A stretch of 64,000 bases of DNA from Streptomyces sp. XM4193 (GTDB lineage: Bacteria; Actinomycetota; Actinomycetes; Streptomycetales; Streptomycetaceae): positions 124,001-188,000 of the forward strand of contig NZ_JALLGK010000002.1 of NCBI RefSeq assembly GCF_023072595.1, given 5' to 3'. The position numbers and the translations under genes are program-made. The notes under the pieces are model-generated. The model saw only the letters and a list, made by a program, of their open reading frames with translations. It ran no database searches and had not been told where the DNA came from. This document shows positions 1-64,000 of this stretch, in pieces (position 1 is the first letter of the stretch; each line of letters starts with the position of its first letter).

Positions 1-1773
<1,773 letters not shown>

Positions 1774-1821
1774 CTACAGGCCCTCGCCGCGGCGGCTAAG
1801 GAGAAGCAGCCCGAATCGCAT
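1774..1821 (-). CDS. leuA leader peptide (attenuator uORF)
   Basis: A 15-codon reading frame encodes MRFGLLLLSRRGEGL and stops with TAG, 81 nt before the leuA ATG. Four consecutive leucine codons (CTG, CTT, CTC, CTT) sit in the middle, the classic composition of an amino-acid attenuation leader. Leucine-rich leader peptides upstream of leuA, with an RRGEGL-like tail, are known in Streptomyces and other actinobacteria. Inferred role: ribosome stalling at the Leu codons when charged tRNA-Leu is scarce changes folding of the RNA between 1692 and 1773. Confidence 0.85.
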   Translation of the reverse strand: MRFGLLLLSRRGEGL

Positions 1822-1941
1822 GATGTCGGCAGAGTAGCCCAGTGGCCGGTGGGACGCGGCGTACGTATCAGTATGCGAGACCGTGGAATTCCTGCCGCTC
1901 GGGGGACGGGTCGCCCGCCGCCCGGAGGGAAGGAGGCCGGT

Positions 1942-2220
1942 ATGCGTATCTCAGTCATGCGGACCGGCGGCTTCGGCGGAATCGCACGCCGTGCGGAGCT
2001 GGAGACCGAGGAGGGCGAACTCGCCGCGCTGGTCCGCACCGCGCTCGCAGAGGGCCGTGCGGAGCGCCCGATCGGGGTGCCGGACGGCTTCCACTACGAG
2101 ATCGAGGCCGAGGGCACCGCCCGCTACTGCGCCGACCCCCGGCTCACCGACGCCCAGCAGACCGTCGTCGCCAGAGTGCTCAAGGAGGGCAGACAGCTCC
2201 CCGTGGACCGACGGCCGTAG
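1942..2220 (+). CDS. Emfourin-like protealysin inhibitor family protein
   Basis: A 92-residue protein starting at ATG 1942 behind a strong AAGGAGG site. The pattern MRISVMRTGGFGGIARRAEL at the start, GVPDGFHYEIEAEG in the middle and ADPRLTDAQQTVVARVLKEG at the end match the emfourin family, small proteins that inhibit protealysin-like M4 metalloproteases. Emfourin genes typically sit beside a protealysin-like M4 protease gene; no such protease gene is present here, with leuA on one side and recO on the other. Its target, if it is still an inhibitor, must be encoded elsewhere. There are no signal peptide or membrane segments, so it is probably cytosolic. Confidence 0.75.
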   Translation: MRISVMRTGGFGGIARRAELETEEGELAALVRTALAEGRAERPIGVPDGFHYEIEAEGTARYCADPRLTDAQQTVVARVLKEGRQLPVDRRP

Positions 2221-2263
2221 GGGCTCGCCGAGGGGCCCGGCGGCGGCACGGGACAATGGCGGC

Positions 2264-3013
2264 ATGAGCCTGTACCGCGACGACGGCATCGTGCTGCGCA
2301 CCCAGAAGCTGGGCGAGGCCGACCGCATCATCACGCTGCTCACCCGCGGTCACGGCCGGGTGCGTGCGGTGGCGCGCGGGGTGCGGCGCACGAAGTCGAA
2401 GTTCGGCGCCCGGCTGGAGCCGTTCTCCCACGTGGACGTGCAGTTCTTCGCGCGGGGCAGCGAACTGGTGGGCCGCGGGCTGCCGTTGTGCACCCAGACC
2501 GAGACCATCGCGCCGTACGGCCGCGGCATCGTCAGCGACTACGCGCGGTACACGGCCGGTACGGCGATGCTGGAGACCGCGGAGCGCTTCACCGACCAGG
2601 AGGGCGAGCCGAACGTCCAGCAGTACCTGCTGCTGGTCGGCGGGCTGCGCACGCTCGCCGCCGGCGAGCACGCCCCCGGGCTGGTGCTGGACGCCTTCCT
2701 GCTGCGTTCGCTGGCCGTCGGCGGCTACGCGCCCAGCTTCGACGCCTGCGCCCGCTGCGGGATGCCCGGGCCCAACCGGTTCTTCTCGGTCGCCGCGGGC
2801 GGTGTGGTGTGCGCACAGTGCCGGGTGCCGGGCAGCGTCGTCCCCTCCGCCGAGGCGGTGCGGCTGCTGGGCGCCCTGCTGACCGGCGACTGGCCCGCCG
2901 CCGACGCGGCCGAGCCCCGACATGTGCGCGAGGGCAGCGGGCTCGTCTCGGCCTACCTCCACTGGCATCTGGAGCGGGGGCTGCGCTCCCTGCGGTACGT
3001 CGAGAACGGCTGA
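2264..3013 (+). CDS. recO: DNA repair protein RecO
   Basis: RecO loads RecA onto SSB-coated single-stranded DNA with RecR in the RecFOR recombination pathway. The 249-residue product has the N-terminal OB-fold start (YRDDGIVLRTQKLGEADRI), the helical C-terminal domain, and a zinc-finger-like set of cysteines at about residues 162, 165, 183 and 186 (CARC and CAQC). The length is normal for actinobacteria. The start is ATG 2264; there is no good ribosome site, and a GACAAT hexamer at 2252-2257 ends 6 nt before the ATG, so the transcript may be leaderless. uppS follows in the same direction after about 90 nt. Confidence 0.95.
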   Translation: MSLYRDDGIVLRTQKLGEADRIITLLTRGHGRVRAVARGVRRTKSKFGARLEPFSHVDVQFFARGSELVGRGLPLCTQTETIAPYGRGIVSDYARYTAGTAMLETAERFTDQEGEPNVQQYLLLVGGLRTLAAGEHAPGLVLDAFLLRSLAVGGYAPSFDACARCGMPGPNRFFSVAAGGVVCAQCRVPGSVVPSAEAVRLLGALLTGDWPAADAAEPRHVREGSGLVSAYLHWHLERGLRSLRYVENG

Positions 3014-3018
3014 CCGGC

Positions 3019-3024
3019 TAGTCT
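3019..3024 (+). promoter_or_regulatory. Possible -10 element for uppS
   Basis: TAGTCT fits the TANNNT pattern of the main actinobacterial sigma factor and lies in the recO-uppS gap, giving a leader of roughly 70 nt. No convincing -35 hexamer is visible. Confidence 0.3.
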
Positions 3025-3102
3025 CGGCTTCTCCCTCCCACCGCACCGACCGGCAGCCGCCGTGCGGTGCCCCCGCCTCACTCAATGGAGTTGATGAACC
3101 GC

Positions 3103-3939
3103 ATGGCCCGTCGCGGAACCACCGCCTCGAAAGGCGCGACGGACGGTTACGTCGTCCCCGAACCGCACCCCTCGGGTGCCCGTCCGCCCGAGCTGCCCGC
3201 CGAGCTGGTGCCGGAGCACGTGGCGATCGTGATGGACGGCAACGGCCGCTGGGCCAAGGAACGCGGGCTGGCTCGCACCGAGGGCCACAAGATGGGCGAG
3301 GCGGTCGTCCTCGACGTCCTCAAGGGCTGCCTGGAGCTGGGCGTCAAGAACCTCTCGCTCTACGCCTTCTCCACCGAGAACTGGAAGCGCTCGCCGGACG
3401 AGGTGCGCTTCCTGATGAACTTCAACCGGGACGTCATCCGCCGCCGTCGCGACGAGATGGACGCGATGGGCGTCCGCATCCGCTGGGTCGGCCGGATGCC
3501 CAGGCTCTGGAAGTCCGTGGTCAAGGAGCTCCAGGTGGCACAGGAGCAGACCAAGCACAACACCGGGATGACGCTGTACTTCTGCGTCAACTACGGCGGT
3601 CGCGCGGAGATCGCCGACGCCGCCGCGGCGCTCGCCGCCGATGTGCGCGCGGGGCGACTGAACCCCGACAAGGTCGACGAGAAGACCTTCGCGCGCTACC
3701 TCTACTACCCGGACATGCCGGACGTCGACCTCTTCGTGCGGCCCTCCGGCGAGCGGCGGACCTCCAACTACCTGCTCTGGCAGACCGCTTACGCCGAGAT
3801 GGTCTTCCAGGACGTGCTCTGGCCGGACTTCGACCGGCGCGATCTGTGGCGCGCCTGTGTGGAGTACGCCTCGCGCGACCGCCGCTTCGGGGGTGCGGTG
3901 CCCAACGAGGTGGCCCAGTCGGTGCAGTCCCGCGGCTGA
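3103..3939 (+). CDS. uppS: Isoprenyl transferase (polyprenyl diphosphate synthase)
   Basis: A cis-prenyltransferase that elongates allylic diphosphates with isopentenyl diphosphate, making the polyprenyl carrier for peptidoglycan and other wall glycans. Signature blocks are [15 protein letters not shown] (catalytic Asp near residue 45), the central [13 protein letters not shown] block and the C-terminal [15 protein letters not shown] substrate-binding block. From ATG 3103 the product is 278 residues, usual for the family. In-frame ATGs at 3085 and 3094 are alternatives; GGAG at 3087-3090 is 12 nt from 3103 and only 3 nt from 3094, so the start is uncertain by a few residues. It converges on glyS across a strong hairpin. 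Confidence 0.93.
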
Positions 3940-3970
3940 GCGGCTGAGCCGCCGGCCCTCGGGCACGGCG

Positions 3971-4015
3971 AAGGGGCCGGTGCGGACCCGAACTCGCGGT
4001 CCGCACCGGCCCCTT
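3971..4015. terminator. Bidirectional terminator between uppS and glyS
   Basis: Arms at 3971-3988 and 3998-4015 form a perfect 18-bp G/C-rich stem with a 9-nt loop, starting with AAGGGGCC and ending in GGCCCCTT. It sits between the stop codons of convergent genes and can serve both strands, as the A/T at the stem ends suggests. Confidence 0.88.
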
Positions 4016-4066
4016 GGCCGTGGCTTGCCGTCCGGGCCGCTCTCGATCGGCCCGGACGGCCGGTGC

Positions 4067-5449
4067 TCAGCAGCCGATCAGACGACCGGCCAGGTAGCCC
4101 TCGATCTGGTCGAGCGAGACGCGCTCCTGCTTCATGGTGTCGCGCTCGCGCACGGTGACCGCGTTGTCGTCCAGGGTGTCGAAGTCGACGGTCACGCAGA
4201 ACGGCGTGCCGATCTCGTCCTGGCGGCGGTAGCGGCGGCCGATCGCGCCGGCGTCGTCGAAGTCGACGTTCCAGTGCCGGCGCAGCGCCTGGGCCAGCCC
4301 GCGAGCCTTCGGCGACAGACGCTCGTTGCGGGAGAGCGGCAGTACGGCGACCTTCACCGGGGAGAGCCGCGGGTCGAGGCGGAGCACGGTGCGCTTCTCC
4401 AGCTTGCCCTTGGCGTTCGGCGCCTCGTCCTCGATGTAGGCGTCCAGCAGGAACGCCAGCATCGCGCGCCCGACGCCGGCCGCCGGCTCGATGACGTACG
4501 GGGTCCAGCGCTCGCCGGCCTCCTGGTCGAGGTAGGCCAGGTCGTGGCCGGACGCCTTGGAGTGCGAGGTGAGGTCGTAGTCGGTGCGGTTGGCGACGCC
4601 CTCGAGCTCGCCCCACTCGCTGCCGCCGAAGCTGAAGCGGTACTCGATGTCGGCGGTGCGCTTGGAGTAGTGGGAGAGCTTCTCCTTGGGGTGCTCGTAC
4701 CAGCGGATGTTCGCCTCCTGGATACCGAGGTCGCGGTACCAGTTCCAGCGCTGCTCCATCCAGTACTCGTGCCACTGCTCGTCCTCGCCCGGCTTGACGA
4801 AGAACTCCATCTCCATCTGCTCGAACTCGCGGGTCCGGAAGATGAAGTTGCCCGGAGTGATCTCGTTCCGGAAGGACTTGCCCATCTGGGCGATGCCGAA
4901 CGGCGGCTTCTTGCGCGAAGTCTGCTGCACCTGGGCGAAGTTGGTGAAGATGCCCTGGGCGGTCTCGGGACGCAGGTAGGCGACGGCGCCGGAGTCCTGG
5001 GTCGGCCCGAGGTGCGTGGACAGCAGGCCGGAGAACTGCTTGGGCTCGGTGAAGGTGCCCTTGTTGCCGCAGTGCGGGCAGTTGATCTCGGCCAGGCCGT
5101 TCTCCGGGAGACGGCCGTGCTTGGCCTCGTACGCCTCCTCCAGGTGGTCCGCGCGGAACCGCTTGTGGCAGGAGGTGCACTCGGTGAGCGGATCGGTGAA
5201 CGTGGCGACGTGCCCGGATGCCTGCCAGACCTCGGACGCCAGGATCACCGAGGAGTCGATGCCGACCACGTCCTCGCGGGAGGTGACCATCGAGCGCCAC
5301 CACTGGCGCTTGATGTTCTCCTTCAGCTCCACCCCCAGCGGACCGTAGTCCCAGGCGGCGCGCTGGCCGCCGTAGATCTCACTGCAGGGGTAGACGAAGC
5401 CACGGCGCTTGCTGAGGCTGACGATGGTGTCGATCTTGTCGGCGGCCAC
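4067..5449 (-). CDS. glyS: Glycine--tRNA ligase
   Basis: A class II aminoacyl-tRNA synthetase of the homodimeric (eukaryote-like) type that charges tRNA-Gly. The 460-residue product begins with GTG at 5449 ([20 protein letters not shown]) after an AGAGAG ribosome site. Visible are the PCSEIYGG motif near the start, a zinc-binding knuckle with CTSC near residue 95 and CPHCGNKG near 125, the class II motif 2 region [25 protein letters not shown], and motif 3 near [12 protein letters not shown]. The C-terminal anticodon-binding domain ends at LAGRLIGC. It is divergent from znuA. Confidence 0.97.
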
Positions 5450-5482
5450 GGTGCTCTCTTCAGTACGACGACGGAATACTCC

Positions 5483-5513
5483 AGATTACCGGCGTGTGAG
5501 GGGCGTGGACCAA
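5483..5513 (-). promoter_or_regulatory. Probable glyS promoter
   Basis: On the minus strand a TTGGTC hexamer (5508-5513) and a TAATCT hexamer (5483-5488) are separated by 19 nt, giving a predicted start of transcription about 27 nt before the GTG of glyS. No T-box antiterminator is evident in this short leader. Confidence 0.45.
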
Positions 5514-5519
5514 ATCGGT

Positions 5520-5557
5520 TCCGGGGGCGGTCCGTCGGGTAGTCCGGGGGCGGTCCG
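5520..5557. repeat. 15-bp direct repeat in the glyS-znuA gap
   Basis: The sequence tccgggggcggtccg occurs at 5520-5534 and again at 5543-5557, between the two divergent promoters. No function is evident. Confidence 0.5.
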
Positions 5558-5585
5558 CCGGGGAGGGGTGGCCCGACAGGCAAAG

Positions 5586-5623
5586 TTGACAACCGTTTCC
5601 ATTTGCGCTGAAAATGACTGTCA
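5586..5623 (+). promoter_or_regulatory. znuA promoter with two candidate Zur boxes
   Basis: TTGACA at 5586-5591 is followed after 18 nt by GAAAAT at 5610-5615. A 15-nt near-palindrome TGAAAATGACTGTCA at 5609-5623 closely matches the actinobacterial Zur box (TGAAAATGATTTTCA) and covers the -10 and transcription start. A weaker partner, TGACAACCGTTTCCA at 5587-5601, covers the -35, 22 nt away or about two helical turns. Zinc-loaded Zur binding here would block RNA polymerase. Confidence 0.75.
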
Positions 5624-6639
5624 TGAACGCTCGCCGCCGCCCTCTCATATCCGCCACGGTCGCCGGAGCAACAGCTCTCGGCGTCCTCTCCCTGGCCGCC
5701 TGCGGGGAGGGGGGCAGCGGTACGACCGAGGACGGCAGGATGAGCGTGGTCGCCTCCTTCTATCCGATGCAGTTCCTCGCCGAGCGCATAGGCGGGGACC
5801 ACGTCTCCGTCGAGACGCTCACCGAGCCCGGTGTCGAGCCCCACGACCTGGAGCTGAACGCGAAGCAGACGGGCCGGCTGAGCGAGGCCGGCATGATCGT
5901 CTACCTCAAGGGGCTGCAGCCCGCCGTCGACGAGGCGATAGACCAGTCCGGCGCGGAGCACGTCGTCGAGGCGACCGAGCACACCGAGCTCTCCGAGTCC
6001 GGCGACGACCACGACCACGATCACGGCGACGACCACGGTGATCACGAGGGCCACGACCACGGCGACGAGGACCACGACCACGGCGACGAGGGCGGCCACG
6101 AGGGCCACGACCACGGTCCGCTCGACCCGCACCTCTGGCTCGACCCGGTGAAGTACGCGGAGGTGGCCGAGGGCGTCGGCAAGGCCATGGCCGAGGCCGA
6201 CCCGGACAACGCCGACGACTACGCCGACAACACCAGCGCGCTCGCGAAGGAACTCCGCACTCTGGACAAGGAGTTCAGCGACGGCCTGAAGAAGACCAGC
6301 ACCAGCACCTTCATCACCACCCACTCCGCCTTCGGGTACCTCGCCGACCGCTACGGGCTGGACGAGGAGTCCGTGGCGGGCCTGGACCCCGAGTCGGAGC
6401 CGAGTCCGGCCCGGATGAAGGAGCTGCACGGCATCGTGCGCGCGGAGAAGGTCAACACCGTCTTCTTCGAGCAGATCGCCAGCGACCGGACGGTCAAGTC
6501 GCTCGCCGGCGACCTGAAGCTGAAGACGGACGTCCTCGACCCCGTCGAGGGGATCACCAAGGAGTCCAGGGGAAAGAACTACCTGGAGGTCATGCGCGCC
6601 AACCTCGCCGCGCTGCAGAAGGCGCTCGGCGCGGAATGA
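5623..6639 (+). CDS. znuA: Zinc ABC transporter substrate-binding lipoprotein
   Basis: Captures Zn2+ outside the membrane and delivers it to the ZnuB permease. The 338-residue product from ATG 5623 has a lipoprotein signal ending LGVLSLAAC (Cys near 24), a cluster A-I metal-binding fold and a long histidine/aspartate loop near residues 125-165 made of DHDHDHGDDHGDHEGHDHG-type runs, typical of zinc-specific members. HLWLDP and FITTHSAFGYLADRYGL carry the other metal ligands. The upstream ATG at 5614 lies inside the Zur box and before the predicted transcription start, so 5623 is preferred and the mRNA is probably leaderless. It is first in znuA-znuC-znuB-zur. Confidence 0.95.
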   Translation: MNARRRPLISATVAGATALGVLSLAACGEGGSGTTEDGRMSVVASFYPMQFLAERIGGDHVSVETLTEPGVEPHDLELNAKQTGRLSEAGMIVYLKGLQPAVDEAIDQSGAEHVVEATEHTELSESGDDHDHDHGDDHGDHEGHDHGDEDHDHGDEGGHEGHDHGPLDPHLWLDPVKYAEVAEGVGKAMAEADPDNADDYADNTSALAKELRTLDKEFSDGLKKTSTSTFITTHSAFGYLADRYGLDEESVAGLDPESEPSPARMKELHGIVRAEKVNTVFFEQIASDRTVKSLAGDLKLKTDVLDPVEGITKESRGKNYLEVMRANLAALQKALGAE

Positions 6640-6659
6640 GCCGGCTCCCCACGGGCCGC

Positions 6660-6719
6660 GAGAGCCGGAGAAGCGAGAGCCGGAGAAGCGAGACCCGGAG
6701 AAGCGAGACCCGGACAAGG
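6660..6719. repeat. Four tandem 15-bp repeats between znuA and znuC
   Basis: Two identical units gagagccggagaagc (6660-6674, 6675-6689) are followed by a close copy gagacccggagaagc (6690-6704) and a diverged gagacccggacaagg (6705-6719). The last unit runs into the AAGGAGG ribosome site of znuC, so copy number sets the distance from znuA but not the znuC start site itself. Confidence 0.9.
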
Positions 6720-6727
6720 AGGCAGCG

Positions 6728-7504
6728 ATGAGTGCGACCGGTGAACCGGTGATGGCGCTGCGCGGTGTGTGCGCCGCGCTCGGCGCCCGCCCCGTGCTGC
6801 GCGGGATCGACCTGGAGGTGGCCGGCGGCGAGGTCGTCGCGCTCCTGGGGGCCAACGGCTCCGGGAAGTCGACCACGGTGCGTGCCGCGGTCGGGCAGGT
6901 GCCGCTGACCGGCGGCGAGTTGGAGCTCTTCGGCAAGCCGCTGCGCCGCTTCCGGCAGTGGCGCAGGGTCGGCTACGTACCGCAGCGCTCGACCGCCACC
7001 GCCGGGGTGCCCGCGACGGTGCGGGAGGTCGTCTCCGCGGGGCGTCTCGCACGGCGCGGACTGCGTCCGCTCGGTCGGGCCGACCGGACCGCGGTGGCCC
7101 GGGCGCTGGACCTCGTGGGCCTCGCGGACCGCGCCGGCGACTCCGTCGACGAGCTCTCCGGCGGCCAGCACCAGCGGGTGCTGATCGCCCGTGCGCTCGC
7201 CGGCGAACCCGAACTCCTGATCATGGACGAGCCGTTGGCCGGCGTCGACCTCGCCAGCCAGCGGATCCTCGCCGACGCGCTGAGCGAAGAGGTCTCCAGG
7301 GGCAGCTCGGTACTGCTGGTCTTGCACGAACTCGGCCCGCTCGCCCCGGTGATCGACCGCACGGTCGTCCTGCGCTCGGGGCGCGTGGAGCGGGTCGAGC
7401 ACCCCGAGCAGCTGCACGACCTGGCCTGCCATCCGCTGGACGCGGCGGGCCGGCTGCCGGGCGCCGCGGAGGCCCCCAAGATCGAGACGGGCCTGCTGAC
7501 ATGA
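6728..7504 (+). CDS. znuC: Zinc ABC transporter ATP-binding protein
   Basis: The cytosolic ATPase that powers zinc import with ZnuB. The 258-residue protein has Walker A GANGSGKST near residue 39, Q-loop YVPQ near 84, signature LSGGQ near 143, Walker B ELLIMDEP near 165 and the H-loop His in VLHELG near 200. ATG 6728 follows AAGGAGGCAGCG. It overlaps the znuB start by 4 nt (ATGA), which implies translational coupling. Confidence 0.96.
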   Translation: MSATGEPVMALRGVCAALGARPVLRGIDLEVAGGEVVALLGANGSGKSTTVRAAVGQVPLTGGELELFGKPLRRFRQWRRVGYVPQRSTATAGVPATVREVVSAGRLARRGLRPLGRADRTAVARALDLVGLADRAGDSVDELSGGQHQRVLIARALAGEPELLIMDEPLAGVDLASQRILADALSEEVSRGSSVLLVLHELGPLAPVIDRTVVLRSGRVERVEHPEQLHDLACHPLDAAGRLPGAAEAPKIETGLLT

Positions 7505-8406
7505 TCGAACTCCTCGACTACCCGTTCATGCAGCGTGCGCTGCTGGCCGCGCTGCTGGTGGGCGTCGCCGCTCCCGCGGTCGGCATCTACCTGGTGCAGC
7601 GCCGGCAGGCCATCATGGGCGACGGAATCGGCCATGTGGCACTGACCGGTGTGGCGCTCGGCTTCCTGCTGAGCAGCAACCCGGTGTGGACGGCCGTACT
7701 GGTCTCCTCGCTCGGCGCCGTCGCCATGGAGCTGGTGCGCTGGTACGGCAAGGCGCGCGGCGACATCGCGCTGGCGATGCTCTTCTACGGCGGCATGGCC
7801 GGCGGCGTGATGATCATCAACATGGCGCCGGGCGGTTCCACCGCGAAGCTGACCACCTTCCTCTTCGGCTCCATCACCACCGTCTCGGTGGAGGACCTCG
7901 GGGCGATCGTGGTCCTGTCGATGTTCGTCCTCGCGGTCTGCCTCGGGCTGCGACGGCAGCTGTTCGCGGTCTGCCAGGACGAGGAGTTCGCCCGTGTCAC
8001 CGGCCTTCCGGTGCGGCTGCTGAACCTGCTGCTCGCCGTCACCGCGGCGGTCACCGTGACGGTGTCGATGCGGGTCGTGGGACTGCTGCTGATCAGTGCG
8101 CTGATGGTGATCCCGGTCGCCGCCGCCCAGCAGGTCACCCGCGGGTTCGCGGCGACACTCGCGGCCTCGATCGGCGTCGGCGTGGCGGTCGCGCTCTCCG
8201 GGACGGTGGTCTCGTACCACGCCGACGTGCCTCCGGGAGCGAGCATCGTGCTGCTGGCCATCGCGGTGTTCGCGCTGGTGACGCTGGCAGCCGTACCGTT
8301 GACCAGACGCCGCGCCAGGATCGCTGCCCGGCAGGAGAGCGCCGAGCCGGCCGACGGCGTCGTGCTGGAGAAGACGGCGAGCGGGAGCACGCCCAGCGCG
8401 CCGTGA
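7501..8406 (+). CDS. znuB: Zinc ABC transporter permease
   Basis: The integral membrane channel of the zinc importer, ABC-3 family. The 301-residue protein starts MIELLDYPFMQRALLAALL and shows about eight to nine hydrophobic segments, including LVGVAAPAVGIYLVQRR near 20 and the closing stretch SIVLLAIAVFALVTLAAVPL near 265. It carries the family block GDGIGHVALTGVALGF after the first helix. A short hydrophilic tail (about 30 residues) is cytosolic by the positive-inside rule. zur begins 88 nt downstream. Confidence 0.95.
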   Translation: MIELLDYPFMQRALLAALLVGVAAPAVGIYLVQRRQAIMGDGIGHVALTGVALGFLLSSNPVWTAVLVSSLGAVAMELVRWYGKARGDIALAMLFYGGMAGGVMIINMAPGGSTAKLTTFLFGSITTVSVEDLGAIVVLSMFVLAVCLGLRRQLFAVCQDEEFARVTGLPVRLLNLLLAVTAAVTVTVSMRVVGLLLISALMVIPVAAAQQVTRGFAATLAASIGVGVAVALSGTVVSYHADVPPGASIVLLAIAVFALVTLAAVPLTRRRARIAARQESAEPADGVVLEKTASGSTPSAP

Positions 8407-8494
8407 GACGGGGGCGGCCGAGCGCCGCGCACCTGGCACAATGGCGCGTCCAGGCGAGCTTCAGCGCAGGGTTACGTGTCCGAAGGAGGCAATG

Positions 8495-8926
8495 GTGGCG
8501 ACCGCAGGTCCACCCGTCCGAGGCCGTGCGACCAAGCAGCGTGCCGCGGTGTCCGCGGCGCTCAGCGAGGTCGAGGAGTTCCGCAGCGCGCAGGAACTGC
8601 ACGACATGCTCAAGCACCGCGGCGATTCGGTCGGTCTGACAACGGTCTACCGCACCCTGCAGTCGCTCGCGGACGCCGGCGAGGTCGATGTGCTGCGCAC
8701 CGACGAGGGCGAGTCGGTCTACCGGCGGTGCAGCACCGACGACCACCACCATCATCTGGTCTGCCGCCGCTGCGGTCGGGCCGTCGAGGTCGAAGGGCCG
8801 GCGGTGGAGAAGTGGGCGGACTCCATCGCCTCCGAGCACGGTTTCGTCGATGTCGCGCACACGGTGGAGATCTTCGGCACCTGTGGTGACTGCGCGAAGG
8901 ACGAGGTCAAGAAGCGCCGCCGCTGA
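8495..8926 (+). CDS. zur: Zinc uptake regulator, Fur family
   Basis: A Fur-family repressor that senses Zn2+ and shuts the znu promoter. From GTG 8495 the product is 143 residues. It has the winged-helix region (GRATKQRAAVSAALSEVEEF and the recognition helix in GLTTVYRTLQSLADAG), the metal site HHHHLVCRRCG and a structural zinc pair CxxC near the end (CGDC). AAGGAGG at 8483-8489 is 5 nt from GTG 8495 and only 2 nt from the in-frame ATG 8492, so GTG is favoured. It is last in the zinc operon; a CACAAT hexamer at 8437-8442 may add an internal promoter. Confidence 0.92.
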   Translation: MATAGPPVRGRATKQRAAVSAALSEVEEFRSAQELHDMLKHRGDSVGLTTVYRTLQSLADAGEVDVLRTDEGESVYRRCSTDDHHHHLVCRRCGRAVEVEGPAVEKWADSIASEHGFVDVAHTVEIFGTCGDCAKDEVKKRRR

Positions 8927-9076
8927 GTCGTGGCCGAGCAGCGCGCCGGGCCGGGCGCTGCGTCGCCGCCCGGGCGGGCGGGGCCGGTCGGCGGGTGGGG
9001 GACAATGGGAGGTCGGCCCGTTTCGCGGGCCTCGACCGCCTACGCCGCCTCTTCCGCACCCCAGGACTCACACCCC

Positions 9077-10213
9077 ATGTCGCAGCAGCTCAGCATCGGC
9101 CCGCACACCGTTTCGCCGCCGGTCGTCCTCGCGCCGATGGCCGGGATCACCAACGCGCCGTTCCGTACGCTGTGCCGCGAGTTCAGCGGCGGCAGGGGGC
9201 TGTTCGTCAGCGAGATGATCACCACCAGGGCGCTGGTGGAGCGGAACGAGAAGACGATGCAACTCGTCCACTTCGACGCCGGTGAGAGCCCTCGCTCCAT
9301 CCAGCTCTACGGCGTCGACCCGGCCACCGTCGGCAAGGCCGCGCGGATGATCGCGGAGGAGGACCTGGCCGACCACATCGACCTCAACTTCGGCTGCCCG
9401 GTGCCGAAGGTGACCCGCAAGGGCGGCGGCTCCGCGCTCCCGTACAAGCGCAATCTGCTGCGCGACATCCTGCGGGAGGCGGTGGCGGGAGCGGGCGGGC
9501 TGCCGGTGACGATGAAGATGCGCAAGGGCATCGACGACGACCATCTGACCTATCTGGACGCCGGCCGCATCGCGGTGGCGGAGGGCGTCGACGCGATCGC
9601 CCTGCACGGTCGTACGGCGGCGCAGCACTACGGCGGCACCGCGGACTGGGACGCCATCGCACGGCTCAAGGAGTCGGTGCCGGAGATTCCGGTCCTGGGC
9701 AACGGCGACATCTGGTCCGCCGACGACGGCGTGCGGATGATGCGCGAGACCGGCTGCGACGGTGTCGTGGTCGGTCGGGGCTGCCTGGGGCGGCCGTGGC
9801 TCTTCGGCGATCTGGTGGCCGCCTTCGACGGTCGGGGCGAGGCCGGTTACGCGCGGCCGACGCTGCGGGAGGTCGCCGACGTCATGGTGCGGCACGCGCG
9901 GCTGCTGGGGGAGTGGTTGGGCGACGAGGCCCGCGGAGTGATCGACTTCCGCAAGCACGTCGCCTGGTACACCAAGGGGTTCTCGGTCGGATCGCAGATG
10001 CGCCGCAGGCTCGCGGTGTCGGGTTCCCTGGAGGAACTGCGCTCCCTGCTGGACGAGTTGGACCTCGACCAGCAGTGGCCGAGCGGTGCCGACGGGCCGC
10101 GGGGACGCACTTCGGGGCGCAACAGGGTGGTCCTGCCCGATGGTTGGCTGAAAGACCCCTACGAGCGCACGGCCGTCGCCGCCGACGCGGAGCTGGACAC
10201 CTCCGGCGGCTGA
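9077..10213 (+). CDS. dus: tRNA-dihydrouridine synthase (DusB-like)
   Basis: A flavin enzyme that reduces specific uridines in tRNA D-loops with NADPH. The 378-residue product has the TIM-barrel start LAPMAGITNAPFRTLCRE, the FMN/tRNA block SIQLYGVDP, the catalytic cysteine at 107 in NFGCPVPKVTRKGGGSAL, and LHGRTAAQHYGGTADW. The C-terminal helical domain carries the dihydrouridine-family end (DFRKHVAWYTKGF). ATG 9077 is chosen because family similarity begins there. A GACAAT hexamer at 9003-9008 could be its -10. Confidence 0.94.
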   Translation: MSQQLSIGPHTVSPPVVLAPMAGITNAPFRTLCREFSGGRGLFVSEMITTRALVERNEKTMQLVHFDAGESPRSIQLYGVDPATVGKAARMIAEEDLADHIDLNFGCPVPKVTRKGGGSALPYKRNLLRDILREAVAGAGGLPVTMKMRKGIDDDHLTYLDAGRIAVAEGVDAIALHGRTAAQHYGGTADWDAIARLKESVPEIPVLGNGDIWSADDGVRMMRETGCDGVVVGRGCLGRPWLFGDLVAAFDGRGEAGYARPTLREVADVMVRHARLLGEWLGDEARGVIDFRKHVAWYTKGFSVGSQMRRRLAVSGSLEELRSLLDELDLDQQWPSGADGPRGRTSGRNRVVLPDGWLKDPYERTAVAADAELDTSGG

Positions 10214-10716
10214 GACTCCGGCAACGGAGAGTGACTGCCGCCCTGGAGGTGGCCGCTGCACTGCGTGCCAGGGGTGGGTTCCGGCGGCGTCGGTGGTTGT
10301 CGCTCGGTTGTCGGCCTCCGGTCGCTCTGTCGTGCGGATCGGGTCCGGATGATGGGACTGAAGGGCCGTCAAGGGGTGATTCTCGCCACGACTGATCAGG
10401 CATGCGCTCAGGTGAGCGCTCCTCTGGGGGTTATGGCTCTCCAACGAGCGGCACCGAGTGCCAGGTGGTTTGTCTCCGGGGAGTGAAGATCGAAGTTGCT
10501 CTGCGCCTTCGCTCGCGGCGGCTCAAGTGACGTTCCGCAGTGGTGGATTCAAGAACTGAAAACACCCGCGATGGCGACTTGAACGAGCCTTTGCTTTCGA
10601 TGTCCTGGCGGACGGGTGGTTCAGACCAGCTGACGTGCGGCTGTCCGTGCTCACCAGCCTTCGATCTGGGTACGCTCCCCGCCGTCAGGGCAGCCGTCCA
10701 CGAGGAGACGAGTCCC
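10214..10716. other. Intergenic region before ppdK
   Basis: About 500 nt with lower G+C than its surroundings and no convincing reading frame. The only likely signal is a TACGCT hexamer at 10671-10676, which would give a 5' leader of about 35 nt for ppdK. No riboswitch or tRNA was recognised. Confidence 0.45.
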
Positions 10717-13452
<2,736 letters not shown>

Positions 13453-13670
13453 GGGCCGCGGTGCGCGCCGTGCGGTGATACCTCCGGGACCGTTGCCGAC
13501 ACCCCGACCCTCGACGTCGGCGGTGGGCCCGGGTTGCAGAAGGCGGGTCGGTGGGCGCATGTGCGGTGCGCCCGCCGGCCCGTCTTCGGTGGTACGGGTG
13601 GTACGGCTCGTATGGCTCGGCGGGTCCGGGACGGGTGGGTGCGGTGCGCGGCGCGGGCGGCGCCCGCCGG

Positions 13671-14831
13671 TCAGCCGCGGAACGGGCCGGTGATCTCGTA
13701 CGTCAGCCCGCCCGAGGAACTGCCGCTGGTGCCGCGCTGGCTGGAGAGGTAGAGCCTGGTGCCGTCCGGGGAGAAGGCCGGACCGCAGATCTCGGAGCCG
13801 GACTGGCCCTCGATGCGCAGGAAGGGTGCGACCACGTCGTCCGGGGTGAGCAGGCAGATCTCCATGTTGCCGCCGTCCTCGGCGACGAAGAGGTCGCCGG
13901 AGGAGGAGCCGGTGATGTTGTCGACGCCGGTCAGCGGTGCGTCGCCCTCCTCGACGAGGTCGGCGTCGTAGGTCAGCTCGAAGGTGCTCTCCGCCGTGTT
14001 GAGGCGCCAGACGCGGTTGTCGCCCTTGGTGGTGAACCAGACGGTGTCGTTGGCGTAGTGACAGCCCTCGCCGCCGTCGAAGTGCTTGGCGTCGCCGACC
14101 TGGTGGCGGGTGCGCACCACCGGAGCGTCCGGCCGGGGCACGTCGGCCCAGTCGAAGGTGCCGCTGGTGCCCGGCCCGGCGGTGAGCACCTGGAGGGTGC
14201 CGGCGGACAGGTCGCCCCAACTGTCCGGCACGAAGCGGTAGAAGCAGCCGTCGCCCTCGTCCTCGGTGAGGTAGACGACCTCGCGCTGCGGGTCGGCCGC
14301 GGCGGCCTCGTGCTTGAAGCGCCCCATCGCGTCGCGGCGCACGGCTTCCCGCTCGCCCCGCGGGTCGGTCTCGTAGACGAAGCCGCGGTCGACCTCCTCG
14401 CAGGAGAGCCAGGTCTGCCACGGAGTGGCGCCGCCGGCACAGTTCTGGCGGGTGTCGGTGAGGACGGGGTACGCGTCGGTGACGGTGCCGTCGGGGGCGA
14501 AGCGCAGTGCGCCGGCGCCGCCGCCGGGGTTGATCTCGCAGTTGGAGACGTAGATCCAGCCCTCGCCGTCGGCGAAGCAGGCACCGCCGTCGGGAGCCCG
14601 GTGCCAGGTGTACGAAGTGCCGGGCACGACCTGGCCGGTGGAGGCCAGCAGCCGGCTGGTGAAGCCCTCGGGGAGCCGGATGCCGTTGCTGTCGGCGGCG
14701 CCGAGCGGTCCGTACGGGCCGACACCGGGCTGGGCGGGGGCCGCTTGTGCGGCTCCGCGCATCAGGGTCCCGCCGAATGCCATGGCCGTGCCGCCGATCA
14801 CCGCGCCGCGCAGAAAGGTACGACGTTCCAC
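13671..14831 (-). CDS. PhoX-family (DUF839) secreted protein, possible alkaline phosphatase
   Basis: A 386-residue exported protein. The N-terminus VERRTFLRGAVIGGTAMAFG is a twin-arginine signal followed by a hydrophobic stretch and AQA, so it should be folded in the cytosol and exported by Tat. The body has PhoX/DUF839 features of a beta-propeller with calcium and iron ligands: SCEEVDRGFVYETDP, EGDGCFYRFVPD, DNITGSSSGDLFVAEDGG and CGPAFSPDGTRLYLSSQRG at the last blade. The PhoX family hydrolyses phosphomonoesters outside the cell; activity of this member is inferred. GTG 14843 is an alternative start four residues earlier. No PHO box was recognised. Confidence 0.85.
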   Translation of the reverse strand: MERRTFLRGAVIGGTAMAFGGTLMRGAAQAAPAQPGVGPYGPLGAADSNGIRLPEGFTSRLLASTGQVVPGTSYTWHRAPDGGACFADGEGWIYVSNCEINPGGGAGALRFAPDGTVTDAYPVLTDTRQNCAGGATPWQTWLSCEEVDRGFVYETDPRGEREAVRRDAMGRFKHEAAAADPQREVVYLTEDEGDGCFYRFVPDSWGDLSAGTLQVLTAGPGTSGTFDWADVPRPDAPVVRTRHQVGDAKHFDGGEGCHYANDTVWFTTKGDNRVWRLNTAESTFELTYDADLVEEGDAPLTGVDNITGSSSGDLFVAEDGGNMEICLLTPDDVVAPFLRIEGQSGSEICGPAFSPDGTRLYLSSQRGTSGSSSGGLTYEITGPFRG

Positions 14832-14931
14832 CTGAAACCTCACCCGGGTCGTAGTGCTCCGGTGCCCAGCGGCGGCCGGAGATCGTCCCTCGGAGGCTAG
14901 GACTTCCGGGTGGAGGGCGCTCCAACAACGA

Positions 14932-14969
14932 GTGAACCGGCCATGCCGTTGTTGGCATGGCCGGTTCAC
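14932..14969 (-). terminator. Terminator after the Rpf-M23 gene
   Basis: A perfect 16-bp stem (14932-14947 with 14954-14969) and a 6-nt loop, about 40 nt beyond the stop codon at 15010. No U-tract follows, as is common in high-GC actinobacteria. Confidence 0.85.
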
Positions 14970-15009
14970 ATCAGTGATTACCGGGGCCGGTGCGGCCCTG
15001 GTGGCGTCC

Positions 15010-16961
<1,952 letters not shown>

Positions 16962-17462
16962 TCAGAGGGTCGCCGGTGGCTCCTGCGGTCCCTGCGGCCC
17001 CTGTGTCTCCGGCGGCTGGGGCCGGCGGACTCTGGCCGGGTGGGTCGGTACGCGGGTGCCGGGCTCGTCCAGGCAGTGGCCGTCGGTCAGGTCGAAGCGC
17101 TGCTTGAGCAGTGGCGAGGCGACGAAGGGCCGCCCCTGCGCCGAGCCGAGCAGTCCGCGCGCGAGCACCTGGGCTCCGGTGAAGGGGTCGCGGTTGCCGA
17201 TGGCGTACACCCTTCCGGTCCGGTCGAGGAAGACCGCGATCTGGCGGCCGTCCGGCAGCAGCGCCGCACGTCCGCGGCCGGGGATGAGCCGCGCCAGTGC
17301 GCACACCTGCGTCCACGCCACGTCGAAACGGACCTCGACCAGGCCCGACGGGTGTTCGTCGGGCCCGGGTTGACCGCCGCCCCGGTCCGGACGGGGTGCG
17401 GGTGCCGGTTCGGACGCGCCTGCGGGTGCGGGTGCGGAGGTCGGTGGGGCGGGACGGTTCAT
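16962..17462 (-). CDS. nirD: Nitrite reductase (NADH) small subunit
   Basis: Partner of NirB in assimilatory reduction of nitrite to ammonium. The 166-residue product has a Pro/Ala-rich leader of about 40 residues, then a Rieske-like beta fold (CALARLIPGRGRAALLPDG, VFLDRTGRVYAIGNRDPFTGAQVLARGLLG, FVASPLLKQRFDLTDGHCLDE). The Rieske cluster CxH motifs are absent, as is usual for NirD. Its ATG overlaps the nirB stop by 4 nt, so the two are translationally coupled. The C-terminal tail is Pro/Gln rich. Confidence 0.93.
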   Translation of the reverse strand: MNRPAPPTSAPAPAGASEPAPAPRPDRGGGQPGPDEHPSGLVEVRFDVAWTQVCALARLIPGRGRAALLPDGRQIAVFLDRTGRVYAIGNRDPFTGAQVLARGLLGSAQGRPFVASPLLKQRFDLTDGHCLDEPGTRVPTHPARVRRPQPPETQGPQGPQEPPATL

Positions 17463-20140
17463 CGGGGGCCGGCTCCTTGGAGGGGGCGGACGGGGATCTC
17501 GGGTCCGGAGAGCAGGGTGAGGTCCGGCTTGACCTGGTCGCGCTCCGGGAGGAAGGCCACCGAGGGGTCGGGGGTGGAGGGGGCGTTGATGAAGGAGGTG
17601 AACCGCTCAAGCTTGTCCGGGTCGGAGAGTGTCTGTGCCCATTCGTCCCGGTAGTGCGACACATGCTCGGCCATCAGCCGCTCCAGTTCGTCGCCGATGC
17701 CGAGCGAGTCCTCCACCACCACCCGTCGCACGTGGTCGAGGCCGCCCTCGATGCGCTCCAGCCACACCGAGGTGCGTTCCAGACGGTCGGCGGTGCGGAT
17801 GTAGAACATCAGGAACCGGTCGATGAGCCTGATCAGTTCCGCCTCGTCCAGGTCCTGCGCCAGCAGGTCCGCGTGCCGCGGTGCGGCGCCGCCGTTGCCG
17901 CCCACCCAGAGGTTCCAGCCGTCGGCGGTGGCGATGATCCCGAAGTCCTTGGACCGGGCCTCGGCACACTCGCGCCGGCAGCCGGAGACCGCGGACTTCA
18001 GTTTGTGCGGGGCCCGCAGGCCCCGGTAGCGCAGCTCCAGGTCGATGGCCAGCCGCACCGAGTCCTGTACGCCGTACCGGCACCAGGTCTGCCCGACGCA
18101 GGACTTCACCGTGCGCAGCGACTTGCCGTACGCATGGCCGGACTCGAACCCGGCCTCCACCAACCGGGCCCAGATGCCGGGGAGTTGGTCGACCCGGGCG
18201 CCGAACATGTCGATGCGCTGGCCACCGGTGATCTTGGTGTACAGCCCGAAGTCCCGCGCCACCTCGCCGATCAGGATCAGCTTCTCCGGGGTGATCTCGC
18301 CGCCCGGCACCCGGGGCACGACCGAGTACGAGCCGTTGCGCTGGAGGTTGGCCAGGAAGTGGTCGTTGGTGTCCTGGAGCGCGGACTGCTCGCCCGCCAG
18401 CACATGCGGCTCGGCGCCGATCGCCGGCGCGAGCGAGGCGATGATCGAGGCGACCGTCGGCTTGCACACCTCGCAGCCCTCGCCGCCCGCGGCGTCCTTG
18501 CGGCCGTGGCTGTCCAGCAGCACCCGGTAGGAGGTGATCCGCAGCGTCCGCACGATCTCGTACAGCTCCTGCCGGGTCTGGCCGAAGCAGCCGCACAGCC
18601 CCGGATCGACCACCACGCCCCGTGCGGTCAGCTCCTCGTTCACGAGCTGCCCGAGCAGCGGTACGCAACTCCCGCAGCTCGTACCGGCGCCGGTGCACTT
18701 CTTCACCTCGGCGACCGTGCCGCAGCCCTGCTCGGCGACGGCGTTCCGCACCTCGGCCCCGGTGACGTGGTGGCAGCTGCAGACCACCGCCTGCGGCGGC
18801 AGCGCGGGGGGCCCGGACGTGCCGGCGGGTGCGGCGCCCGCGGGCAGCACCAGGGTGCCGGGCGGTACGGAGGGCACCGTGCCGGTGAGTGCGCGCAGCG
18901 CGGCGTACGACTCCGCGTCCCCGACCAGAACGCCGCCGAGCAGGGTGCCGTCCGTACCGACCACCAGCTTCCGGTGGATGCCGGCGCCCGCGTCGGCGTA
19001 GACCACCTCGTGGCGGTCCTCGCCGCGGGCCAGCGCGTCGCCGAAGGAGGCGACGTCCACGCCGAGCAGCTTGAGCCTGGTCGAGGTGTCCGCGCCGGTG
19101 AACAGCCTCGGTTCGACGGCGTCCCGTCCCGGCGCCCAGCGGCGGGCGAGGTCCTGCGCGGCGGTCTCGGCCATCTCGTAGCCCGGTGCGACCAGCCCGT
19201 AGACGGTGCCGTCCGCCGCCCTGGCGCACTCGCCGACCGCGTAGACGTGACGGTCGTCGGTGCGGCAGCGCTCGTCGACCACCACACCACCGCGCTCGCC
19301 CACCGACAGCCCGCACTCCCGGGCGAGTTCGTCGCGCGGGCGTATTCCGGCGGCGAAGACGACCAGATCGGTCTCCAGCCGCGTTCCGTCGGAGAGCACC
19401 GTGCCGGCCACGGCGCCCTCGTCGTCGACGGTGATCTCCCGGGCGGACACACCGGTGTGCACCTCGACACCCAGGCCCTCCACGGTGCGGCGCAGCGCGG
19501 CGCCGCCGCCGGCGTCGACCTGGAGCGCCATCAGCCGTTCGCCCGACTCGACGACGTGGGTGCGCAGTTCCAGGCTCCTGAGCGCCCCGGCCGCCTCCAG
19601 TCCGAGCAGTCCGCCGCCGACCACCGCGCCGGAGCGCGAGCGCGCCGCGTACTCCTCGATCGCCAGCAGGTCCTCGATCGTGCGGTAGACGAAGCAGCCG
19701 CGCGCTTCGCGTCCGGGCACCGGTGGGACGAACGGGGCGGAGCCGGTCGCCAGCACCAGCGCGTCGTAGCGCACCCGCAGGCCCGAGCGCGCGGTGACCA
19801 CCCGCTCCCGGCGGTCGATGCGCACGGCCGGGTCGGCCAGGTGCAGCTCGATCCCGTGCTCGGCCGCGAACCCGGCGTCCAGCAGGGAGAGTTCGTCGGG
19901 GGACGTACCGGAGAAGTACGAGCTGAGCGCGACTCTGTCGTACGCGGCGCGGGGCTCCTCGCAGAGCACCACGATGCGGGTGCCGCGGGTGAGCCCGCGA
20001 TCGGCCAGGGCCTGGAGGCAGCGCTGGCCGACCATGCCGTGGCCGACGAGTACGAGGGTGCGGCGGTCGCCGCGCGAGGGGGACGCCCCTCCGGTCGGGC
20101 GCGGCCGGTGCCCCGGCGGTGCGGGCGTCGTCGCGGTCAT
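17459..20140 (-). CDS. nirB: Nitrite reductase (NADH) large subunit
   Basis: An 893-residue siroheme enzyme reducing nitrite to ammonium with six electrons from NAD(P)H. In order: an FAD/NAD(P)H domain (VLVGHGMVGQ near 30, AVVGGGLLGLEAAGAL near 170), two BFD-type [2Fe-2S] segments (CSCHHVTG near 456 with CGSC, then CGCFGQT near 516 with CEVC near 556), and the nitrite/sulfite reductase halves. Siroheme/[4Fe-4S] cysteines are CVGQTWC near 681 and CRREC near 721; the family usually reads CPREC. ATG 20140 follows GGAGG. A candidate GlnR box lies 300 nt upstream. Confidence 0.96.
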   Translation of the reverse strand: MTATTPAPPGHRPRPTGGASPSRGDRRTLVLVGHGMVGQRCLQALADRGLTRGTRIVVLCEEPRAAYDRVALSSYFSGTSPDELSLLDAGFAAEHGIELHLADPAVRIDRRERVVTARSGLRVRYDALVLATGSAPFVPPVPGREARGCFVYRTIEDLLAIEEYAARSRSGAVVGGGLLGLEAAGALRSLELRTHVVESGERLMALQVDAGGGAALRRTVEGLGVEVHTGVSAREITVDDEGAVAGTVLSDGTRLETDLVVFAAGIRPRDELARECGLSVGERGGVVVDERCRTDDRHVYAVGECARAADGTVYGLVAPGYEMAETAAQDLARRWAPGRDAVEPRLFTGADTSTRLKLLGVDVASFGDALARGEDRHEVVYADAGAGIHRKLVVGTDGTLLGGVLVGDAESYAALRALTGTVPSVPPGTLVLPAGAAPAGTSGPPALPPQAVVCSCHHVTGAEVRNAVAEQGCGTVAEVKKCTGAGTSCGSCVPLLGQLVNEELTARGVVVDPGLCGCFGQTRQELYEIVRTLRITSYRVLLDSHGRKDAAGGEGCEVCKPTVASIIASLAPAIGAEPHVLAGEQSALQDTNDHFLANLQRNGSYSVVPRVPGGEITPEKLILIGEVARDFGLYTKITGGQRIDMFGARVDQLPGIWARLVEAGFESGHAYGKSLRTVKSCVGQTWCRYGVQDSVRLAIDLELRYRGLRAPHKLKSAVSGCRRECAEARSKDFGIIATADGWNLWVGGNGGAAPRHADLLAQDLDEAELIRLIDRFLMFYIRTADRLERTSVWLERIEGGLDHVRRVVVEDSLGIGDELERLMAEHVSHYRDEWAQTLSDPDKLERFTSFINAPSTPDPSVAFLPERDQVKPDLTLLSGPEIPVRPLQGAGPR

Positions 20141-20430
20141 CGGCTGCCTCCGGCGGGTGCGTGGGCACGGCGGGCCGGGCGGCAACCGGCGCTCGCGCGG
20201 GCGCGGTTGCCGGCGCTGCCGCGTGGCGACGTGCAGGCTCGGCCGCGTGGCGATGTGCAGGCTCGGCCGCCGGCGCAGGTGCCGGCGCTCGCGCGGGCGC
20301 ACCGGTCGGGGCGCGCTCCCGGCGGGTGTGGGCGGGTGCCTCGGGCGGGTTCGGACACGACGACGGCGAGCGGCACCCGTACGTCCGCCGGGCACCGCTC
20401 GCCGTTCGCCACCGCTGCTGTCTCCGTCAT
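20137..20430 (-). CDS. Hypothetical small cysteine-rich ORF overlapping nirB (doubtful)
   Basis: A 97-codon frame from ATG 20430 ends with a TGA that overlaps the nirB start as ATGA, the layout of translational coupling. It has high third-position G+C and contains an in-frame duplicated octapeptide, RACTSPRG twice, from a 24-bp tandem repeat. Against it: no clear ribosome site, no family resemblance, and if the GlnR box acts at the usual distance from its promoter the transcript would begin after this ATG. It may be just a long nirB leader. Confidence 0.25.
   Translation of the reverse strand: MTETAAVANGERCPADVRVPLAVVVSEPARGTRPHPPGARPDRCARASAGTCAGGRACTSPRGRACTSPRGSAGNRARASAGCRPARRAHAPAGGSR
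20218..20265. repeat. 24-bp tandem duplication upstream of nirB
   Basis: Two adjacent 24-bp copies, 20218-20241 and 20242-20265, differ at one base (gacgtgcagg against gatgtgcagg). It lies in the nirB leader region, which also has a repeated ccggcgctcgcgcgggcgc at 20187-20205 and 20282-20300. Confidence 0.85.
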
Positions 20431-20442
20431 GCCCGCCAGGGT

Positions 20443-20480
20443 GCTCGGTGGCTGTTTCCCCGCGGCATCCGCCTCGTTAC
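20443..20480 (-). promoter_or_regulatory. Candidate GlnR box upstream of nirB
   Basis: The minus strand reads GTAAC-n6-GATGC-n6-GAAAC-n6-CGAGC, which keeps the 11-nt periodicity of the GlnR box (gTnAc-n6-GaAAc twice), although the second and fourth half-sites are degenerate. GlnR activates nirB under nitrogen limitation in Streptomyces, so location and target agree. Confidence 0.55.
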
Positions 20481-20498
20481 CCGGGCGGAACGGTCGGC

Positions 20499-21749
20499 TC
20501 AGCGCGCCTGGGCGGCTGCTGTGAGCCGGTCCTCCCCGAGCCGGACCGGCAGCACGACCACGCTGTTGCCGACGAAACTGCCGCGTCGCGGCTCGACCTT
20601 CTCCGCCTCGGCCACGTCCAGGTCCGGGAAGCGTGTGAACAGCCGCTCCAGGGCGATCGTCGCCTCCATCCGGGCCAGCGGGGCGCCCAGGCAGTAGTGC
20701 GGGCCGTGGCCGAGGGAGAGGTTGCGGCTGTCCTCGCGGGTGACGTCGAAGGTGTCGGCCCGCTCGCCGTGCGCCCGCTCGTCGCGGCCGGCCGCCGCGT
20801 AGCCCGCCAGCACCGGGGTGCCCTGCGGGATCACGGTGCCGCCGATCTCCAGGTCGCGGGTGGGGTAGCGGAAGGGGAAGTACGCCACCGGGGCGTCGTA
20901 GCGCAGCGTCTCCTCGACGACGTCCAGCCACGTCGCCTCGCCGCGCAGCACCAGCTCCAGCTGGTCGCGGTGGGCGCAGAGCGCGCGGACGGCGTTGGTG
21001 ACCAGGTTCAGCGTCGTCTCGTGGCCGGCGATGATCAACAGCAGCAGGGTGCCGATCAGTTCGCTCTCGCTGAGCCGGTCGCCGTCCTCCTCGCGGGCAG
21101 TGATCAGCGCGTTGGTGAGGTCGTCCTTCGGGTCGGCGACCCGGGCCGCCGCGTGCTGGGCGAGCATCCCCACCATCTCCTTGTTGGAGGCGATGACCTC
21201 CTCCGGAGTGATGCTGGTGCTGACCACGTGCGTGGTGAGCGAGTGCAGCTTGTCCGCGTTGCCGGGGTCGACACCGAGCAGCTCGCAGATGACGCTCATC
21301 GGCAGCGGGAAGGCGAAGTTGCGGCGCAGGTCCGCCACTCCGTCGTTCGCCTCGGCCGCGGCGGCGAGGTTGTCCAGCAGCGAGCCGGTCAGCTCCTCGA
21401 CCCGCGGACGCAGCGCCTCCACCCGGCGCTGGGTGAACGCCCGGCTGACCAGCGAGCGCAGCCGCCGGTGGTCGGCGCCGTCGGCGGTCGTCATCCCCGC
21501 CACCGTGGTGAAGGTGTGCAGCGGCCAGCCCTCGGGGATCCGGCCCTCCTGAAGCGCGGTGAAGTGCTCGGCGTTCTTGGCGACGTCCTCGTGGGTCAGG
21601 AACTCCTTGAGCTCCTCGTGTCCGAGCACCGCCATGCCCTCGACCTCGCCCGGCAGGATGACCTCGGCGACCGGGCCGCGGGCCAGCAGCCTGGCGTTGG
21701 CCGCGTGCGGGCAGCCGCCCTGGGGGTCCATACGGTGTGGCGTGTTCAT
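20499..21749 (-). CDS. Cytochrome P450 (CYP154-like), second P450 of the conservon
   Basis: A 416-residue soluble monooxygenase. The I-helix oxygen-activation motif AGHETT lies near 245, the K-helix ExxR is present (EETLRYDAPV near 285), and the heme-thiolate loop reads LGHGPHYCLGAPLARME near 350. The substrate is unknown. ATG 21749 overlaps the stop of the preceding P450 by 4 nt (ATGA), so this is the last gene of a six-gene operon. In Streptomyces, CYP154 members typically accompany CYP157 members at the end of conservons, and this pair fits. Confidence 0.93.
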   Translation of the reverse strand: MNTPHRMDPQGGCPHAANARLLARGPVAEVILPGEVEGMAVLGHEELKEFLTHEDVAKNAEHFTALQEGRIPEGWPLHTFTTVAGMTTADGADHRRLRSLVSRAFTQRRVEALRPRVEELTGSLLDNLAAAAEANDGVADLRRNFAFPLPMSVICELLGVDPGNADKLHSLTTHVVSTSITPEEVIASNKEMVGMLAQHAAARVADPKDDLTNALITAREEDGDRLSESELIGTLLLLIIAGHETTLNLVTNAVRALCAHRDQLELVLRGEATWLDVVEETLRYDAPVAYFPFRYPTRDLEIGGTVIPQGTPVLAGYAAAGRDERAHGERADTFDVTREDSRNLSLGHGPHYCLGAPLARMEATIALERLFTRFPDLDVAEAEKVEPRRGSFVGNSVVVLPVRLGEDRLTAAAQAR

Positions 21750-23122
21750 CGCGGCTCTCCTCGGTGGTGGGCGTGGGCGGGGGCGGGTCCCTGGGGACCG
21801 CCGCCCCACACGGGCTGAGCTGATTCCTGCTGTCCGGCTCCGCCTCCGGAGGTGCCCGGGGCGGGCCGGTGGGTGGTGTCCGGCACCGAGAACCTGACCG
21901 GGAGCGCGGCGAGTCCCTTGGACCACGGGCTCTTGACCCAGGCCAGATCGCTCTCGGCGACCGCCAGTTCCATGTCGGGCAGTCGGTGCCTGATGGTGTC
22001 CACGGCGGTCCTGGTGATCAGCCGTGCCGGATCCTGCGCGGGGCAGGTGTGCGGGCCCGCGCTGAACGCGAGGTGGGAGCGGTTGCCGATGACGGGGGTG
22101 CCGTGCGGCAGCACCTCCGGGTCGGCGTTGGCCGCCGCGAGTCCGAGGATGAGCATGTCGCCGGCGCGGATCTGCTGGCCGCCGAACTCCAGGTCGCGGG
22201 TGGCGTACCGGGCGGGGAAGTTCTGCGTCGGGGGGAAGCGCCACAGCACCAGGTCCAGCGCGTCGTCCACGGTCAGGTGGCCGCCGGCCAGCGAGGAGCG
22301 GAACTGCGGGTCGGTCAGCAGGATGCGCAGTGTGGTGGCGATCCAGTTGGTCGTGGTCTGGTTGCCCGCCACGAACATGACCGTCATGTTGTGCAGCACT
22401 TCTTCGTCGGTCAGCCGCGCGGGGTGGTTGAGCAGCGCGGAGGTGACGTCGGGGCCGGGACGGCGGCGCTTCTCCTCGATCAGGGTGAGCAGGATCTTGG
22501 CCATCCGCTGGCTGGCGTTGGCCGAGTCCGCGTTGGCCGCGACCAGCCCCGCGATGGCCTGCACCAGCTGGAGCGCGGTGCGTTCGTCCAGGCCGAGCAG
22601 CTGGGTGATGACCTGCATGGGCAGTTTGCGCGCGTAGTGCGGTACGAGGTCGGCCTCCCGGCGCTCGACGAATCCGTCGATCAGCCGGTCACAGGTGGCC
22701 TGTACGGTGCGGCGCAGCTCGTGGCCGTTGATCCGGGTGAGCGCGTCGGAGACCGCGCTGCGCATCCTGCGGTGCTGCTGGCCGTCGAGGAAGAGCAGCG
22801 CGGGACGCCAGCCCACCATCGGCATGATGGGGGAGTCGGGCGGGATGCGCCCCTCGCGCAGCAGTGTCCAGCGGCGCGGGTCGTGGCTGAAGTCCTGTTC
22901 GTCCCTGGTGAGTCGGAGCAGTTCGCGGTGGCCGAGCACCAGCCACGCCTCCACTCCCGGCGCCATCGTCACCGGGGCGACCGGCCCGTGGGTGCGGCGC
23001 AGCTCCTCGTACAGCTCGGGCATGTCGTCGCCGCCCAGGTGCGGACCGTAGAGCGGGGTCGCGGGGCAGCGGGCTTGCCGGCCGCCCTGGGGGGCGGTCC
23101 ACTGCGGGGGCGGGCTCGTCAT
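21746..23122 (-). CDS. cvnE: Cytochrome P450 lacking ExxR (CYP157-like), conservon gene E
   Basis: A 458-residue P450-fold protein. The I-helix reads FVAGNQTTTNW, without the usual acidic residue before the Thr. At the K-helix, where ExxR is expected, the sequence is DALDLVLWRFPPTQN (about residues 286-300), with no Glu at the needed spacing. The heme loop FSAGPHTCPAQDPAR near 361 keeps the cysteine. Absence of ExxR is a known feature of the CYP157 family in Streptomyces conservons. A Pro/Gly/Gln-rich C-terminal tail follows. The start overlaps the cvnD stop (ATGA). Catalysis is uncertain; it may work with the following P450. Confidence 0.92.
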   Translation of the reverse strand: MTSPPPQWTAPQGGRQARCPATPLYGPHLGGDDMPELYEELRRTHGPVAPVTMAPGVEAWLVLGHRELLRLTRDEQDFSHDPRRWTLLREGRIPPDSPIMPMVGWRPALLFLDGQQHRRMRSAVSDALTRINGHELRRTVQATCDRLIDGFVERREADLVPHYARKLPMQVITQLLGLDERTALQLVQAIAGLVAANADSANASQRMAKILLTLIEEKRRRPGPDVTSALLNHPARLTDEEVLHNMTVMFVAGNQTTTNWIATTLRILLTDPQFRSSLAGGHLTVDDALDLVLWRFPPTQNFPARYATRDLEFGGQQIRAGDMLILGLAAANADPEVLPHGTPVIGNRSHLAFSAGPHTCPAQDPARLITRTAVDTIRHRLPDMELAVAESDLAWVKSPWSKGLAALPVRFSVPDTTHRPAPGTSGGGAGQQESAQPVWGGGPQGPAPAHAHHRGEPR

Positions 23123-23916
23123 GACGACTCCGTGGCGGACTCGATGAGGTGGCGCACGAGAGCGATCAGGGCCTGCACCGAGGAGGTGTGGTCCCGTGCG
23201 TCGCAGTTCACCACCGGCGTGTGGGGGAGCAGGTCGAGGGCGTCGTGGAGATCCTCGTACGCGTGCAGGGGGCTGTTGGGGAAGTGGTTGACGGCGACCG
23301 CGAACGGCAGGTCCAGATCCTCCAGATGACCCAGTGCGTCGAAGGAAGCCTCCAGGTCCCGGGTGTCGATGAGTGCGAGCGCGCCGAGTGCGCCCTTGGC
23401 CAAGTCCCGCCAGGCGGGCAGGAACCGCTGCTGGCCGGGGGTGCCGAAGAGATAGAGGACGAGTTCGTCGCCGAGCGTCATCCGGCCGAAGTCGAGTGCC
23501 ACCGTGGTGGTCTTCTTGTGCGAGGCCGCGGTGTCCACCCGGGCGCCCGCCTTGGTCATGGTCGCCTCGGTGGAGAGCGGCCTGATCTCGGAGACCGTGC
23601 CGATCAGCGTGGTCTTGCCGACTCCCAGCGGTCCCACGACGAGGATCTTCGCGGCACCGGTGACGGTGGGGCGGACGTACTGCTCGGCGGCCGGTGCGGC
23701 GGTGTGCGCCGGGCCGGGGTCCGCCGGGCCTGCGGGGCGCGCGGCGTGCCGGCCCCCGGGGTGCTCGGCGAGCGGTTCGGACGGCGCGGTGCGGGACATT
23801 GCGGCGACCTCCGGTGCCGGTGCGGCGGGGCGGGTCCAGGGCGTGGGCTCGGTCCGTGAGCCGGGCGCGCCGGACCGGCCGTCGCCCGGAGTGTCACAGG
23901 CGGCTTTCGAGCCCAT
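23119..23916 (-). CDS. cvnD: Conservon small GTP-binding protein
   Basis: A Ras/Gtr-like GTPase of the conservon switch. From ATG 23916 it has 265 residues: about 88 residues of Pro/Ala-rich leader, then KILVVGPLGVGKTTLIG (P-loop near 95-103), FGTPGQQRFLPAWRDLAKGA (switch II; the usual DTPGQ begins with Phe-Gly here) and VNHFP in place of NKxD. The start overlaps cvnC by 23 nt and is preceded by AAAGG; ATG 23799 would give a shorter protein nearer the typical length. Conservons are membrane-associated signalling complexes that include this GTPase. Confidence 0.93.
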   Translation of the reverse strand: MGSKAACDTPGDGRSGAPGSRTEPTPWTRPAAPAPEVAAMSRTAPSEPLAEHPGGRHAARPAGPADPGPAHTAAPAAEQYVRPTVTGAAKILVVGPLGVGKTTLIGTVSEIRPLSTEATMTKAGARVDTAASHKKTTTVALDFGRMTLGDELVLYLFGTPGQQRFLPAWRDLAKGALGALALIDTRDLEASFDALGHLEDLDLPFAVAVNHFPNSPLHAYEDLHDALDLLPHTPVVNCDARDHTSSVQALIALVRHLIESATESS

Positions 23917-24250
23917 CGAGAACCTTTCTCAGCAGCACTACATCGTTGCGGGCGGTGGGAGCGGCGGGCGGACGCACCAGCGCGAGCCCCCACTCCACCA
24001 GGTCCGCGAGCAACACCTGTACGACGGAAGGGGGTTGGCCCAGGTGGGCCGAGACCTCGGCGACGGAGAGCATGCCCTGGCAGTGCCGCAGGATCCTGCG
24101 GTACTCGGGTTGCAGCGTCGGCGGGGGCGGCACCTCGGAAGCCGTCACCAACGACTCCCAGGGCAGCACCTCACCCTTCGCCCCCGCCCGGCCGCCGGTG
24201 ATGACGTACGGACGGACGGCGGAACTGGTCTGCTCCTCCCAGCCGCTCAT
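23894..24250 (-). CDS. cvnC: Conservon DUF742 protein
   Basis: A 118-residue DUF742 protein with the typical order: VRPYVITGGRAG near the start, a winged-helix-like core (RHCQGMLSVAEVSAHLGQPPSVVQVLLADLVEWGL) and a hydrophobic end VLLRKVLDGLESRL. It is conserved as the third gene of conservons, between the Roadblock and GTPase genes, and is thought to link them. Its ATG overlaps the cvnB stop by 4 nt. Confidence 0.93.
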   Translation of the reverse strand: MSGWEEQTSSAVRPYVITGGRAGAKGEVLPWESLVTASEVPPPPTLQPEYRRILRHCQGMLSVAEVSAHLGQPPSVVQVLLADLVEWGLALVRPPAAPTARNDVVLLRKVLDGLESRL

Positions 24251-24693
24251 GACGACTGCGGTAGCGCATCCCGGGGCTCACTGCTCAGATGGCTGCCGAT
24301 CTTCGCCACCAGCAACTGCATCTGCTGCGCCACCAGCGCCACATCGGCCTCCAGATCGGTGGCCACCCCCAGGTGCGCGCCGACTCCGGCGGAGGTGAAG
24401 AGGACGAATCCGTACTCGGACTCCAGCATCAACTGCCGTACGCCCGCGCCCTCTCCGAAGAGCAGCCCCACCGTGGAGCGCCCGGTCATCGTCATCGCCG
24501 CGCAGGCGGCGGAGAGCGACTCGGCCTCCGCGACGCTCAGATCGGCGACCGAGCCGGTCAGCCCCTGCGCCGAGGCGTGCCCCAGCCGTAGGCCGTCCTC
24601 GGACACGACCACCGCGTGTCTCACGCCGGGTATCTCGGTCAGCGGGCGCAGCATCCAGCCCAGATCGGGAAGCCGGGTAATGATTCCGCTCAC
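24247..24693 (-). CDS. cvnB: Conservon Roadblock/LC7 protein
   Basis: A 148-residue Roadblock/LC7-domain protein. The fold is seen in LTEIPGVRHAVVVSEDGLRLG, the helix LSVAEAESLSAACAAMTMTGRSTVGLLFGEG, and the strands YGFVLFTSAGVGAHLGV followed by DLEADVALVAQQMQLLVAKIG. Roadblock proteins commonly act as regulators or scaffolds for small GTPases, here presumably CvnD. It overlaps the cvnA stop by 4 nt. Confidence 0.94.
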   Translation of the reverse strand: MSGIITRLPDLGWMLRPLTEIPGVRHAVVVSEDGLRLGHASAQGLTGSVADLSVAEAESLSAACAAMTMTGRSTVGLLFGEGAGVRQLMLESEYGFVLFTSAGVGAHLGVATDLEADVALVAQQMQLLVAKIGSHLSSEPRDALPQSS

Positions 24694-26810
24694 GGTTGGT
24701 CTCCGTAGGGGTGCGGGGAGTGGTCAGGGAGGGGAGGGTGCGGGTTCGGTGGCACCCTCGGTGCCGCAGCCCGCCGGGAGGGCGGTGCGTAGGGATCGGG
24801 GGTGGGCTGGGGCGGCTCGCTCTCCGGGCGGTGCGGGATCTGCGGGGGTTGGGCCGGGCGGTTCCGCTCGGCGGTGCGGCTCTCGGGCACCGCGAGCTCG
24901 CCGCCGCGGGGCTCCGCCAGCTCGGCGCGACCGCGCCGGGTGCCGGAGAGCACGCTGGCCACCGAGGCACGGGCCGCCTCCGGGGTCCAGTCGTCCTGCG
25001 GCGGAGGCGGCTGCGGCGGACCGAAGGCGTCGAACGCGCTGGTGGGCCGCGGCATCCGGCCGGGCACCGGGCGCGGCTCCGAACCGGGCTCCCGGCGACG
25101 GCTGCGCCGCTTGGGCAGTCCGCTGGAGGTGGCGGTCTGTTCGCCGTCCGGGCCCGGTGCCCCGCCGGCCTCGTCCTGGCGGAGGTGGTCGGGCTGCGGA
25201 CGGGCGGACCGCGAGGGCAGCGCGTCGGGTCGGGCGGGCGGCAGCGGTGCGGAGGTCGAGGCGCGCTGGCGCACCGGGAGGTAGGGGGCGGCCGGTGCCT
25301 GTCCGGAGTCCGGCGCGGAGCTGCCGGCGTACGGGTCGGGTTCGGTGCGCGGGCCGGCGGGGTCGGCGTACGCGGCGGGTTCGGGCCGACGGTGGGCGGG
25401 CGGCTCGGGTCGGGCCGCTCCCGGCCCGGCGTACGGGTCGGCGGGACGCGGCTGCCGGTCGTACGGCGACGGCTCGGCGTACGGGGACGGTTCGGCGTAC
25501 GGGGACGGTTCGGCCGGCGGGCGCGGAGCCTCCTCGCGCGGGTGCGGGTGGGAGCCGGTGCGCTCGCGCGCGGGCTCCTCGTGGCGACCGCCGAGCGAGG
25601 AGCCGCCGGGGGCCGGACCGTCGAGGGGCGAGCCGGCGGGCGCGGAGCCGCTGTGGGGCGAACCGCCCTGGTGGGCCTGCGGGTTCTCCTCCCGGCGGGG
25701 CTCGCGGGACAGTGGCTCGGTGAGCAGCCGGTGCGGTACGAACACCACGGCGCGGGTGCCTCCGTACGCCGAGGCGCCGGTCAGCTCCACGTTCAGACCC
25801 AGCTCGCGCGACCAGCGTCCGACGCAGGCCAGGCCCAGTCGCGGCACCGCGCCCAGCGTCGCCAGGTCCACATCGTCGCGCAGCTGGCCGACGGCCAGTT
25901 GGAGCGTGTCCGGCGGCATGCCGAGGCCGGCGTCGTCGATCTCGACGACCGCGCCGGCGCCGACCTCGCGCACCGTCACCACGACCTGGGTGCTGGAGGG
26001 GGAGAACACCGTGGCGTTCTCCAGGAGTTCGGCGATGGCGTGCATCATGCCCTCGACGGCCGGGGGCACCGCGTGCAGTGTCTGGCCGCCGTGCACCTCC
26101 ACCCGGCCGAACTCGACGATCCGCGACTGGGCGCCGCGCACGCAGTCGTAGAGCGATACCGGTCGCGACTCGCGCCGGGCGGGCCAGATGCCGCACATGA
26201 CCAGAAGCGTCTGCGCCTTTCGGGTCATCTGCGCCGCCGCGTGGTCGGCGCGCATGACCTCGGTCATCAGCCTCGGATCGCTGATGATCTTCTCGACGCT
26301 GTCCAGCACCTGGAGTTGGACGGTGGCCATCGCGTGCATGTTGCGGGCGACCGACTCGAAGGCCGCCTGCACGGAGTCGCGCAACGCGCGCTCGCGGCGC
26401 ACCGCCTCGTCCGAGCCGAGCGCGTCGACGACGGTGGCCAGCGCCTGGCTGAAGTCTTCACCGACGACTGCCGGCGGCGTCAACTGCCCGGGTACGCCGT
26501 CCAGTCGGCGGCCTCCGCGCACCCGCCGGGAGATCTCCGGCATCCGTACGGACGCGAGATGCCGCAGCTCGCTCGCGCGTGCCGCCGCGAGTGCCGCGGC
26601 GCGCTCCTCGCGCTGAACGGTCCCGCGGGCGGTTTCGCGCAGCCGCAGTGCCCAGCCGAGGAGGAGCGCCGCGAGCGCGGCACACCCTCCCGCCAGACCT
26701 CCCGCGAGCCCGCCGCCGGCAGCGAAGACCGCCGCCGCCGCGCAGCCGATGGCGAGGACACCGGTAAGGAGCCACCACCTTCCCCGGTTTGCCAACAGCC
26801 GACTCAGCAC
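24690..26810 (-). CDS. cvnA: Conservon membrane sensor histidine kinase-like protein
   Basis: A 706-residue membrane sensor. GTG 26810 is 10 nt after GGGAG and gives a start VLSRLLANRGRWWLLTGVLA. Two membrane segments cover about residues 12-55. Next are a helical dimerisation region with DHAAAQMTRKAQTLLVMCG and a HATPase domain: ELLENATVF (N box), EIDDAGLGMP (G1 box) and a C-terminal Gly-rich turn, ending near residue 360. The last 340 residues are Pro/Arg/Ala-rich and disordered, with repeated PYAEPS units near 440-460. It starts the operon cvnA-B-C-D-E plus P450. Confidence 0.94.
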   Translation of the reverse strand: MLSRLLANRGRWWLLTGVLAIGCAAAAVFAAGGGLAGGLAGGCAALAALLLGWALRLRETARGTVQREERAAALAAARASELRHLASVRMPEISRRVRGGRRLDGVPGQLTPPAVVGEDFSQALATVVDALGSDEAVRRERALRDSVQAAFESVARNMHAMATVQLQVLDSVEKIISDPRLMTEVMRADHAAAQMTRKAQTLLVMCGIWPARRESRPVSLYDCVRGAQSRIVEFGRVEVHGGQTLHAVPPAVEGMMHAIAELLENATVFSPSSTQVVVTVREVGAGAVVEIDDAGLGMPPDTLQLAVGQLRDDVDLATLGAVPRLGLACVGRWSRELGLNVELTGASAYGGTRAVVFVPHRLLTEPLSREPRREENPQAHQGGSPHSGSAPAGSPLDGPAPGGSSLGGRHEEPARERTGSHPHPREEAPRPPAEPSPYAEPSPYAEPSPYDRQPRPADPYAGPGAARPEPPAHRRPEPAAYADPAGPRTEPDPYAGSSAPDSGQAPAAPYLPVRQRASTSAPLPPARPDALPSRSARPQPDHLRQDEAGGAPGPDGEQTATSSGLPKRRSRRREPGSEPRPVPGRMPRPTSAFDAFGPPQPPPPQDDWTPEAARASVASVLSGTRRGRAELAEPRGGELAVPESRTAERNRPAQPPQIPHRPESEPPQPTPDPYAPPSRRAAAPRVPPNPHPPLPDHSPHPYGDQP

Positions 26811-26871
26811 TGGGACGTGGCTCCCTTCCAGGGTGGACGCGACCGCCCCCGACACGGACGCGGGCGTTCCG

Positions 26872-26913
26872 ATCCTAAAAGCAACATACGAACTTAGGGC
26901 TACAGTTCGACAA
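26872..26913 (-). promoter_or_regulatory. Conservon promoter region with palindrome
   Basis: An unusually A/T-rich patch 60-100 nt before cvnA. On the minus strand TTGTCG (26908-26913) precedes TATGTT (26883-26888) by 19 nt, and a second -10-like TAGGAT lies at 26872-26877. Overlapping them is a perfect inverted repeat CGAACT-n9-AGTTCG (26889-26909), a plausible operator. The AraC-type gene starts 260 nt away on the other strand. Confidence 0.5.
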
Positions 26914-27090
26914 CTATCGGTGGCGCGCGCATCGGAGTACACCCCGCTCGTGACATTCGTCAGCGGGACCAAGTTGCCCCGCAGTCACCGGAGTTGGCCC
27001 TGACCTGCGTGAACACCGCCGCTGTGGGCGGTTGTCGGGCCGCGGACAGGGCGTCCGGCTGTCACCGCGCGTACCCGTGGCCGCCGGGCC

Positions 27091-27096
27091 TAATCT
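27091..27096 (+). promoter_or_regulatory. Possible -10 element of the AraC-type gene
   Basis: TAATCT on the plus strand, followed by GGAGAAG, would give a leader of about 70 nt. The same string TAATCTGGAG occurs at the glyS -10. The -35 is not clear. Confidence 0.35.
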
Positions 27097-27171
27097 GGAG
27101 AAGCAGGAAGCGGCAGCCGGGGTCGACCACGGACCCGGCGGCTCCGCCGTCTCGCTCAGGGAGAGTGCACC

Positions 27172-27933
27172 GTGTCGCCGCAGGACCGCACCCGGCAGTA
27201 CCGGGAACGCCCGTCCCGCTACGGGGGCGGAGCGGTCCTGTGGAGCAGCGCCGGGGGTGGCAGCCCCGGCCTGGTGCTGCCGGACGGCTGCATGGACCTC
27301 ATCTGGCACGAGGCCGCCGAGGCCCTGTACGTCGCCGGGCCGGACGCGCGGGCCCGGCCCACCGGTGCGGCGGTGCCGGGCACGGGCTGGGCGGGGGTGC
27401 GTTTCGCGCCCGGCGCCGCGCCCGCGCTCTTCAAGGTCCCCGCCCACCGGCTCCGGAACCGGCTGGTGCCGCTGGACGCGCTGCTCCCCGCCGAGCGGGT
27501 CCGCCGGCTCACCGGACGGATCGCCGGAGCCTCCTCGCCCGCAGCGGCACTGGAAGGGGTGGCGCTGCGCCTCGGCGAGGACGCGTCCGCCGCCGACCCG
27601 CTCTGCCCCGAGCTGGTCGAGGGGCTGAACCGGCAGTGCTCGGTCGCCGACCTGGCCCGCCACTGCGGGCTCGGCGAACGCCAGCTGCACCGCCGGTCGT
27701 TGGACGCCTTCGGCTACGGGCTGGGCACTCTCGGCCGGATCCTGCGGTTCCAGCGCGCGCTCTCGCTCGCCGCCGCCGGATCACCTCTGGCCGAGGTGGC
27801 GCACGAGGCCGGCTACGCGGACCAGCCGCACCTCACCCGGGACGTCAGAGCCCTGACCGGCCTCCCGCCCACGGCGCTGCTCGCCGTCCGGGACGCGGAC
27901 CGCGCCGGGCCCCCGTCCCGCCGCGCGCCCTGA
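27172..27933 (+). CDS. AraC-family transcriptional regulator
   Basis: A 253-residue regulator starting at GTG 27172 after GGGAGA. The N-terminal 150 residues hold a sensing fold of the type seen in many actinobacterial AraC proteins, with PGLVLPDGCMDLIWH near 33 and RPTGAAVPGTGWAGVRFAPG. The C-terminal half is a double helix-turn-helix: CSVADLARHCGLGERQLHRRSLDAFGYG and PLAEVAHEAGYADQPHLTRDVRALTGLPPTAL. The inducer is unknown. Its position, divergent from the conservon and upstream of the molybdenum hydroxylase genes, makes either a possible target. Confidence 0.88.
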   Translation: MSPQDRTRQYRERPSRYGGGAVLWSSAGGGSPGLVLPDGCMDLIWHEAAEALYVAGPDARARPTGAAVPGTGWAGVRFAPGAAPALFKVPAHRLRNRLVPLDALLPAERVRRLTGRIAGASSPAAALEGVALRLGEDASAADPLCPELVEGLNRQCSVADLARHCGLGERQLHRRSLDAFGYGLGTLGRILRFQRALSLAAAGSPLAEVAHEAGYADQPHLTRDVRALTGLPPTALLAVRDADRAGPPSRRAP

Positions 27934-28114
27934 CCCGAGCCGCACCGCGCGGGCCGGTGCGGCGGTGCGAGGTGCGGCGGCCCGCCGCGCAGGTCGCGGA
28001 GGCCGGGCGCGACGCGCAGCCGGGCGGCGCCCGCGGACCGAATCCCGACCGCGGCCCGGATCCCGGCCCCGGCCCGAACCCCGCCCGGCCCGGGGCGCCG
28101 GTGCGCCGGTGCGC

Positions 28115-28663
28115 TCACCCCAGCGGGGCGAAGAGCGAGACCGTGTTGCCGTCCGGGTCCCGGACGAGCGCATACCGCTGGCCCCAGAAGGCGTCCCACG
28201 GTTCCTTCTCGCCCGGGTGCCCGGCGGCTGTCAGCTCGGCGTAGGTGCGGTCCACGCCCTCCGGGCCGTCGCAGAGGAAAGCCAGGCTCACCCGGCCCTC
28301 GCCCGAGGGCTCGCCGTCCGGTGTGATCGAGGCGATCAACTCCTCGCTGTCCCAGGCCACTCGCACCCCGCCCGGGCCCACCGCCTCGACGTGGTCCTGG
28401 TCCTCGACTCCCTCCGGGACGTCCAGTCCGAGCCGCCGGTAGAAGGCGAGCGCCGCAGCCATGTCACCGGTGACCATGCCGATCATGTCCAGTCGCGGTG
28501 CCGCTCCCGCGGTCCCTGCCTCGCCGCCGCCCGGCGCCGCGACGTTCGCTGCCGTCCCACCGGCATCCGCGGTGGCTGTCGTGCTCGTGCCCGTCGTGCC
28601 TCTTGCGCCGGCCGTCGCGCCGGCCGTGTCGGTGGTGCTGGTGTTCGTGCGGTTCGTGTCCAT
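28115..28663 (-). CDS. VOC-family (glyoxalase/bleomycin-resistance fold) protein
   Basis: A 182-residue protein from ATG 28663. The VOC domain occupies residues 58-182, with LDMIGMVTGDMAAALAFYRRLGLDVPEG at its start and YALVRDPDGNTVSLFAPLG at its end. The first 55 residues are a Thr/Ala/Gly-rich run (such as TNTSTTDTAGATAG) with no domain and no ribosome site before the ATG, so translation may start later, for example at the Met near 61. The substrate is unknown. It is divergent from the molybdenum hydroxylase operon. Confidence 0.8.
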   Translation of the reverse strand: MDTNRTNTSTTDTAGATAGARGTTGTSTTATADAGGTAANVAAPGGGEAGTAGAAPRLDMIGMVTGDMAAALAFYRRLGLDVPEGVEDQDHVEAVGPGGVRVAWDSEELIASITPDGEPSGEGRVSLAFLCDGPEGVDRTYAELTAAGHPGEKEPWDAFWGQRYALVRDPDGNTVSLFAPLG

Positions 28664-28812
28664 GAGGGGCACGCTACGAGCGCGCGGCGGCGGTCGTCTT
28701 GAACGATTCGGACATCCGGGGGGACCCGCGCGGCACGCCCCCGCATCGGCGAGATTCCGCCGGCCCGGCCCTAGTGTCGGGGCGGACCACCCCCTGCCCC
28801 AGCGAGGATCAG

Positions 28813-29319
28813 ATGGACCGCGACATCGAGCTCAGGGTCGATCGAGAGACCCACGCCGTACGAGTCGACACCCGCACCACACTGCTCGACCTGCTGCGGG
28901 ACCGGCTCGGCAACATGTCCCCCAAGAAGGGCTGCGACCACGGCCAGTGCGGCGCCTGCACGGTGCTGGTCGACGGCCGCCGCACGCTCAGCTGCCTGCT
29001 GCTCGCCGCCCAGGCGTCCGAGACCGAGGTCGTCACGGCCGCCGGACTCGCGCCGGGCGGTGAACCGCACCCGGTCCAGCAGGCGTTCCTGGACCACGAC
29101 GGCTACCAGTGCGGCTACTGCACCCCCGGCCAGATCTGCTCCGGCGTCGGTGTGCTCGCGGAGATGGCGCGGGACGAGCCCAGCCATGTCACCGAGGACC
29201 TCACCGCCCCGGTCGCACCGGACCGCGAGGAGCTCAAGGAGCGGATGAGCGGCAACCTCTGCCGCTGCGGCGCCCACCCCGGCATTATCGACGCACTCGA
29301 AGAGGCGGCCCGGAAGTGA
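28813..29319 (+). CDS. Molybdenum hydroxylase, [2Fe-2S] subunit (PaoA/XdhC-like)
   Basis: The electron-transfer subunit of a three-part aldehyde oxidoreductase/xanthine dehydrogenase-type enzyme. The 168-residue product carries the plant-ferredoxin cluster motif KKGCDHGQCGACTVLVDGR with a later Cys in LSCLLLA, and the helical domain cluster GYQCGYCTPGQICSG with NLCRCGAHPGI. There is no Tat signal, so the complex is cytosolic. ATG 28813 follows GAGGATC. The stop overlaps the next gene's GTG, so the set is translationally coupled. A TAGTGT hexamer at 28772-28777 may be the -10. Confidence 0.94.
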   Translation: MDRDIELRVDRETHAVRVDTRTTLLDLLRDRLGNMSPKKGCDHGQCGACTVLVDGRRTLSCLLLAAQASETEVVTAAGLAPGGEPHPVQQAFLDHDGYQCGYCTPGQICSGVGVLAEMARDEPSHVTEDLTAPVAPDREELKERMSGNLCRCGAHPGIIDALEEAARK

Positions 29320-30329
29320 AGGAATTCAGCTACACGCGCCCCGACAGCGCGGAGGCGGCCGTCGCGGCCGTCGCACAGGACCCGGACGCCGTCTATCTCG
29401 CCGGCGGCACCAACCTCGTCGACCATCTCAAGCTCGGTGTCGCCACACCGGGTTCGCTCGTCGACGTCTCCCGGCTGCCGCTGGACGAGGTGGAGCCGAC
29501 ACCGGACGGCGGGCTGCGCATCGGCGCCACCGCCCGCAACAGCGACCTCGCCGCCCACCCGTACGTGCGGCGCCACTGTCCGCTGCTCGCCCGCGCGCTC
29601 CTCGCCGGGGCGAGCGGGCAGATCCGCAATGTCGCCACCACCGCGGGCAACCTGCTCCAGCGCACCCGCTGCGGCTACTTCCAGGACCCGGACGCCCGCT
29701 GCAACAAGCGCAGGCCGGGCGCCGGTTGCGCGGCGCAGGAGGGCTGGACGCGCTACCACGCGATCCTCGGCACCTCCGAGCACTGCCTGGCGGCCCACCC
29801 CTCCGACATGGCCGTCGCCCTCGCCGCGCTGGACGCGGTGGTCGTCGTACAGGGCCGGGAGGGCGAGCGGCGGGTGCCGCTGACGCACTTCCACCGGCTG
29901 CCGGACGACCGCCCCGACCTCGAAACGGTCCTGGAACACGGCGAGTTGGTCACCGCGGTCGAGGTCCCCCCGCTGCCGTACGCCGACCGCTCCGCCTACC
30001 GCAAGGTGCGCGACCGCGCCTCCTACGCCTTCGCCCTGGTCTCCGTCGCCGCAGCGCTGGACGTGCGCGACGGGCGCGTCGCCGGTGTGCGGCTCGCCCT
30101 CGGCGGCGTCGGGACGGTGCCCTGGCGCGCGAGCGTCGCCGAGGAGGCGCTGGTCGGCGGACCGGCCACCGAAGAGGCGTACCGCGAGGCGCTGTTGGCG
30201 GAGCTCGCGCAGGCGAGCCCGCGGGAGGACAACGCCTTCAAGATCCCGATGGCCCGCTCCACCGCCGTCTCCGTGCTCCGCCAACTCACCCAGGACCCGT
30301 CGCCGGCGGGTCGGAGGGACCAGCCGTGA
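29316..30329 (+). CDS. Molybdenum hydroxylase, FAD subunit with [4Fe-4S] insert (PaoB-like)
   Basis: A 337-residue FAD subunit passing electrons from the iron-sulfur subunit to an acceptor. The FAD-binding motif YLAGGTNLVDHLKLGV lies near 25-45, a second flavin block GQIRNVATTAGNLLQRTRC near 105-125, and the C-terminal CO-dehydrogenase flavoprotein domain follows (YRKVRDRASYAFALVSVA). The segment RCGYFQDPDARCNKRRPGAGC has the extra cysteines that in PaoB-type proteins bind an additional [4Fe-4S] cluster. GTG 29316 overlaps the upstream stop; its own stop overlaps the next GTG. Confidence 0.93.
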   Translation: MKEFSYTRPDSAEAAVAAVAQDPDAVYLAGGTNLVDHLKLGVATPGSLVDVSRLPLDEVEPTPDGGLRIGATARNSDLAAHPYVRRHCPLLARALLAGASGQIRNVATTAGNLLQRTRCGYFQDPDARCNKRRPGAGCAAQEGWTRYHAILGTSEHCLAAHPSDMAVALAALDAVVVVQGREGERRVPLTHFHRLPDDRPDLETVLEHGELVTAVEVPPLPYADRSAYRKVRDRASYAFALVSVAAALDVRDGRVAGVRLALGGVGTVPWRASVAEEALVGGPATEEAYREALLAELAQASPREDNAFKIPMARSTAVSVLRQLTQDPSPAGRRDQP

Positions 30330-32428
30330 CCGAGCTTTCGCAGCCCGCCGACCGCCGGGCCTCCATCGGGACCGCCGAACCGCGCCACGACGGCCCGGCC
30401 AAGGTGACCGGCAGCGCGCCGTACGCCTTCGAACACCCCGTGACCGACCCGGCGTACGGGCATCTGGTCACCTCCGCCGTCGCCCGCGGCCGCATCAGCG
30501 CCCTGCACACCGACGCCGCACGGGCGCTGCCCGGCGTGCTGGCCGTCCTCAGCCATCTCGACGCGCCCTCGCTCGCCGACACCTCGGACGCGGAGTTCGC
30601 GGTGCTCCAGTCGGACGAGGTCGGCTTCCGCGGCCAGATCGTGGCCCTGGTCGTGGCGGAGGACGCCGAGACCGCCCGCGAGGCCGCCCGGCTGGTCGAC
30701 GTCGAGTACGAGGAGTCCACCGCGCACACCGGGCTCGACCCGGAATCCGACGCCGCCTACTGCCCGGAGTCCGTCAACGGCGGACACCGCAGCGACACCC
30801 CCGACGCGGAGGTGGAGGGGCTGCTCTCGGCCTCCGACCATCTGCTCGACGCGACCTACCGCACGCCCATGCAGCACCAGGCCGCGATGGAGCCGCACAC
30901 CACCACCGCGCTGTGGCGCGAGGGCGGCGGCCACCCCTCGCTGACGCTGTACGACTCCACCCAGAACCCGCACGGGGTGCGCAGAACCCTCGCCACCGTT
31001 CTGGGGCTGCCCGCCGACGCGATCCGCTGCGTCGCGCCCTACGTCGGCGGCGGCTTCGGCTCCAAGGGGCTGCCGCACGCGAACGTCGTCGCCGCGGTCC
31101 TCGCGGCCAGGGCCGTGCCCGGCCGGGCGGTGCGGCTGCCGCTGACCCGGCAGCAGACCTTCACCCTCGGCGGCCACCGCACCCCCACCGTGCAGCGCCT
31201 GCGCATCGGTGCCGACGCCGGGGGCCGGATTCGCGCACTCAGCCACGAGGCGTGGGAACACACCTCGCGCATCAAGGAGTTCGCCGAGCAGACCGCGGCG
31301 ATCAGCCGCATGATGTACAGCGCCGAGCACCGCGGAACGTCACACCGGCTGCTGCCGCTGGACGTCCCCGTGCCGACCTGGATGCGGGCCCCCGGCGAGG
31401 CGCCGGGGTCGTACGCGCTGGAGGTCGCGGTCGACGAACTCGCGGAGCTGGTCGGCGTCGACCCGATCGAGCTGCGGGTCCGCAACGAGCCCCCGCACGA
31501 TCCGGAGACGGGCAGGCCCTGGTCCTCCCGAAGGCTGGTCGACTGCCTGCGGGAGGGGGCCGAGTGGTTCGGCTGGGAGCCGCACCACGCCCCCCGGCTG
31601 CGTCGCGAGGGCCGCTGGCGAGTCGGCCACGGAGTCGCCGCCGCGACCTACCCCGGGCTCTACATCCCGGGCACCGAGGTGGAGATCGAACGGCTCGGCG
31701 ACGGCCGGTACGCGGTCCGCACCGGCGCCGTCGACCTCGGCACGGGCGCCTGGACGGTCCTGGCCCAGATCGCCGCGGACGCACTGGACTGCCCGCTGGA
31801 GCGGATCGCGCTGGAGATCGGCGACAGCCGGCTGCCCCGCGCCTCGGTCGCCGGCGGATCGACCGGTACGGCGTGCTGGGGCTCGGCGATCGTCGGCGCG
31901 GCCGGGGCGTTCCGCGCCGAGCACGGCAACGACCCGCGTACGGGCGCCCGTACGCTGGCCGGACCGGAGGAGCACCCCGAGCGCGAGCAGTACGCGATCC
32001 ACTCCTTCGGGGCGCACTTCGTCGAGGTGCGGATCGACGCCGACACCGGCGAGGTCCGCGTACCGCGCATGCGCAGCGTCTTCTCCGTCGGCCGGATCAT
32101 CAACCCGGTCACGGCCCGCTCGCAGTTCGTCGGCGGGATGATCATGGGTGTGTCGGCGGCGCTGCACGAGGAGAACGTGGTCGACCACGACGGTGCCCTG
32201 GCCGCCCGCGACCTCGCCGGCTACCACGTCGCCTCGCACGCCGACGTCGGTGACCTCAGAGCCCGCTGGCTGGAGGAGACGGACCCCGCCTACACACCCG
32301 TCGGAGCGCGCGGCATCGGCGAGATCGGCATCGTGGGCGCGGCCGCCGCGGTCGCCAACGCCACCTACGACGCCACCGGCCTGCGCATCCGCCAACTCCC
32401 GCTCACCCCGGACCACTTCCTGCCCTGA
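30326..32428 (+). CDS. Molybdenum hydroxylase, molybdopterin subunit (PaoC/XdhA-like)
   Basis: The 700-residue catalytic subunit carrying the molybdenum cofactor. GTG 30326 overlaps the FAD-subunit stop. The N-terminal aldehyde oxidase a/b hammerhead domain (GPAKVTGSAPYAFEHP) is followed by the Moco-binding domain with APYVGGGFGSKGLPHANV near 235, TWMRAPGEAPGSYALE near 350, GSTGTACWGS near 510, and the catalytic Glu near the end in GARGIGEIGIVGAAAAV. The active-site composition matches aldehyde-oxidising members more than classic xanthine dehydrogenases, but the substrate is not certain. No dedicated XdhC/CoxF-type maturation gene is in the window. Confidence 0.94.
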   Translation: MTELSQPADRRASIGTAEPRHDGPAKVTGSAPYAFEHPVTDPAYGHLVTSAVARGRISALHTDAARALPGVLAVLSHLDAPSLADTSDAEFAVLQSDEVGFRGQIVALVVAEDAETAREAARLVDVEYEESTAHTGLDPESDAAYCPESVNGGHRSDTPDAEVEGLLSASDHLLDATYRTPMQHQAAMEPHTTTALWREGGGHPSLTLYDSTQNPHGVRRTLATVLGLPADAIRCVAPYVGGGFGSKGLPHANVVAAVLAARAVPGRAVRLPLTRQQTFTLGGHRTPTVQRLRIGADAGGRIRALSHEAWEHTSRIKEFAEQTAAISRMMYSAEHRGTSHRLLPLDVPVPTWMRAPGEAPGSYALEVAVDELAELVGVDPIELRVRNEPPHDPETGRPWSSRRLVDCLREGAEWFGWEPHHAPRLRREGRWRVGHGVAAATYPGLYIPGTEVEIERLGDGRYAVRTGAVDLGTGAWTVLAQIAADALDCPLERIALEIGDSRLPRASVAGGSTGTACWGSAIVGAAGAFRAEHGNDPRTGARTLAGPEEHPEREQYAIHSFGAHFVEVRIDADTGEVRVPRMRSVFSVGRIINPVTARSQFVGGMIMGVSAALHEENVVDHDGALAARDLAGYHVASHADVGDLRARWLEETDPAYTPVGARGIGEIGIVGAAAAVANATYDATGLRIRQLPLTPDHFLP

Positions 32429-32666
32429 GCGGAGCTGCCGGCCGACGCCTGCCGGCCATGCCTGCCGCCGACGCCGCTGTCGCCGCCGCGCCCGGGCCGC
32501 TCGGATCGTCTCCGGGGCCGGGCGCGGCGGCGCGCCGCGTGTCGTCCCGTGCCGCGTCCGCTCAGCGGCTGCGCCGCGTCCGTGCGGTTCCGGCGTCGGG
32601 TGGGCGGGCGCCGTGTGTCGGGGCGCGCCGAGCCGCGGGCGCCGAGCCGCGGGCGCCGAGGCCGTG

Positions 32667-33125
32667 CTACGCCTCGGGGGCGGCCGAGTCGGGCAGCGGG
32701 CGCAACTCCACCAGCGGTATGCGCCGCCCGGCCCGCTCCCGGTGGTCGGCGAGGAACGGCCACTGCTCCAGCGCCTGCGCGAACAGCTCCTCGTACTCCT
32801 CCTCCGAGGCGGCCACCGCCTCCGCGGGAAAGCGCTCGTCGCCGATCTCCACCGTCACCCCGGGGTGCGCGATTACGTTGTGGTACCAGTCCGGGTGGCT
32901 CGGCGAACCCATGGCGGAGGCGACGACGAAGAGCCGTCCGCCGCCCAGGTCCATGAAGCCCAGCGGGTTGGTGCGCACCGTTCCGGTGCGCGCTCCCGTG
33001 TGGGTGAGCAGCAGCAACGCGTCGGCGTTGAACGGCAGATCGTCACCGAGCGGCCCAGAACCCTGCTGGGCCCGGAAGCGGTCGACGACCTGGCTGTTGA
33101 ATGACATCGCTTCGTGCCGGTTCAT
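32667..33125 (-). CDS. Nitroreductase/deazaflavin (F420)-dependent family protein
   Basis: A 152-residue split beta-barrel protein of the deazaflavin-dependent nitroreductase type. Motifs: LLLLTHTGARTGTVRTNPLGFM, FVVASAMGSPSHPDWYHNVIAHPGVTVEIG and ARPL-like C-terminal IPLVELRPLP. F420 makes sense in actinobacteria. The in-frame ATG 33107 is a slightly shorter alternative start. The substrate is unknown. It is a single gene, separated from the upstream operon by 240 nt of G/C-rich sequence. Confidence 0.87.
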   Translation of the reverse strand: MNRHEAMSFNSQVVDRFRAQQGSGPLGDDLPFNADALLLLTHTGARTGTVRTNPLGFMDLGGGRLFVVASAMGSPSHPDWYHNVIAHPGVTVEIGDERFPAEAVAASEEEYEELFAQALEQWPFLADHRERAGRRIPLVELRPLPDSAAPEA

Positions 33126-33195
33126 GCGGCGAGCCTAAACATCACCCGTGACATTTGCAGCAGCCCGGACGAGGGACGGCCACCGAAGTGTGCGC

Positions 33196-33862
33196 TCAGT
33201 CCCGCAGCGCTCGGCTCACACCGTGCTCACGCGGCCCGAGGAAGCGCGGGTCGGGGGTGAGTGCCGCTTCGAACCCGGCCTTCACCGCCGCCGCCAACTC
33301 GCGTGCCCGGTCCACGTATCGGCCTGCGCCCGAGGGCTCGGGAGCCCGTACGCCGTGCGCGTGCACCCCGGCCGCCCTGCACAGCGCGACCGCGCGCGGG
33401 ACGTGGAAACCCTGGCTGACCAGCAGCGCGCGGTCCACCCCGAAGATCCGCTTGGCACGGGTGCAGGAGTCCCAGGTGTCGAACCCCGCGTAGTCGGCCA
33501 CGATCCGGTTCGCCGGGACGCCGCGTTCGACCAGGTAGCGGCGCATCGTCCCGGGCTCGTCGTACTCCTCGCGGCTGTTGTCGCCGGTCACCAGCAGGGC
33601 GCGCACCCTGCCCCCGGGTGTACAACCGCGCGGCGGTGTCCAGCCGTTGGGCCAGGTGCGGGGACGGCTCCTCGTCCCACAGACCGGCGCCGAAGACCAC
33701 AGCCACCGGTGCGGCCGGCGCTTCGTCCGCACCGCTGTGCCTGCCCTCCGTGCTCAGCCGCACCCAGGTCGCGGGCAGCAGCGCCAGCACCGCGAGGACC
33801 ATCGTCAGCTGCACGGTGCGCCGCTTCACGGCCGTGCTCCAGGGTCTGCGCGCTCGCCTCAC
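33196..33862 (-). pseudogene. SanA/YdcF-like (DUF218) membrane protein, frameshifted
   Basis: The gene reads in two frames. The N-terminal part from 33862 has a membrane anchor (VKRRTVQLTMVLAVLALLPATW) and the DUF218 start VAVVFGAGLWDEEPSPHLAQRLDTAARLYTR. The remainder continues only in the next frame: GGRVRALLVTGDNSREEYDEP, AGFDTWDSCTRAKRIFGV and ALLVSQGFHVPRAVALCRAAGV to the stop at 33196. The break is at a run of five C (33611-33615 on the plus strand); one base fewer would restore one continuous protein of about 221 residues. SanA-like proteins act at the cell envelope. Either a real inactivation or a sequencing error. Confidence 0.8.
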
Positions 33863-33930
33863 ACCGCCACAGACGCCGACGGCCGTCCGCGGGTTGCCGG
33901 TTCGCCGGTTTCCGCATCGGCCTCGCGGGC

Positions 33931-33936
33931 TAGCGT
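33931..33936 (+). promoter_or_regulatory. -10 element giving a probably leaderless cutA mRNA
   Basis: TAGCGT ends 6 nt before the cutA ATG, so transcription should begin at or next to the start codon. No ribosome site is present. Confidence 0.5.
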
Positions 33937-33942
33937 GCGGGT

Positions 33943-34260
33943 ATGAGCGACATCCTGACCGTACTGACCACCGCCGACAGCGCGGACGGTGCCGCCGCCC
34001 TCGCCCGGTCCGCCGTCGGCGCCCGGCTCGCCGCCTGCGCGCAGGTGAACGGGCCCGTGACCTCGGTGTACCGCTGGGAGGGCGCTGTCGAGGCCGAGCC
34101 GGAGTGGCAGGTGCTGCTGAAGACGACAGTCGCGCGCTACCCGGAGCTGGAGGCGCACCTCAGGCGCGAACACCCCTATGAGGTACCGGAGATCATCGCC
34201 TCCCCGGTCACCCACGGCAGCGAGGACTATCTGCGCTGGGTGCGGGAGGAGACCGCGTGA
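33943..34260 (+). CDS. cutA: Divalent-cation tolerance protein CutA
   Basis: A 105-residue trimeric signalling-like protein linked to copper and other divalent-metal tolerance; its molecular role remains unclear. The product covers the whole family: ILTVLTTADSADGAAALARSAVGARLAACAQVNGPVTSVYRWEG and the end block RREHPYEVPEIIASPVTHGSEDYLRWV. The start is ATG 33943, 6 nt after a TAGCGT hexamer. The stop overlaps the next gene's GTG (GTGA). Confidence 0.94.
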   Translation: MSDILTVLTTADSADGAAALARSAVGARLAACAQVNGPVTSVYRWEGAVEAEPEWQVLLKTTVARYPELEAHLRREHPYEVPEIIASPVTHGSEDYLRWVREETA

Positions 34261-34739
34261 CGGCCCTGCCCCATCCGCACACCGCACCCGAGGACGGGCC
34301 CAGACTCCCCTTCTTCCTCTACGGCACCCTGCGCCCGGGCCAGCGCCACTACGAGTGGGCGTTGCGCGGGCGCACCGCCTCCGAGGAGCCCGCGAGCCTG
34401 GCCGGTCTGATGCTGTACGAGGGCCCCGGCTACCCGTACGCGGTCGCCGGAGTCGATCCCGCCCGTACGGTGCGGGGCGAACTGGTGCTGCCCCGGCGCG
34501 CCCACTACGCCGAAGTCCTCGCTGTGCTGGACCGGTTGGAGGACTACTCGCCGGGAGGCGCGGACAACGTCTACGAGCGGATCGCCACCGAGGTCACCCT
34601 GGACACCGGCGGCGCCGCACGCGCCTGGGTCTACCTCGCCGCCGAACCGCTCGCCGACCGGCTGAGGAGGTCCGGCACGCCGATCCCCAGCGGCGACTGG
34701 GTCCGCGACTCCACCGACCCCGCCGTCCGGACCCGCTGA
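34257..34739 (+). CDS. Gamma-glutamylcyclotransferase-like (AIG2/GGCT) protein
   Basis: A 160-residue GGCT-fold protein. The fold start FFLYGTLRPGQRHYEWAL holds the YGTLRxG substrate loop, and VLDRLEDYSPGGADNVYERIATEV has the catalytic Glu position (LEDY). Related enzymes release 5-oxoproline from gamma-glutamyl compounds; the substrate of this one is unknown. GTG 34257 overlaps cutA, implying co-translation. A strong hairpin follows about 50 nt after the stop. Confidence 0.88.
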   Translation: MTALPHPHTAPEDGPRLPFFLYGTLRPGQRHYEWALRGRTASEEPASLAGLMLYEGPGYPYAVAGVDPARTVRGELVLPRRAHYAEVLAVLDRLEDYSPGGADNVYERIATEVTLDTGGAARAWVYLAAEPLADRLRRSGTPIPSGDWVRDSTDPAVRTR

Positions 34740-34790
34740 CCCGCTGACCCGCGGCCTCGGCGAGGGTGCGTCCGTGCCGCGGCGACGGGC

Positions 34791-34832
34791 TCGGCGGCCG
34801 TCCGGGTCGTCGCCGATCCGGACGGCCGCCGA
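34791..34832. terminator. Terminator between GGCT and subtilase genes
   Basis: A perfect 15-bp stem (34791-34805 with 34818-34832, tcggcggccgtccgg and its complement) and a 12-nt loop between two converging genes. Confidence 0.82.
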
Positions 34833-34856
34833 GGTCGAACCGGGTTGCCGCGAGGC

Positions 34857-36032
34857 TCAGCCGACCGGCCTGACCTGGGCCAGCAGGTTCGGTGTGCCCG
34901 TACCGGGCGAACCGACGGCGTCCTTTGCCGCGTACGACTTCAGCGCCTCGGCCACGGCCGCCGGCGCGTTGTCGCCGGTCTCGCCCAGCTCCACCGCGAC
35001 CAGCCCGGCCACGATCGCCGCCGAACTCGACGTGCCCGAAAGGGTGTTGAGCGCGGTGTCGGAGGTGTTCCAGGCCGCGGTGATGTCCACTCCCGGGGCG
35101 AAGAGGTCGACGACCGAGCCGTAGTTGGCGAAGCCGGCCCGGTTGTCGTCGGTTCCCGTGGAGCTGACCGTCAGCGCCTCCTCGACCCGAGCGGGTGAGA
35201 AGTTGCCCGCGTCGGCCGCCGATCCGCCGGCGGCGACCGAGTACGTCACACCGGACGCGATGGAGTTGCGCACCGCCTCGTCCAGCGCCTGGTTCGCCGA
35301 ACCGCCCAGGCTCATCACGGCGACCGCCGGCTTCTGCGCGTTGGCGGTTACCCAGTCGATGCCCTCGATGACGTCCGAGACGGTGCCCGCGCCGTTGCCG
35401 TCCAGCACCCGTACGGCCTTGACCTCGGCCTTCTTCGCCACGCCGTACTCCTCGCCGGCGATGATTCCGGCGACGTGGGTGCCGTGGCCGTTGTCGTCCG
35501 GGGCCTGGTCGCCGTCGCCGACCGCGTCGTAGCCGTAGCTCGCCCGGCCGCCGAACTCCTGGTGGGTGATGCGCACTCCGGTGTCCAGTACGTACGCGGT
35601 CACGCCCTCGCCGGCGGAGTCCGGGTACTCGTAGGAGCCGTCGGAGGGGCCGTTGCCGTCGTCCAGCCGGTCCAGGTGCCAGGGTGCGTTGTCCTGCACG
35701 GCGTGCGCCCGGACCTGTGTGTCCGGCACGACGGCGCGCACCGCCGGGTCGGCGGCGAGCTTCGCGGCCTGGGTCGAAGTCGCTTGCACCGCGTACCCGT
35801 TGAGCGCGGTGCGGTAGGTGGTCTCGATCCGTGCGCCGTGACCGCGCACGGTGCGTGCCGAGTCGGTGGCGGTGCTGAGCTCGCCGTCGTGGAGCACCAC
35901 GATCCAGCCGCTGCTCGCCTGCTGCTGTGCCTCCTGCGCGGGTGCCGTGGTGAAGCCCAGGCTCAGTGCTCCCAGCGCTGCGACGACCGCGGTCGTCAGC
36001 GTGCGTCTGTGTGCCCGTTTCCCTGCTGCCAT
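34857..36032 (-). CDS. Secreted S8 peptidase (subtilase) with altered oxyanion residue
   Basis: A 391-residue secreted protease of the proteinase-K type. Residues 1-36 are a Sec signal; residues 42-112 an I9 propeptide inhibitor domain (WIVVLHDGELST to AVVPDTQVRAH). The catalytic triad is visible: Asp150 in VLDTGV, His183 in NGHGTHVAG, Ser335 in SGTSSSAAIVAG. The Asn that forms the oxyanion hole (AAGN in the family) is Gly270 here (VAAGGSAADAGNFSP). The region after the Ser reads SSAAIVAG, not MAxPHVAG. Mature activity may be reduced or changed. ATG 36032 follows AGAGGGGT-like spacing. Confidence 0.9.
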   Translation of the reverse strand: MAAGKRAHRRTLTTAVVAALGALSLGFTTAPAQEAQQQASSGWIVVLHDGELSTATDSARTVRGHGARIETTYRTALNGYAVQATSTQAAKLAADPAVRAVVPDTQVRAHAVQDNAPWHLDRLDDGNGPSDGSYEYPDSAGEGVTAYVLDTGVRITHQEFGGRASYGYDAVGDGDQAPDDNGHGTHVAGIIAGEEYGVAKKAEVKAVRVLDGNGAGTVSDVIEGIDWVTANAQKPAVAVMSLGGSANQALDEAVRNSIASGVTYSVAAGGSAADAGNFSPARVEEALTVSSTGTDDNRAGFANYGSVVDLFAPGVDITAAWNTSDTALNTLSGTSSSAAIVAGLVAVELGETGDNAPAAVAEALKSYAAKDAVGSPGTGTPNLLAQVRPVG

Positions 36033-36172
36033 GTGAGGGGTCCTCTCGCGTCGATCAACGTGCGCGAACAAGCCTCCATGAGCATGACACCAGCGGTGCC
36101 GATTCCCCAGCTCGCGTGAGCGGTGAACCCACTCCGCCCGTACGGCTGCGTGCGCGTCACCGCGGACGCGCG

Positions 36173-36730
36173 TCACCGTTCGCGCGCGGCACGCCACTCG
36201 TCGGCCAGCACGGACCAGGTCTGGAGGTCCTGGCGCACGCCGCGGTGGACGGCCGCGCTGCGCCGGGTCCCCTCGAAGGTCATGCCCAGTCGGCGGGCGA
36301 CGGCGATGCTGGGGGCGTTCTCGCTGGGCACGATCCACTCCACGCGCTGGATGCCGCGCTCCTCGACCGCCCAGTCGATGATGACGCGGCAGGCGCGGGT
36401 GACCAGCCCCCTGCCCACCGCCGAGGGCTCCAGCCAGCAGCCCGCCTCGGCGAGGCCGTGCTCGGCGTCGAGCATCGGGAAGAGCACCCCGCCCACCACC
36501 TCCTCGCCGCGCCAGATGCCGAAGATGCGCCCGGTGTCGGCCGCCGCCTTCTCGGCGAAACGCTGCAACAGGGCGCGCGAGGCGGCCAGATCGGGTACGG
36601 AGTCGGCCATCCGCACATGCCGGCCGATGAGTTCGCGGCCCCGGTCGATGTGCGCCAGGAACTGCGCGGCGTGCCAGGGCTCCAGCGGGCGCAGTTCCTC
36701 GCCCTGGTCGCCGACGGTGATCGCGTACAT
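36173..36730 (-). CDS. GNAT-family N-acetyltransferase (RimJ/RimL-like)
   Basis: A 185-residue acetyltransferase. The RimJ/RimL-type layout is seen: LRPLEPWHAAQFLAHIDRGRELIGRHV at the start, FGIWRGEEVVGGVLFPMLD (central strands), EAGCWLEPSAVGRGLVTRACRVIIDWAVEERGIQRVEW (acetyl-CoA loop with GRGLV) and NAPSIAVARRLGMTFEGTRRSA at the end. A GAGGAGC ribosome site precedes ATG 36730. The acceptor is unknown; family members modify N-terminal residues of ribosomal proteins or small amines. Confidence 0.88.
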   Translation of the reverse strand: MYAITVGDQGEELRPLEPWHAAQFLAHIDRGRELIGRHVRMADSVPDLAASRALLQRFAEKAAADTGRIFGIWRGEEVVGGVLFPMLDAEHGLAEAGCWLEPSAVGRGLVTRACRVIIDWAVEERGIQRVEWIVPSENAPSIAVARRLGMTFEGTRRSAAVHRGVRQDLQTWSVLADEWRAARER

Positions 36731-37226
36731 CGGGCTCCTCGGGTACGGGCCGCCGACTGCTCCGGCGGCCTGACGCGCCCGGACCGGGCCGACTGGGCGG
36801 CGGGGCGCGGGCGTGGTGGCGGCACGCTCTCACCGCGGAAGCAGGCTACCGCGACGGCCCCGGAGCCCACCGGGCGCGCGGGCTCCGGACCGGTACGGCG
36901 CCCCGCCCCGTCGGCTCGGGTTCGTCCGGTCCGTTCGGATCAGCCCGGTCCGCCGCGTTCCGCCCGGCTCGGCTTCGTCCCGTCCTGCTGCCCCGCCCTG
37001 CCCCGCCCTGCCGGCCCCGACGCCCCGCCCCGTCGCGCCCCGTGCCGCGGTCGCCGCGAGTGTCGCCGCCGGTCCCGTTCCGCCCGGCTTCGAGGGGCCC
37101 TCCGCCGGACTCGGCCGGTTCGTTAGGGTGGTTCGGATCCCGGACGCCCGTACGCCGACCGGTCGTCCCGTTCCTCGGCGGCCCGGTCCCGGGTGCGCCG
37201 AACCCGGCGGCTGAACTGGTGAGACG
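36731..37226. other. C/G-rich divergent intergenic region
   Basis: About 500 nt between the GNAT gene and the rightward three-gene set. It is dominated by C-rich repeats such as ctgccccgcc in tandem near 36981-37012. A TAGGGT hexamer at 37124-37129 could be the -10 of the rightward set. No coding frame here is convincing. Confidence 0.4.
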
Positions 37227-38525
37227 GTGAGACTTCGTACCCGGCTGCGAGCCCACAGCGCGTTGTGGGCCGCGCCCCTCGCGGTGGCACTGACGCTCCT
37301 CGTGTACCACACGGTGAGCGCGGAACCGGCCGCCGATTCGTACGGGTACGCACCCACGCTGGTGGCGGGGCCGCTCTCCCCGATGTACGCGTTCGCCTAC
37401 GCGCTGACGGCCGCCCTCGGCGCCTGGGAGGGCAACCGGCTCAGCCGGGTGCCCGTCTGGCGGCTGACGCCCAACCGCTCCCGGCCGCGCATCGCCCTGG
37501 ACGCACTGTGGCCGGCGGTGCTGCTCGGCTGGCTGATGCTGACGCTGCCGGTGGTGATCGCGCTGGTGCAGCAGGGCGTCGCACCCACCGCGGCGAGCCT
37601 GCGCCCGCTGGCGGTCGGACTGCTGGTCTGCGCCGCGTACGCCGTCATCGGCTTCGCGGTCGGCCTGCGACTGCCCGATGTGATCGCGGCGCCGGTGCTG
37701 GCCGTGGTCGTCTTCCTGATGGTCGCCACGGCGGTCGCGCTCCAGATCAACTGGTGGCGACACCTGGTCGGGCGCTACCCCTACATCCCGGAGTTCGGCG
37801 AGGTCGCCGGCTGGCCCTCGATGGCCGCGCACGCGTTGCCGACCTGCGCGTTCGCGCTCGCCGCGGCGTTGCTGTGGCTCCCGGTGCGCCGTCTGCCGCC
37901 GCGCCTCGGACCGGCGGTCCGGCTGGGTCTGGCCGCCGCCGTCGCCGCGGCCGGACTGGGCGGTGCGTACGCGCTGGTCAAGGACTGGGGCGCGGACCCG
38001 CCCGTCGCGCACGTCGACATCCCGGTGCGCTGCGCCGGCGAGAACCCCCGCGTCTGCATGCCCGAGCCGACCGCCGACGCGCTGCCGGGCGTACGGGCCG
38101 AAGTCGTCGGCACACTCGGCAAGTTGGACAGGGCCGGGGTCGACCACGGCGCGACAGCAGTCCGGGACAGTCTCGGACGCGGCGACGGAACGACGATTTC
38201 CGGCTCCCGCTGGGAGCTGCCGCTGACCGACGCGGAGCGCCGCGGGGACCTCGGCTACCAGGTCGTCCGGGCCGCCGTGCGCTTCCCCTGCGCCGAACCG
38301 GACCCGATGAGCCGGCGTCTGGCGCTGGGCTGGGCGGCGGACAAGGCCGGCCAGTCGGAGTCCTTCGCCCGGGTCCTGGCCGAGGACCCGTACCTCGACT
38401 CCACCCGGCGCGAGGAGATCGCGAGTTCGCTCGGCACCGTGCTGGGCCAGTCCGCCGAGGACCAGAAGCGCTGGTACCGCACCACTCTCACCCAGGCCTG
38501 CACGGTGGGCGGAGGGGACCGATGA
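37227..38525 (+). CDS. Polytopic membrane protein, partner of a degenerate ABC ATPase
   Basis: A 432-residue protein of unrecognised function. About seven hydrophobic segments occupy residues 12-252 (for example LWAAPLAVALTLLVYHTV, WLMLTLPVVIALV, LPTCAFALAAALLWLPVRRL). The last 175 residues are hydrophilic, start PVAHVDIPVRCAGENPRVCMPE and carry a Cys pair (about 269 and 277) likely to form a disulfide, so this domain is probably outside the cell. GTG 37227 is used; GTG 37219 is an alternative. The stop overlaps the ATPase gene (ATGA). By position it takes the permease role in an ABC-type unit; ABC-2-like similarity is weak. Confidence 0.8.
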   Translation: MRLRTRLRAHSALWAAPLAVALTLLVYHTVSAEPAADSYGYAPTLVAGPLSPMYAFAYALTAALGAWEGNRLSRVPVWRLTPNRSRPRIALDALWPAVLLGWLMLTLPVVIALVQQGVAPTAASLRPLAVGLLVCAAYAVIGFAVGLRLPDVIAAPVLAVVVFLMVATAVALQINWWRHLVGRYPYIPEFGEVAGWPSMAAHALPTCAFALAAALLWLPVRRLPPRLGPAVRLGLAAAVAAAGLGGAYALVKDWGADPPVAHVDIPVRCAGENPRVCMPEPTADALPGVRAEVVGTLGKLDRAGVDHGATAVRDSLGRGDGTTISGSRWELPLTDAERRGDLGYQVVRAAVRFPCAEPDPMSRRLALGWAADKAGQSESFARVLAEDPYLDSTRREEIASSLGTVLGQSAEDQKRWYRTTLTQACTVGGGDR

Positions 38526-39505
38526 CTCTCGTACTGAGCGGCTGCGGACACGCCCGCGGCGGCCTGTCCGTGCTGCGGGACTTCCACTGGGAGCTGCCGG
38601 ACGGCCTCACACTGCTGCTCGGTCCCGAAGGGGCGGGCAAGAGCACGCTGTTGGGGATCGCCGCCTCCGAGCTCACCCCCGACTCCGGCACCGTAGCCCT
38701 CGACGGCGAACCCGCAGGCAGCGCCTCCTACCGGCGCGCGGTCGGCTGGATGCCGGACGGCGTGATGCCGATGACCGGGCTGACCGCGCGCGAGTTCGTC
38801 GCCTATGTCGGCTGGCTCAAGGGCATGCGCCGCGGCAAGGCGTGGCGGGCCGCCGGGCGGGCGCTCGAACGCGTACGGCTCACCGAGCACGCGGGCAGCA
38901 GGACCAGCCGCCTGGCGCCCGACGGCCTCGCCCTCCTCGGCCTGGCCACCGGTCTGGTCCACGACGCCCGTGTGCTCCTGCTGGACGAACCGACCGCCGG
39001 ACTCCACCTCCACCACCGGGAGGTCTTCCAGGACGTGCTCCGCGAACTGGTCGACGAGGGCGAGCTGCGGGCGCTCCTGGCCACCGCCGACCCGGCCGCC
39101 CTGCCGGCTCTGGCGACCGACGGCGCCGCGGACACCGTGAACACCGTCGCCGTCCTGGACACCGACCAGGACGAGAGCGCGCCGCTGTACAGCGGTACCG
39201 CCGAGGACTTCCTCTCCCGGGCCCCCAAGGGGACCGCCCGGGGCCGGGCACCCGCCGCAGCCCTGGCCGCCGTACTGGGCACGGCGCCCGGCTCCGGACG
39301 GGACGGCGCACGCGACGGCGCACGCGACGGCGTACGCGACCCCGCGGCGGACGGCGGGCACGGCTCCGGACGTGACGCCGGGCGTGACGCCGGGCGCGAC
39401 GCCGGACGTGATGCCGGGCGCGGGGTCGGGCCGGACGGGCACGGTTCCGGCAGGGACGGCGCGGAGGAATCCGGGCCGGACGGGGCGGAGGGAACCGACC
39501 GATGA
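38522..39505 (+). CDS. ABC-type ATPase lacking Q-loop, signature and H-loop residues
   Basis: A 327-residue cytosolic P-loop protein. Walker A is intact (LLGPEGAGKSTLL, 33-45) and Walker B is intact (VLLLDEPTAGLHL, 151-163). The Q-loop place reads WMPDG (77-81) with no Gln; the LSGGQ place reads LAPDG (131-135); the H-loop place reads LLATADP with no His. The C-terminal 80 residues are Gly/Arg/Asp repeats from tandem DNA repeats. It overlaps both neighbours by 4 nt. It may bind and slowly hydrolyse ATP as a regulator rather than driving transport. Confidence 0.82.
   Translation: MTLVLSGCGHARGGLSVLRDFHWELPDGLTLLLGPEGAGKSTLLGIAASELTPDSGTVALDGEPAGSASYRRAVGWMPDGVMPMTGLTAREFVAYVGWLKGMRRGKAWRAAGRALERVRLTEHAGSRTSRLAPDGLALLGLATGLVHDARVLLLDEPTAGLHLHHREVFQDVLRELVDEGELRALLATADPAALPALATDGAADTVNTVAVLDTDQDESAPLYSGTAEDFLSRAPKGTARGRAPAAALAAVLGTAPGSGRDGARDGARDGVRDPAADGGHGSGRDAGRDAGRDAGRDAGRGVGPDGHGSGRDGAEESGPDGAEGTDR
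39298..39415. repeat. 12-bp tandem repeats encoding Gly-Arg-Asp-Ala runs
   Basis: Two blocks of 12-bp in-frame units, near 39298-39342 (RDGA-like) and four units at 39368-39415 (GRDA), encode the charged tail of the ATPase. Unit length is a multiple of three, so copy-number change leaves the frame intact. Confidence 0.85.
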
Positions 39506-39933
39506 ACGAAGCGAGTTGGGCGGCGGACGCCGCCGGGGTGATGCAACTGCCCTCGGGGCGGCTGGTGCGCGGTCGGGGGCTGCGCGACCCACTGCCGCCC
39601 GGCCCCCTGCCGGAGTTCGGGATCTACCTCCAGGGGCGACGCCCACCGGAGTTCGACTGGCCGGGGGAGTGGGTCCCGTGGCGCGACTTTCGACTGCCCA
39701 CGGACAAGCAGCGGTTCGCCGTCGTGCTCGCCGATCTGCTGGAGCGGTCCGCGCACCAGCGGGTGGAGATCGCCTGCGGCGGCGGCTTCGGCCGCACCGG
39801 CACGGCGCTGGCCTGCCTCGCCGTCCTCGACGGGGTGCCGGGCGACCGGGCGGTGGCGTACGTACGGCGTGAATACCGCCCGCGCGCCGTCGAGACCCCG
39901 TGGCAGCGCCGCTTCGTCACCCGCTTCGGCTGA
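39502..39933 (+). CDS. Protein-tyrosine-phosphatase-like protein
   Basis: A 143-residue small cysteine phosphatase-like protein. The P-loop is EIACGGGFGRTGTALACLAVL with Cys92 and Arg98 in CX5R-T order, and VPWRDFRLPTDKQ (Asp62) is placed like the general-acid loop. Members of this group are dual-specificity phosphatase-like; the target is unknown. ATG 39502 overlaps the ATPase stop by 4 nt (ATGA), so the three genes are one translational unit. A kinase or phosphorylated partner in the same unit was not found. Confidence 0.82.
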   Translation: MNEASWAADAAGVMQLPSGRLVRGRGLRDPLPPGPLPEFGIYLQGRRPPEFDWPGEWVPWRDFRLPTDKQRFAVVLADLLERSAHQRVEIACGGGFGRTGTALACLAVLDGVPGDRAVAYVRREYRPRAVETPWQRRFVTRFG

Positions 39934-39960
39934 CACCGGCGCCGGCCGCCGGCCCGTCGA

Positions 39961-40032
39961 CGTCTGCCTCCCGTCGACCGTCTGCCTCCCGTCGACCGTC
40001 TGCCTCCCGTCGGCAGCGGGCCTCCCGTCGAC
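39961..40032. repeat. 18-bp tandem repeats after the phosphatase gene
   Basis: Three 18-bp units cgtctgcctcccgtcgac (39961-39978, 39979-39996, and 39997-40014 with one change) and a fourth degenerate copy to 40032, followed by cgtcgac. They lie between the convergent stops of the phosphatase and alpha/beta hydrolase genes. There are no spacers, so this is not a CRISPR array. Confidence 0.85.
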
Positions 40033-40065
40033 CGTCGACCGACTCTCCGTGCTTCGGCGCGGCGG

Positions 40066-40890
40066 TCAACTCCCGCTCGGCGCAACCGAGTCGAGGAAGG
40101 ACAGCAGGGCGGCGTTGAAGGCGTCCGGCTGCTCCAGACCGGGCAGATGGCCCGCGCGTTCGATCACCGTCAGCGAGGCGCGGCGCAGCAGCTCGTGCAG
40201 GGCGCGGGCGTCCGCGACCGGGGTGTACCCGTCGTCGGCACCGACCACGACCAGGACCGGCACCTCCAGCGCGGCCAACCCCTCGCGGTAGTCGGGGCGT
40301 TCGGCCCGGCCGCGCAGAGCCGCTGCCGCCGCGCGGGGGTCCGTGCCGCGCATCATCCGCAGTACGTGGTCCGCCACCTCCGGCTGGTCCGTGACGTTGT
40401 ACGGCGCGATCATGCGGTCGATCACCTCCTGCGCGAAACCGTCCATCCCCTCGGCCAGCAGCCGGTCGGCCAGACGGTTGCGGAAGGCCTTGCCCTCCTG
40501 GGACTCGGCGACCGGCGAAGTGTCGGAGAGCACCAACGCCCGTACGCGGCCCGGGTGTCGGACGGCGAGGTCCATGGCGATCTGGCCGCCCATGGAGACG
40601 CCGCCCACCACCGCGTCCGACACCCCGAGCCGGTCCAGCAGCGCCACCAGATCGTCGGCGAAGTCCGAGAGGTGGGTGCGTTCCGCGCCGGCGGGCAGCG
40701 CGCTGCGCCCGTAGCCGCGCAGATCCGGCACGATCACCCGGTGTCCGGCGCCGGCGAGCGCACGGGCCTGGGGCTCCCAGAGCGTGTGGTCGAAGGGGTG
40801 TCCGTGCACGAGGAGCACCGGTGGGCCCTCGTGCGGCCCGTACTGCTCGTGGTGGAGAGTCGCACCGTTCACGCCGCATTCCGCTGCCAT
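40066..40890 (-). CDS. Alpha/beta hydrolase
   Basis: A 274-residue serine hydrolase. HGHPFDHTLWEPQARAL sets the oxyanion loop, the nucleophile elbow reads GGVSMGGQ (Ser near 97), the acid is in VVVGADDGYTP (near 215) and the His in IERAGHLPGLEQP (near 247). The most similar families are 3-oxoadipate enol-lactonase-like and other small esterases; the substrate is unknown. ATG 40890 is chosen over upstream candidates because similarity starts there. It converges on the phosphatase gene. Confidence 0.88.
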   Translation of the reverse strand: MAAECGVNGATLHHEQYGPHEGPPVLLVHGHPFDHTLWEPQARALAGAGHRVIVPDLRGYGRSALPAGAERTHLSDFADDLVALLDRLGVSDAVVGGVSMGGQIAMDLAVRHPGRVRALVLSDTSPVAESQEGKAFRNRLADRLLAEGMDGFAQEVIDRMIAPYNVTDQPEVADHVLRMMRGTDPRAAAAALRGRAERPDYREGLAALEVPVLVVVGADDGYTPVADARALHELLRRASLTVIERAGHLPGLEQPDAFNAALLSFLDSVAPSGS

Positions 40891-40969
40891 GCCCGCCAGC
40901 CTATGCGCCGCCCCGCGCCCGTGAACGTCGTTGTCGGCGGCGGGAGTCGGCCCTGTCCCGGCAGGGGCG

Positions 40970-41188
40970 TCAGCGACCGAGCGACTCGCTGCGCACGGCT
41001 GCGACGAACGCGGCGAAGGCGCCGGCGCTGAAGACGACAGCAGGCCCCGAGGGGCACTTGCTGTCCCGTACGGGGACCGAGCCGTACGGAAGCAGGCCGC
41101 GGCTGTACTCAACGCACTGACCGCCGCCGCCCCCGCTGTAACTGGACTTGACCCACGTCAGCCGCGACATGTCAGGGCGTGTGCTCAT
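40970..41188 (-). CDS. DUF397 protein (partner of XRE regulator)
   Basis: A 72-residue DUF397 protein with the family blocks WVKSSYSGGGGGQCVEYS, VPVRDSKCPSGPAVVFSAGAFAAFVAAVR. In Streptomyces DUF397 proteins commonly pair with an adjacent XRE regulator such as WhiJ and influence development. Its ATG overlaps the stop of the XRE gene (ATGA), so the pair is coupled. Confidence 0.92.
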   Translation of the reverse strand: MSTRPDMSRLTWVKSSYSGGGGGQCVEYSRGLLPYGSVPVRDSKCPSGPAVVFSAGAFAAFVAAVRSESLGR

Positions 41189-42003
41189 CGGGTGAAGTCT
41201 CCCATCACGGAACGGAGCATCGTCACCGAATCCTGCGGCGAGAGAGCGTCGGCGCGCAAGCGCTCGAACTGCTCCGTCGCCGCCCGGACTCTGCTCGGTG
41301 CGTCGATCAGACGGCCCATGTTCTGCGCTTCCGTGTAGAGAGCAGGCGCGTCCTCGTCGAACCGCAGCAGGGTGAACGATTCCGAAGCAGGCGGCGCACC
41401 GGTTCGGAACGGCAGCACCTGCAACGTGACGTGAGGACCGCCGGCACGCATCAGGAGGTGCTCGATCTGGTCGCGCATCACTTCAGGGCTGCCGACCATC
41501 CGCCGCAAACAGGATTCGTCAAGCACGACCCAGAGCAGGGGCGGGTCACTCTGCTCGATCACAGCTCTGCGTTCGAGTCGGCTTTTCACGCGCGTCCTTG
41601 TTTGTTCCGACGTGTCTCTCGGGTTCGAGGCCCGGAACAGAGCCTGCGCGTAGTCGGGAGTCTGGAGCATGCCCAATACGAGGAACGAACTGAAGTCGAG
41701 GATCTCCCTGGCCCGTTCTTCCAGCTTGAGATAGGGGACGAACCACTCCGGGTGTCCGTGCTGACTCACGCGGCGCCGCAGTCGGGCGAAGTAGCCAGGG
41801 GTGTTGAAGAAGACGTCGCAATTCTGTGCGAACAAATCGGAAGGGAGCTGCTGACCGTTCTCGACCTTGCTCACATACGGCGCCTTGTATGTCGTGGCCT
41901 CGGCCAATGCTGCCTGAGTCGCTCCGTGGTGCTCTCTTGCGAGACGCACTTCCCTGCCGAAGTACTGGAGACCGTCGGACGGTTCAGGGGCGGTTCGGGC
42001 CAC
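41185..42003 (-). CDS. XRE-family regulator with DUF5753
   Basis: A 272-residue WhiJ-type regulator. The helix-turn-helix lies near residues 15-65 (YFGREVRLAREHHGATQAALAEATTYKAPYVSKVENGQQLP) and the DUF5753 domain covers about 90-265 (PYLKLEERAREILDFSS, LLWVVLDESCLRRMVGS, VTLQVLPFRTG). GTG 42003 lies 7 nt after GAGGG; a longer frame upstream has no family similarity. It pairs with the downstream DUF397 gene. Confidence 0.92.
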   Translation of the reverse strand: MARTAPEPSDGLQYFGREVRLAREHHGATQAALAEATTYKAPYVSKVENGQQLPSDLFAQNCDVFFNTPGYFARLRRRVSQHGHPEWFVPYLKLEERAREILDFSSFLVLGMLQTPDYAQALFRASNPRDTSEQTRTRVKSRLERRAVIEQSDPPLLWVVLDESCLRRMVGSPEVMRDQIEHLLMRAGGPHVTLQVLPFRTGAPPASESFTLLRFDEDAPALYTEAQNMGRLIDAPSRVRAATEQFERLRADALSPQDSVTMLRSVMGDFTR

Positions 42004-42259
42004 CGGCAAACCCTCAGCTTTCCAGATGGGTTGGAAACACCATCGCTGTAGCGAGAGTACGTCGACTCGAAGCATGGTGGGAACACACGGTGACTCAGGT
42101 GCGACAGAGAGGCACCTCGATGCCCGCTCCCGGTAGGGAAACACCTTGCCGGGATTACCCCCAACCGGGAGCGGGTCCACCCGATCCTTGGAGGGAGCAG
42201 GCAATGCCAGTACAGCAGACGCGCCCCGCGCGGGCACAGACCACAGAGGGGTGGCAGCG

Positions 42260-42658
42260 GTGTTCAAACTTGTGAACGGCCGCCCGGTGGAAGGTCGTTG
42301 TGATCCCGTACCCCTCGGCAGCGTCGCCTTCCCGCCGTGCCGGTGCGGGAGGGCCGTCTGCCCGGACGCGGACGGCGGTGCGGTGGCTGGGCGGCAGTCC
42401 GCCACCGCACAGGGAGAGCGGGACCGTCGCACGGCGCCCGTGGCGCTGAGTCGACTCCGACACCGCATCGAGCATGTCGAAGAGGGCGGGGTCACCGCGG
42501 AGTTGACGTGCCGCACGGTGGGCTGCGGAGCGGCATCCGGCCCGCTCGGCGACCCCGGAGCCGCGCAACTGTGGGCGCTGCGGCACGCGGCACGCGCCGG
42601 ACACCGGCTCTTCGCCCGCCGGTACGAGGATCACGTGTACGTGGCCCGCATCGAGTAG
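42260..42658 (+). CDS. Small cysteine-containing protein, DUF7848-like C-terminus
   Basis: A 132-residue protein from GTG 42260, 9 nt after GAGGGG. The N-terminus has PPCRCGRAVCPDADGG, and the last 70 residues, SRLRHRIEHVEEGG to WALRHAARAGHRLFARRYEDH with CRTVGCGAASGP in the middle, resemble the small DUF7848-type domain encoded beside XRE/DUF397 genes in many Streptomyces. It is divergent from the XRE gene over 256 nt. A start at GTG 42440 would give only that domain (72 residues). Function is unknown; the cysteine pairs suggest metal binding. Confidence 0.65.
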   Translation: MFKLVNGRPVEGRCDPVPLGSVAFPPCRCGRAVCPDADGGAVAGRQSATAQGERDRRTAPVALSRLRHRIEHVEEGGVTAELTCRTVGCGAASGPLGDPGAAQLWALRHAARAGHRLFARRYEDHVYVARIE

Positions 42659-42767
42659 CCCCCCGGGGAGTGCCCGACCCGGCCCGCCGCCGGACGTACC
42701 TGTTCGTCCGCGGCGGGTCGTGCCCCACCGGGCCGTCGGCGGCGCACACCGCTGCGATCCGTGCGAA

Positions 42768-44084
42768 TCAGCGGCGGAGGGCGTGGCGTTGGAGTGCTTC
42801 CAGCGGTCCGTGGTCGTGGCGGCGGAGCCAGAGCACGGCGAAGGCGACCAGTACCAGGCAGACGGCGGCCCACAGGCCCATCACCCACCAGGGGCCGCTG
42901 TCGGCGAACCGGGCGGCCAGACCCGCGCCGAAGCCGTACGCGAGCAGGGCGCAGAGCACGTTCTGCAGCACGTAGCAGCTCAGCGCGGTACGGCCGACCG
43001 CCGTCAGTCCGGCGGTCAACGGGCCGGGCCTGCGGGTGCGTTCGACGAGGATGCCGATCAGGCCGAGGTAGCCGACGGCCACCAGCGGCGCGGTGACGTA
43101 GCGGTTGACGAGGACGAGGTCGGTGCCGCACGCCGCGGCGAGGGCCGACAGCGGGACGCCGAGTCCCAGTCCCCAGGCGGTCATTCGGGTGCGCAGCCGT
43201 CGGCCGGTCCCGTCGGACCCGAACGCGCCCGCGCGGTGCAGACGCACTCCGAGCAGGAAGAGGAAGAGCAGCAGACCGAAGGAGAGCAGGGGCTCGGCGC
43301 GCAGGGCGAGGGCGTTCTCCAGCCGGAAGAGGACCTGGTCGAGGTAGCTGCCGTGGGCGTAGAGGTCGACGACCTCGGAGGAGGTCGAGCTGTCGGAGCC
43401 CGCGGAGTCCTCGCTCGTCACCAGCGCGGCGGTGAGGAGCGTCATCAGCAGCAGGTGGAGACCGGCCGCCCAGCGCTGCAGGCGGCGACGGCTGCGTTCG
43501 CCGCGGGTCAGCAACCAGGCGACCAGCAGGGAGACCACCGCGTACCCCATCAGCACGTCCCAGGCGAAGACGAGGACGAAGTGCACCGTGCCCTCGGCGA
43601 AGAGGAAGAGCGCCCGCAGCCGGTAGCGCCCGGGCCACGGCCTGCCGTGCCGGACGGCCGAGTCGTACTGGATGGCGAGCCCGACCCCGAAGAGGACGGT
43701 CAGCATCGCCAACCCCTTGCCGTTGGCCAGGAGTTGGAAGACGGTCGAGACGGTCTCGGCGAGGCTGCCCCAGCGCTGCTCGCCCACCTCGCCCGTCAGC
43801 ACTCCCCACTCGCCGCCCGGGGTGGTGAAGATCCAGACATTGGTCATCAGGGTGCCGAGGATGGCGACGCCGCGCAGTACGTCCAGCATCGCGATCCGCC
43901 GCCCGGAGCCGGGCGCTGCCGAGCCGGGCGTCCCGGAGCCGGGCGCTGCCGAGCCGGGGGCTTTCGGGTCGGGACGGTCCACGGCCGACGCGTCGTCGGC
44001 GTCGTCGGCGTCGGCGCCGTTCGACGCGTCGACGGCGGTGGGGCCCGTGGCTCGCCGGTCTGCGTCGGCGGGGGAGTCGGTCAT
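42768..44084 (-). CDS. DUF418 membrane protein
   Basis: A 438-residue integral membrane protein of the DUF418 type. The first 60 residues are a hydrophilic Asp/Ala/Pro-Gly-Ser linker (KAPGSAAPGSGTPGSAAPGS). The membrane part begins RIAMLDVLRGVAILGTLMTN and includes LFGVGLAIQYD, FVLVFAWDVLMGYAVVSLLV and VGRTALSCYVLQNVLCALLAYGFG, the family signature; ten or so segments. DUF418 proteins are related to acyltransferase-like membrane proteins but have no proven role. ATG 44084 follows GGAGG. Confidence 0.9.
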   Translation of the reverse strand: MTDSPADADRRATGPTAVDASNGADADDADDASAVDRPDPKAPGSAAPGSGTPGSAAPGSGRRIAMLDVLRGVAILGTLMTNVWIFTTPGGEWGVLTGEVGEQRWGSLAETVSTVFQLLANGKGLAMLTVLFGVGLAIQYDSAVRHGRPWPGRYRLRALFLFAEGTVHFVLVFAWDVLMGYAVVSLLVAWLLTRGERSRRRLQRWAAGLHLLLMTLLTAALVTSEDSAGSDSSTSSEVVDLYAHGSYLDQVLFRLENALALRAEPLLSFGLLLFLFLLGVRLHRAGAFGSDGTGRRLRTRMTAWGLGLGVPLSALAAACGTDLVLVNRYVTAPLVAVGYLGLIGILVERTRRPGPLTAGLTAVGRTALSCYVLQNVLCALLAYGFGAGLAARFADSGPWWVMGLWAAVCLVLVAFAVLWLRRHDHGPLEALQRHALRR

Positions 44085-44212
44085 GCGTCCATCCTCCGGC
44101 GGCCCTCGGCGATGTACGTCCTGAGCTGCGACGACTTCGACGTACGACGAAAGATGCAGCGCGGCGTTGGAGGTCGGCACCGCAGGAGGACGGCGCCGAC
44201 CCTCCGGTGCCG

Positions 44213-46324
44213 TCAGTGCTTCTCCGGGCCGGTGGGGTGCAAGTGGCCGGTGAGGAAGGAGAGTTGGAGGCGCAGCAGGTCCGCGGCCAGCTCCGGGGTG
44301 CCCGGATGGTGCGCGGTGTCGGGCAGCAGATGCACGGTGTGCGGGCGGCCCGCGGCCTGGAGCGCGGCGGAGAGCCGCAGGGTGTGCACCGGCAGGACGT
44401 TGTCGTCGGCCAGCCCGTGGATCAGCATCAGCGGTCGGACGAGCCGGTGGGCGTGCGGGATCAGATCGCTGCGGGCGTATCCCTCGGGGTGCAGCGCGGG
44501 GTGGCCGAGATGGCGCTCGTTCCAGTACGTGTCGTACAGCCGGTGGTCGGTGGGCGGCGCGCCCGCGACGGCGACGTGGAAGGTCTCGGGGTGGTGCAGC
44601 ACCGCCCCCGCAGCGAGATAGCCGCCGAAGGACCAGCCGTAGATCCCCACCCGGCCCAGGTCGAGCGTGTCCGGGAGCAGTTCGGCGGCGGCGTGCAGCG
44701 CGTCGATCTGGTCCTCCAGCACGGGCGTCAGCCGGTCGCCGTGGATGGCGCGCAGCCACCGCAGTCCGCGCCCGGGAGTGCCGCGGCCGTCGACACTGAG
44801 AACGGCGAAACCGTGCTCCGCGTACCACTGGCACACCGCGGGTCCGCGGTCGCCGGTCGCGTGCGTGACGATCTGCATGCCCGGCCCGCCGTACGGGGCG
44901 AGCAGCACCGGCAGCGGTCCGGTGCCGGGCCTGTATTGGGCGGGGAGGTGCAGCCGCGCACGCAGAGCGCGGCGGCCGAGGGTGAGCATCCGGGGGCTCG
45001 CGGCCATCGGGATGTCGGCGGCCACCGACCGCAGTGCCGACGCGGGACGGTGTCGGCGGTGGACGGCGACGACGGGGCCGCGGTCGGTGAGGCTGTCCAG
45101 GACGTGGGTCCGGCCGCCGACCGTTCCGAAGTGGACACCCGGCTCCCGGCTGAGCCGGACCGGCGCCGCGTGCGGACCCGCGGCGGTGTCCAGGGACCAG
45201 ACGTGGGTCGAGGTCGGCTCGGCCGGGTCGGTGGCGCTGAACAGCACCCGTTCCCCGATGGTGCCGAGGAACTCGCGCACATGGAGGTCCGACGGTCCCT
45301 GCGATTCGCCGACCCGCAGGGTCGTCACATCGCCGCGGACCGCCTGGAACACCGGTGTGCCGGAGGCGGTGCGGCCCGGCAGGCCCGGCACCGGCTCGAC
45401 CCAGTACGGATCGCTCACCCGGTCCAGCACCGTGCAGGCGCCGCTCTCCGGGTCGACGCGCAGCAGCCACAGGGTCTGCTGATCCCGCGACTGCACCACG
45501 ACCAGCGGTGCCTCGCCCGACCAGTCCACGTTCACCAGGTACTCCAGGGCGCGGCCCCAGGAACCCTCGGGCGCCTCCCCGGCCGGCACCTCGGCGGGCA
45601 GGGCCACCGGCACCCGGCCGCCGTCCAGATCCCAAAGGTCCAGTGTGGTCAGGGAGTTGGCCGTACCGGTGGCCGGATAGGGCAGCACGCGCGGCGGCCG
45701 TCCGGGGTGGGTCGGGTCGTGCAGGTGGTGGCGGGCGACCGGGGTGAGGTCCACCCGGGCGACCAGCAGCGCGCGGCCGTCGGGCGCCCACCAGTACGCG
45801 CGCTGCCGGCCGATGGACTCGTGCGCGGTGTGGTCGGTGTGGCCGTACGTGACCTGTGGGTCCGGGCAGTCGGCGAGCGCTCGGTCGCCGGTCCCGTCGC
45901 AGGCGGTCAGGCGGAGCCCGCCGGCGGACAGGTACGCCACCAGGTCGCCGTCGGGGGACGGCACCGGGTCGTGCACCGCCACACCCACAGGTGTGGGCAG
46001 TCTGCGCGGCGGCTCACCGTCGCCGAGCCGGAACGTCCACAGGGTGTCGCCCGCGCTGAACGCGACCCGTTCCACCGCGCGGTCGGTCGCGTAGCTGCCC
46101 ACCTCCGGTGCGGTGAGCGCCCGTTCGCCGCCGTCGGGGTGCTGGCACCACAGGGCGGTGCGCGGATCGGTGGGGCCGGCGGAGCGCAGATAGAGCACCC
46201 GGTCGCCGTCGGGCGAGACGGTGACCGAGCGCGGCGCGCCCAGCGAGAAGCGCCGGGTGCGGCCGAACAGATCGGGAAACACGGTGAGTTCCGAGGACGC
46301 GGAGGGTTCGGACGGTTCGGGCAC
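44213..46324 (-). CDS. Dipeptidyl-peptidase IV-like S9 serine peptidase
   Basis: A 703-residue prolyl-oligopeptidase-family enzyme. The first 440 residues form an eight-bladed propeller of the DPP-IV type (VTVSPDGDRVLYLR, PVPSPDGDLVAYLS, YWWAPDGRALLVAR). The C-terminal hydrolase has VLLAPYGGPGMQIV, the nucleophile GWSFGGYLAA near 555, Asp in HGLADDNVLP near 640 and His in LLPDTAHHPGTPE near 680. There is no signal peptide, so it is cytosolic. GTG 46324 is preceded by CAGGAG at 9 nt. It probably releases dipeptides from short peptides. The DUF418 gene follows after 128 nt. Confidence 0.93.
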   Translation of the reverse strand: MPEPSEPSASSELTVFPDLFGRTRRFSLGAPRSVTVSPDGDRVLYLRSAGPTDPRTALWCQHPDGGERALTAPEVGSYATDRAVERVAFSAGDTLWTFRLGDGEPPRRLPTPVGVAVHDPVPSPDGDLVAYLSAGGLRLTACDGTGDRALADCPDPQVTYGHTDHTAHESIGRQRAYWWAPDGRALLVARVDLTPVARHHLHDPTHPGRPPRVLPYPATGTANSLTTLDLWDLDGGRVPVALPAEVPAGEAPEGSWGRALEYLVNVDWSGEAPLVVVQSRDQQTLWLLRVDPESGACTVLDRVSDPYWVEPVPGLPGRTASGTPVFQAVRGDVTTLRVGESQGPSDLHVREFLGTIGERVLFSATDPAEPTSTHVWSLDTAAGPHAAPVRLSREPGVHFGTVGGRTHVLDSLTDRGPVVAVHRRHRPASALRSVAADIPMAASPRMLTLGRRALRARLHLPAQYRPGTGPLPVLLAPYGGPGMQIVTHATGDRGPAVCQWYAEHGFAVLSVDGRGTPGRGLRWLRAIHGDRLTPVLEDQIDALHAAAELLPDTLDLGRVGIYGWSFGGYLAAGAVLHHPETFHVAVAGAPPTDHRLYDTYWNERHLGHPALHPEGYARSDLIPHAHRLVRPLMLIHGLADDNVLPVHTLRLSAALQAAGRPHTVHLLPDTAHHPGTPELAADLLRLQLSFLTGHLHPTGPEKH

Positions 46325-46766
46325 GGGCCGGCTCCTGACGGGTGGCGATGGGTGCGTGGGCAACGGGTACGGGGGCGATCGTGCGCAATGCGGGTCGAGC
46401 GGGAGGGAGCAGGGGCGGACGGACGAGAGGGCGGACGGGACGAGAGGTGCGGGGCACGGGCGCGGGGTGCGGGGTCCTCGTGCCGCCGGGGTGCTTTCGC
46501 CACCGGCGGGCGTGAACGGCGGCGGCTGCTCCGAACACGACAAAAGGCTCCAGAACATGTCGTCTGGAGCCCGGAACCCGCGTACGCCGGCGGGAGGTGG
46601 AGCGATACCGCTGCGGCATTCTCTCACGCGCGACCGCCCGCCGCCGAGGCTTCGACGGAGCTCGCGCCGGAGCGGGTGCCGGTACGGAGGCGGTGCCGGT
46701 ACGTAGGCGGGTGCCGGCTCGGAGGCGGTGCCAGCCACGGGCGAGGCGGGGGCGCTCAGGAGGGGC
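46325..46766. other. Intergenic region between DUF1266 and S9 peptidase genes
   Basis: Both flanking genes run leftward. The right half holds the terminator of the DUF1266 gene; the left half must hold the peptidase promoter, but no clear -10/-35 pair is visible. No coding frame here is convincing. Confidence 0.4.
46541..46571 (-). terminator. Rho-independent terminator with U-tract
   Basis: On the minus strand a 9-bp stem GGCTCCAGA/TCTGGAGCC (46571-46563 with 46554-46546) and 8-nt loop is followed directly by TTTTG. A U-tract of this type is unusual in high-GC actinobacteria. It lies 200 nt beyond the DUF1266 gene. Confidence 0.82.
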
Positions 46767-48002
46767 TCAGCGGAAGGGGATGGTCCGCCAGGGGCTCTCC
46801 GGGTCCTGCACGAGCAACCGGTGAGGTATCAGGGCGGACTCGTACCAGTGGCCGAACCGCCCGTCGTCGAACCGCAGTACGCGCCCCAGCGTGTAGCCGG
46901 CCGAGAAGTCCTCCCAGGATTCGTACGCCGCCTGCACCAGTGAGCCGACCGTCGACGCGGTGCCGACCAGGTCCTCCGGCTCGAAGTAGCGCGCGGAGAC
47001 GACCCAGCGGGCGAAGTTGACCGCACGGCCGTAGTCGTAGCCCGCGAGGGTGCGTACGAAGCCTCCCGGCGGCAGCAGCCCGTCCGCGCGGAACCGCTGC
47101 TCGTACACCGGCACCCGCTCGACGGTGTCCTCGATCAACTTCCGCAGCCCCGGCGGGAGTTCGTTGCGATCCGCGACCTCCTGGGCGAACTCCCGCCAGC
47201 GCTCGGGGTCGACGTCGCCGCCGCCCTCGCGCTCGCTCAGAGCGTTGCGGCACTTCAGGGCGATCTCAGGCGCCGCCGGGCTGTTGCGGTGGGCGAGGAG
47301 CGCGCGCAGCTGCTCCCTGCCCCCGGAGGTGCTGGTGACGCCCCAGTCCCGCTCCAGGGTCTCGCGGTCGTTGAGGTAGCCCGTGTCGATGTCGCCGAAG
47401 CGGTTCCAGATGACCCGGCGGTGCACGGCCAGATGGGCGCCGCAGGCCAGCCCGTGCGCCAACTCCCCGCGCAGCGGCCCGCTGCGGTCGGTGAGCAGCA
47501 GATCGTCGCCGTGCGAGGGCGGGGGCACCTCGTCGGCGATCTGCTCCCACAGCGCGCGGTCCCACGGCATGCGCTCGAAGCGGGAGCGGTCCCGGAAGGG
47601 GAAGCGCATCCCGCTCACCGAACCGGGGTTGACCTCGATCACCAGGTCCTCCTGATGGCTGTCCCGCTCCACCAACTGGCCGAAGCGCACCCGGTGCTGG
47701 ACCTCGTCCGGGTCCCGGGGCCGCCCCGGCAGATCGCCCTGGGTCCGGACGTAGAGGGTCCGGCGCCCGCGGTGGGGTGCGGGATCGCGCGGGGTCGCGT
47801 AGCCGACCCGGCCGGGGTGCGTTCGGAAGTGGTCCTTCGAGGCGAGGTGGTATAGGTGCGTCCCGGCGAGGATGCGTATGTAGCCCTCGACGTCCCCGCG
47901 GACCTTGGCCTCGTGCAGTCGGCGCTCGATGACGGTCTGCGCGGCCCGGTCAGGACCGTTGCGCACCCGTGTGCCACTGGTGTCGACGTACCCCATGGGC
48001 AT
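46767..48002 (-). CDS. DUF1266 domain protein
   Basis: A 411-residue cytosolic protein without recognised catalytic motif. The last 80 residues, YDYGRAVNFARWVVSARYFEPEDLV to GSLVQAAYESWEDFSAGYTLGRVLRFD, match DUF1266. The N-terminal region (IERRLHEAKVRGDVEGYIRILAGTHLYHLA) recalls SseB-like folds, which often pair with DUF1266. The central part has no recognised family. It may take part in a polymorphic effector or secretion-linked system, but no such genes are adjacent. It is divergent from the winged-helix gene. Confidence 0.78.
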   Translation of the reverse strand: MPMGYVDTSGTRVRNGPDRAAQTVIERRLHEAKVRGDVEGYIRILAGTHLYHLASKDHFRTHPGRVGYATPRDPAPHRGRRTLYVRTQGDLPGRPRDPDEVQHRVRFGQLVERDSHQEDLVIEVNPGSVSGMRFPFRDRSRFERMPWDRALWEQIADEVPPPSHGDDLLLTDRSGPLRGELAHGLACGAHLAVHRRVIWNRFGDIDTGYLNDRETLERDWGVTSTSGGREQLRALLAHRNSPAAPEIALKCRNALSEREGGGDVDPERWREFAQEVADRNELPPGLRKLIEDTVERVPVYEQRFRADGLLPPGGFVRTLAGYDYGRAVNFARWVVSARYFEPEDLVGTASTVGSLVQAAYESWEDFSAGYTLGRVLRFDDGRFGHWYESALIPHRLLVQDPESPWRTIPFR

Positions 48003-48081
48003 CGAGCCTAGCGGCCCCGCCCAACCGTCGACCCGCGGATTCCGAAGGGCCCGAACGGGCTCGAACCGCCAGGTGGCGGCC

Positions 48082-48087
48082 TAGAGT
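48082..48087 (+). promoter_or_regulatory. -10 element giving a probably leaderless mRNA
   Basis: TAGAGT ends 7 nt before the ATG at 48095, and no ribosome site is visible. Confidence 0.45.
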
Positions 48088-48094
48088 TCCGCGG

Positions 48095-49330
48095 ATGGGA
48101 GAGACACCGCAGGGCCCCGAGTCGACGTGGCGGGCCGTGAACGCCCGCCGGCTGCGCAGGCACCGGCTGCTGGAGGCCGAGGCGGGCGCCGGTTCCTCCG
48201 ACGTCGCGGCGGTCGCCGGAGCGATCTGCGGTGCGCACGTGCAGGTGCTGAGCGCGGCCGAACTCTCCCTGGCGCTGCGGTTGGGCGGAGCCGGGGGAGG
48301 CCCGGCCCCCGACGCCTCGACCTCCGACGCTTCGACCGGCGGCACCGCCGACCGAAGGGATGTGCGCCGCGCACTGTGGGAAGACCGCGAACTGGTGAAG
48401 ACCTACGGCGCGCGGGGCACCGTCCATCTGCTGCCCACCGCCGAACTGCCGCTGTGGTGCGGAGCGTTGGCCGCGCTCGGCGAGGAGGTCGGGACCGGTG
48501 CGGGGCCGAGGCTGCTGACCGGCGGACAGATCGACGCCCTCGCCGCCGCGCTGGAGGTGATCCTCGCCGACGACGAGCTCACCACCGACGAACTCACCGA
48601 GGCCCTGGTCGAGGCCGTCGGTCCCTGGGCGGGCGATCCGGTGATGGAGGCGTTCCAGGGCCACTGGCCGCGCTGGCGCTGGGCCACCGCGCTGCTCGCC
48701 CACCGCGGAGCGCTCTGCTTCGCGCCGGACAAGGGGCGCCGGGTCGCCTACACCAGCCCGCAGCGGTGGTCGCCGGGTTTCGAACCGCTCGAAGGCGCCG
48801 CGGCCGTACGGGAGTTGGCCCGCCACTACCTCTGGTCGTACGGCCCCGCGACGCCGGCGGAGTTCGCCCGGTGGCTGGCCGCCCCGAAACCCTGGGCCGA
48901 GGCGGTGTTCGACGCGCTGGGCGAGGAGATCGAGCCCGTACGGCTGAACGGCGTGCCCTGCCGGCAGCTCGCCGGCGACGAGCTGGCGGACGAACACCCC
49001 GTCGGCGTAAGGCTGCTGCCCTACTTCGACGCGTTCGCGGTGGGCAGCCACCCCCGTGACCTGCTCTTCCCCGGTGCCGCGGCCACCCGTGCGCTGTCCC
49101 GGGGCCGGGCGGGCAACTACCCGGTGCTGCTGGTGGAGGGCGAGGTCGCCGGAGTCTGGCACCACCGCCGCTCGGGCCGGCGCCTGCAACTGGCCGTCGA
49201 GCCGCTGCGCCGCCTGCCCGGCACCGTACGGAGCGCGGTGGAGGAGCAGGCGGAACGGGTCGCGGTCGCGCTGGAGGCGACGGCGCTGGACTTCCGCATC
49301 GGAGAGATCACCGTCGGCCCGCACGCCTAG
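48095..49330 (+). CDS. Winged-helix DNA-binding protein of the AlkZ/YcaQ (HTH_42) family
   Basis: A 411-residue protein of the HTH_42 family, which includes the interstrand-crosslink glycosylases AlkZ/YcaQ. Features: RRLRRHRL at the start, AICGAHVQVLSAAELSLALRL in the segment that in AlkZ carries the catalytic Gln pair, LVKTYGARGTVHLLP near 105 and YPVLLVEGEVAGVWHHRRSGRRL near 355. The catalytic QxQ/QxD is not obvious, so glycosylase activity is uncertain. ATG 48095 follows a TAGAGT hexamer, so it is probably leaderless. It may be a DNA-damage or self-resistance gene. Confidence 0.85.
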   Translation: MGETPQGPESTWRAVNARRLRRHRLLEAEAGAGSSDVAAVAGAICGAHVQVLSAAELSLALRLGGAGGGPAPDASTSDASTGGTADRRDVRRALWEDRELVKTYGARGTVHLLPTAELPLWCGALAALGEEVGTGAGPRLLTGGQIDALAAALEVILADDELTTDELTEALVEAVGPWAGDPVMEAFQGHWPRWRWATALLAHRGALCFAPDKGRRVAYTSPQRWSPGFEPLEGAAAVRELARHYLWSYGPATPAEFARWLAAPKPWAEAVFDALGEEIEPVRLNGVPCRQLAGDELADEHPVGVRLLPYFDAFAVGSHPRDLLFPGAAATRALSRGRAGNYPVLLVEGEVAGVWHHRRSGRRLQLAVEPLRRLPGTVRSAVEEQAERVAVALEATALDFRIGEITVGPHA

Positions 49331-49521
49331 GTTCTGTCCCGGTTCCTCCGGGTTGCGAGCGCGCCCGGCCGGCCCGGGCCCGCCCGAGCGCAGGAACCCC
49401 GCGGCGCTTCTCCGACGGGCGGCGGGCGGCGGGTTTCCAGGGCCGGTACGGGCACGACGCGCGGCTGCCGGTGGGCGGTGCCAAGCTGAGGCGGGCCCGG
49501 GGGTCGTCGAAAGGGAATCCC

Positions 49522-50328
49522 ATGATCACCACAGACTTCGTGCCCGGCGCTCCCTGCTGGATCGACCTGGGCGTTCCGGACGGGAGAGCGGCCGCGGACT
49601 TCTACCGGTCGGTCTTCGGCTGGGAGCTGGAGCCCCTCACCGCGGACGACGAGCAGGGGTACGGGCTGCTCCGCCACGAGGGGCGTGCGGTGGGCGCCCT
49701 CGGTCCGCTCGGCGAGGAGGGCGCCAGATCATCCTGGATGATCTACTTCATGGCCGCGGACGTCCGGGCCTGCGCGGACGCCGTGCGGGAGCTGGGCGGC
49801 ACGGTGCGGGTGCCGCCGTTCGACGCCGGGGGAGCGGGCACGATGGCGCAGGCGACGGACCCGCAGGGCGCCGAGTTCGCGGTCTTCCAGCCCGGCGGAC
49901 GGAAGGGCTTCGAGACGGCCGATGTGCCGGGGGCGCTCTGCTGGGTGGAGCTGATGACCACCGACCGCGCACGGGCGGACGACTTCTACCGCGGTCTCTT
50001 CGGCTGGACGGGCCAGGACGTGCCGATGCCGGGGGAGGCGGGCGGCGCCTACGAGCTGGTCACCGCCGAGGGGCAGCCCGAGGAGCGGATGCACGGCGGA
50101 GTCGTCGAAGTGCCGCCGGAGGCGTTGGAGCTGCGGAACGGCAAGCCGTACTGGCACCCGGTCTTCGCGACCGAGGACTGCGACGCCGCCGTCGAGCGCG
50201 TCACCTCGGCCGGCGGAACCCTGCAGATGGGCCCGGAAGAGGCGGAGGGCGTGGGACGCCTGGCGGTGGTCGCCGACCCGTTCGGCGCGGAGTTCGTGGT
50301 GCTCGACCCCTCACCCGCCGACGGCTGA
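49522..50328 (+). CDS. Double VOC-domain protein (glyoxalase-like)
   Basis: A 268-residue protein with two VOC domains: residues 5-125 (CWIDLGVPDGRAAADFYRSVFGWELE to DPQGAEFAVFQPG) and 135-268 (CWVELMTTDRARADDFYRGLFGWTGQ to ADPFGAEFVVLDP). Such tandem VOC proteins are common in Streptomyces, where some act in antibiotic biosynthesis or resistance, but this one has no clear substrate. GTCGAAAGGGA precedes ATG 49522. Confidence 0.9.
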   Translation: MITTDFVPGAPCWIDLGVPDGRAAADFYRSVFGWELEPLTADDEQGYGLLRHEGRAVGALGPLGEEGARSSWMIYFMAADVRACADAVRELGGTVRVPPFDAGGAGTMAQATDPQGAEFAVFQPGGRKGFETADVPGALCWVELMTTDRARADDFYRGLFGWTGQDVPMPGEAGGAYELVTAEGQPEERMHGGVVEVPPEALELRNGKPYWHPVFATEDCDAAVERVTSAGGTLQMGPEEAEGVGRLAVVADPFGAEFVVLDPSPADG

Positions 50329-50413
50329 GGCGCACCCTTCGCGGCGCCACCGGCGCTTCGTCCTGCGGGAGCCGCGCGCTGCCGGCCGCGCGTGAGGCGG
50401 AACCGCGGCACGG

Positions 50414-50453
50414 CGACGACGTGCGACGACGTGCGACGACGTGCGACGACGTG
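50414..50453. repeat. Four exact 10-bp tandem repeats before the lipoprotein gene
   Basis: cgacgacgtg occurs four times without gaps at 50414-50453, about 130 nt before the lipoprotein ATG. The 10-bp period is close to one helical turn, so each unit presents the same face of DNA. Confidence 0.88.
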
Positions 50454-50582
50454 CGGGGCGGGCAGGTGCGGCCCGGCGGGCGCCGGAGGCCATCGCGCAC
50501 GGACGGCGCCGCGTGCCAGACTGGCCGCCCGCCGGCAGGAGCCGCCCGGCCCTGCACACGCCACCCGTGGAGCGTTGCGATC

Positions 50583-51425
50583 ATGAAGTTCCGTCGTGCC
50601 CGGTATCTGCCCGCCGCCGCGGCGCTGTTGGCGCTGGGCCTGACGGCGGCGTGCTCGGGAGGTTCGGGCTCCCCGGACGCCGGCTCCGGCGCTTCCGAGG
50701 GCGCTTCCGAGGGCGGCTCGTCCGCCGGGGGAAGCGGGGACGGCAAGAACGGCGACCGGGAGGACTCCGGCAAGGGCGGCCCGTCCCCGGAGCCGGGCAG
50801 CACCGAGGGCTGGCCGAAGGGTCCGGCCGAGGGCGAGCTGTCGGAGGAGGAGCTGGGCTCCTACGCGCTGGGGCAGGGCGACGTTCCCGGCTTCAAGGTG
50901 CGCATCCCGTCCCGATCCGAGCTGGAGGGGATGGGCGACGAGAAGGCCAAGCAGGCCGAGTGCCGACCGCTGGGCGGCCTCATGGCCGGTACGCCCCAGC
51001 CGGCACCGGCAGCGTCGGTCTACCGCAACATCATGGCCGAGCCGGACGAGGAGGACCCCAGCGGACTCGTGCTCTTCGAGACCCTCGCCGCCTACGACGG
51101 CGATTCCGCCGACAAGCTGCTGTCCGGACTGCGCAAAGCGCTGAAGGACTGCGCCGACGGCTTCGAGACCACCGCCAAGGGCCACGAGGGCATGGGCACG
51201 TACAAGGCGGCCAAGGAGCTGGACAAGCCCAAGCTCGACGGGGCGGACGACGCCCTCGCCTTCCAGCTCGACGCCGACGCGGACGGCCGGCGGATGCCGA
51301 TCCTCTTCAACGTGATCCGCACCGACTCGACGGTCGCCGTCTTCTACGCCATGAACCTGATGCAGCCGGAGAAGGCCGTCATCCCCGAGGCGGTCACCGC
51401 TGTCCAGACCGCCAAGCTCGGCTGA
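50583..51425 (+). CDS. Secreted lipoprotein, unknown function
   Basis: A 280-residue lipoprotein. RARYLPAAAALLALGLTAAC is the signal with lipobox LTAAC (Cys24), followed by a Gly/Ser/Asp-rich stretch of about 65 residues and a folded domain of about 190 residues (LSEEELGSYALGQGDVPGFKVRIPS, VYRNIMAEPDEEDPSGLVLFETLAAYDG, ILFNVIRTDSTVAVFYAMNLM). It resembles the many Streptomyces PknH-sensor-like lipoproteins but has no catalytic motif. ATG 50583 follows a GGAGCG site. Confidence 0.85.
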   Translation: MKFRRARYLPAAAALLALGLTAACSGGSGSPDAGSGASEGASEGGSSAGGSGDGKNGDREDSGKGGPSPEPGSTEGWPKGPAEGELSEEELGSYALGQGDVPGFKVRIPSRSELEGMGDEKAKQAECRPLGGLMAGTPQPAPAASVYRNIMAEPDEEDPSGLVLFETLAAYDGDSADKLLSGLRKALKDCADGFETTAKGHEGMGTYKAAKELDKPKLDGADDALAFQLDADADGRRMPILFNVIRTDSTVAVFYAMNLMQPEKAVIPEAVTAVQTAKLG

Positions 51426-51578
51426 CGCCGTCCGTCCCGAAGTCCCGTCCGGCGCCTGCCGGGCCGTCCGGCGGACCGATGACCCGACAGCCGGTCCGCC
51501 GCACCGCTCAAGTCCGCGGCCCGGCCGGTGAGCCGGGTGCGGAGACCACCGGCCGGGCCGGTGCCGCCGCGGGCGCTG

Positions 51579-51584
51579 TAGCGT
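51579..51584 (+). promoter_or_regulatory. -10 element giving a probably leaderless mRNA
   Basis: TAGCGT, identical to the cutA hexamer, ends 6 nt before the ATG at 51591. Confidence 0.45.
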
Positions 51585-51590
51585 CCTCCC

Positions 51591-52052
51591 ATGCAGGACG
51601 ACGACGTGTACGTGGGCAACGCGGGCAAGGACGCGGCGCTCGACCGCGGGTGGCTGCTCGGCCACTTCAAGGAACCGGACGACCCGAGGCACAGCACGGA
51701 CGTCGAGATCAAATGGGGAGTGCACCCGCCGGGCGACGAACGCGCGCACTGGGTCACCGGTGAACGCCGCACGGCTCTGCTGGTGCTGATCAGCGGACGT
51801 TTCCGGGTCGAACTGCCGGGCCGCAGCGTGCTGTTGGAGCAGCAGGGCGACTACGTCGTGTGGGGCCGGGGCGTTGACCACTCCTGGCGCGCGGAGACCG
51901 AATCCGTCGTGCTCACGGTGCGCTGGCCCTCGGTCGCCGGCTACCGCGTCCCGGACCCGGCCGACCGACCCGCGCCCGCCGACCCGTCCGCCGACCCGAC
52001 TGCGCCCGCCGATCCGTCCGCGCCCGCCGACCCGTCCGCCGCGGACGGCTGA
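51591..52052 (+). CDS. Cupin-like protein
   Basis: A 153-residue protein. Residues 15-115 form a small beta barrel of the cupin type (VEIKWGVHPPGDERAHWVTGERRTALLVLISGRFRVELPGR, LLEQQGDYVVWGRGVDHSWRAE). The last 35 residues are Pro/Ala/Asp repeats (PADPSADPTAPADPSAPADP). Close homologues are sometimes labelled signal peptidase I, but no Ser/Lys peptidase motif is seen, so that label is rejected. The ATG follows TAGCGT by 6 nt. Confidence 0.75.
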   Translation: MQDDDVYVGNAGKDAALDRGWLLGHFKEPDDPRHSTDVEIKWGVHPPGDERAHWVTGERRTALLVLISGRFRVELPGRSVLLEQQGDYVVWGRGVDHSWRAETESVVLTVRWPSVAGYRVPDPADRPAPADPSADPTAPADPSAPADPSAADG

Positions 52053-52076
52053 GGGGCGAGGGCGCGCGGGCCGGTC

Positions 52077-53072
52077 TCAGACCTCCGGTTCCGTGCGGGG
52101 CGCGGTCTGCGCGCCGCGCTGCGTGCCGGTGGCCGGACGTCGCTCCGAGGTGCGCACCGCGCCGGCGCTCGCGGTCACGACCAGGGCGATGGCCAGCACC
52201 TCCAGCAGGTTCATGCTCTGGCCGAGCACCAGGAAGCCCGCGGTGGCGGCGATCGCGGGCGCCAGGCTCAGCAGCACCGCGAAGGTCGCGGCCGGCATCC
52301 GCCGCAGTGCCAGCAGTTCGAGCGAGTAGGGCAGCACGGAGGAGAGCAGGGCCACTCCCGCGCCGAGCGCCAGAATGTGGGGCTGGACCAGGGTGGCGCC
52401 CGCCTCCGCCACTCCGAACGGCAGACTGATCAGCGCGCCCAGCGCCATCGCCAGCGCCAGTCCGTCGATCTTGGGGAAGCGGCTGCCGGCCCGCGCCGAG
52501 AAGAGGATGTACGCCGCCCACATCGCCGCCGCGCCCAGGGCGAACGCCACACCGGCGAAGTTGAGTTCGCCGAAACCGGCCCGACCCAGCAGCGTCACGC
52601 CGGCCAGCGCCAGTCCCGCCCAGAGCCAGGCGATCCGGCGCCGTGCCGCCACCACCGCCAGGGCGAGCGGGCCGAGCACTTCGAGAGTGACCGCGGCGCC
52701 CAGCGGGATGCGGTCGATGGCCTGGTAGAAGGACATGTTCATGAGGCCGAGCGCCAGCCCGAAGCCGGCGACGACCAACCAGTCCTCGCGACGGTAGCCG
52801 CGGATCGCCGGACGGCAGAACGCCAGCAGCACCAGCGCCGACAGTGCCAGCCGCAGCGAGACCATGCCCGCCGCGCCCGCCTGGGGGAAGAGCAGCGCGG
52901 CCACCGCGGCACCGAACTGCTGGGAGAACAGCCCGCCCGCCACCAGCAGCACCGGCAGCAGCAGCGCGGTGCCGTGTCGGGCCGACCCCGGCGGCTGGGT
53001 GCGTCCGTCGGTGCCCGCCCCGCCGTCGCGCGCCGGTGGTCCGGCCGTCCGTGCTGTCCGTGTCTCGCCCAC
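52077..53072 (-). CDS. EamA/DMT-family exporter (RhtA-like)
   Basis: A 331-residue inner-membrane protein with two EamA repeats and about ten membrane segments (ALLLPVLLVAGGLFSQQFGA, LALSALVLLAF, VLGPLALAVVAA, AGVAFALGAAAMWAAYIL, FAVLLSLAPAIAATAGFLVLGQ). Related proteins export amino acids and metabolites (RhtA exports threonine/homoserine). GTG 53072 is preferred; ATG 53135 would leave only 5 nt before the LysR gene and place the divergent operator inside the coding region. Confidence 0.85.
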   Translation of the reverse strand: MGETRTARTAGPPARDGGAGTDGRTQPPGSARHGTALLLPVLLVAGGLFSQQFGAAVAALLFPQAGAAGMVSLRLALSALVLLAFCRPAIRGYRREDWLVVAGFGLALGLMNMSFYQAIDRIPLGAAVTLEVLGPLALAVVAARRRIAWLWAGLALAGVTLLGRAGFGELNFAGVAFALGAAAMWAAYILFSARAGSRFPKIDGLALAMALGALISLPFGVAEAGATLVQPHILALGAGVALLSSVLPYSLELLALRRMPAATFAVLLSLAPAIAATAGFLVLGQSMNLLEVLAIALVVTASAGAVRTSERRPATGTQRGAQTAPRTEPEV

Positions 53073-53094
53073 CCCCTGACCGTACGAGGCGCGG

Positions 53095-53132
53095 CGCGCA
53101 CTGTGAAATGCGCGAGGAGGAGCGCTTATGCT
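53095..53132. promoter_or_regulatory. LysR operator candidate and LysR -10
   Basis: A perfect inverted repeat CGCGCA-n8-TGCGCG spans 53095-53114 in the divergent gap. TATGCT at 53127-53132 ends 8 nt before the LysR ATG, so that mRNA is probably leaderless and the palindrome covers its -35 region. This matches the usual autoregulated LysR-exporter layout. Confidence 0.5.
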
Positions 53133-53140
53133 CACGCGGC

Positions 53141-54031
53141 ATGACCGTCGAACTCCGTCATCTGCGCGCCTTCGTCACCATCGCGGAGGAGGGCACCGTC
53201 ACCGGGGCATCGGTCCGGCTCGGCATCGGCCAGCCCGCCCTCTCCCGTACGCTGCGGCAGCTCGAAGAGCATCTGGGCGTACGGCTGGTGGACCGCTCGA
53301 CCCACCATCTCCACCTCACCGCCGAGGGCACGGCGCTGCTGCCGCGGGCCGCCAGCGCGCTCGCCGCCGCGGAGGCGGTGCTCGACCCGGTGCGGCTCGG
53401 CCGTCGGCCGCTGCGGCTCGGTCACGCCTGGTCCGCCGCGGGTGGGCGGACTGTCGCACTGCTGCGGGCCTGGGAAGCCGCCCATCCGGACACCGCGCTG
53501 GAGCTGCTGCGCATCGACGACCGTTCCGCCGGACTGGCCCGGGGGCGGGTGGACGCGGCGCTGCTGCGGGGCGAGCCCGCCGACTTGGCGCTCCTCGAAC
53601 TCCCGCTGCGCACCGAGTGGTTGCTCACCGAGCCGAGAGTGGCGGCGGTGCCCGACGGCGACCCGCTGGCGGCGCGGGAGGAGGTGACCCTCGCGGAGCT
53701 GGCCGACCGCCCGATCGCGGTCAACACGGTCTCCGGCACCACCACGCCGCGACTGTGGCCGGCGGGCGGTCGTCCCGAGCGCCGGGTCGAAGTGGCCAAC
53801 ACCGACGACTGGTTGGCCATCATCGCAGCGGGCAGGGCGGTGGGGGTGACCGTCGACTCGACCGCCGGACTCCGCCCGCACCCGGGCGTGACCTACCTCC
53901 CGCTCACCGACGCCCCGGCGCTGCCGCTCGTACTGGGCTGGCTCGATCCGCCCGCTCATCCGCTGGTGGGCCGACTCGCCGCGCTCGCCCGCCGGGTCAT
54001 GAGTCCCGAAGCCGGCTCGCAGCGCCTGTGA
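53141..54031 (+). CDS. LysR-family transcriptional regulator
   Basis: A 296-residue LysR regulator. The winged helix-turn-helix is at the N-terminus: MTVELRHLRAFVTIAEEGTVTGASVRLGIGQPALSRTLRQLEEHLGVRLVDRSTHHLHLTAEG. The effector domain (PLRLGHAWSAAGGRTVALLRAWEAAHPDTALELLRIDDR to VTVDSTAGLRPHPGVTYLPLTD) is complete. ATG 53141 is the start; the longer upstream frame is out of context. It is divergent from the EamA exporter and probably controls it. Confidence 0.92.
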   Translation: MTVELRHLRAFVTIAEEGTVTGASVRLGIGQPALSRTLRQLEEHLGVRLVDRSTHHLHLTAEGTALLPRAASALAAAEAVLDPVRLGRRPLRLGHAWSAAGGRTVALLRAWEAAHPDTALELLRIDDRSAGLARGRVDAALLRGEPADLALLELPLRTEWLLTEPRVAAVPDGDPLAAREEVTLAELADRPIAVNTVSGTTTPRLWPAGGRPERRVEVANTDDWLAIIAAGRAVGVTVDSTAGLRPHPGVTYLPLTDAPALPLVLGWLDPPAHPLVGRLAALARRVMSPEAGSQRL

Positions 54032-54145
54032 CCCGCACCAGCCCGGACCACCGAGCGGCCCGCGGCACACCCGCCCCCGGCCCGGTCGGAACGTGCGCAC
54101 CCGGTCGCCGTACCGCGGCGGCGCTCAGCCGGACCGCGGTGGCGC

Positions 54146-56713
54146 TCAGCCGGGTCGCCGGACCAGCAGCACCGCGACATCGTCCAGATGCGGCTTGTCC
54201 ACCGGCAGGCTGACGATCTCCTCGGCGAGCAGCTCCAGATCGCGCTGGCCGCCCGAGCGCCGGCCGCCGTGCTGCCCGCCGGCGTGCCAGTCGTTGTTGC
54301 GCTGGACCCAGCGGCTGAGCGTGCCGGTGATCGCCTCGACCGCCAGTCCGTACTCCATGCCGGTGTTCTCCACCAGCCCGTCGGTGAAGAGCAGCAGCGT
54401 TCCGCCCTTGGGCAGCGGCAGATCGGAGACCGGGTAGTCGTCCTCCGGGAAGCAGCCCAGGGGCATTCCGCCGTCGGCCTCCGCCTCGTAGACCGAACCG
54501 ACGCTGTCCACCAGCAGCGGATAGGGGTGCCCGGCCCGGGCCATCTGCACCACACCCGCCTTCGGGTCGATCTCGACGATGGCGCAGGTGGCGAAGAGGT
54601 CGGTGTCCATCTGGTACAGCGCACGGTTGCCGCGGGCCAGCAGGGCGTCCAGACGGTCGCCCTCGGCCGCGAACACCCGCATGACCGTGCGGAGTTGCCC
54701 CATGACGGCGGCCGCCTTGACGTTGTGCCCCTGCACATCGCCGATGATCACGGAGACGGTGCCGTCGGGCATGACCAGCGCGTCGTACCAGTCCCCGCCG
54801 ACCATCAGACCGCGCGAGCCCGGACGGTAGCCGACCGCCACCTCCAGCCCGGGCAGCGCGGGGATGCGCCGGGGGAGCATCAGCTGCTGCAACTCGGTCA
54901 GCTGGGAACGGCGTTCGTCGAACAGCCGGGTCCTGGCCAGTGACTGGGCGAGGATGCCGCCTACCGCCGTGGTGATCGCCTCGTCCTCCGCGCTGAACCG
55001 CTGCTCCTCCTCGAAGCTCAGCACACAGGTGCCCATCAGCCCGTCGGCGGTGGAGAGCGGCAGGATCAGCCAGGCCCGTTCGTCGGCGGGCGGACGCAGG
55101 TCCTCCCCGTCGAAGACGGTGTCGAACTGCTCGCGGTTCTCCAGCATCAGGGTCCGCCCGCGCCGGATGGGGCCCGGCACCGTGTGCAGCCGCCGCACGG
55201 CCGCCATCAGCCCGGTGGCGTGCTCCTCCCGGAAACCGCGCAGTCCCACCAGCCGGGGCGGCTGGTCGGGCTCCCGCAGCAGGATGGCCATCTTGCTCGC
55301 CGAGATGGTGGGCATCACGGTGTCCGCCATCAGGGAGACGATCTGCGCGGTGGAGGAGGCGGCGGTGAAGCGGCCGGTCACCTGCATCACGAACTCCTGG
55401 CGTCGCCGGTTGCGTTCCGCGCGCCGGACCTCGGCCGTACGGTCCCTGGCGATGCCGACCATGCCGTACGGGAAGCCCTCCGGGCTGAAGATCACCCGGC
55501 TCTCGGACTCCATGTGCCGCACGGTGTCGTCCGGCATGATCACGCGGTACTGGCACTTGTAGAAACCGGTCCGGTGGCTCTCCTTGACCGTGTCGTGCAC
55601 GCGCTGGATGTCCTCGGGGTGGACGCACTCGAAGAACGTCTCGATCCTGCCGTCGAACTCCTCGGGCTCGATCCCGTGGAGGCGGGAGAGGCGCTCGTCC
55701 CAGATGAGCCGGCCGCTGGGGAAGTCCCAGTCGAAGGAACCGATCCCGGTGTTGGACAGGGCCATGTCGACCATCGGGTCGAGGTTGCTCCGCAGCTGCT
55801 CCTGGCCGGTGTGGATGAGCTGCTCCAACGGGCTGGGGAAGCGCTCCAGCGGGCCGCGGCGCCGCATCGTGTGGGGCCCGGTCGGCGGCACCGCCCGCTC
55901 GGCCTGCTCCGGGTGCTCCGGGTGGTTCGAGGCGGGCGGCCCGCTGTCCGCCTCGGACCGGCCGTCCGTGTCGGTGTCCGCGTCGGTTCCGTCGCGACCG
56001 GTCGCGGTGCCCGGCGTCGGACGGTCGCTCCCGTCCGGCCGTACGGGAGCGTCGGAGTCGGCGGGGCCGGCCGCCGGTGCGGCATCGGCCGGCCGGGTCG
56101 CCCCGGTCGGGTCGGTCGCGGCGTCCGTCGGCGGGGCGCTGTCCGGGTGGAGGTCGGCGGAGCACAGCAGCTGCAGCCGTTCGGCGAACAGTTCGGCCAG
56201 CGCGGTCAGCAGGGTCTGCTCCTCGTCGCCCAGCGAGGCGTCCAGCGGGAGGCAGAAGATGACCCCGCCCAGACAGCGGCCGTCGAGGTACAGGGGCTGG
56301 GTCCAGTACTGCGCGGGAGCGGTGGCGTACAGGCTCCCGGGGTAGGGGACGGCGGTGTGGTCGAGGACGTTGACCACCGCCCGGTTCTCCCGGGCGGCGC
56401 GCGCGATCGGCAGCTCGGCGTGCCAGGGGACCAGCCGGTAGGGACTGAGGTCGTCGTCCGTGAGGTCGAGCCGCTGGGTGAGCTGGAGCCAGTCGTCCGG
56501 ACGCAGCTGGTAGAGGAAGGCTCTGCGGGGAGTCGAGGGAAGCGGCCCCCTCGCGGTGATCCGCAGTGCCAGCTCCAGACCGGTGTCCAGGAGCTCTTCG
56601 AGGTCTGCGCTGCAGAGAAGGCGGGCCGCGTCCAGCAGCCCAGGGGGTCCCGCGGGCCGGGGGCGGTGGTCGTGAGCGCCCGCGGCCGGGGGTTCGCGCC
56701 GCCCTGTCCCCAT
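54146..56713 (-). CDS. GAF-PAS-GAF-PP2C (SpoIIE-like) serine phosphatase
   Basis: An 855-residue regulator with four parts: an N-terminal GAF-like domain (residues about 25-185), a disordered Asp/Pro/Thr linker to residue about 270, a PAS domain near 315-425 (DMALSNTGIGSFDWDFPSGRLIWDERLSRLHG), a second GAF (about 440-590) and a PP2C/SpoIIE phosphatase domain with PRRIPALPGLEVAVGYRPGS, VGGDWYDALVM, IGDVQGHNVKAA and LLLFTDGLVEN (metal-binding Asp). In Streptomyces such proteins often act on anti-anti-sigma factors. No sigma-system partner is adjacent. Confidence 0.93.
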   Translation of the reverse strand: MGTGRREPPAAGAHDHRPRPAGPPGLLDAARLLCSADLEELLDTGLELALRITARGPLPSTPRRAFLYQLRPDDWLQLTQRLDLTDDDLSPYRLVPWHAELPIARAARENRAVVNVLDHTAVPYPGSLYATAPAQYWTQPLYLDGRCLGGVIFCLPLDASLGDEEQTLLTALAELFAERLQLLCSADLHPDSAPPTDAATDPTGATRPADAAPAAGPADSDAPVRPDGSDRPTPGTATGRDGTDADTDTDGRSEADSGPPASNHPEHPEQAERAVPPTGPHTMRRRGPLERFPSPLEQLIHTGQEQLRSNLDPMVDMALSNTGIGSFDWDFPSGRLIWDERLSRLHGIEPEEFDGRIETFFECVHPEDIQRVHDTVKESHRTGFYKCQYRVIMPDDTVRHMESESRVIFSPEGFPYGMVGIARDRTAEVRRAERNRRRQEFVMQVTGRFTAASSTAQIVSLMADTVMPTISASKMAILLREPDQPPRLVGLRGFREEHATGLMAAVRRLHTVPGPIRRGRTLMLENREQFDTVFDGEDLRPPADERAWLILPLSTADGLMGTCVLSFEEEQRFSAEDEAITTAVGGILAQSLARTRLFDERRSQLTELQQLMLPRRIPALPGLEVAVGYRPGSRGLMVGGDWYDALVMPDGTVSVIIGDVQGHNVKAAAVMGQLRTVMRVFAAEGDRLDALLARGNRALYQMDTDLFATCAIVEIDPKAGVVQMARAGHPYPLLVDSVGSVYEAEADGGMPLGCFPEDDYPVSDLPLPKGGTLLLFTDGLVENTGMEYGLAVEAITGTLSRWVQRNNDWHAGGQHGGRRSGGQRDLELLAEEIVSLPVDKPHLDDVAVLLVRRPG

Positions 56714-56905
56714 GGGCCGTCCCTCTCGATCGATACCCGGCGGCGGGTGTCCGCGGTGGTCGGCCGCGAGTCCCGAACCGGAGACCGGGCCTGGTGTCCG
56801 GTGTCAGGCCATGGTCCCCCCTCCCGCCGGTGGCCGCAGCGCACGTACCGCCCGGCGGTGGCACGGCCGGGCGGAGGGGAGGCCGGCGGCGGGCCGGCGC
56901 GTCGG

Positions 56906-59900
56906 TCAGCGGCCGCCGTCGGCGAAGGCGGTGAGGGTCGGCAGCGGGGCCAGCCGGGACGCCAGCAGGTTGGTGGCGCCGTCGGCGCGCTCGACCCGTC
57001 CGTGGACGAGTACCGCCGCGTGGTCCAGAGCCGCCTTCGCACACCGGTTCCACACCGGGGGCAGCACGATCACGTTGGTCATCCCGGTCTCGTCCTCCAG
57101 CGTCAGGAAGACCACTCCCTTCGCGGTGGGGGGACGCTGGCGGTGGGTGACCAGGCCGCCGACGACCACCTCCGTACGGTCCCGCAGCCCGAAGAGCTCG
57201 ACGGTGGGGAGGGCGCCGTAGCTGCGCAGCTGCTCCCGCAGATGCTCGATGGGGTGGTGCTCGGCGGAGGTGCCGGTGGCCCACAGGTCGCTGAACGTCT
57301 CCTCGACGACGCTCATCGCGGGAAGCTCCGGCGCGGCCGGCGTCGGGGTGGTGCCCGGCAGGGTCCGCTCGTCCGCGCGGGAGAGCGGGCCGACCGCCCA
57401 CACCGCCTCCCGGCGCTCCATGCCCAGGCTCTCGAACGCGCCCGCGGTGGCGAGGGTCTCCAGCAGCCCGGACGGCAGCCCGGTGCGCCGGGCGAAGTCC
57501 GCCGGTCCGCTGTAGGGGCGGCCCTCGACGATGGTGCGGGCGGCCTTCTCGCTCAGCCCTCGCAGATGGGACAGGCCCAGCCGGATCGCCGGCTGCTCGG
57601 GTACCGGGTTCTCGGCCGCGCCGCTCGTCGTATCCGCGGTGTGCACCGGGCCGGGGGCGTCCGCGGAGTCGGGGTCCGGTCGGGCGGCCGGCTCCAGCTC
57701 GTCCCGCACCCCCGACCGGCTCACGTCCACCGGGCGCACCTCCACTCCGTGCCGGCGGGCGTCGCCGATCAGGGAGAGCGGGGAGTAGAAGCCCATCGGC
57801 TGGTTCCGCAGCAGCGCCGCCGTGAACGCCGCCGGGTGGTACCGCTTGAGCCAGGCGCTGGCGTACACCAGATGTGCCATCGACTGCGCATGGCTCTGCG
57901 GAAACCCGTAGTCGCTGAAGCCGGCGATCATGGTGTAGATCTTCTCGGCCGTGTTCGCCCCGATGCCGTGGGCCGTCATGCCCCGCAGCAGTTTTCCGCG
58001 CAGCCGCCCGACCCGCTCCGCGGACCGTTTGGAACTGAGCGCCTTCCGGAGCTGATCGGCTTCCGCGGGGCTGAACCCGGCGCAGTCCATGGCGAGTTCC
58101 ATCATCTGCTCCTGCCACAGCGGCACTCCGAGGGAACGTTTCAGCGCCCGTTCGGTGAGCGGGTGCGGATAGGTCACCCTCTCCCGCCCCGCCCTGCGCC
58201 GCATGTACGGGTGCACGCTGCCGCCCTGGATCGGACCCGGCCTGATCAGGGACACCGCCACCACCAGATCCTCGAAACTCCGGGGCCGCAGCCGGGGCAG
58301 CGTGGACATCTGCGCCCTGGACTCCACCTGGAAGACCCCCACGGTGTCCGCGCGGGCGATCATCGCGTACACCTCGGGGTCGTCCTGCGGGATGGTGGAC
58401 AGGTCGTAACGCGCCCCGTGGTGGCGGGCGACGAGGTCGCAGGCGTCGTGCAGCGCGGAGAGCATGCCGAGCGCGAGCAGGTCGATCTTGACCAGCCCCG
58501 CCGCCTCCACGTCGTCCTTGTCGCCCTGGAGCACGCTCCGGCCCTCCGCGGTCGCCCACTCCACCGGGATGAACTCGCCGACCGGCTGCCGGGTGAGCAC
58601 CATGCCCGCCGAGTGGATTCCCAGATGCCGCGGCAGTCGGTCCAGTCGGCCGGCCAACTCCCTTACGTCCTGCGGCACTTCGGCGTCGGCGTCCGGCGGC
58701 TGATGATGGTGGACCTGCCGGCTCATCTCGTCCACCCGCCCGGCCGGATAGCCGAGCGCCCGAGCCGCGTCCCGGACGGCGAGCCGGGGGCGGTAGGTGA
58801 TGATGTTGGCGACCTGGGCGGCGTGTCGACGGCCGTACCGCTCGTAGACGTAGGAGATGACCTCCTCGCGCCGGCGGTGCTCGAAGTCGATGTCGATGTC
58901 CGGGGGTTCGGACCGCTCCGCGGACAGGAACCGCTCGAAGAGCAGCCCGTGGCGCAGCGGGTCGACGCCGGTGATCCCGAGCACGAAGCACACCAGCGAC
59001 GACGCCGCCGAACCCCGCCCCTGGCACCAGATGTCCGCCCGCCGGGCGAACGCGACGATGTCCTGGACGATCAGGAAGTACCCCGCCATGCCCAGCCCGT
59101 TGATGATGCCCAGCTCGTGTTCGAGCTGACGCCAGGCCCGCCCGGACGCCGAACCGGCACTGCCGCCGGGGGAGGGGCCGTACCGCTCGGTGGCGGCGTC
59201 GTGGACGAGCCGGCGCAGCCAGGAGTTCTCGCTGTGCCCCACCGGAACCGGGAAGCCCGGGAGCTGGGGCTGCAGCTCGCCCAGCGGCAGTGCGCACTCC
59301 TCGCCCAGTGCGAGGGTGGCCTCCCGCACGCCGGGGAAGCGGCCCAGCCACGACGCCATCTCGCCGCCCGAGCGCAGATGGGCGGTGGGCGCCGGATGCA
59401 GATGGCCCGCCGCGCTCCGCAGGTCCTCCCGCCGCCGCAGCGCGGTCAACGCCTGCGCGAGCCTGGCCTGGCCGGGAGCGGCGTAGTGCACCGCACCGGA
59501 CGCCACCACCTTCACCCCGGTGCGCCGGGCGGCGGCGAACAGGGTGTGGTTGCGCAGCGTGTCCTCGGGGAGGCGGTGGTCGATCAGCTCCGCGTGCAGC
59601 CGGCCGTGCCCGAACACCTCGGCCAGCTCCCAGAGTTCGCGCACCGCGCTGTCCACGTCCCCGTCCGTCGGCTCCCGCCGGGGGCACCCGGTGAGCACCG
59701 CCCAGTCGCCGTGGTCCGCCGCTCTCGCCAGCGCCGAGAGGTCGTAGACCGGTGCGCCCTTGGAGCCCGCCAGCTGGGCGCGGGTGAGCTCGGCGGAGAG
59801 CCGCCGATAGCCGTCCAGTGTCCGGGCCAGCACCACCGGCGTCCCCAACCCCTGTGCGGAAAGGGAGAGTTCGGCGCCGAAGACGGTACGGACGCCCGCC

Positions 59901-60241
59901 GCGGCCGCGGCCTCCTCCAGCCGCCGCGCGGCGTACAGCCCGTCCCGATCGGTCACCGCGAGCGTACGGACACCGAGCCGGGCCGCCTCGGCGACCAGCT
60001 CCGCGGGGTCGGACGCACCCCGGAGGAAGGAGAAGCCGGTGTGGACGTGCAGCTCGGCCCAGTGCGGCTCGGCGCCGCCGGGCACTCCGAGCGGTACGGG
60101 CGGTGCGGGCGGTACGGGCGGTGCGGGTTCTCCTCCGGCCGGTACGGACGGGCCCGGCGGGGTGGGGGCGTTCGGGGTGGTGCCGCCCGGGAGCATCCTC
60201 AAGTCCGGTCGGCGGCCCGGTCGTCGGTCGCGGTCAGCCAT
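56906..60241 (-). CDS. dnaE2: Error-prone DNA polymerase III alpha subunit
   Basis: The polymerase of the ImuA'-ImuB-DnaE2 mutasome, used for induced mutagenesis and lesion bypass. The 1111-residue product has a PHP domain (WAELHVHTGFSFLRGASDPAELV near 62), the catalytic palm with PPDIDIDFEHRRREEVISYVYERYG near 445, a finger region (QEQMMELAMDCAGFSPAEADQLRKALS near 700) and an OB-fold near the end (GGLVTHRQRPPTAKGVVFLTLEDETGMTNVIV). The first 55 residues are Pro/Gly-rich. ATG 60241 overlaps the imuB stop by 8 nt. Confidence 0.96.
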   Translation of the reverse strand: MADRDRRPGRRPDLRMLPGGTTPNAPTPPGPSVPAGGEPAPPVPPAPPVPLGVPGGAEPHWAELHVHTGFSFLRGASDPAELVAEAARLGVRTLAVTDRDGLYAARRLEEAAAAAGVRTVFGAELSLSAQGLGTPVVLARTLDGYRRLSAELTRAQLAGSKGAPVYDLSALARAADHGDWAVLTGCPRREPTDGDVDSAVRELWELAEVFGHGRLHAELIDHRLPEDTLRNHTLFAAARRTGVKVVASGAVHYAAPGQARLAQALTALRRREDLRSAAGHLHPAPTAHLRSGGEMASWLGRFPGVREATLALGEECALPLGELQPQLPGFPVPVGHSENSWLRRLVHDAATERYGPSPGGSAGSASGRAWRQLEHELGIINGLGMAGYFLIVQDIVAFARRADIWCQGRGSAASSLVCFVLGITGVDPLRHGLLFERFLSAERSEPPDIDIDFEHRRREEVISYVYERYGRRHAAQVANIITYRPRLAVRDAARALGYPAGRVDEMSRQVHHHQPPDADAEVPQDVRELAGRLDRLPRHLGIHSAGMVLTRQPVGEFIPVEWATAEGRSVLQGDKDDVEAAGLVKIDLLALGMLSALHDACDLVARHHGARYDLSTIPQDDPEVYAMIARADTVGVFQVESRAQMSTLPRLRPRSFEDLVVAVSLIRPGPIQGGSVHPYMRRRAGRERVTYPHPLTERALKRSLGVPLWQEQMMELAMDCAGFSPAEADQLRKALSSKRSAERVGRLRGKLLRGMTAHGIGANTAEKIYTMIAGFSDYGFPQSHAQSMAHLVYASAWLKRYHPAAFTAALLRNQPMGFYSPLSLIGDARRHGVEVRPVDVSRSGVRDELEPAARPDPDSADAPGPVHTADTTSGAAENPVPEQPAIRLGLSHLRGLSEKAARTIVEGRPYSGPADFARRTGLPSGLLETLATAGAFESLGMERREAVWAVGPLSRADERTLPGTTPTPAAPELPAMSVVEETFSDLWATGTSAEHHPIEHLREQLRSYGALPTVELFGLRDRTEVVVGGLVTHRQRPPTAKGVVFLTLEDETGMTNVIVLPPVWNRCAKAALDHAAVLVHGRVERADGATNLLASRLAPLPTLTAFADGGR

Positions 60242-62063
60242 AGCAGGCCTCCACCCGCCAGCGGCCCGCGGCGACCTGGACCAGCCACGCCCGCCCGTCC
60301 GCCGTCGCGATCTGCAACCGGGCCAACCTCCGGTCCCGGGACGGGTCCCACCACTGTTCGAGCACCGGCCACGGCCCGGCCCACCCCGTCACTTCGAGCG
60401 CACCCCGCCCCACGACCTCCAGCCGGGCGGGCGGGGCGGACAGCACCGCCCGTCCCGAAACCTCCACCAGCACCCCCGCGGCGTCCCACAGACGGGCGGG
60501 CAGCGGCTCGCGGTAGACCACCGCCGGGTGCGGCGCCGGCAGCCGCCCCACCCAGCGCGCCTCCGTGCGCCCGCCCGCGGTGCCGGAACCCGCGGCGGTC
60601 TCGTCCGGCTCCCCGAACGGGATGCGGAGCACCTGCTCGCCCGGCCCCCGTCCGCCGCCCAACTCGACCCGGGTGACCGCGCCGTGGCCCAGCATCGCCT
60701 GGAGCCGCCCGGCTGCCCGTTCGACCTCCTCGCGGGTCGCCGCCCCGGAGTCGAACAGCTCGCCCTGTCGGCCCTCCTCCGCGTGCAGCCCGTCCGGAGT
60801 CAGGGTCAGACCCGTGATCCCGGTCGGCTCAACTCCGCTGCCGCCCGCGGGAGTCGGCTCCCCGAGCGGCTCGTCCTCCCCCTCGCCGCCCGGTGAGGGA
60901 ACGCCGTCGGTCTGCTGCCAGGCGGCCAGCTGCCACCGGACCCGTTCGGCCACCGCGAGAGCGGAGAGCCCCTCGTGCCGCCACATCCTGGCCTGCCGCC
61001 GGCCGTCGGTGAGCCGGACGGCAACCTCCACCCGCGAACAGGCCAGACCCGCCCGGCGGAGCGTCCCGTGCAGCTCCTCGGCCAACGCCTTGGCCCGGAA
61101 CACCACAGGCTCCACCGCGCGTTCCGCGGGCTCGAACTCCACCGACGCCGAACGGTCCGTGCCTGCCACCCGGGTGTGCGGCACCCGGGCCTCCAGCCCC
61201 CGCGCGGTACGGTGCGCGGCGGCGCCCGGGGGCCCGAACCGAGCCAGCACCCGGTCCGCGGGCAGCGCGGCGAAGTCCCCGAGCGTGGTGAGCCCCAGCC
61301 GGGTCAGCAGCTGGGTCAACTCCCGGTGCCCCAGCACTCCGACCGGGTACGGCGCCAGGAAGCCCGCCGCCCCGTCCACCGGCACCGACCGGGTCGGCCG
61401 GCCCGAACGAGCGGCCAGCGCGGCGGCGAACAGAGTGTCCGCCACTCCCGTGCGCCCCTCCACGCCGGTCTCCGCCACCACTTCGAGAACCTTCTCAGCC
61501 AACGCCTCCTCGCCGCCCCAGTACCGCGCCGCACCCCGTGCGGGGAAGGCCAGCAGTCCGGGACGCAGCACCTCCAGCCGGGGTACGACCCGCTGCTCGA
61601 TCCGGGCCGCCAGCGGCTCGAAGTCCCGTGTCTCCGCGGCGAGATCGCGCTCCACCACCCGCAGGCCGGGACAGCGCTGCTGCGCCTCCCGCAGCCGCAT
61701 CCGCCGGCGGACGCCCAGTGCCCGGGCCTCCGCCGAACAGGCCACGACCCGCCCCTGAGCCACCACCGCCACCGGTGCCACCTCAACGTCCGCCGGGAAC
61801 GTGCCCGTTCGCCCGGCCCCCGCCGCTTCGACCGCGGCCCTGCCCGCGGAGATCCCCGCGCCCGACGTTCCCGCCCCTGCCCTTCCTGCTCCTCCTGCCG
61901 CGACCGTCCCGGCCGACACGACCGTCCCGGCCGTCCCCGCCGACACGGCCGTCCCGGGAGCTCCGGCCGCCGCGCTCCGTGCCCGCGGGCCGGAGACGAG
62001 GGGAACGCCACGGCTGGACACCACCGGCCAGTCCGGACACCACAGCACCAACACCCGGCTCAA
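60234..62063 (-). CDS. imuB: ImuB, Y-family-like mutasome protein without catalytic acids
   Basis: The bridge between DnaE2 and the beta clamp. The 609-residue product from TTG 62063 has a Y-family fold start (VLVLWCPDWPVVS) and fingers block (VVACSAEARALGVRRRMRLREAQQRCP), but the catalytic SxDE motif is replaced by LRPGLLAF, so it is not a polymerase. A QGELFDSG motif near residue 435 matches clamp-binding peptides. Residues about 26-94 are a Gly/Ala/Val low-complexity insertion absent from the usual alignment. A GAGGTGAG site precedes the TTG; GTG 62054 is an alternative. 11 nt follow the imuA' stop. Confidence 0.93.
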   Translation of the reverse strand: MSRVLVLWCPDWPVVSSRGVPLVSGPRARSAAAGAPGTAVSAGTAGTVVSAGTVAAGGAGRAGAGTSGAGISAGRAAVEAAGAGRTGTFPADVEVAPVAVVAQGRVVACSAEARALGVRRRMRLREAQQRCPGLRVVERDLAAETRDFEPLAARIEQRVVPRLEVLRPGLLAFPARGAARYWGGEEALAEKVLEVVAETGVEGRTGVADTLFAAALAARSGRPTRSVPVDGAAGFLAPYPVGVLGHRELTQLLTRLGLTTLGDFAALPADRVLARFGPPGAAAHRTARGLEARVPHTRVAGTDRSASVEFEPAERAVEPVVFRAKALAEELHGTLRRAGLACSRVEVAVRLTDGRRQARMWRHEGLSALAVAERVRWQLAAWQQTDGVPSPGGEGEDEPLGEPTPAGGSGVEPTGITGLTLTPDGLHAEEGRQGELFDSGAATREEVERAAGRLQAMLGHGAVTRVELGGGRGPGEQVLRIPFGEPDETAAGSGTAGGRTEARWVGRLPAPHPAVVYREPLPARLWDAAGVLVEVSGRAVLSAPPARLEVVGRGALEVTGWAGPWPVLEQWWDPSRDRRLARLQIATADGRAWLVQVAAGRWRVEACYG

Positions 62064-62074
62064 CGCCGCTCACC

Positions 62075-62824
62075 TCAGCCCACCACGCGCAGTGAGCCCC
62101 GGCGGCGGCCCTCGGCGCCGGACCCGGACCCGTCCGCCGACCCTTCCGGGGGCAGGAGCACCGGTCCGCGCGCCGGCTCCGCCCCGTACGGCTCGACAGC
62201 TCCCTGCGGTCCGGGGAGCCACAGCTCCACCGCGCGCTCCACGCCGCCCGCGCCCCGCCCGCCGACGGCCACCCGGGTGCGTCGACCGCGCAGCAGCCCG
62301 TACCCCTCGCCGTCGACGCCCTGCCAGACGGCCCGGCTCACCCGCAGCCGCACCTCGGCCCCCGGCCAGTGGCCGGCCACCAGCAGCACCGAGCCGCTGC
62401 GCCTGAGCAGCGCCCCGACGCGCCGTACGGTCCGGTCCGGCACGGTCGCGGGGCCGGCCGCGCGGCCCACTCCCCGCACGCCGGCGGGCAGCCCGAGCAG
62501 CACCACCGGGACCGCCTCCACCGCGGTGGCCACCACCTCCGGCCAGCGGCGTCCGGGATGGTCCACCCACATCCCCGCGCCCAGGTCGAGGCCGGCGTCG
62601 GCCGCGGCGAGCGCGCCGAGCTGCGGCAGCCCGACCACGGCCCATGCGCCGCCGCGCTCGGCCCCGACCGTCCCCGTCGCCTCCGCGGCCAGAGCCAGCA
62701 GCAGTGGCAGGTCTCCACAGGTGCCGGCCGCGGTCCCAGGACGCAGACCGCCTCCGGGCAGCGCCGTGCCCAACCCTCGCGGTTCGGCGCGGTTTGCCTG
62801 GTCAACGGTCTGCATGGCCCACAT
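62075..62824 (-). CDS. imuA': ImuA'-like SOS mutagenesis protein
   Basis: A 249-residue RecA-related accessory protein of the mutasome. It keeps a RecA-like beta-alpha core (GGAWAVVGLPQLGALAAADAGLDLG, WVDHPGRRWPEVVATAVEAVPVVLLG, GSVLLVAGHWPGAEVRLRV) but no Walker A motif is seen, as expected for actinobacterial ImuA'. Position first in imuA'-imuB-dnaE2 supports the call. The start is ATG 62824, 11 nt after a perfect LexA box; ATG 62815 is an alternative. Confidence 0.85.
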   Translation of the reverse strand: MWAMQTVDQANRAEPRGLGTALPGGGLRPGTAAGTCGDLPLLLALAAEATGTVGAERGGAWAVVGLPQLGALAAADAGLDLGAGMWVDHPGRRWPEVVATAVEAVPVVLLGLPAGVRGVGRAAGPATVPDRTVRRVGALLRRSGSVLLVAGHWPGAEVRLRVSRAVWQGVDGEGYGLLRGRRTRVAVGGRGAGGVERAVELWLPGPQGAVEPYGAEPARGPVLLPPEGSADGSGSGAEGRRRGSLRVVG

Positions 62825-62834
62825 GACTCAAGTC

Positions 62835-62850
62835 TCGAACGCGGGTTCGA
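62835..62850 (-). promoter_or_regulatory. LexA (SOS) box
   Basis: TCGAACGCGGGTTCGA is a perfect palindrome of the actinobacterial LexA box (CGAAC-n4-GTTCG). It lies 10 nt before the imuA' ATG, so LexA would sit over the promoter and start of a very short or absent leader. Confidence 0.9.
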
Positions 62851-63036
62851 ATTCGGCAAGTCATCGATCCCCCGGCCGAAAGGCAAGATCAAGAACCCCA
62901 TCTGCCGTATGCCGAACGGCAGATGAACCTCCTCCGTGAGCCCCCGGTGCGGGTCGGCGTGATCGAGGTCACACCTCGGGTCGGCTCATGGGGTGCGGGT
63001 TCCAGTGCAGGTCGCGCCGTGCCCGCGGCCGTCGGC

Positions 63037-63447
63037 TCACCCCGCGGCGGGGCTCCCGGGGTCCGCGGAGGCCCGCGCCGTGCCCGGCCCCTGCGGGCGG
63101 GGCGGCCACACCACCAGCGTGTGGTGCGCCGAGTCGTCGTCCAGGGTGACCAGCTGGCCGGGGAAGGCCCGGCGCAGTGCCAGGAGGTCGGCCTGGGTGA
63201 AGATTCCGCGCAGCACCACGGCCTGCCCTATCGCGTACACGGAGAGCGTGTGCGACGGGATGGGGCAGTTGCGCAGAAGCAGCTGCGGCGGTTCGGGCTC
63301 TCTGTCGGCCGTCGCGCGCGGCGGTCCCGACTGGAGGTAGTCGGCGAGCCTGGCCGCCTCGCGTCTCGCGTCCGCCAGCCCGCTCTCGTGCGGGTGCCCG
63401 GAGTCCTCCTCGACATGTGAATCCTGCTGACTGTGCCGGTATCCCAC
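63037..63447 (-). CDS. Conserved hypothetical protein next to the mutasome operon
   Basis: A 136-residue hydrophilic protein from GTG 63447, which follows GGGGGAAA. The middle (LLLRNCPIPSHTLSVYAIGQAVVLRGIFTQADLLALRRAFPGQLVTLDDDSAHHTLVVWPP) is probably a folded domain; both ends are charged or Pro-rich. No known family was recognised. It runs in the same direction as the mutasome operon with a 190-nt gap that contains the LexA box, so it is likely a separate transcript. Confidence 0.7.
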   Translation of the reverse strand: MGYRHSQQDSHVEEDSGHPHESGLADARREAARLADYLQSGPPRATADREPEPPQLLLRNCPIPSHTLSVYAIGQAVVLRGIFTQADLLALRRAFPGQLVTLDDDSAHHTLVVWPPRPQGPGTARASADPGSPAAG

Positions 63448-64000
63448 TGTTTCCCCCTGGGTCGGGATCGCCTGGGTGTTGCCGAACGTCGTGCCGGGTG
63501 CTGCGTCGAACGATGGCCGTGCGGTGCCGCGCGCGAGGACGTGCCCGGCCGTGCGGTGCCGATGCTCTGTCGGGCAGGGCTCGGCCTCGGGGCCCGCCGG
63601 ATCTCCGGGCTCGGGCCGCCGGGCGCGAACTCGGGTCGCCGGGTTCGGGCGTCGCCGGAATCCGGACTTGCCGGAGACCGGGCGCGGCTGCGTGCAGCCG
63701 AACGCCGGGTGTGTGGGGTGGCTGGTGCAAAAGTGACGGAAGATGCTTTGCGCAAGCGATGGTGAACGCCGGACAGGACGGTCTGCCGGGTCACCGGACG
63801 CCTCGGGCCGTGCGGTGGTCGTCCCCCTCCTGCGGGATTCGCCTCGCCTCAACCCCTCTATTCCCTGCGGGGGTTGAGGTGATTCCTGTACCGGCCCGGC
63901 GACTGTGCCGATTCCGCGACGCATGCCCGGCCGTCTCCGAACGAGGCAGCTCCGGCCGTGTGCAAGTCGCTGCGTTGGTGAATATGCCCCTGCTCGCGGG
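63448..64000. other. Right-end intergenic region
   Basis: About 550 nt with no convincing gene up to the window edge. It includes the inverted repeat at 63847-63879 and presumably the promoter of the minus-strand hypothetical gene. Confidence 0.35.
63847..63879. terminator. Inverted repeat, possible terminator
   Basis: cctcaacccc (63847-63856) and ggggttgagg (63870-63879) form a perfect 10-bp stem with a 13-nt loop. Direction and owner gene cannot be decided because the neighbouring gene lies beyond the window. Confidence 0.45.

Follow-up and report, generated by a model that had tools for sequence, protein, structure and literature searches.

Two residues of the K-helix ExxR motif, Glu and Arg, and an Arg of the meander make up the ERR triad of P450s, and certain His and Arg residues contact the heme propionates. 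The CYP157 family reportedly lacks ExxR, which is said to have been in print since Rupasinghe et al. in 2006. Conservons, the gene sets with which CYP157 is linked, are widespread in actinobacteria, and some of them steer antibiotic production and development. In the accessible part of PMC3599690, the CYP157 motifs are given as EVLW for CYP157A and as EQSLW or EQILW for CYP157C. According to those portions of PMC13343842 that were available to us, the genes cvnE and cvnF accompany CvnA proteins without sensory domains, CvnF8 stimulates the autophosphorylation of CvnA8, an AlphaFold2 model puts CvnE11 on the ATPase domains of CvnA11, and there is no biochemistry on CvnE proteins.

We analysed a 64,000-nucleotide stretch of DNA from Streptomyces sp. 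XM4193 (contig NZ_JALLGK010000002.1), called the window below. Six of its genes, all on one strand and overlapping at their ends, run in the order CvnA-B-C-D, a CYP157-type P450 as gene five, and a CYP154-type P450. These genes and the diagnostic stretches of the CYP157-type product are as follows.

24690..26972, minus strand: CvnA, histidine-kinase-like (HATPase_c PF02518, 35 bits only; start codon uncertain)
24247..24693, minus strand: CvnB, roadblock/LC7 (PF03259, 49.5 bits)
23894..24250, minus strand: CvnC, DUF742 (PF05331, 100.7 bits)
23119..23916, minus strand: CvnD, Ras-like GTPase (PF03029, 91.3 bits; own start codon uncertain)
21746..23122, minus strand: CYP157-type P450 (cvnE), 458 aa (open reading frame and translation; PF00067, 45.5 bits)
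22343..22369, minus strand: I-helix stretch AGNQTTTNW, residues 252-260, Gln replacing the acid, Thr kept (translation, alignment)
22229..22264, minus strand: K-helix stretch DALDLVLWRFPP, residues 287-298, LVLW in the ExxR slots (translation, alignment)
22022..22075, minus strand: heme-cysteine loop HLAFSAGPHTCPAQDPAR, residues 350-367, with Cys360 (translation, alignment)
20499..21749, minus strand: CYP154-type canonical P450, 416 aa (PF00067, 96.7 bits; AGHETT, EETLR, FDVTR and Cys)

The CYP157-type gene starts at an ATG at 23122 that overlaps the end of CvnD (ATGA) and encodes a full-length P450-type product. Its stop overlaps in the same manner (ATGA) the ATG of the CYP154-type gene at 21749, which in turn ends with a stop at 20499-20501. 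CvnA-D thus lie directly upstream of gene five. The same genome has three further CYP157-type genes, and its ten DUF742 matches, two being adjacent pieces, correspond to nine conservon loci. On the same strand, directly downstream of the CYP154-type gene, is a gene for a NirB-type nitrite reductase (17459-20395). Elsewhere in the window, at 56906-62063, a gene for a DnaE2-like polymerase III alpha subunit is followed by an IMS (ImuB-like) gene, a pair that resembles what we take to be an SOS mutagenesis cassette. A Pfam search of the window CvnA returned HATPase_c as its sole match and no NIT sensor domain. NIT domains were detected five times elsewhere in this genome and none near its three CYP157-carrying conservons. 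The locus therefore has the layout of a conservon with CvnE, with genes in the order cvnA-B-C-D, then a P450, and a CvnA without detectable NIT, in agreement with the rule on CvnE/CvnF kinases in PMC13343842.

A sequence-only reading of this locus had described a P450 that lacks ExxR and the usual I-helix acid and keeps the heme cysteine, next to a partner with both motifs, as in the CYP157/CYP154 pairs found on conservons. Alignment with 55 CYP154-type neighbours bears out each of these points. Leu occupies the Glu slot of ExxR and Trp the Arg slot, the meander FDxxR segment, from which the third ERR residue comes, is absent, and the triad of an ordinary P450 monooxygenase is accordingly missing. 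The acid/Thr pair of the I-helix is incomplete, with AGNQTT carrying Gln at the acidic position and retaining Thr, and the heme-cysteine loop is intact. The partner reads AGHETT, EETLR, FDVTR and LGHGPHYCLG, which are the CYP154 motifs by which we label it. The window CYP157-type protein is predicted to have a complete P450 fold, since in addition to the PF00067 match an AlphaFold2 model of residues 18-415 (84 sequences) has a mean pLDDT of 91.8, a pTM of 0.92 and a TM score of 0.90 to CYP154C1. Among solved folds, CYP154C1, C2 and C5 come closest, and superposition on 1gwi_B by VIA-align gives a Z of 48.3 with an rmsd of 2.1 A over 388 residues.

The protein is 36-85% identical to 83 relatives, and its orthologue in the closely related S. 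tardus P38-E01 is 99% identical. We call the gene CYP157-type because of its motif (no ExxR, Trp in the Arg slot, heme Cys present), its clade, and roughly 40% identity to relatives that are not themselves officially named CYP157 sequences. In a quick tree of 85 rows, CYP157 as a whole forms one clade with support of 100 and a long stem, and the window gene falls inside this clade, together with genes that carry the printed CYP157A and CYP157C motifs EVLW and EQSLW (SH-aLRT 100). The same tree did not recover CYP154 as the sister family of CYP157. The window gene belongs to a smaller clade (SH-aLRT 100) in which the Glu and Arg slots are Leu and Trp in 25 of 25 genes; Leu in the Glu slot occurs in none of the 114 other CYP157-type genes. 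We did not find LVLW in the part of PMC3599690 available to us. The loss of ExxR in CYP157 is already known, and the window gene is a new sequence variant of a known family.

The family-wide pattern was drawn from 139 CYP157-type and 55 CYP154-type genes at 132 loci, the 139 having been picked by similarity to the window protein with near-copies included (for example the window and locus L009), so that the counts are not of independent events. The heme Cys and the Gly at Cys-4 are kept in all 139. The Arg slot of ExxR holds Trp in 129, Phe in 8 and Arg in 2 (137 of 139 having Trp or Phe), and the Glu slot holds Glu in 60, Gln in 42, Leu in 25, His in 5, Asp in 5 and Arg in 2. All 55 CYP154-type genes show an FDxxR-like pattern in the meander, versus 4/139 of the CYP157 type, where it looks like chance, and the aligned meander Phe column is empty in 138/139. 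The L-helix Glu (weighted frequency 0.97 in CYP154) has become Ile in CYP157 (0.89). Because the ExxR and meander residues are lost and this Glu is replaced by Ile, the ionic core behind the heme appears to have been exchanged for a hydrophobic one. Residues that contact the heme are mostly retained: the C-helix His in 131/139, the C-helix Arg in 108/139, the beta1-4 Arg in 117/139 and the Cys-loop His in 131/139, with all four kept in 83/139 and reading HRRH in 25/25 of the window clade.

Two further variants were seen in this set. In 31 of the 139 genes, two extra residues directly follow the heme Cys (CPYPA, CPFPA and like), as in L093, L097, L101:6055-7557, L103-L106, L110-L113 and others. 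Arg is back in the Arg slot (EVLR, DVLR) on two separate tree branches, at L116:6055-7800 and at L101:14266-16173 (C9 of the window's own genome).

The gene neighbourhood of CYP157 points to the conservon as its constant neighbour and to CYP154 as the variable one. Among genes with enough upstream sequence, the nearest upstream match is CvnD in 115/138, with none in 14, CYP157 in 4, CYP154 in 3 and CvnC in 2. Downstream, where enough sequence was available, a same-strand CYP154 follows in 49/137, an opposite-strand CYP154 in 5, another CYP157 in 4, and none of these in 79, the last count resting on CYP157 and CYP154 profiles with a wider P450 search made afterwards. CYP154 is present in 16/54 non-redundant rows, and its presence changes at least 8 times. 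Constant linkage to CvnD beside an optional CYP154 argues for CYP157 as a CvnE input module of CvnA-D rather than as a CYP154 subunit. The same counts weaken the suggestion of the sequence-only reading that one of the two P450s regulates the other as its subunit. Tandem arrays, with two CYP157s in a row or the order CYP157-CYP154-CYP157-CYP154, occur in L101, L110, L111, L112, L113, L117 and L118. No frame at the 132 loci fuses CYP157 to CYP154 or to a Cvn protein; at L074:2754-4229, CvnC and CvnD share one open frame, a possible natural fusion. We also considered whether pairing with CYP154 goes along with losing the acid or Thr of the I-helix. The raw counts do differ, but no association is seen among independent pairs on the tree (sign test median p 1), and we rejected the connection.

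Purifying selection acts more strongly on the CYP157-type gene than on the canonical CYP154 partner. Simple Nei-Gojobori counting puts dN/dS at 0.01 for CYP157 and 0.106 for CYP154 when the window is compared with L009, and at 0.21-0.26 and 0.39-0.50, respectively, in comparisons with a further four orthologues. CYP157 is the more identical of the two in 145/190 orthologous pairs. A protein that has lost a hallmark motif and yet is conserved above the normal P450 beside it suggests a sensor of the operon rather than an ordinary enzyme.

We therefore favour, at about even confidence, a reading in which CvnE is a heme-thiolate protein of P450 fold that has given up the ordinary architecture and serves as a cytoplasmic input module of the CvnA-D complex. 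This reading draws on the predicted complete fold with its Cys and most heme-contact residues kept, on the replacement of the ExxR/meander triad by hydrophobic residues under strong purifying selection, and on a gene linkage that is tighter to the conservon than to CYP154, with a window CvnA that has no detectable NIT. The CYP157-type protein would bind heme, and a small ligand (a lipophilic metabolite, a gas or a redox state) would alter the state of CvnE at the heme pocket. CvnE would then dock on the ATPase domains of CvnA and alter its activity, which may shift the GTP state of CvnD through CvnB and CvnC. The neighbouring CYP154 most likely serves as an optional add-on, a conventional monooxygenase by which the ligand is made or removed. 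The heme sensor of the sequence-only reading thus survives as our preferred idea with a changed target, namely the conservon kinase and GTPase instead of CYP154. Counting against the input module are the 14/138 genes without a conservon or P450 match upstream, a partial correlation with CvnA of only 0.05 (see below), the incomplete retention of the C-helix Arg and of the full set of heme contacts, and the I-helix residues described next, which may permit oxygen activation.

It is also conceivable, though we think it unlikely, that CYP157 acts catalytically on a substrate of its own, as an atypical monooxygenase or some other heme enzyme that can do without ExxR and in which Trp fills the same core. 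The complete predicted fold, the invariant Cys and the strong purifying selection would all suit such an enzyme, as would the I-helix Thr, which 24/25 genes of the window clade retain. With that Thr, and with acid and Thr together in 30/139 relatives, oxygen activation by CYP157 may be possible. A fixed chemistry would, however, be expected to preserve the residues of oxygen activation, and across the family these vary: the acid is kept in 62/139 and Thr in 75/139 (with Pro in 48), the pair is complete in only those 30, and both are absent in 32/139. CYP154-type genes, by contrast, keep Thr in 55/55 and the acid in 54/55.

Less probable still is that CYP157 supports the adjacent CYP154 structurally or allosterically, the two forming one enzyme system, as EryCII does for the glycosyltransferase EryCIII. 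The ATGA overlap of the two genes would fit such a partnership, as would the finding that the solved structures most akin to the CYP157 model are CYP154s. So would a weak match of the window protein to TIGR04515, the P450-derived glycosyltransferase activator model, although its 98.5 bits lie far below the cut-off of 343 and its Cys is present, which place it outside that family. The shared history of the paired genes fits it as well, with r 0.92 between CYP157 and CYP154 over 34 loci and a partial r of 0.56. In mirror-tree comparisons, r of CYP157 with each of CvnA, CvnB, CvnC, CvnD and CYP154 is 0.73-0.94 and does not discriminate among them; the partial r values of CYP157, taken from 16 loci, are 0.62 with CvnB, 0.55 with CYP154 and 0.05 with CvnA. 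These partial distance correlations do not favour CvnA as the partner of CYP157, and the CYP154 value is substantial where CYP154 is present. Yet the 79 genes without a CYP154 or CYP157 downstream speak against such a partnership. The wider search found a same-strand P450 within 800 bases in just 1 of them and none in 78; 65 have no P450 within 3 kb, and CYP170-like and other P450s lie near some loci. Moreover, L111, L112 and L118 have two CYP157s and no CYP154, and EryCII is without the heme Cys in what we could consult of PMC3391682, whereas CYP157 has it throughout.

That CYP157 is a degenerate P450 turning pseudogene and merely carried by the operon is extremely improbable and decay is not a reasonable reading, for despite the loss of several catalytic motifs its dN/dS of 0.01-0.26 is below that of the intact partner, the Cys is kept in 139/139, and a CYP157-type match is present in 121/121 sampled genomes of the genus.

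A sister subfamily of CYP157 offers a hint as to possible ligands. Its members have Gly two residues after the Cys, a K-helix that mostly reads EQVLWD, and a conservon but no CYP154. Of its 44 genes, 26 are followed within 250 bases by a terpene-synthase-like frame, versus 0/95 of the other CYP157-type genes; the match at L064, one of these 26, is weak and falls in a long overlapping frame. Seven proteins of this kind (L002, which is the C13 locus of the window's own genome, L019, L028, L033, L041, L075 and L080) all match PF19086 in Pfam, and the eighth protein submitted, from the second gene in L028, is a methyltransferase. Curated cut-offs were reached by 2/8 of those tested, as selina-4(15),7(11)-diene synthase (L019) and 7-epi-alpha-eudesmol synthase (L033). 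Bit scores of the strong terpene-synthase matches are inflated by second-round self-matches; the Pfam scores are unaffected.

The association was also seen in 18 genomes, single-contig or nearly so, that were chosen before their terpene genes were looked at. Among the matches listed there (150 of 181 DUF742), 5/42 conservons with CYP157 have a terpene synthase no more than 6 kb away, versus 0/108 of those without (Fisher p 0.0014), and a 10-kb limit gives 5/42 versus 1/108. In the same genomes 7/58 CYP157 genes have a terpene synthase within 5 kb, versus 0.26 expected under uniform placement.

CYP157 conservons without CYP154 that adjoin terpene synthases, mostly convergently, include L102:4581-6683 (C13 of the window's own genome) and L019, L020, L021, L024-L026, L028, L033, L034, L038, L041, L057, L060, L066, L071, L072, L075, L084, L088 and L099. 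CYP170-like P450s adjoin CYP157 genes, some of them without a conservon, at L027:4081-5865, L040:4121-5485, L089, L039, L019, L020 and L028. Their best solved match is 3dbg, which is labelled a putative P450 and is presumably CYP170A1. At the window locus we saw neither a terpene synthase nor a CYP170-like neighbour, the gene after CYP154 being that for the NirB-type reductase. We found no paper on conservons beside terpene synthases in the open-licence PubMed Central literature, which is a weak negative. In the available part of PMC13343842, Cvn8 represses an adjacent lanthipeptide cluster and so sets a precedent for conservon control of a neighbouring biosynthetic cluster.

Extending the input-module reading, we tentatively suggest, while regarding it as rather unlikely in this full form, that CYP157 is an intracellular receptor built from a P450, in which loss of the triad has freed the heme-thiolate pocket from catalysis. 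Such a receptor would read a lipophilic metabolite, a terpenoid in one subfamily, and drive the histidine-kinase/Ras-GTPase switch; a neighbouring terpene synthase, CYP170-like or CYP154-type P450 would make or clear the ligand, and the switch may control the cluster of that enzyme. If true, one of the best-studied enzyme folds would have gained a new use, and there would be a direct handle on the signals that switch clusters on and off, for which the terpene-synthase neighbours supply a short list of candidate CvnE-binding compounds.

Compared with described systems, the window gene shares with CYP157A and CYP157C of Streptomyces the heme Cys, Trp in place of the ExxR Arg, and the link to a conservon; it differs in that the window clade reads LVLW, with Leu also in the Glu slot, where the accessible part of PMC3599690 has EVLW and EQSLW or EQILW. 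As for CvnE of cvn9-12 in S. coelicolor, described in the portions available of PMC8510531 and PMC13343842, the P450 directly follows cvnD and CvnA has no detectable NIT, but in the window a second, canonical P450 comes after the CvnE gene. CYP154C1 (1gwi) and CYP154A1 (1odo) are the closest solved folds to the CYP157 model and the partner gene is of CYP154 type, although CYP154-type genes keep ExxR, AGHETT and FDxxR, unlike the window CYP157-type gene. EryCII and DesVIII resemble the proposed CvnE as P450 folds serving as regulatory partners of another protein; unlike CYP157 they are without the heme Cys and act on glycosyltransferases, as far as the consulted part of PMC3391682 describes them. 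CvnF8 has the same operon position and the same class of CvnA as CvnE, but is a GAF fold that binds and stimulates CvnA8 (PMC13343842, in part), an action that for CvnE is a proposal. A sharper functional hypothesis is that CvnE feeds the CvnA-D switch as its heme-thiolate input, a neighbouring enzyme being an optional maker or remover of a ligand whose effect would reach CvnA.
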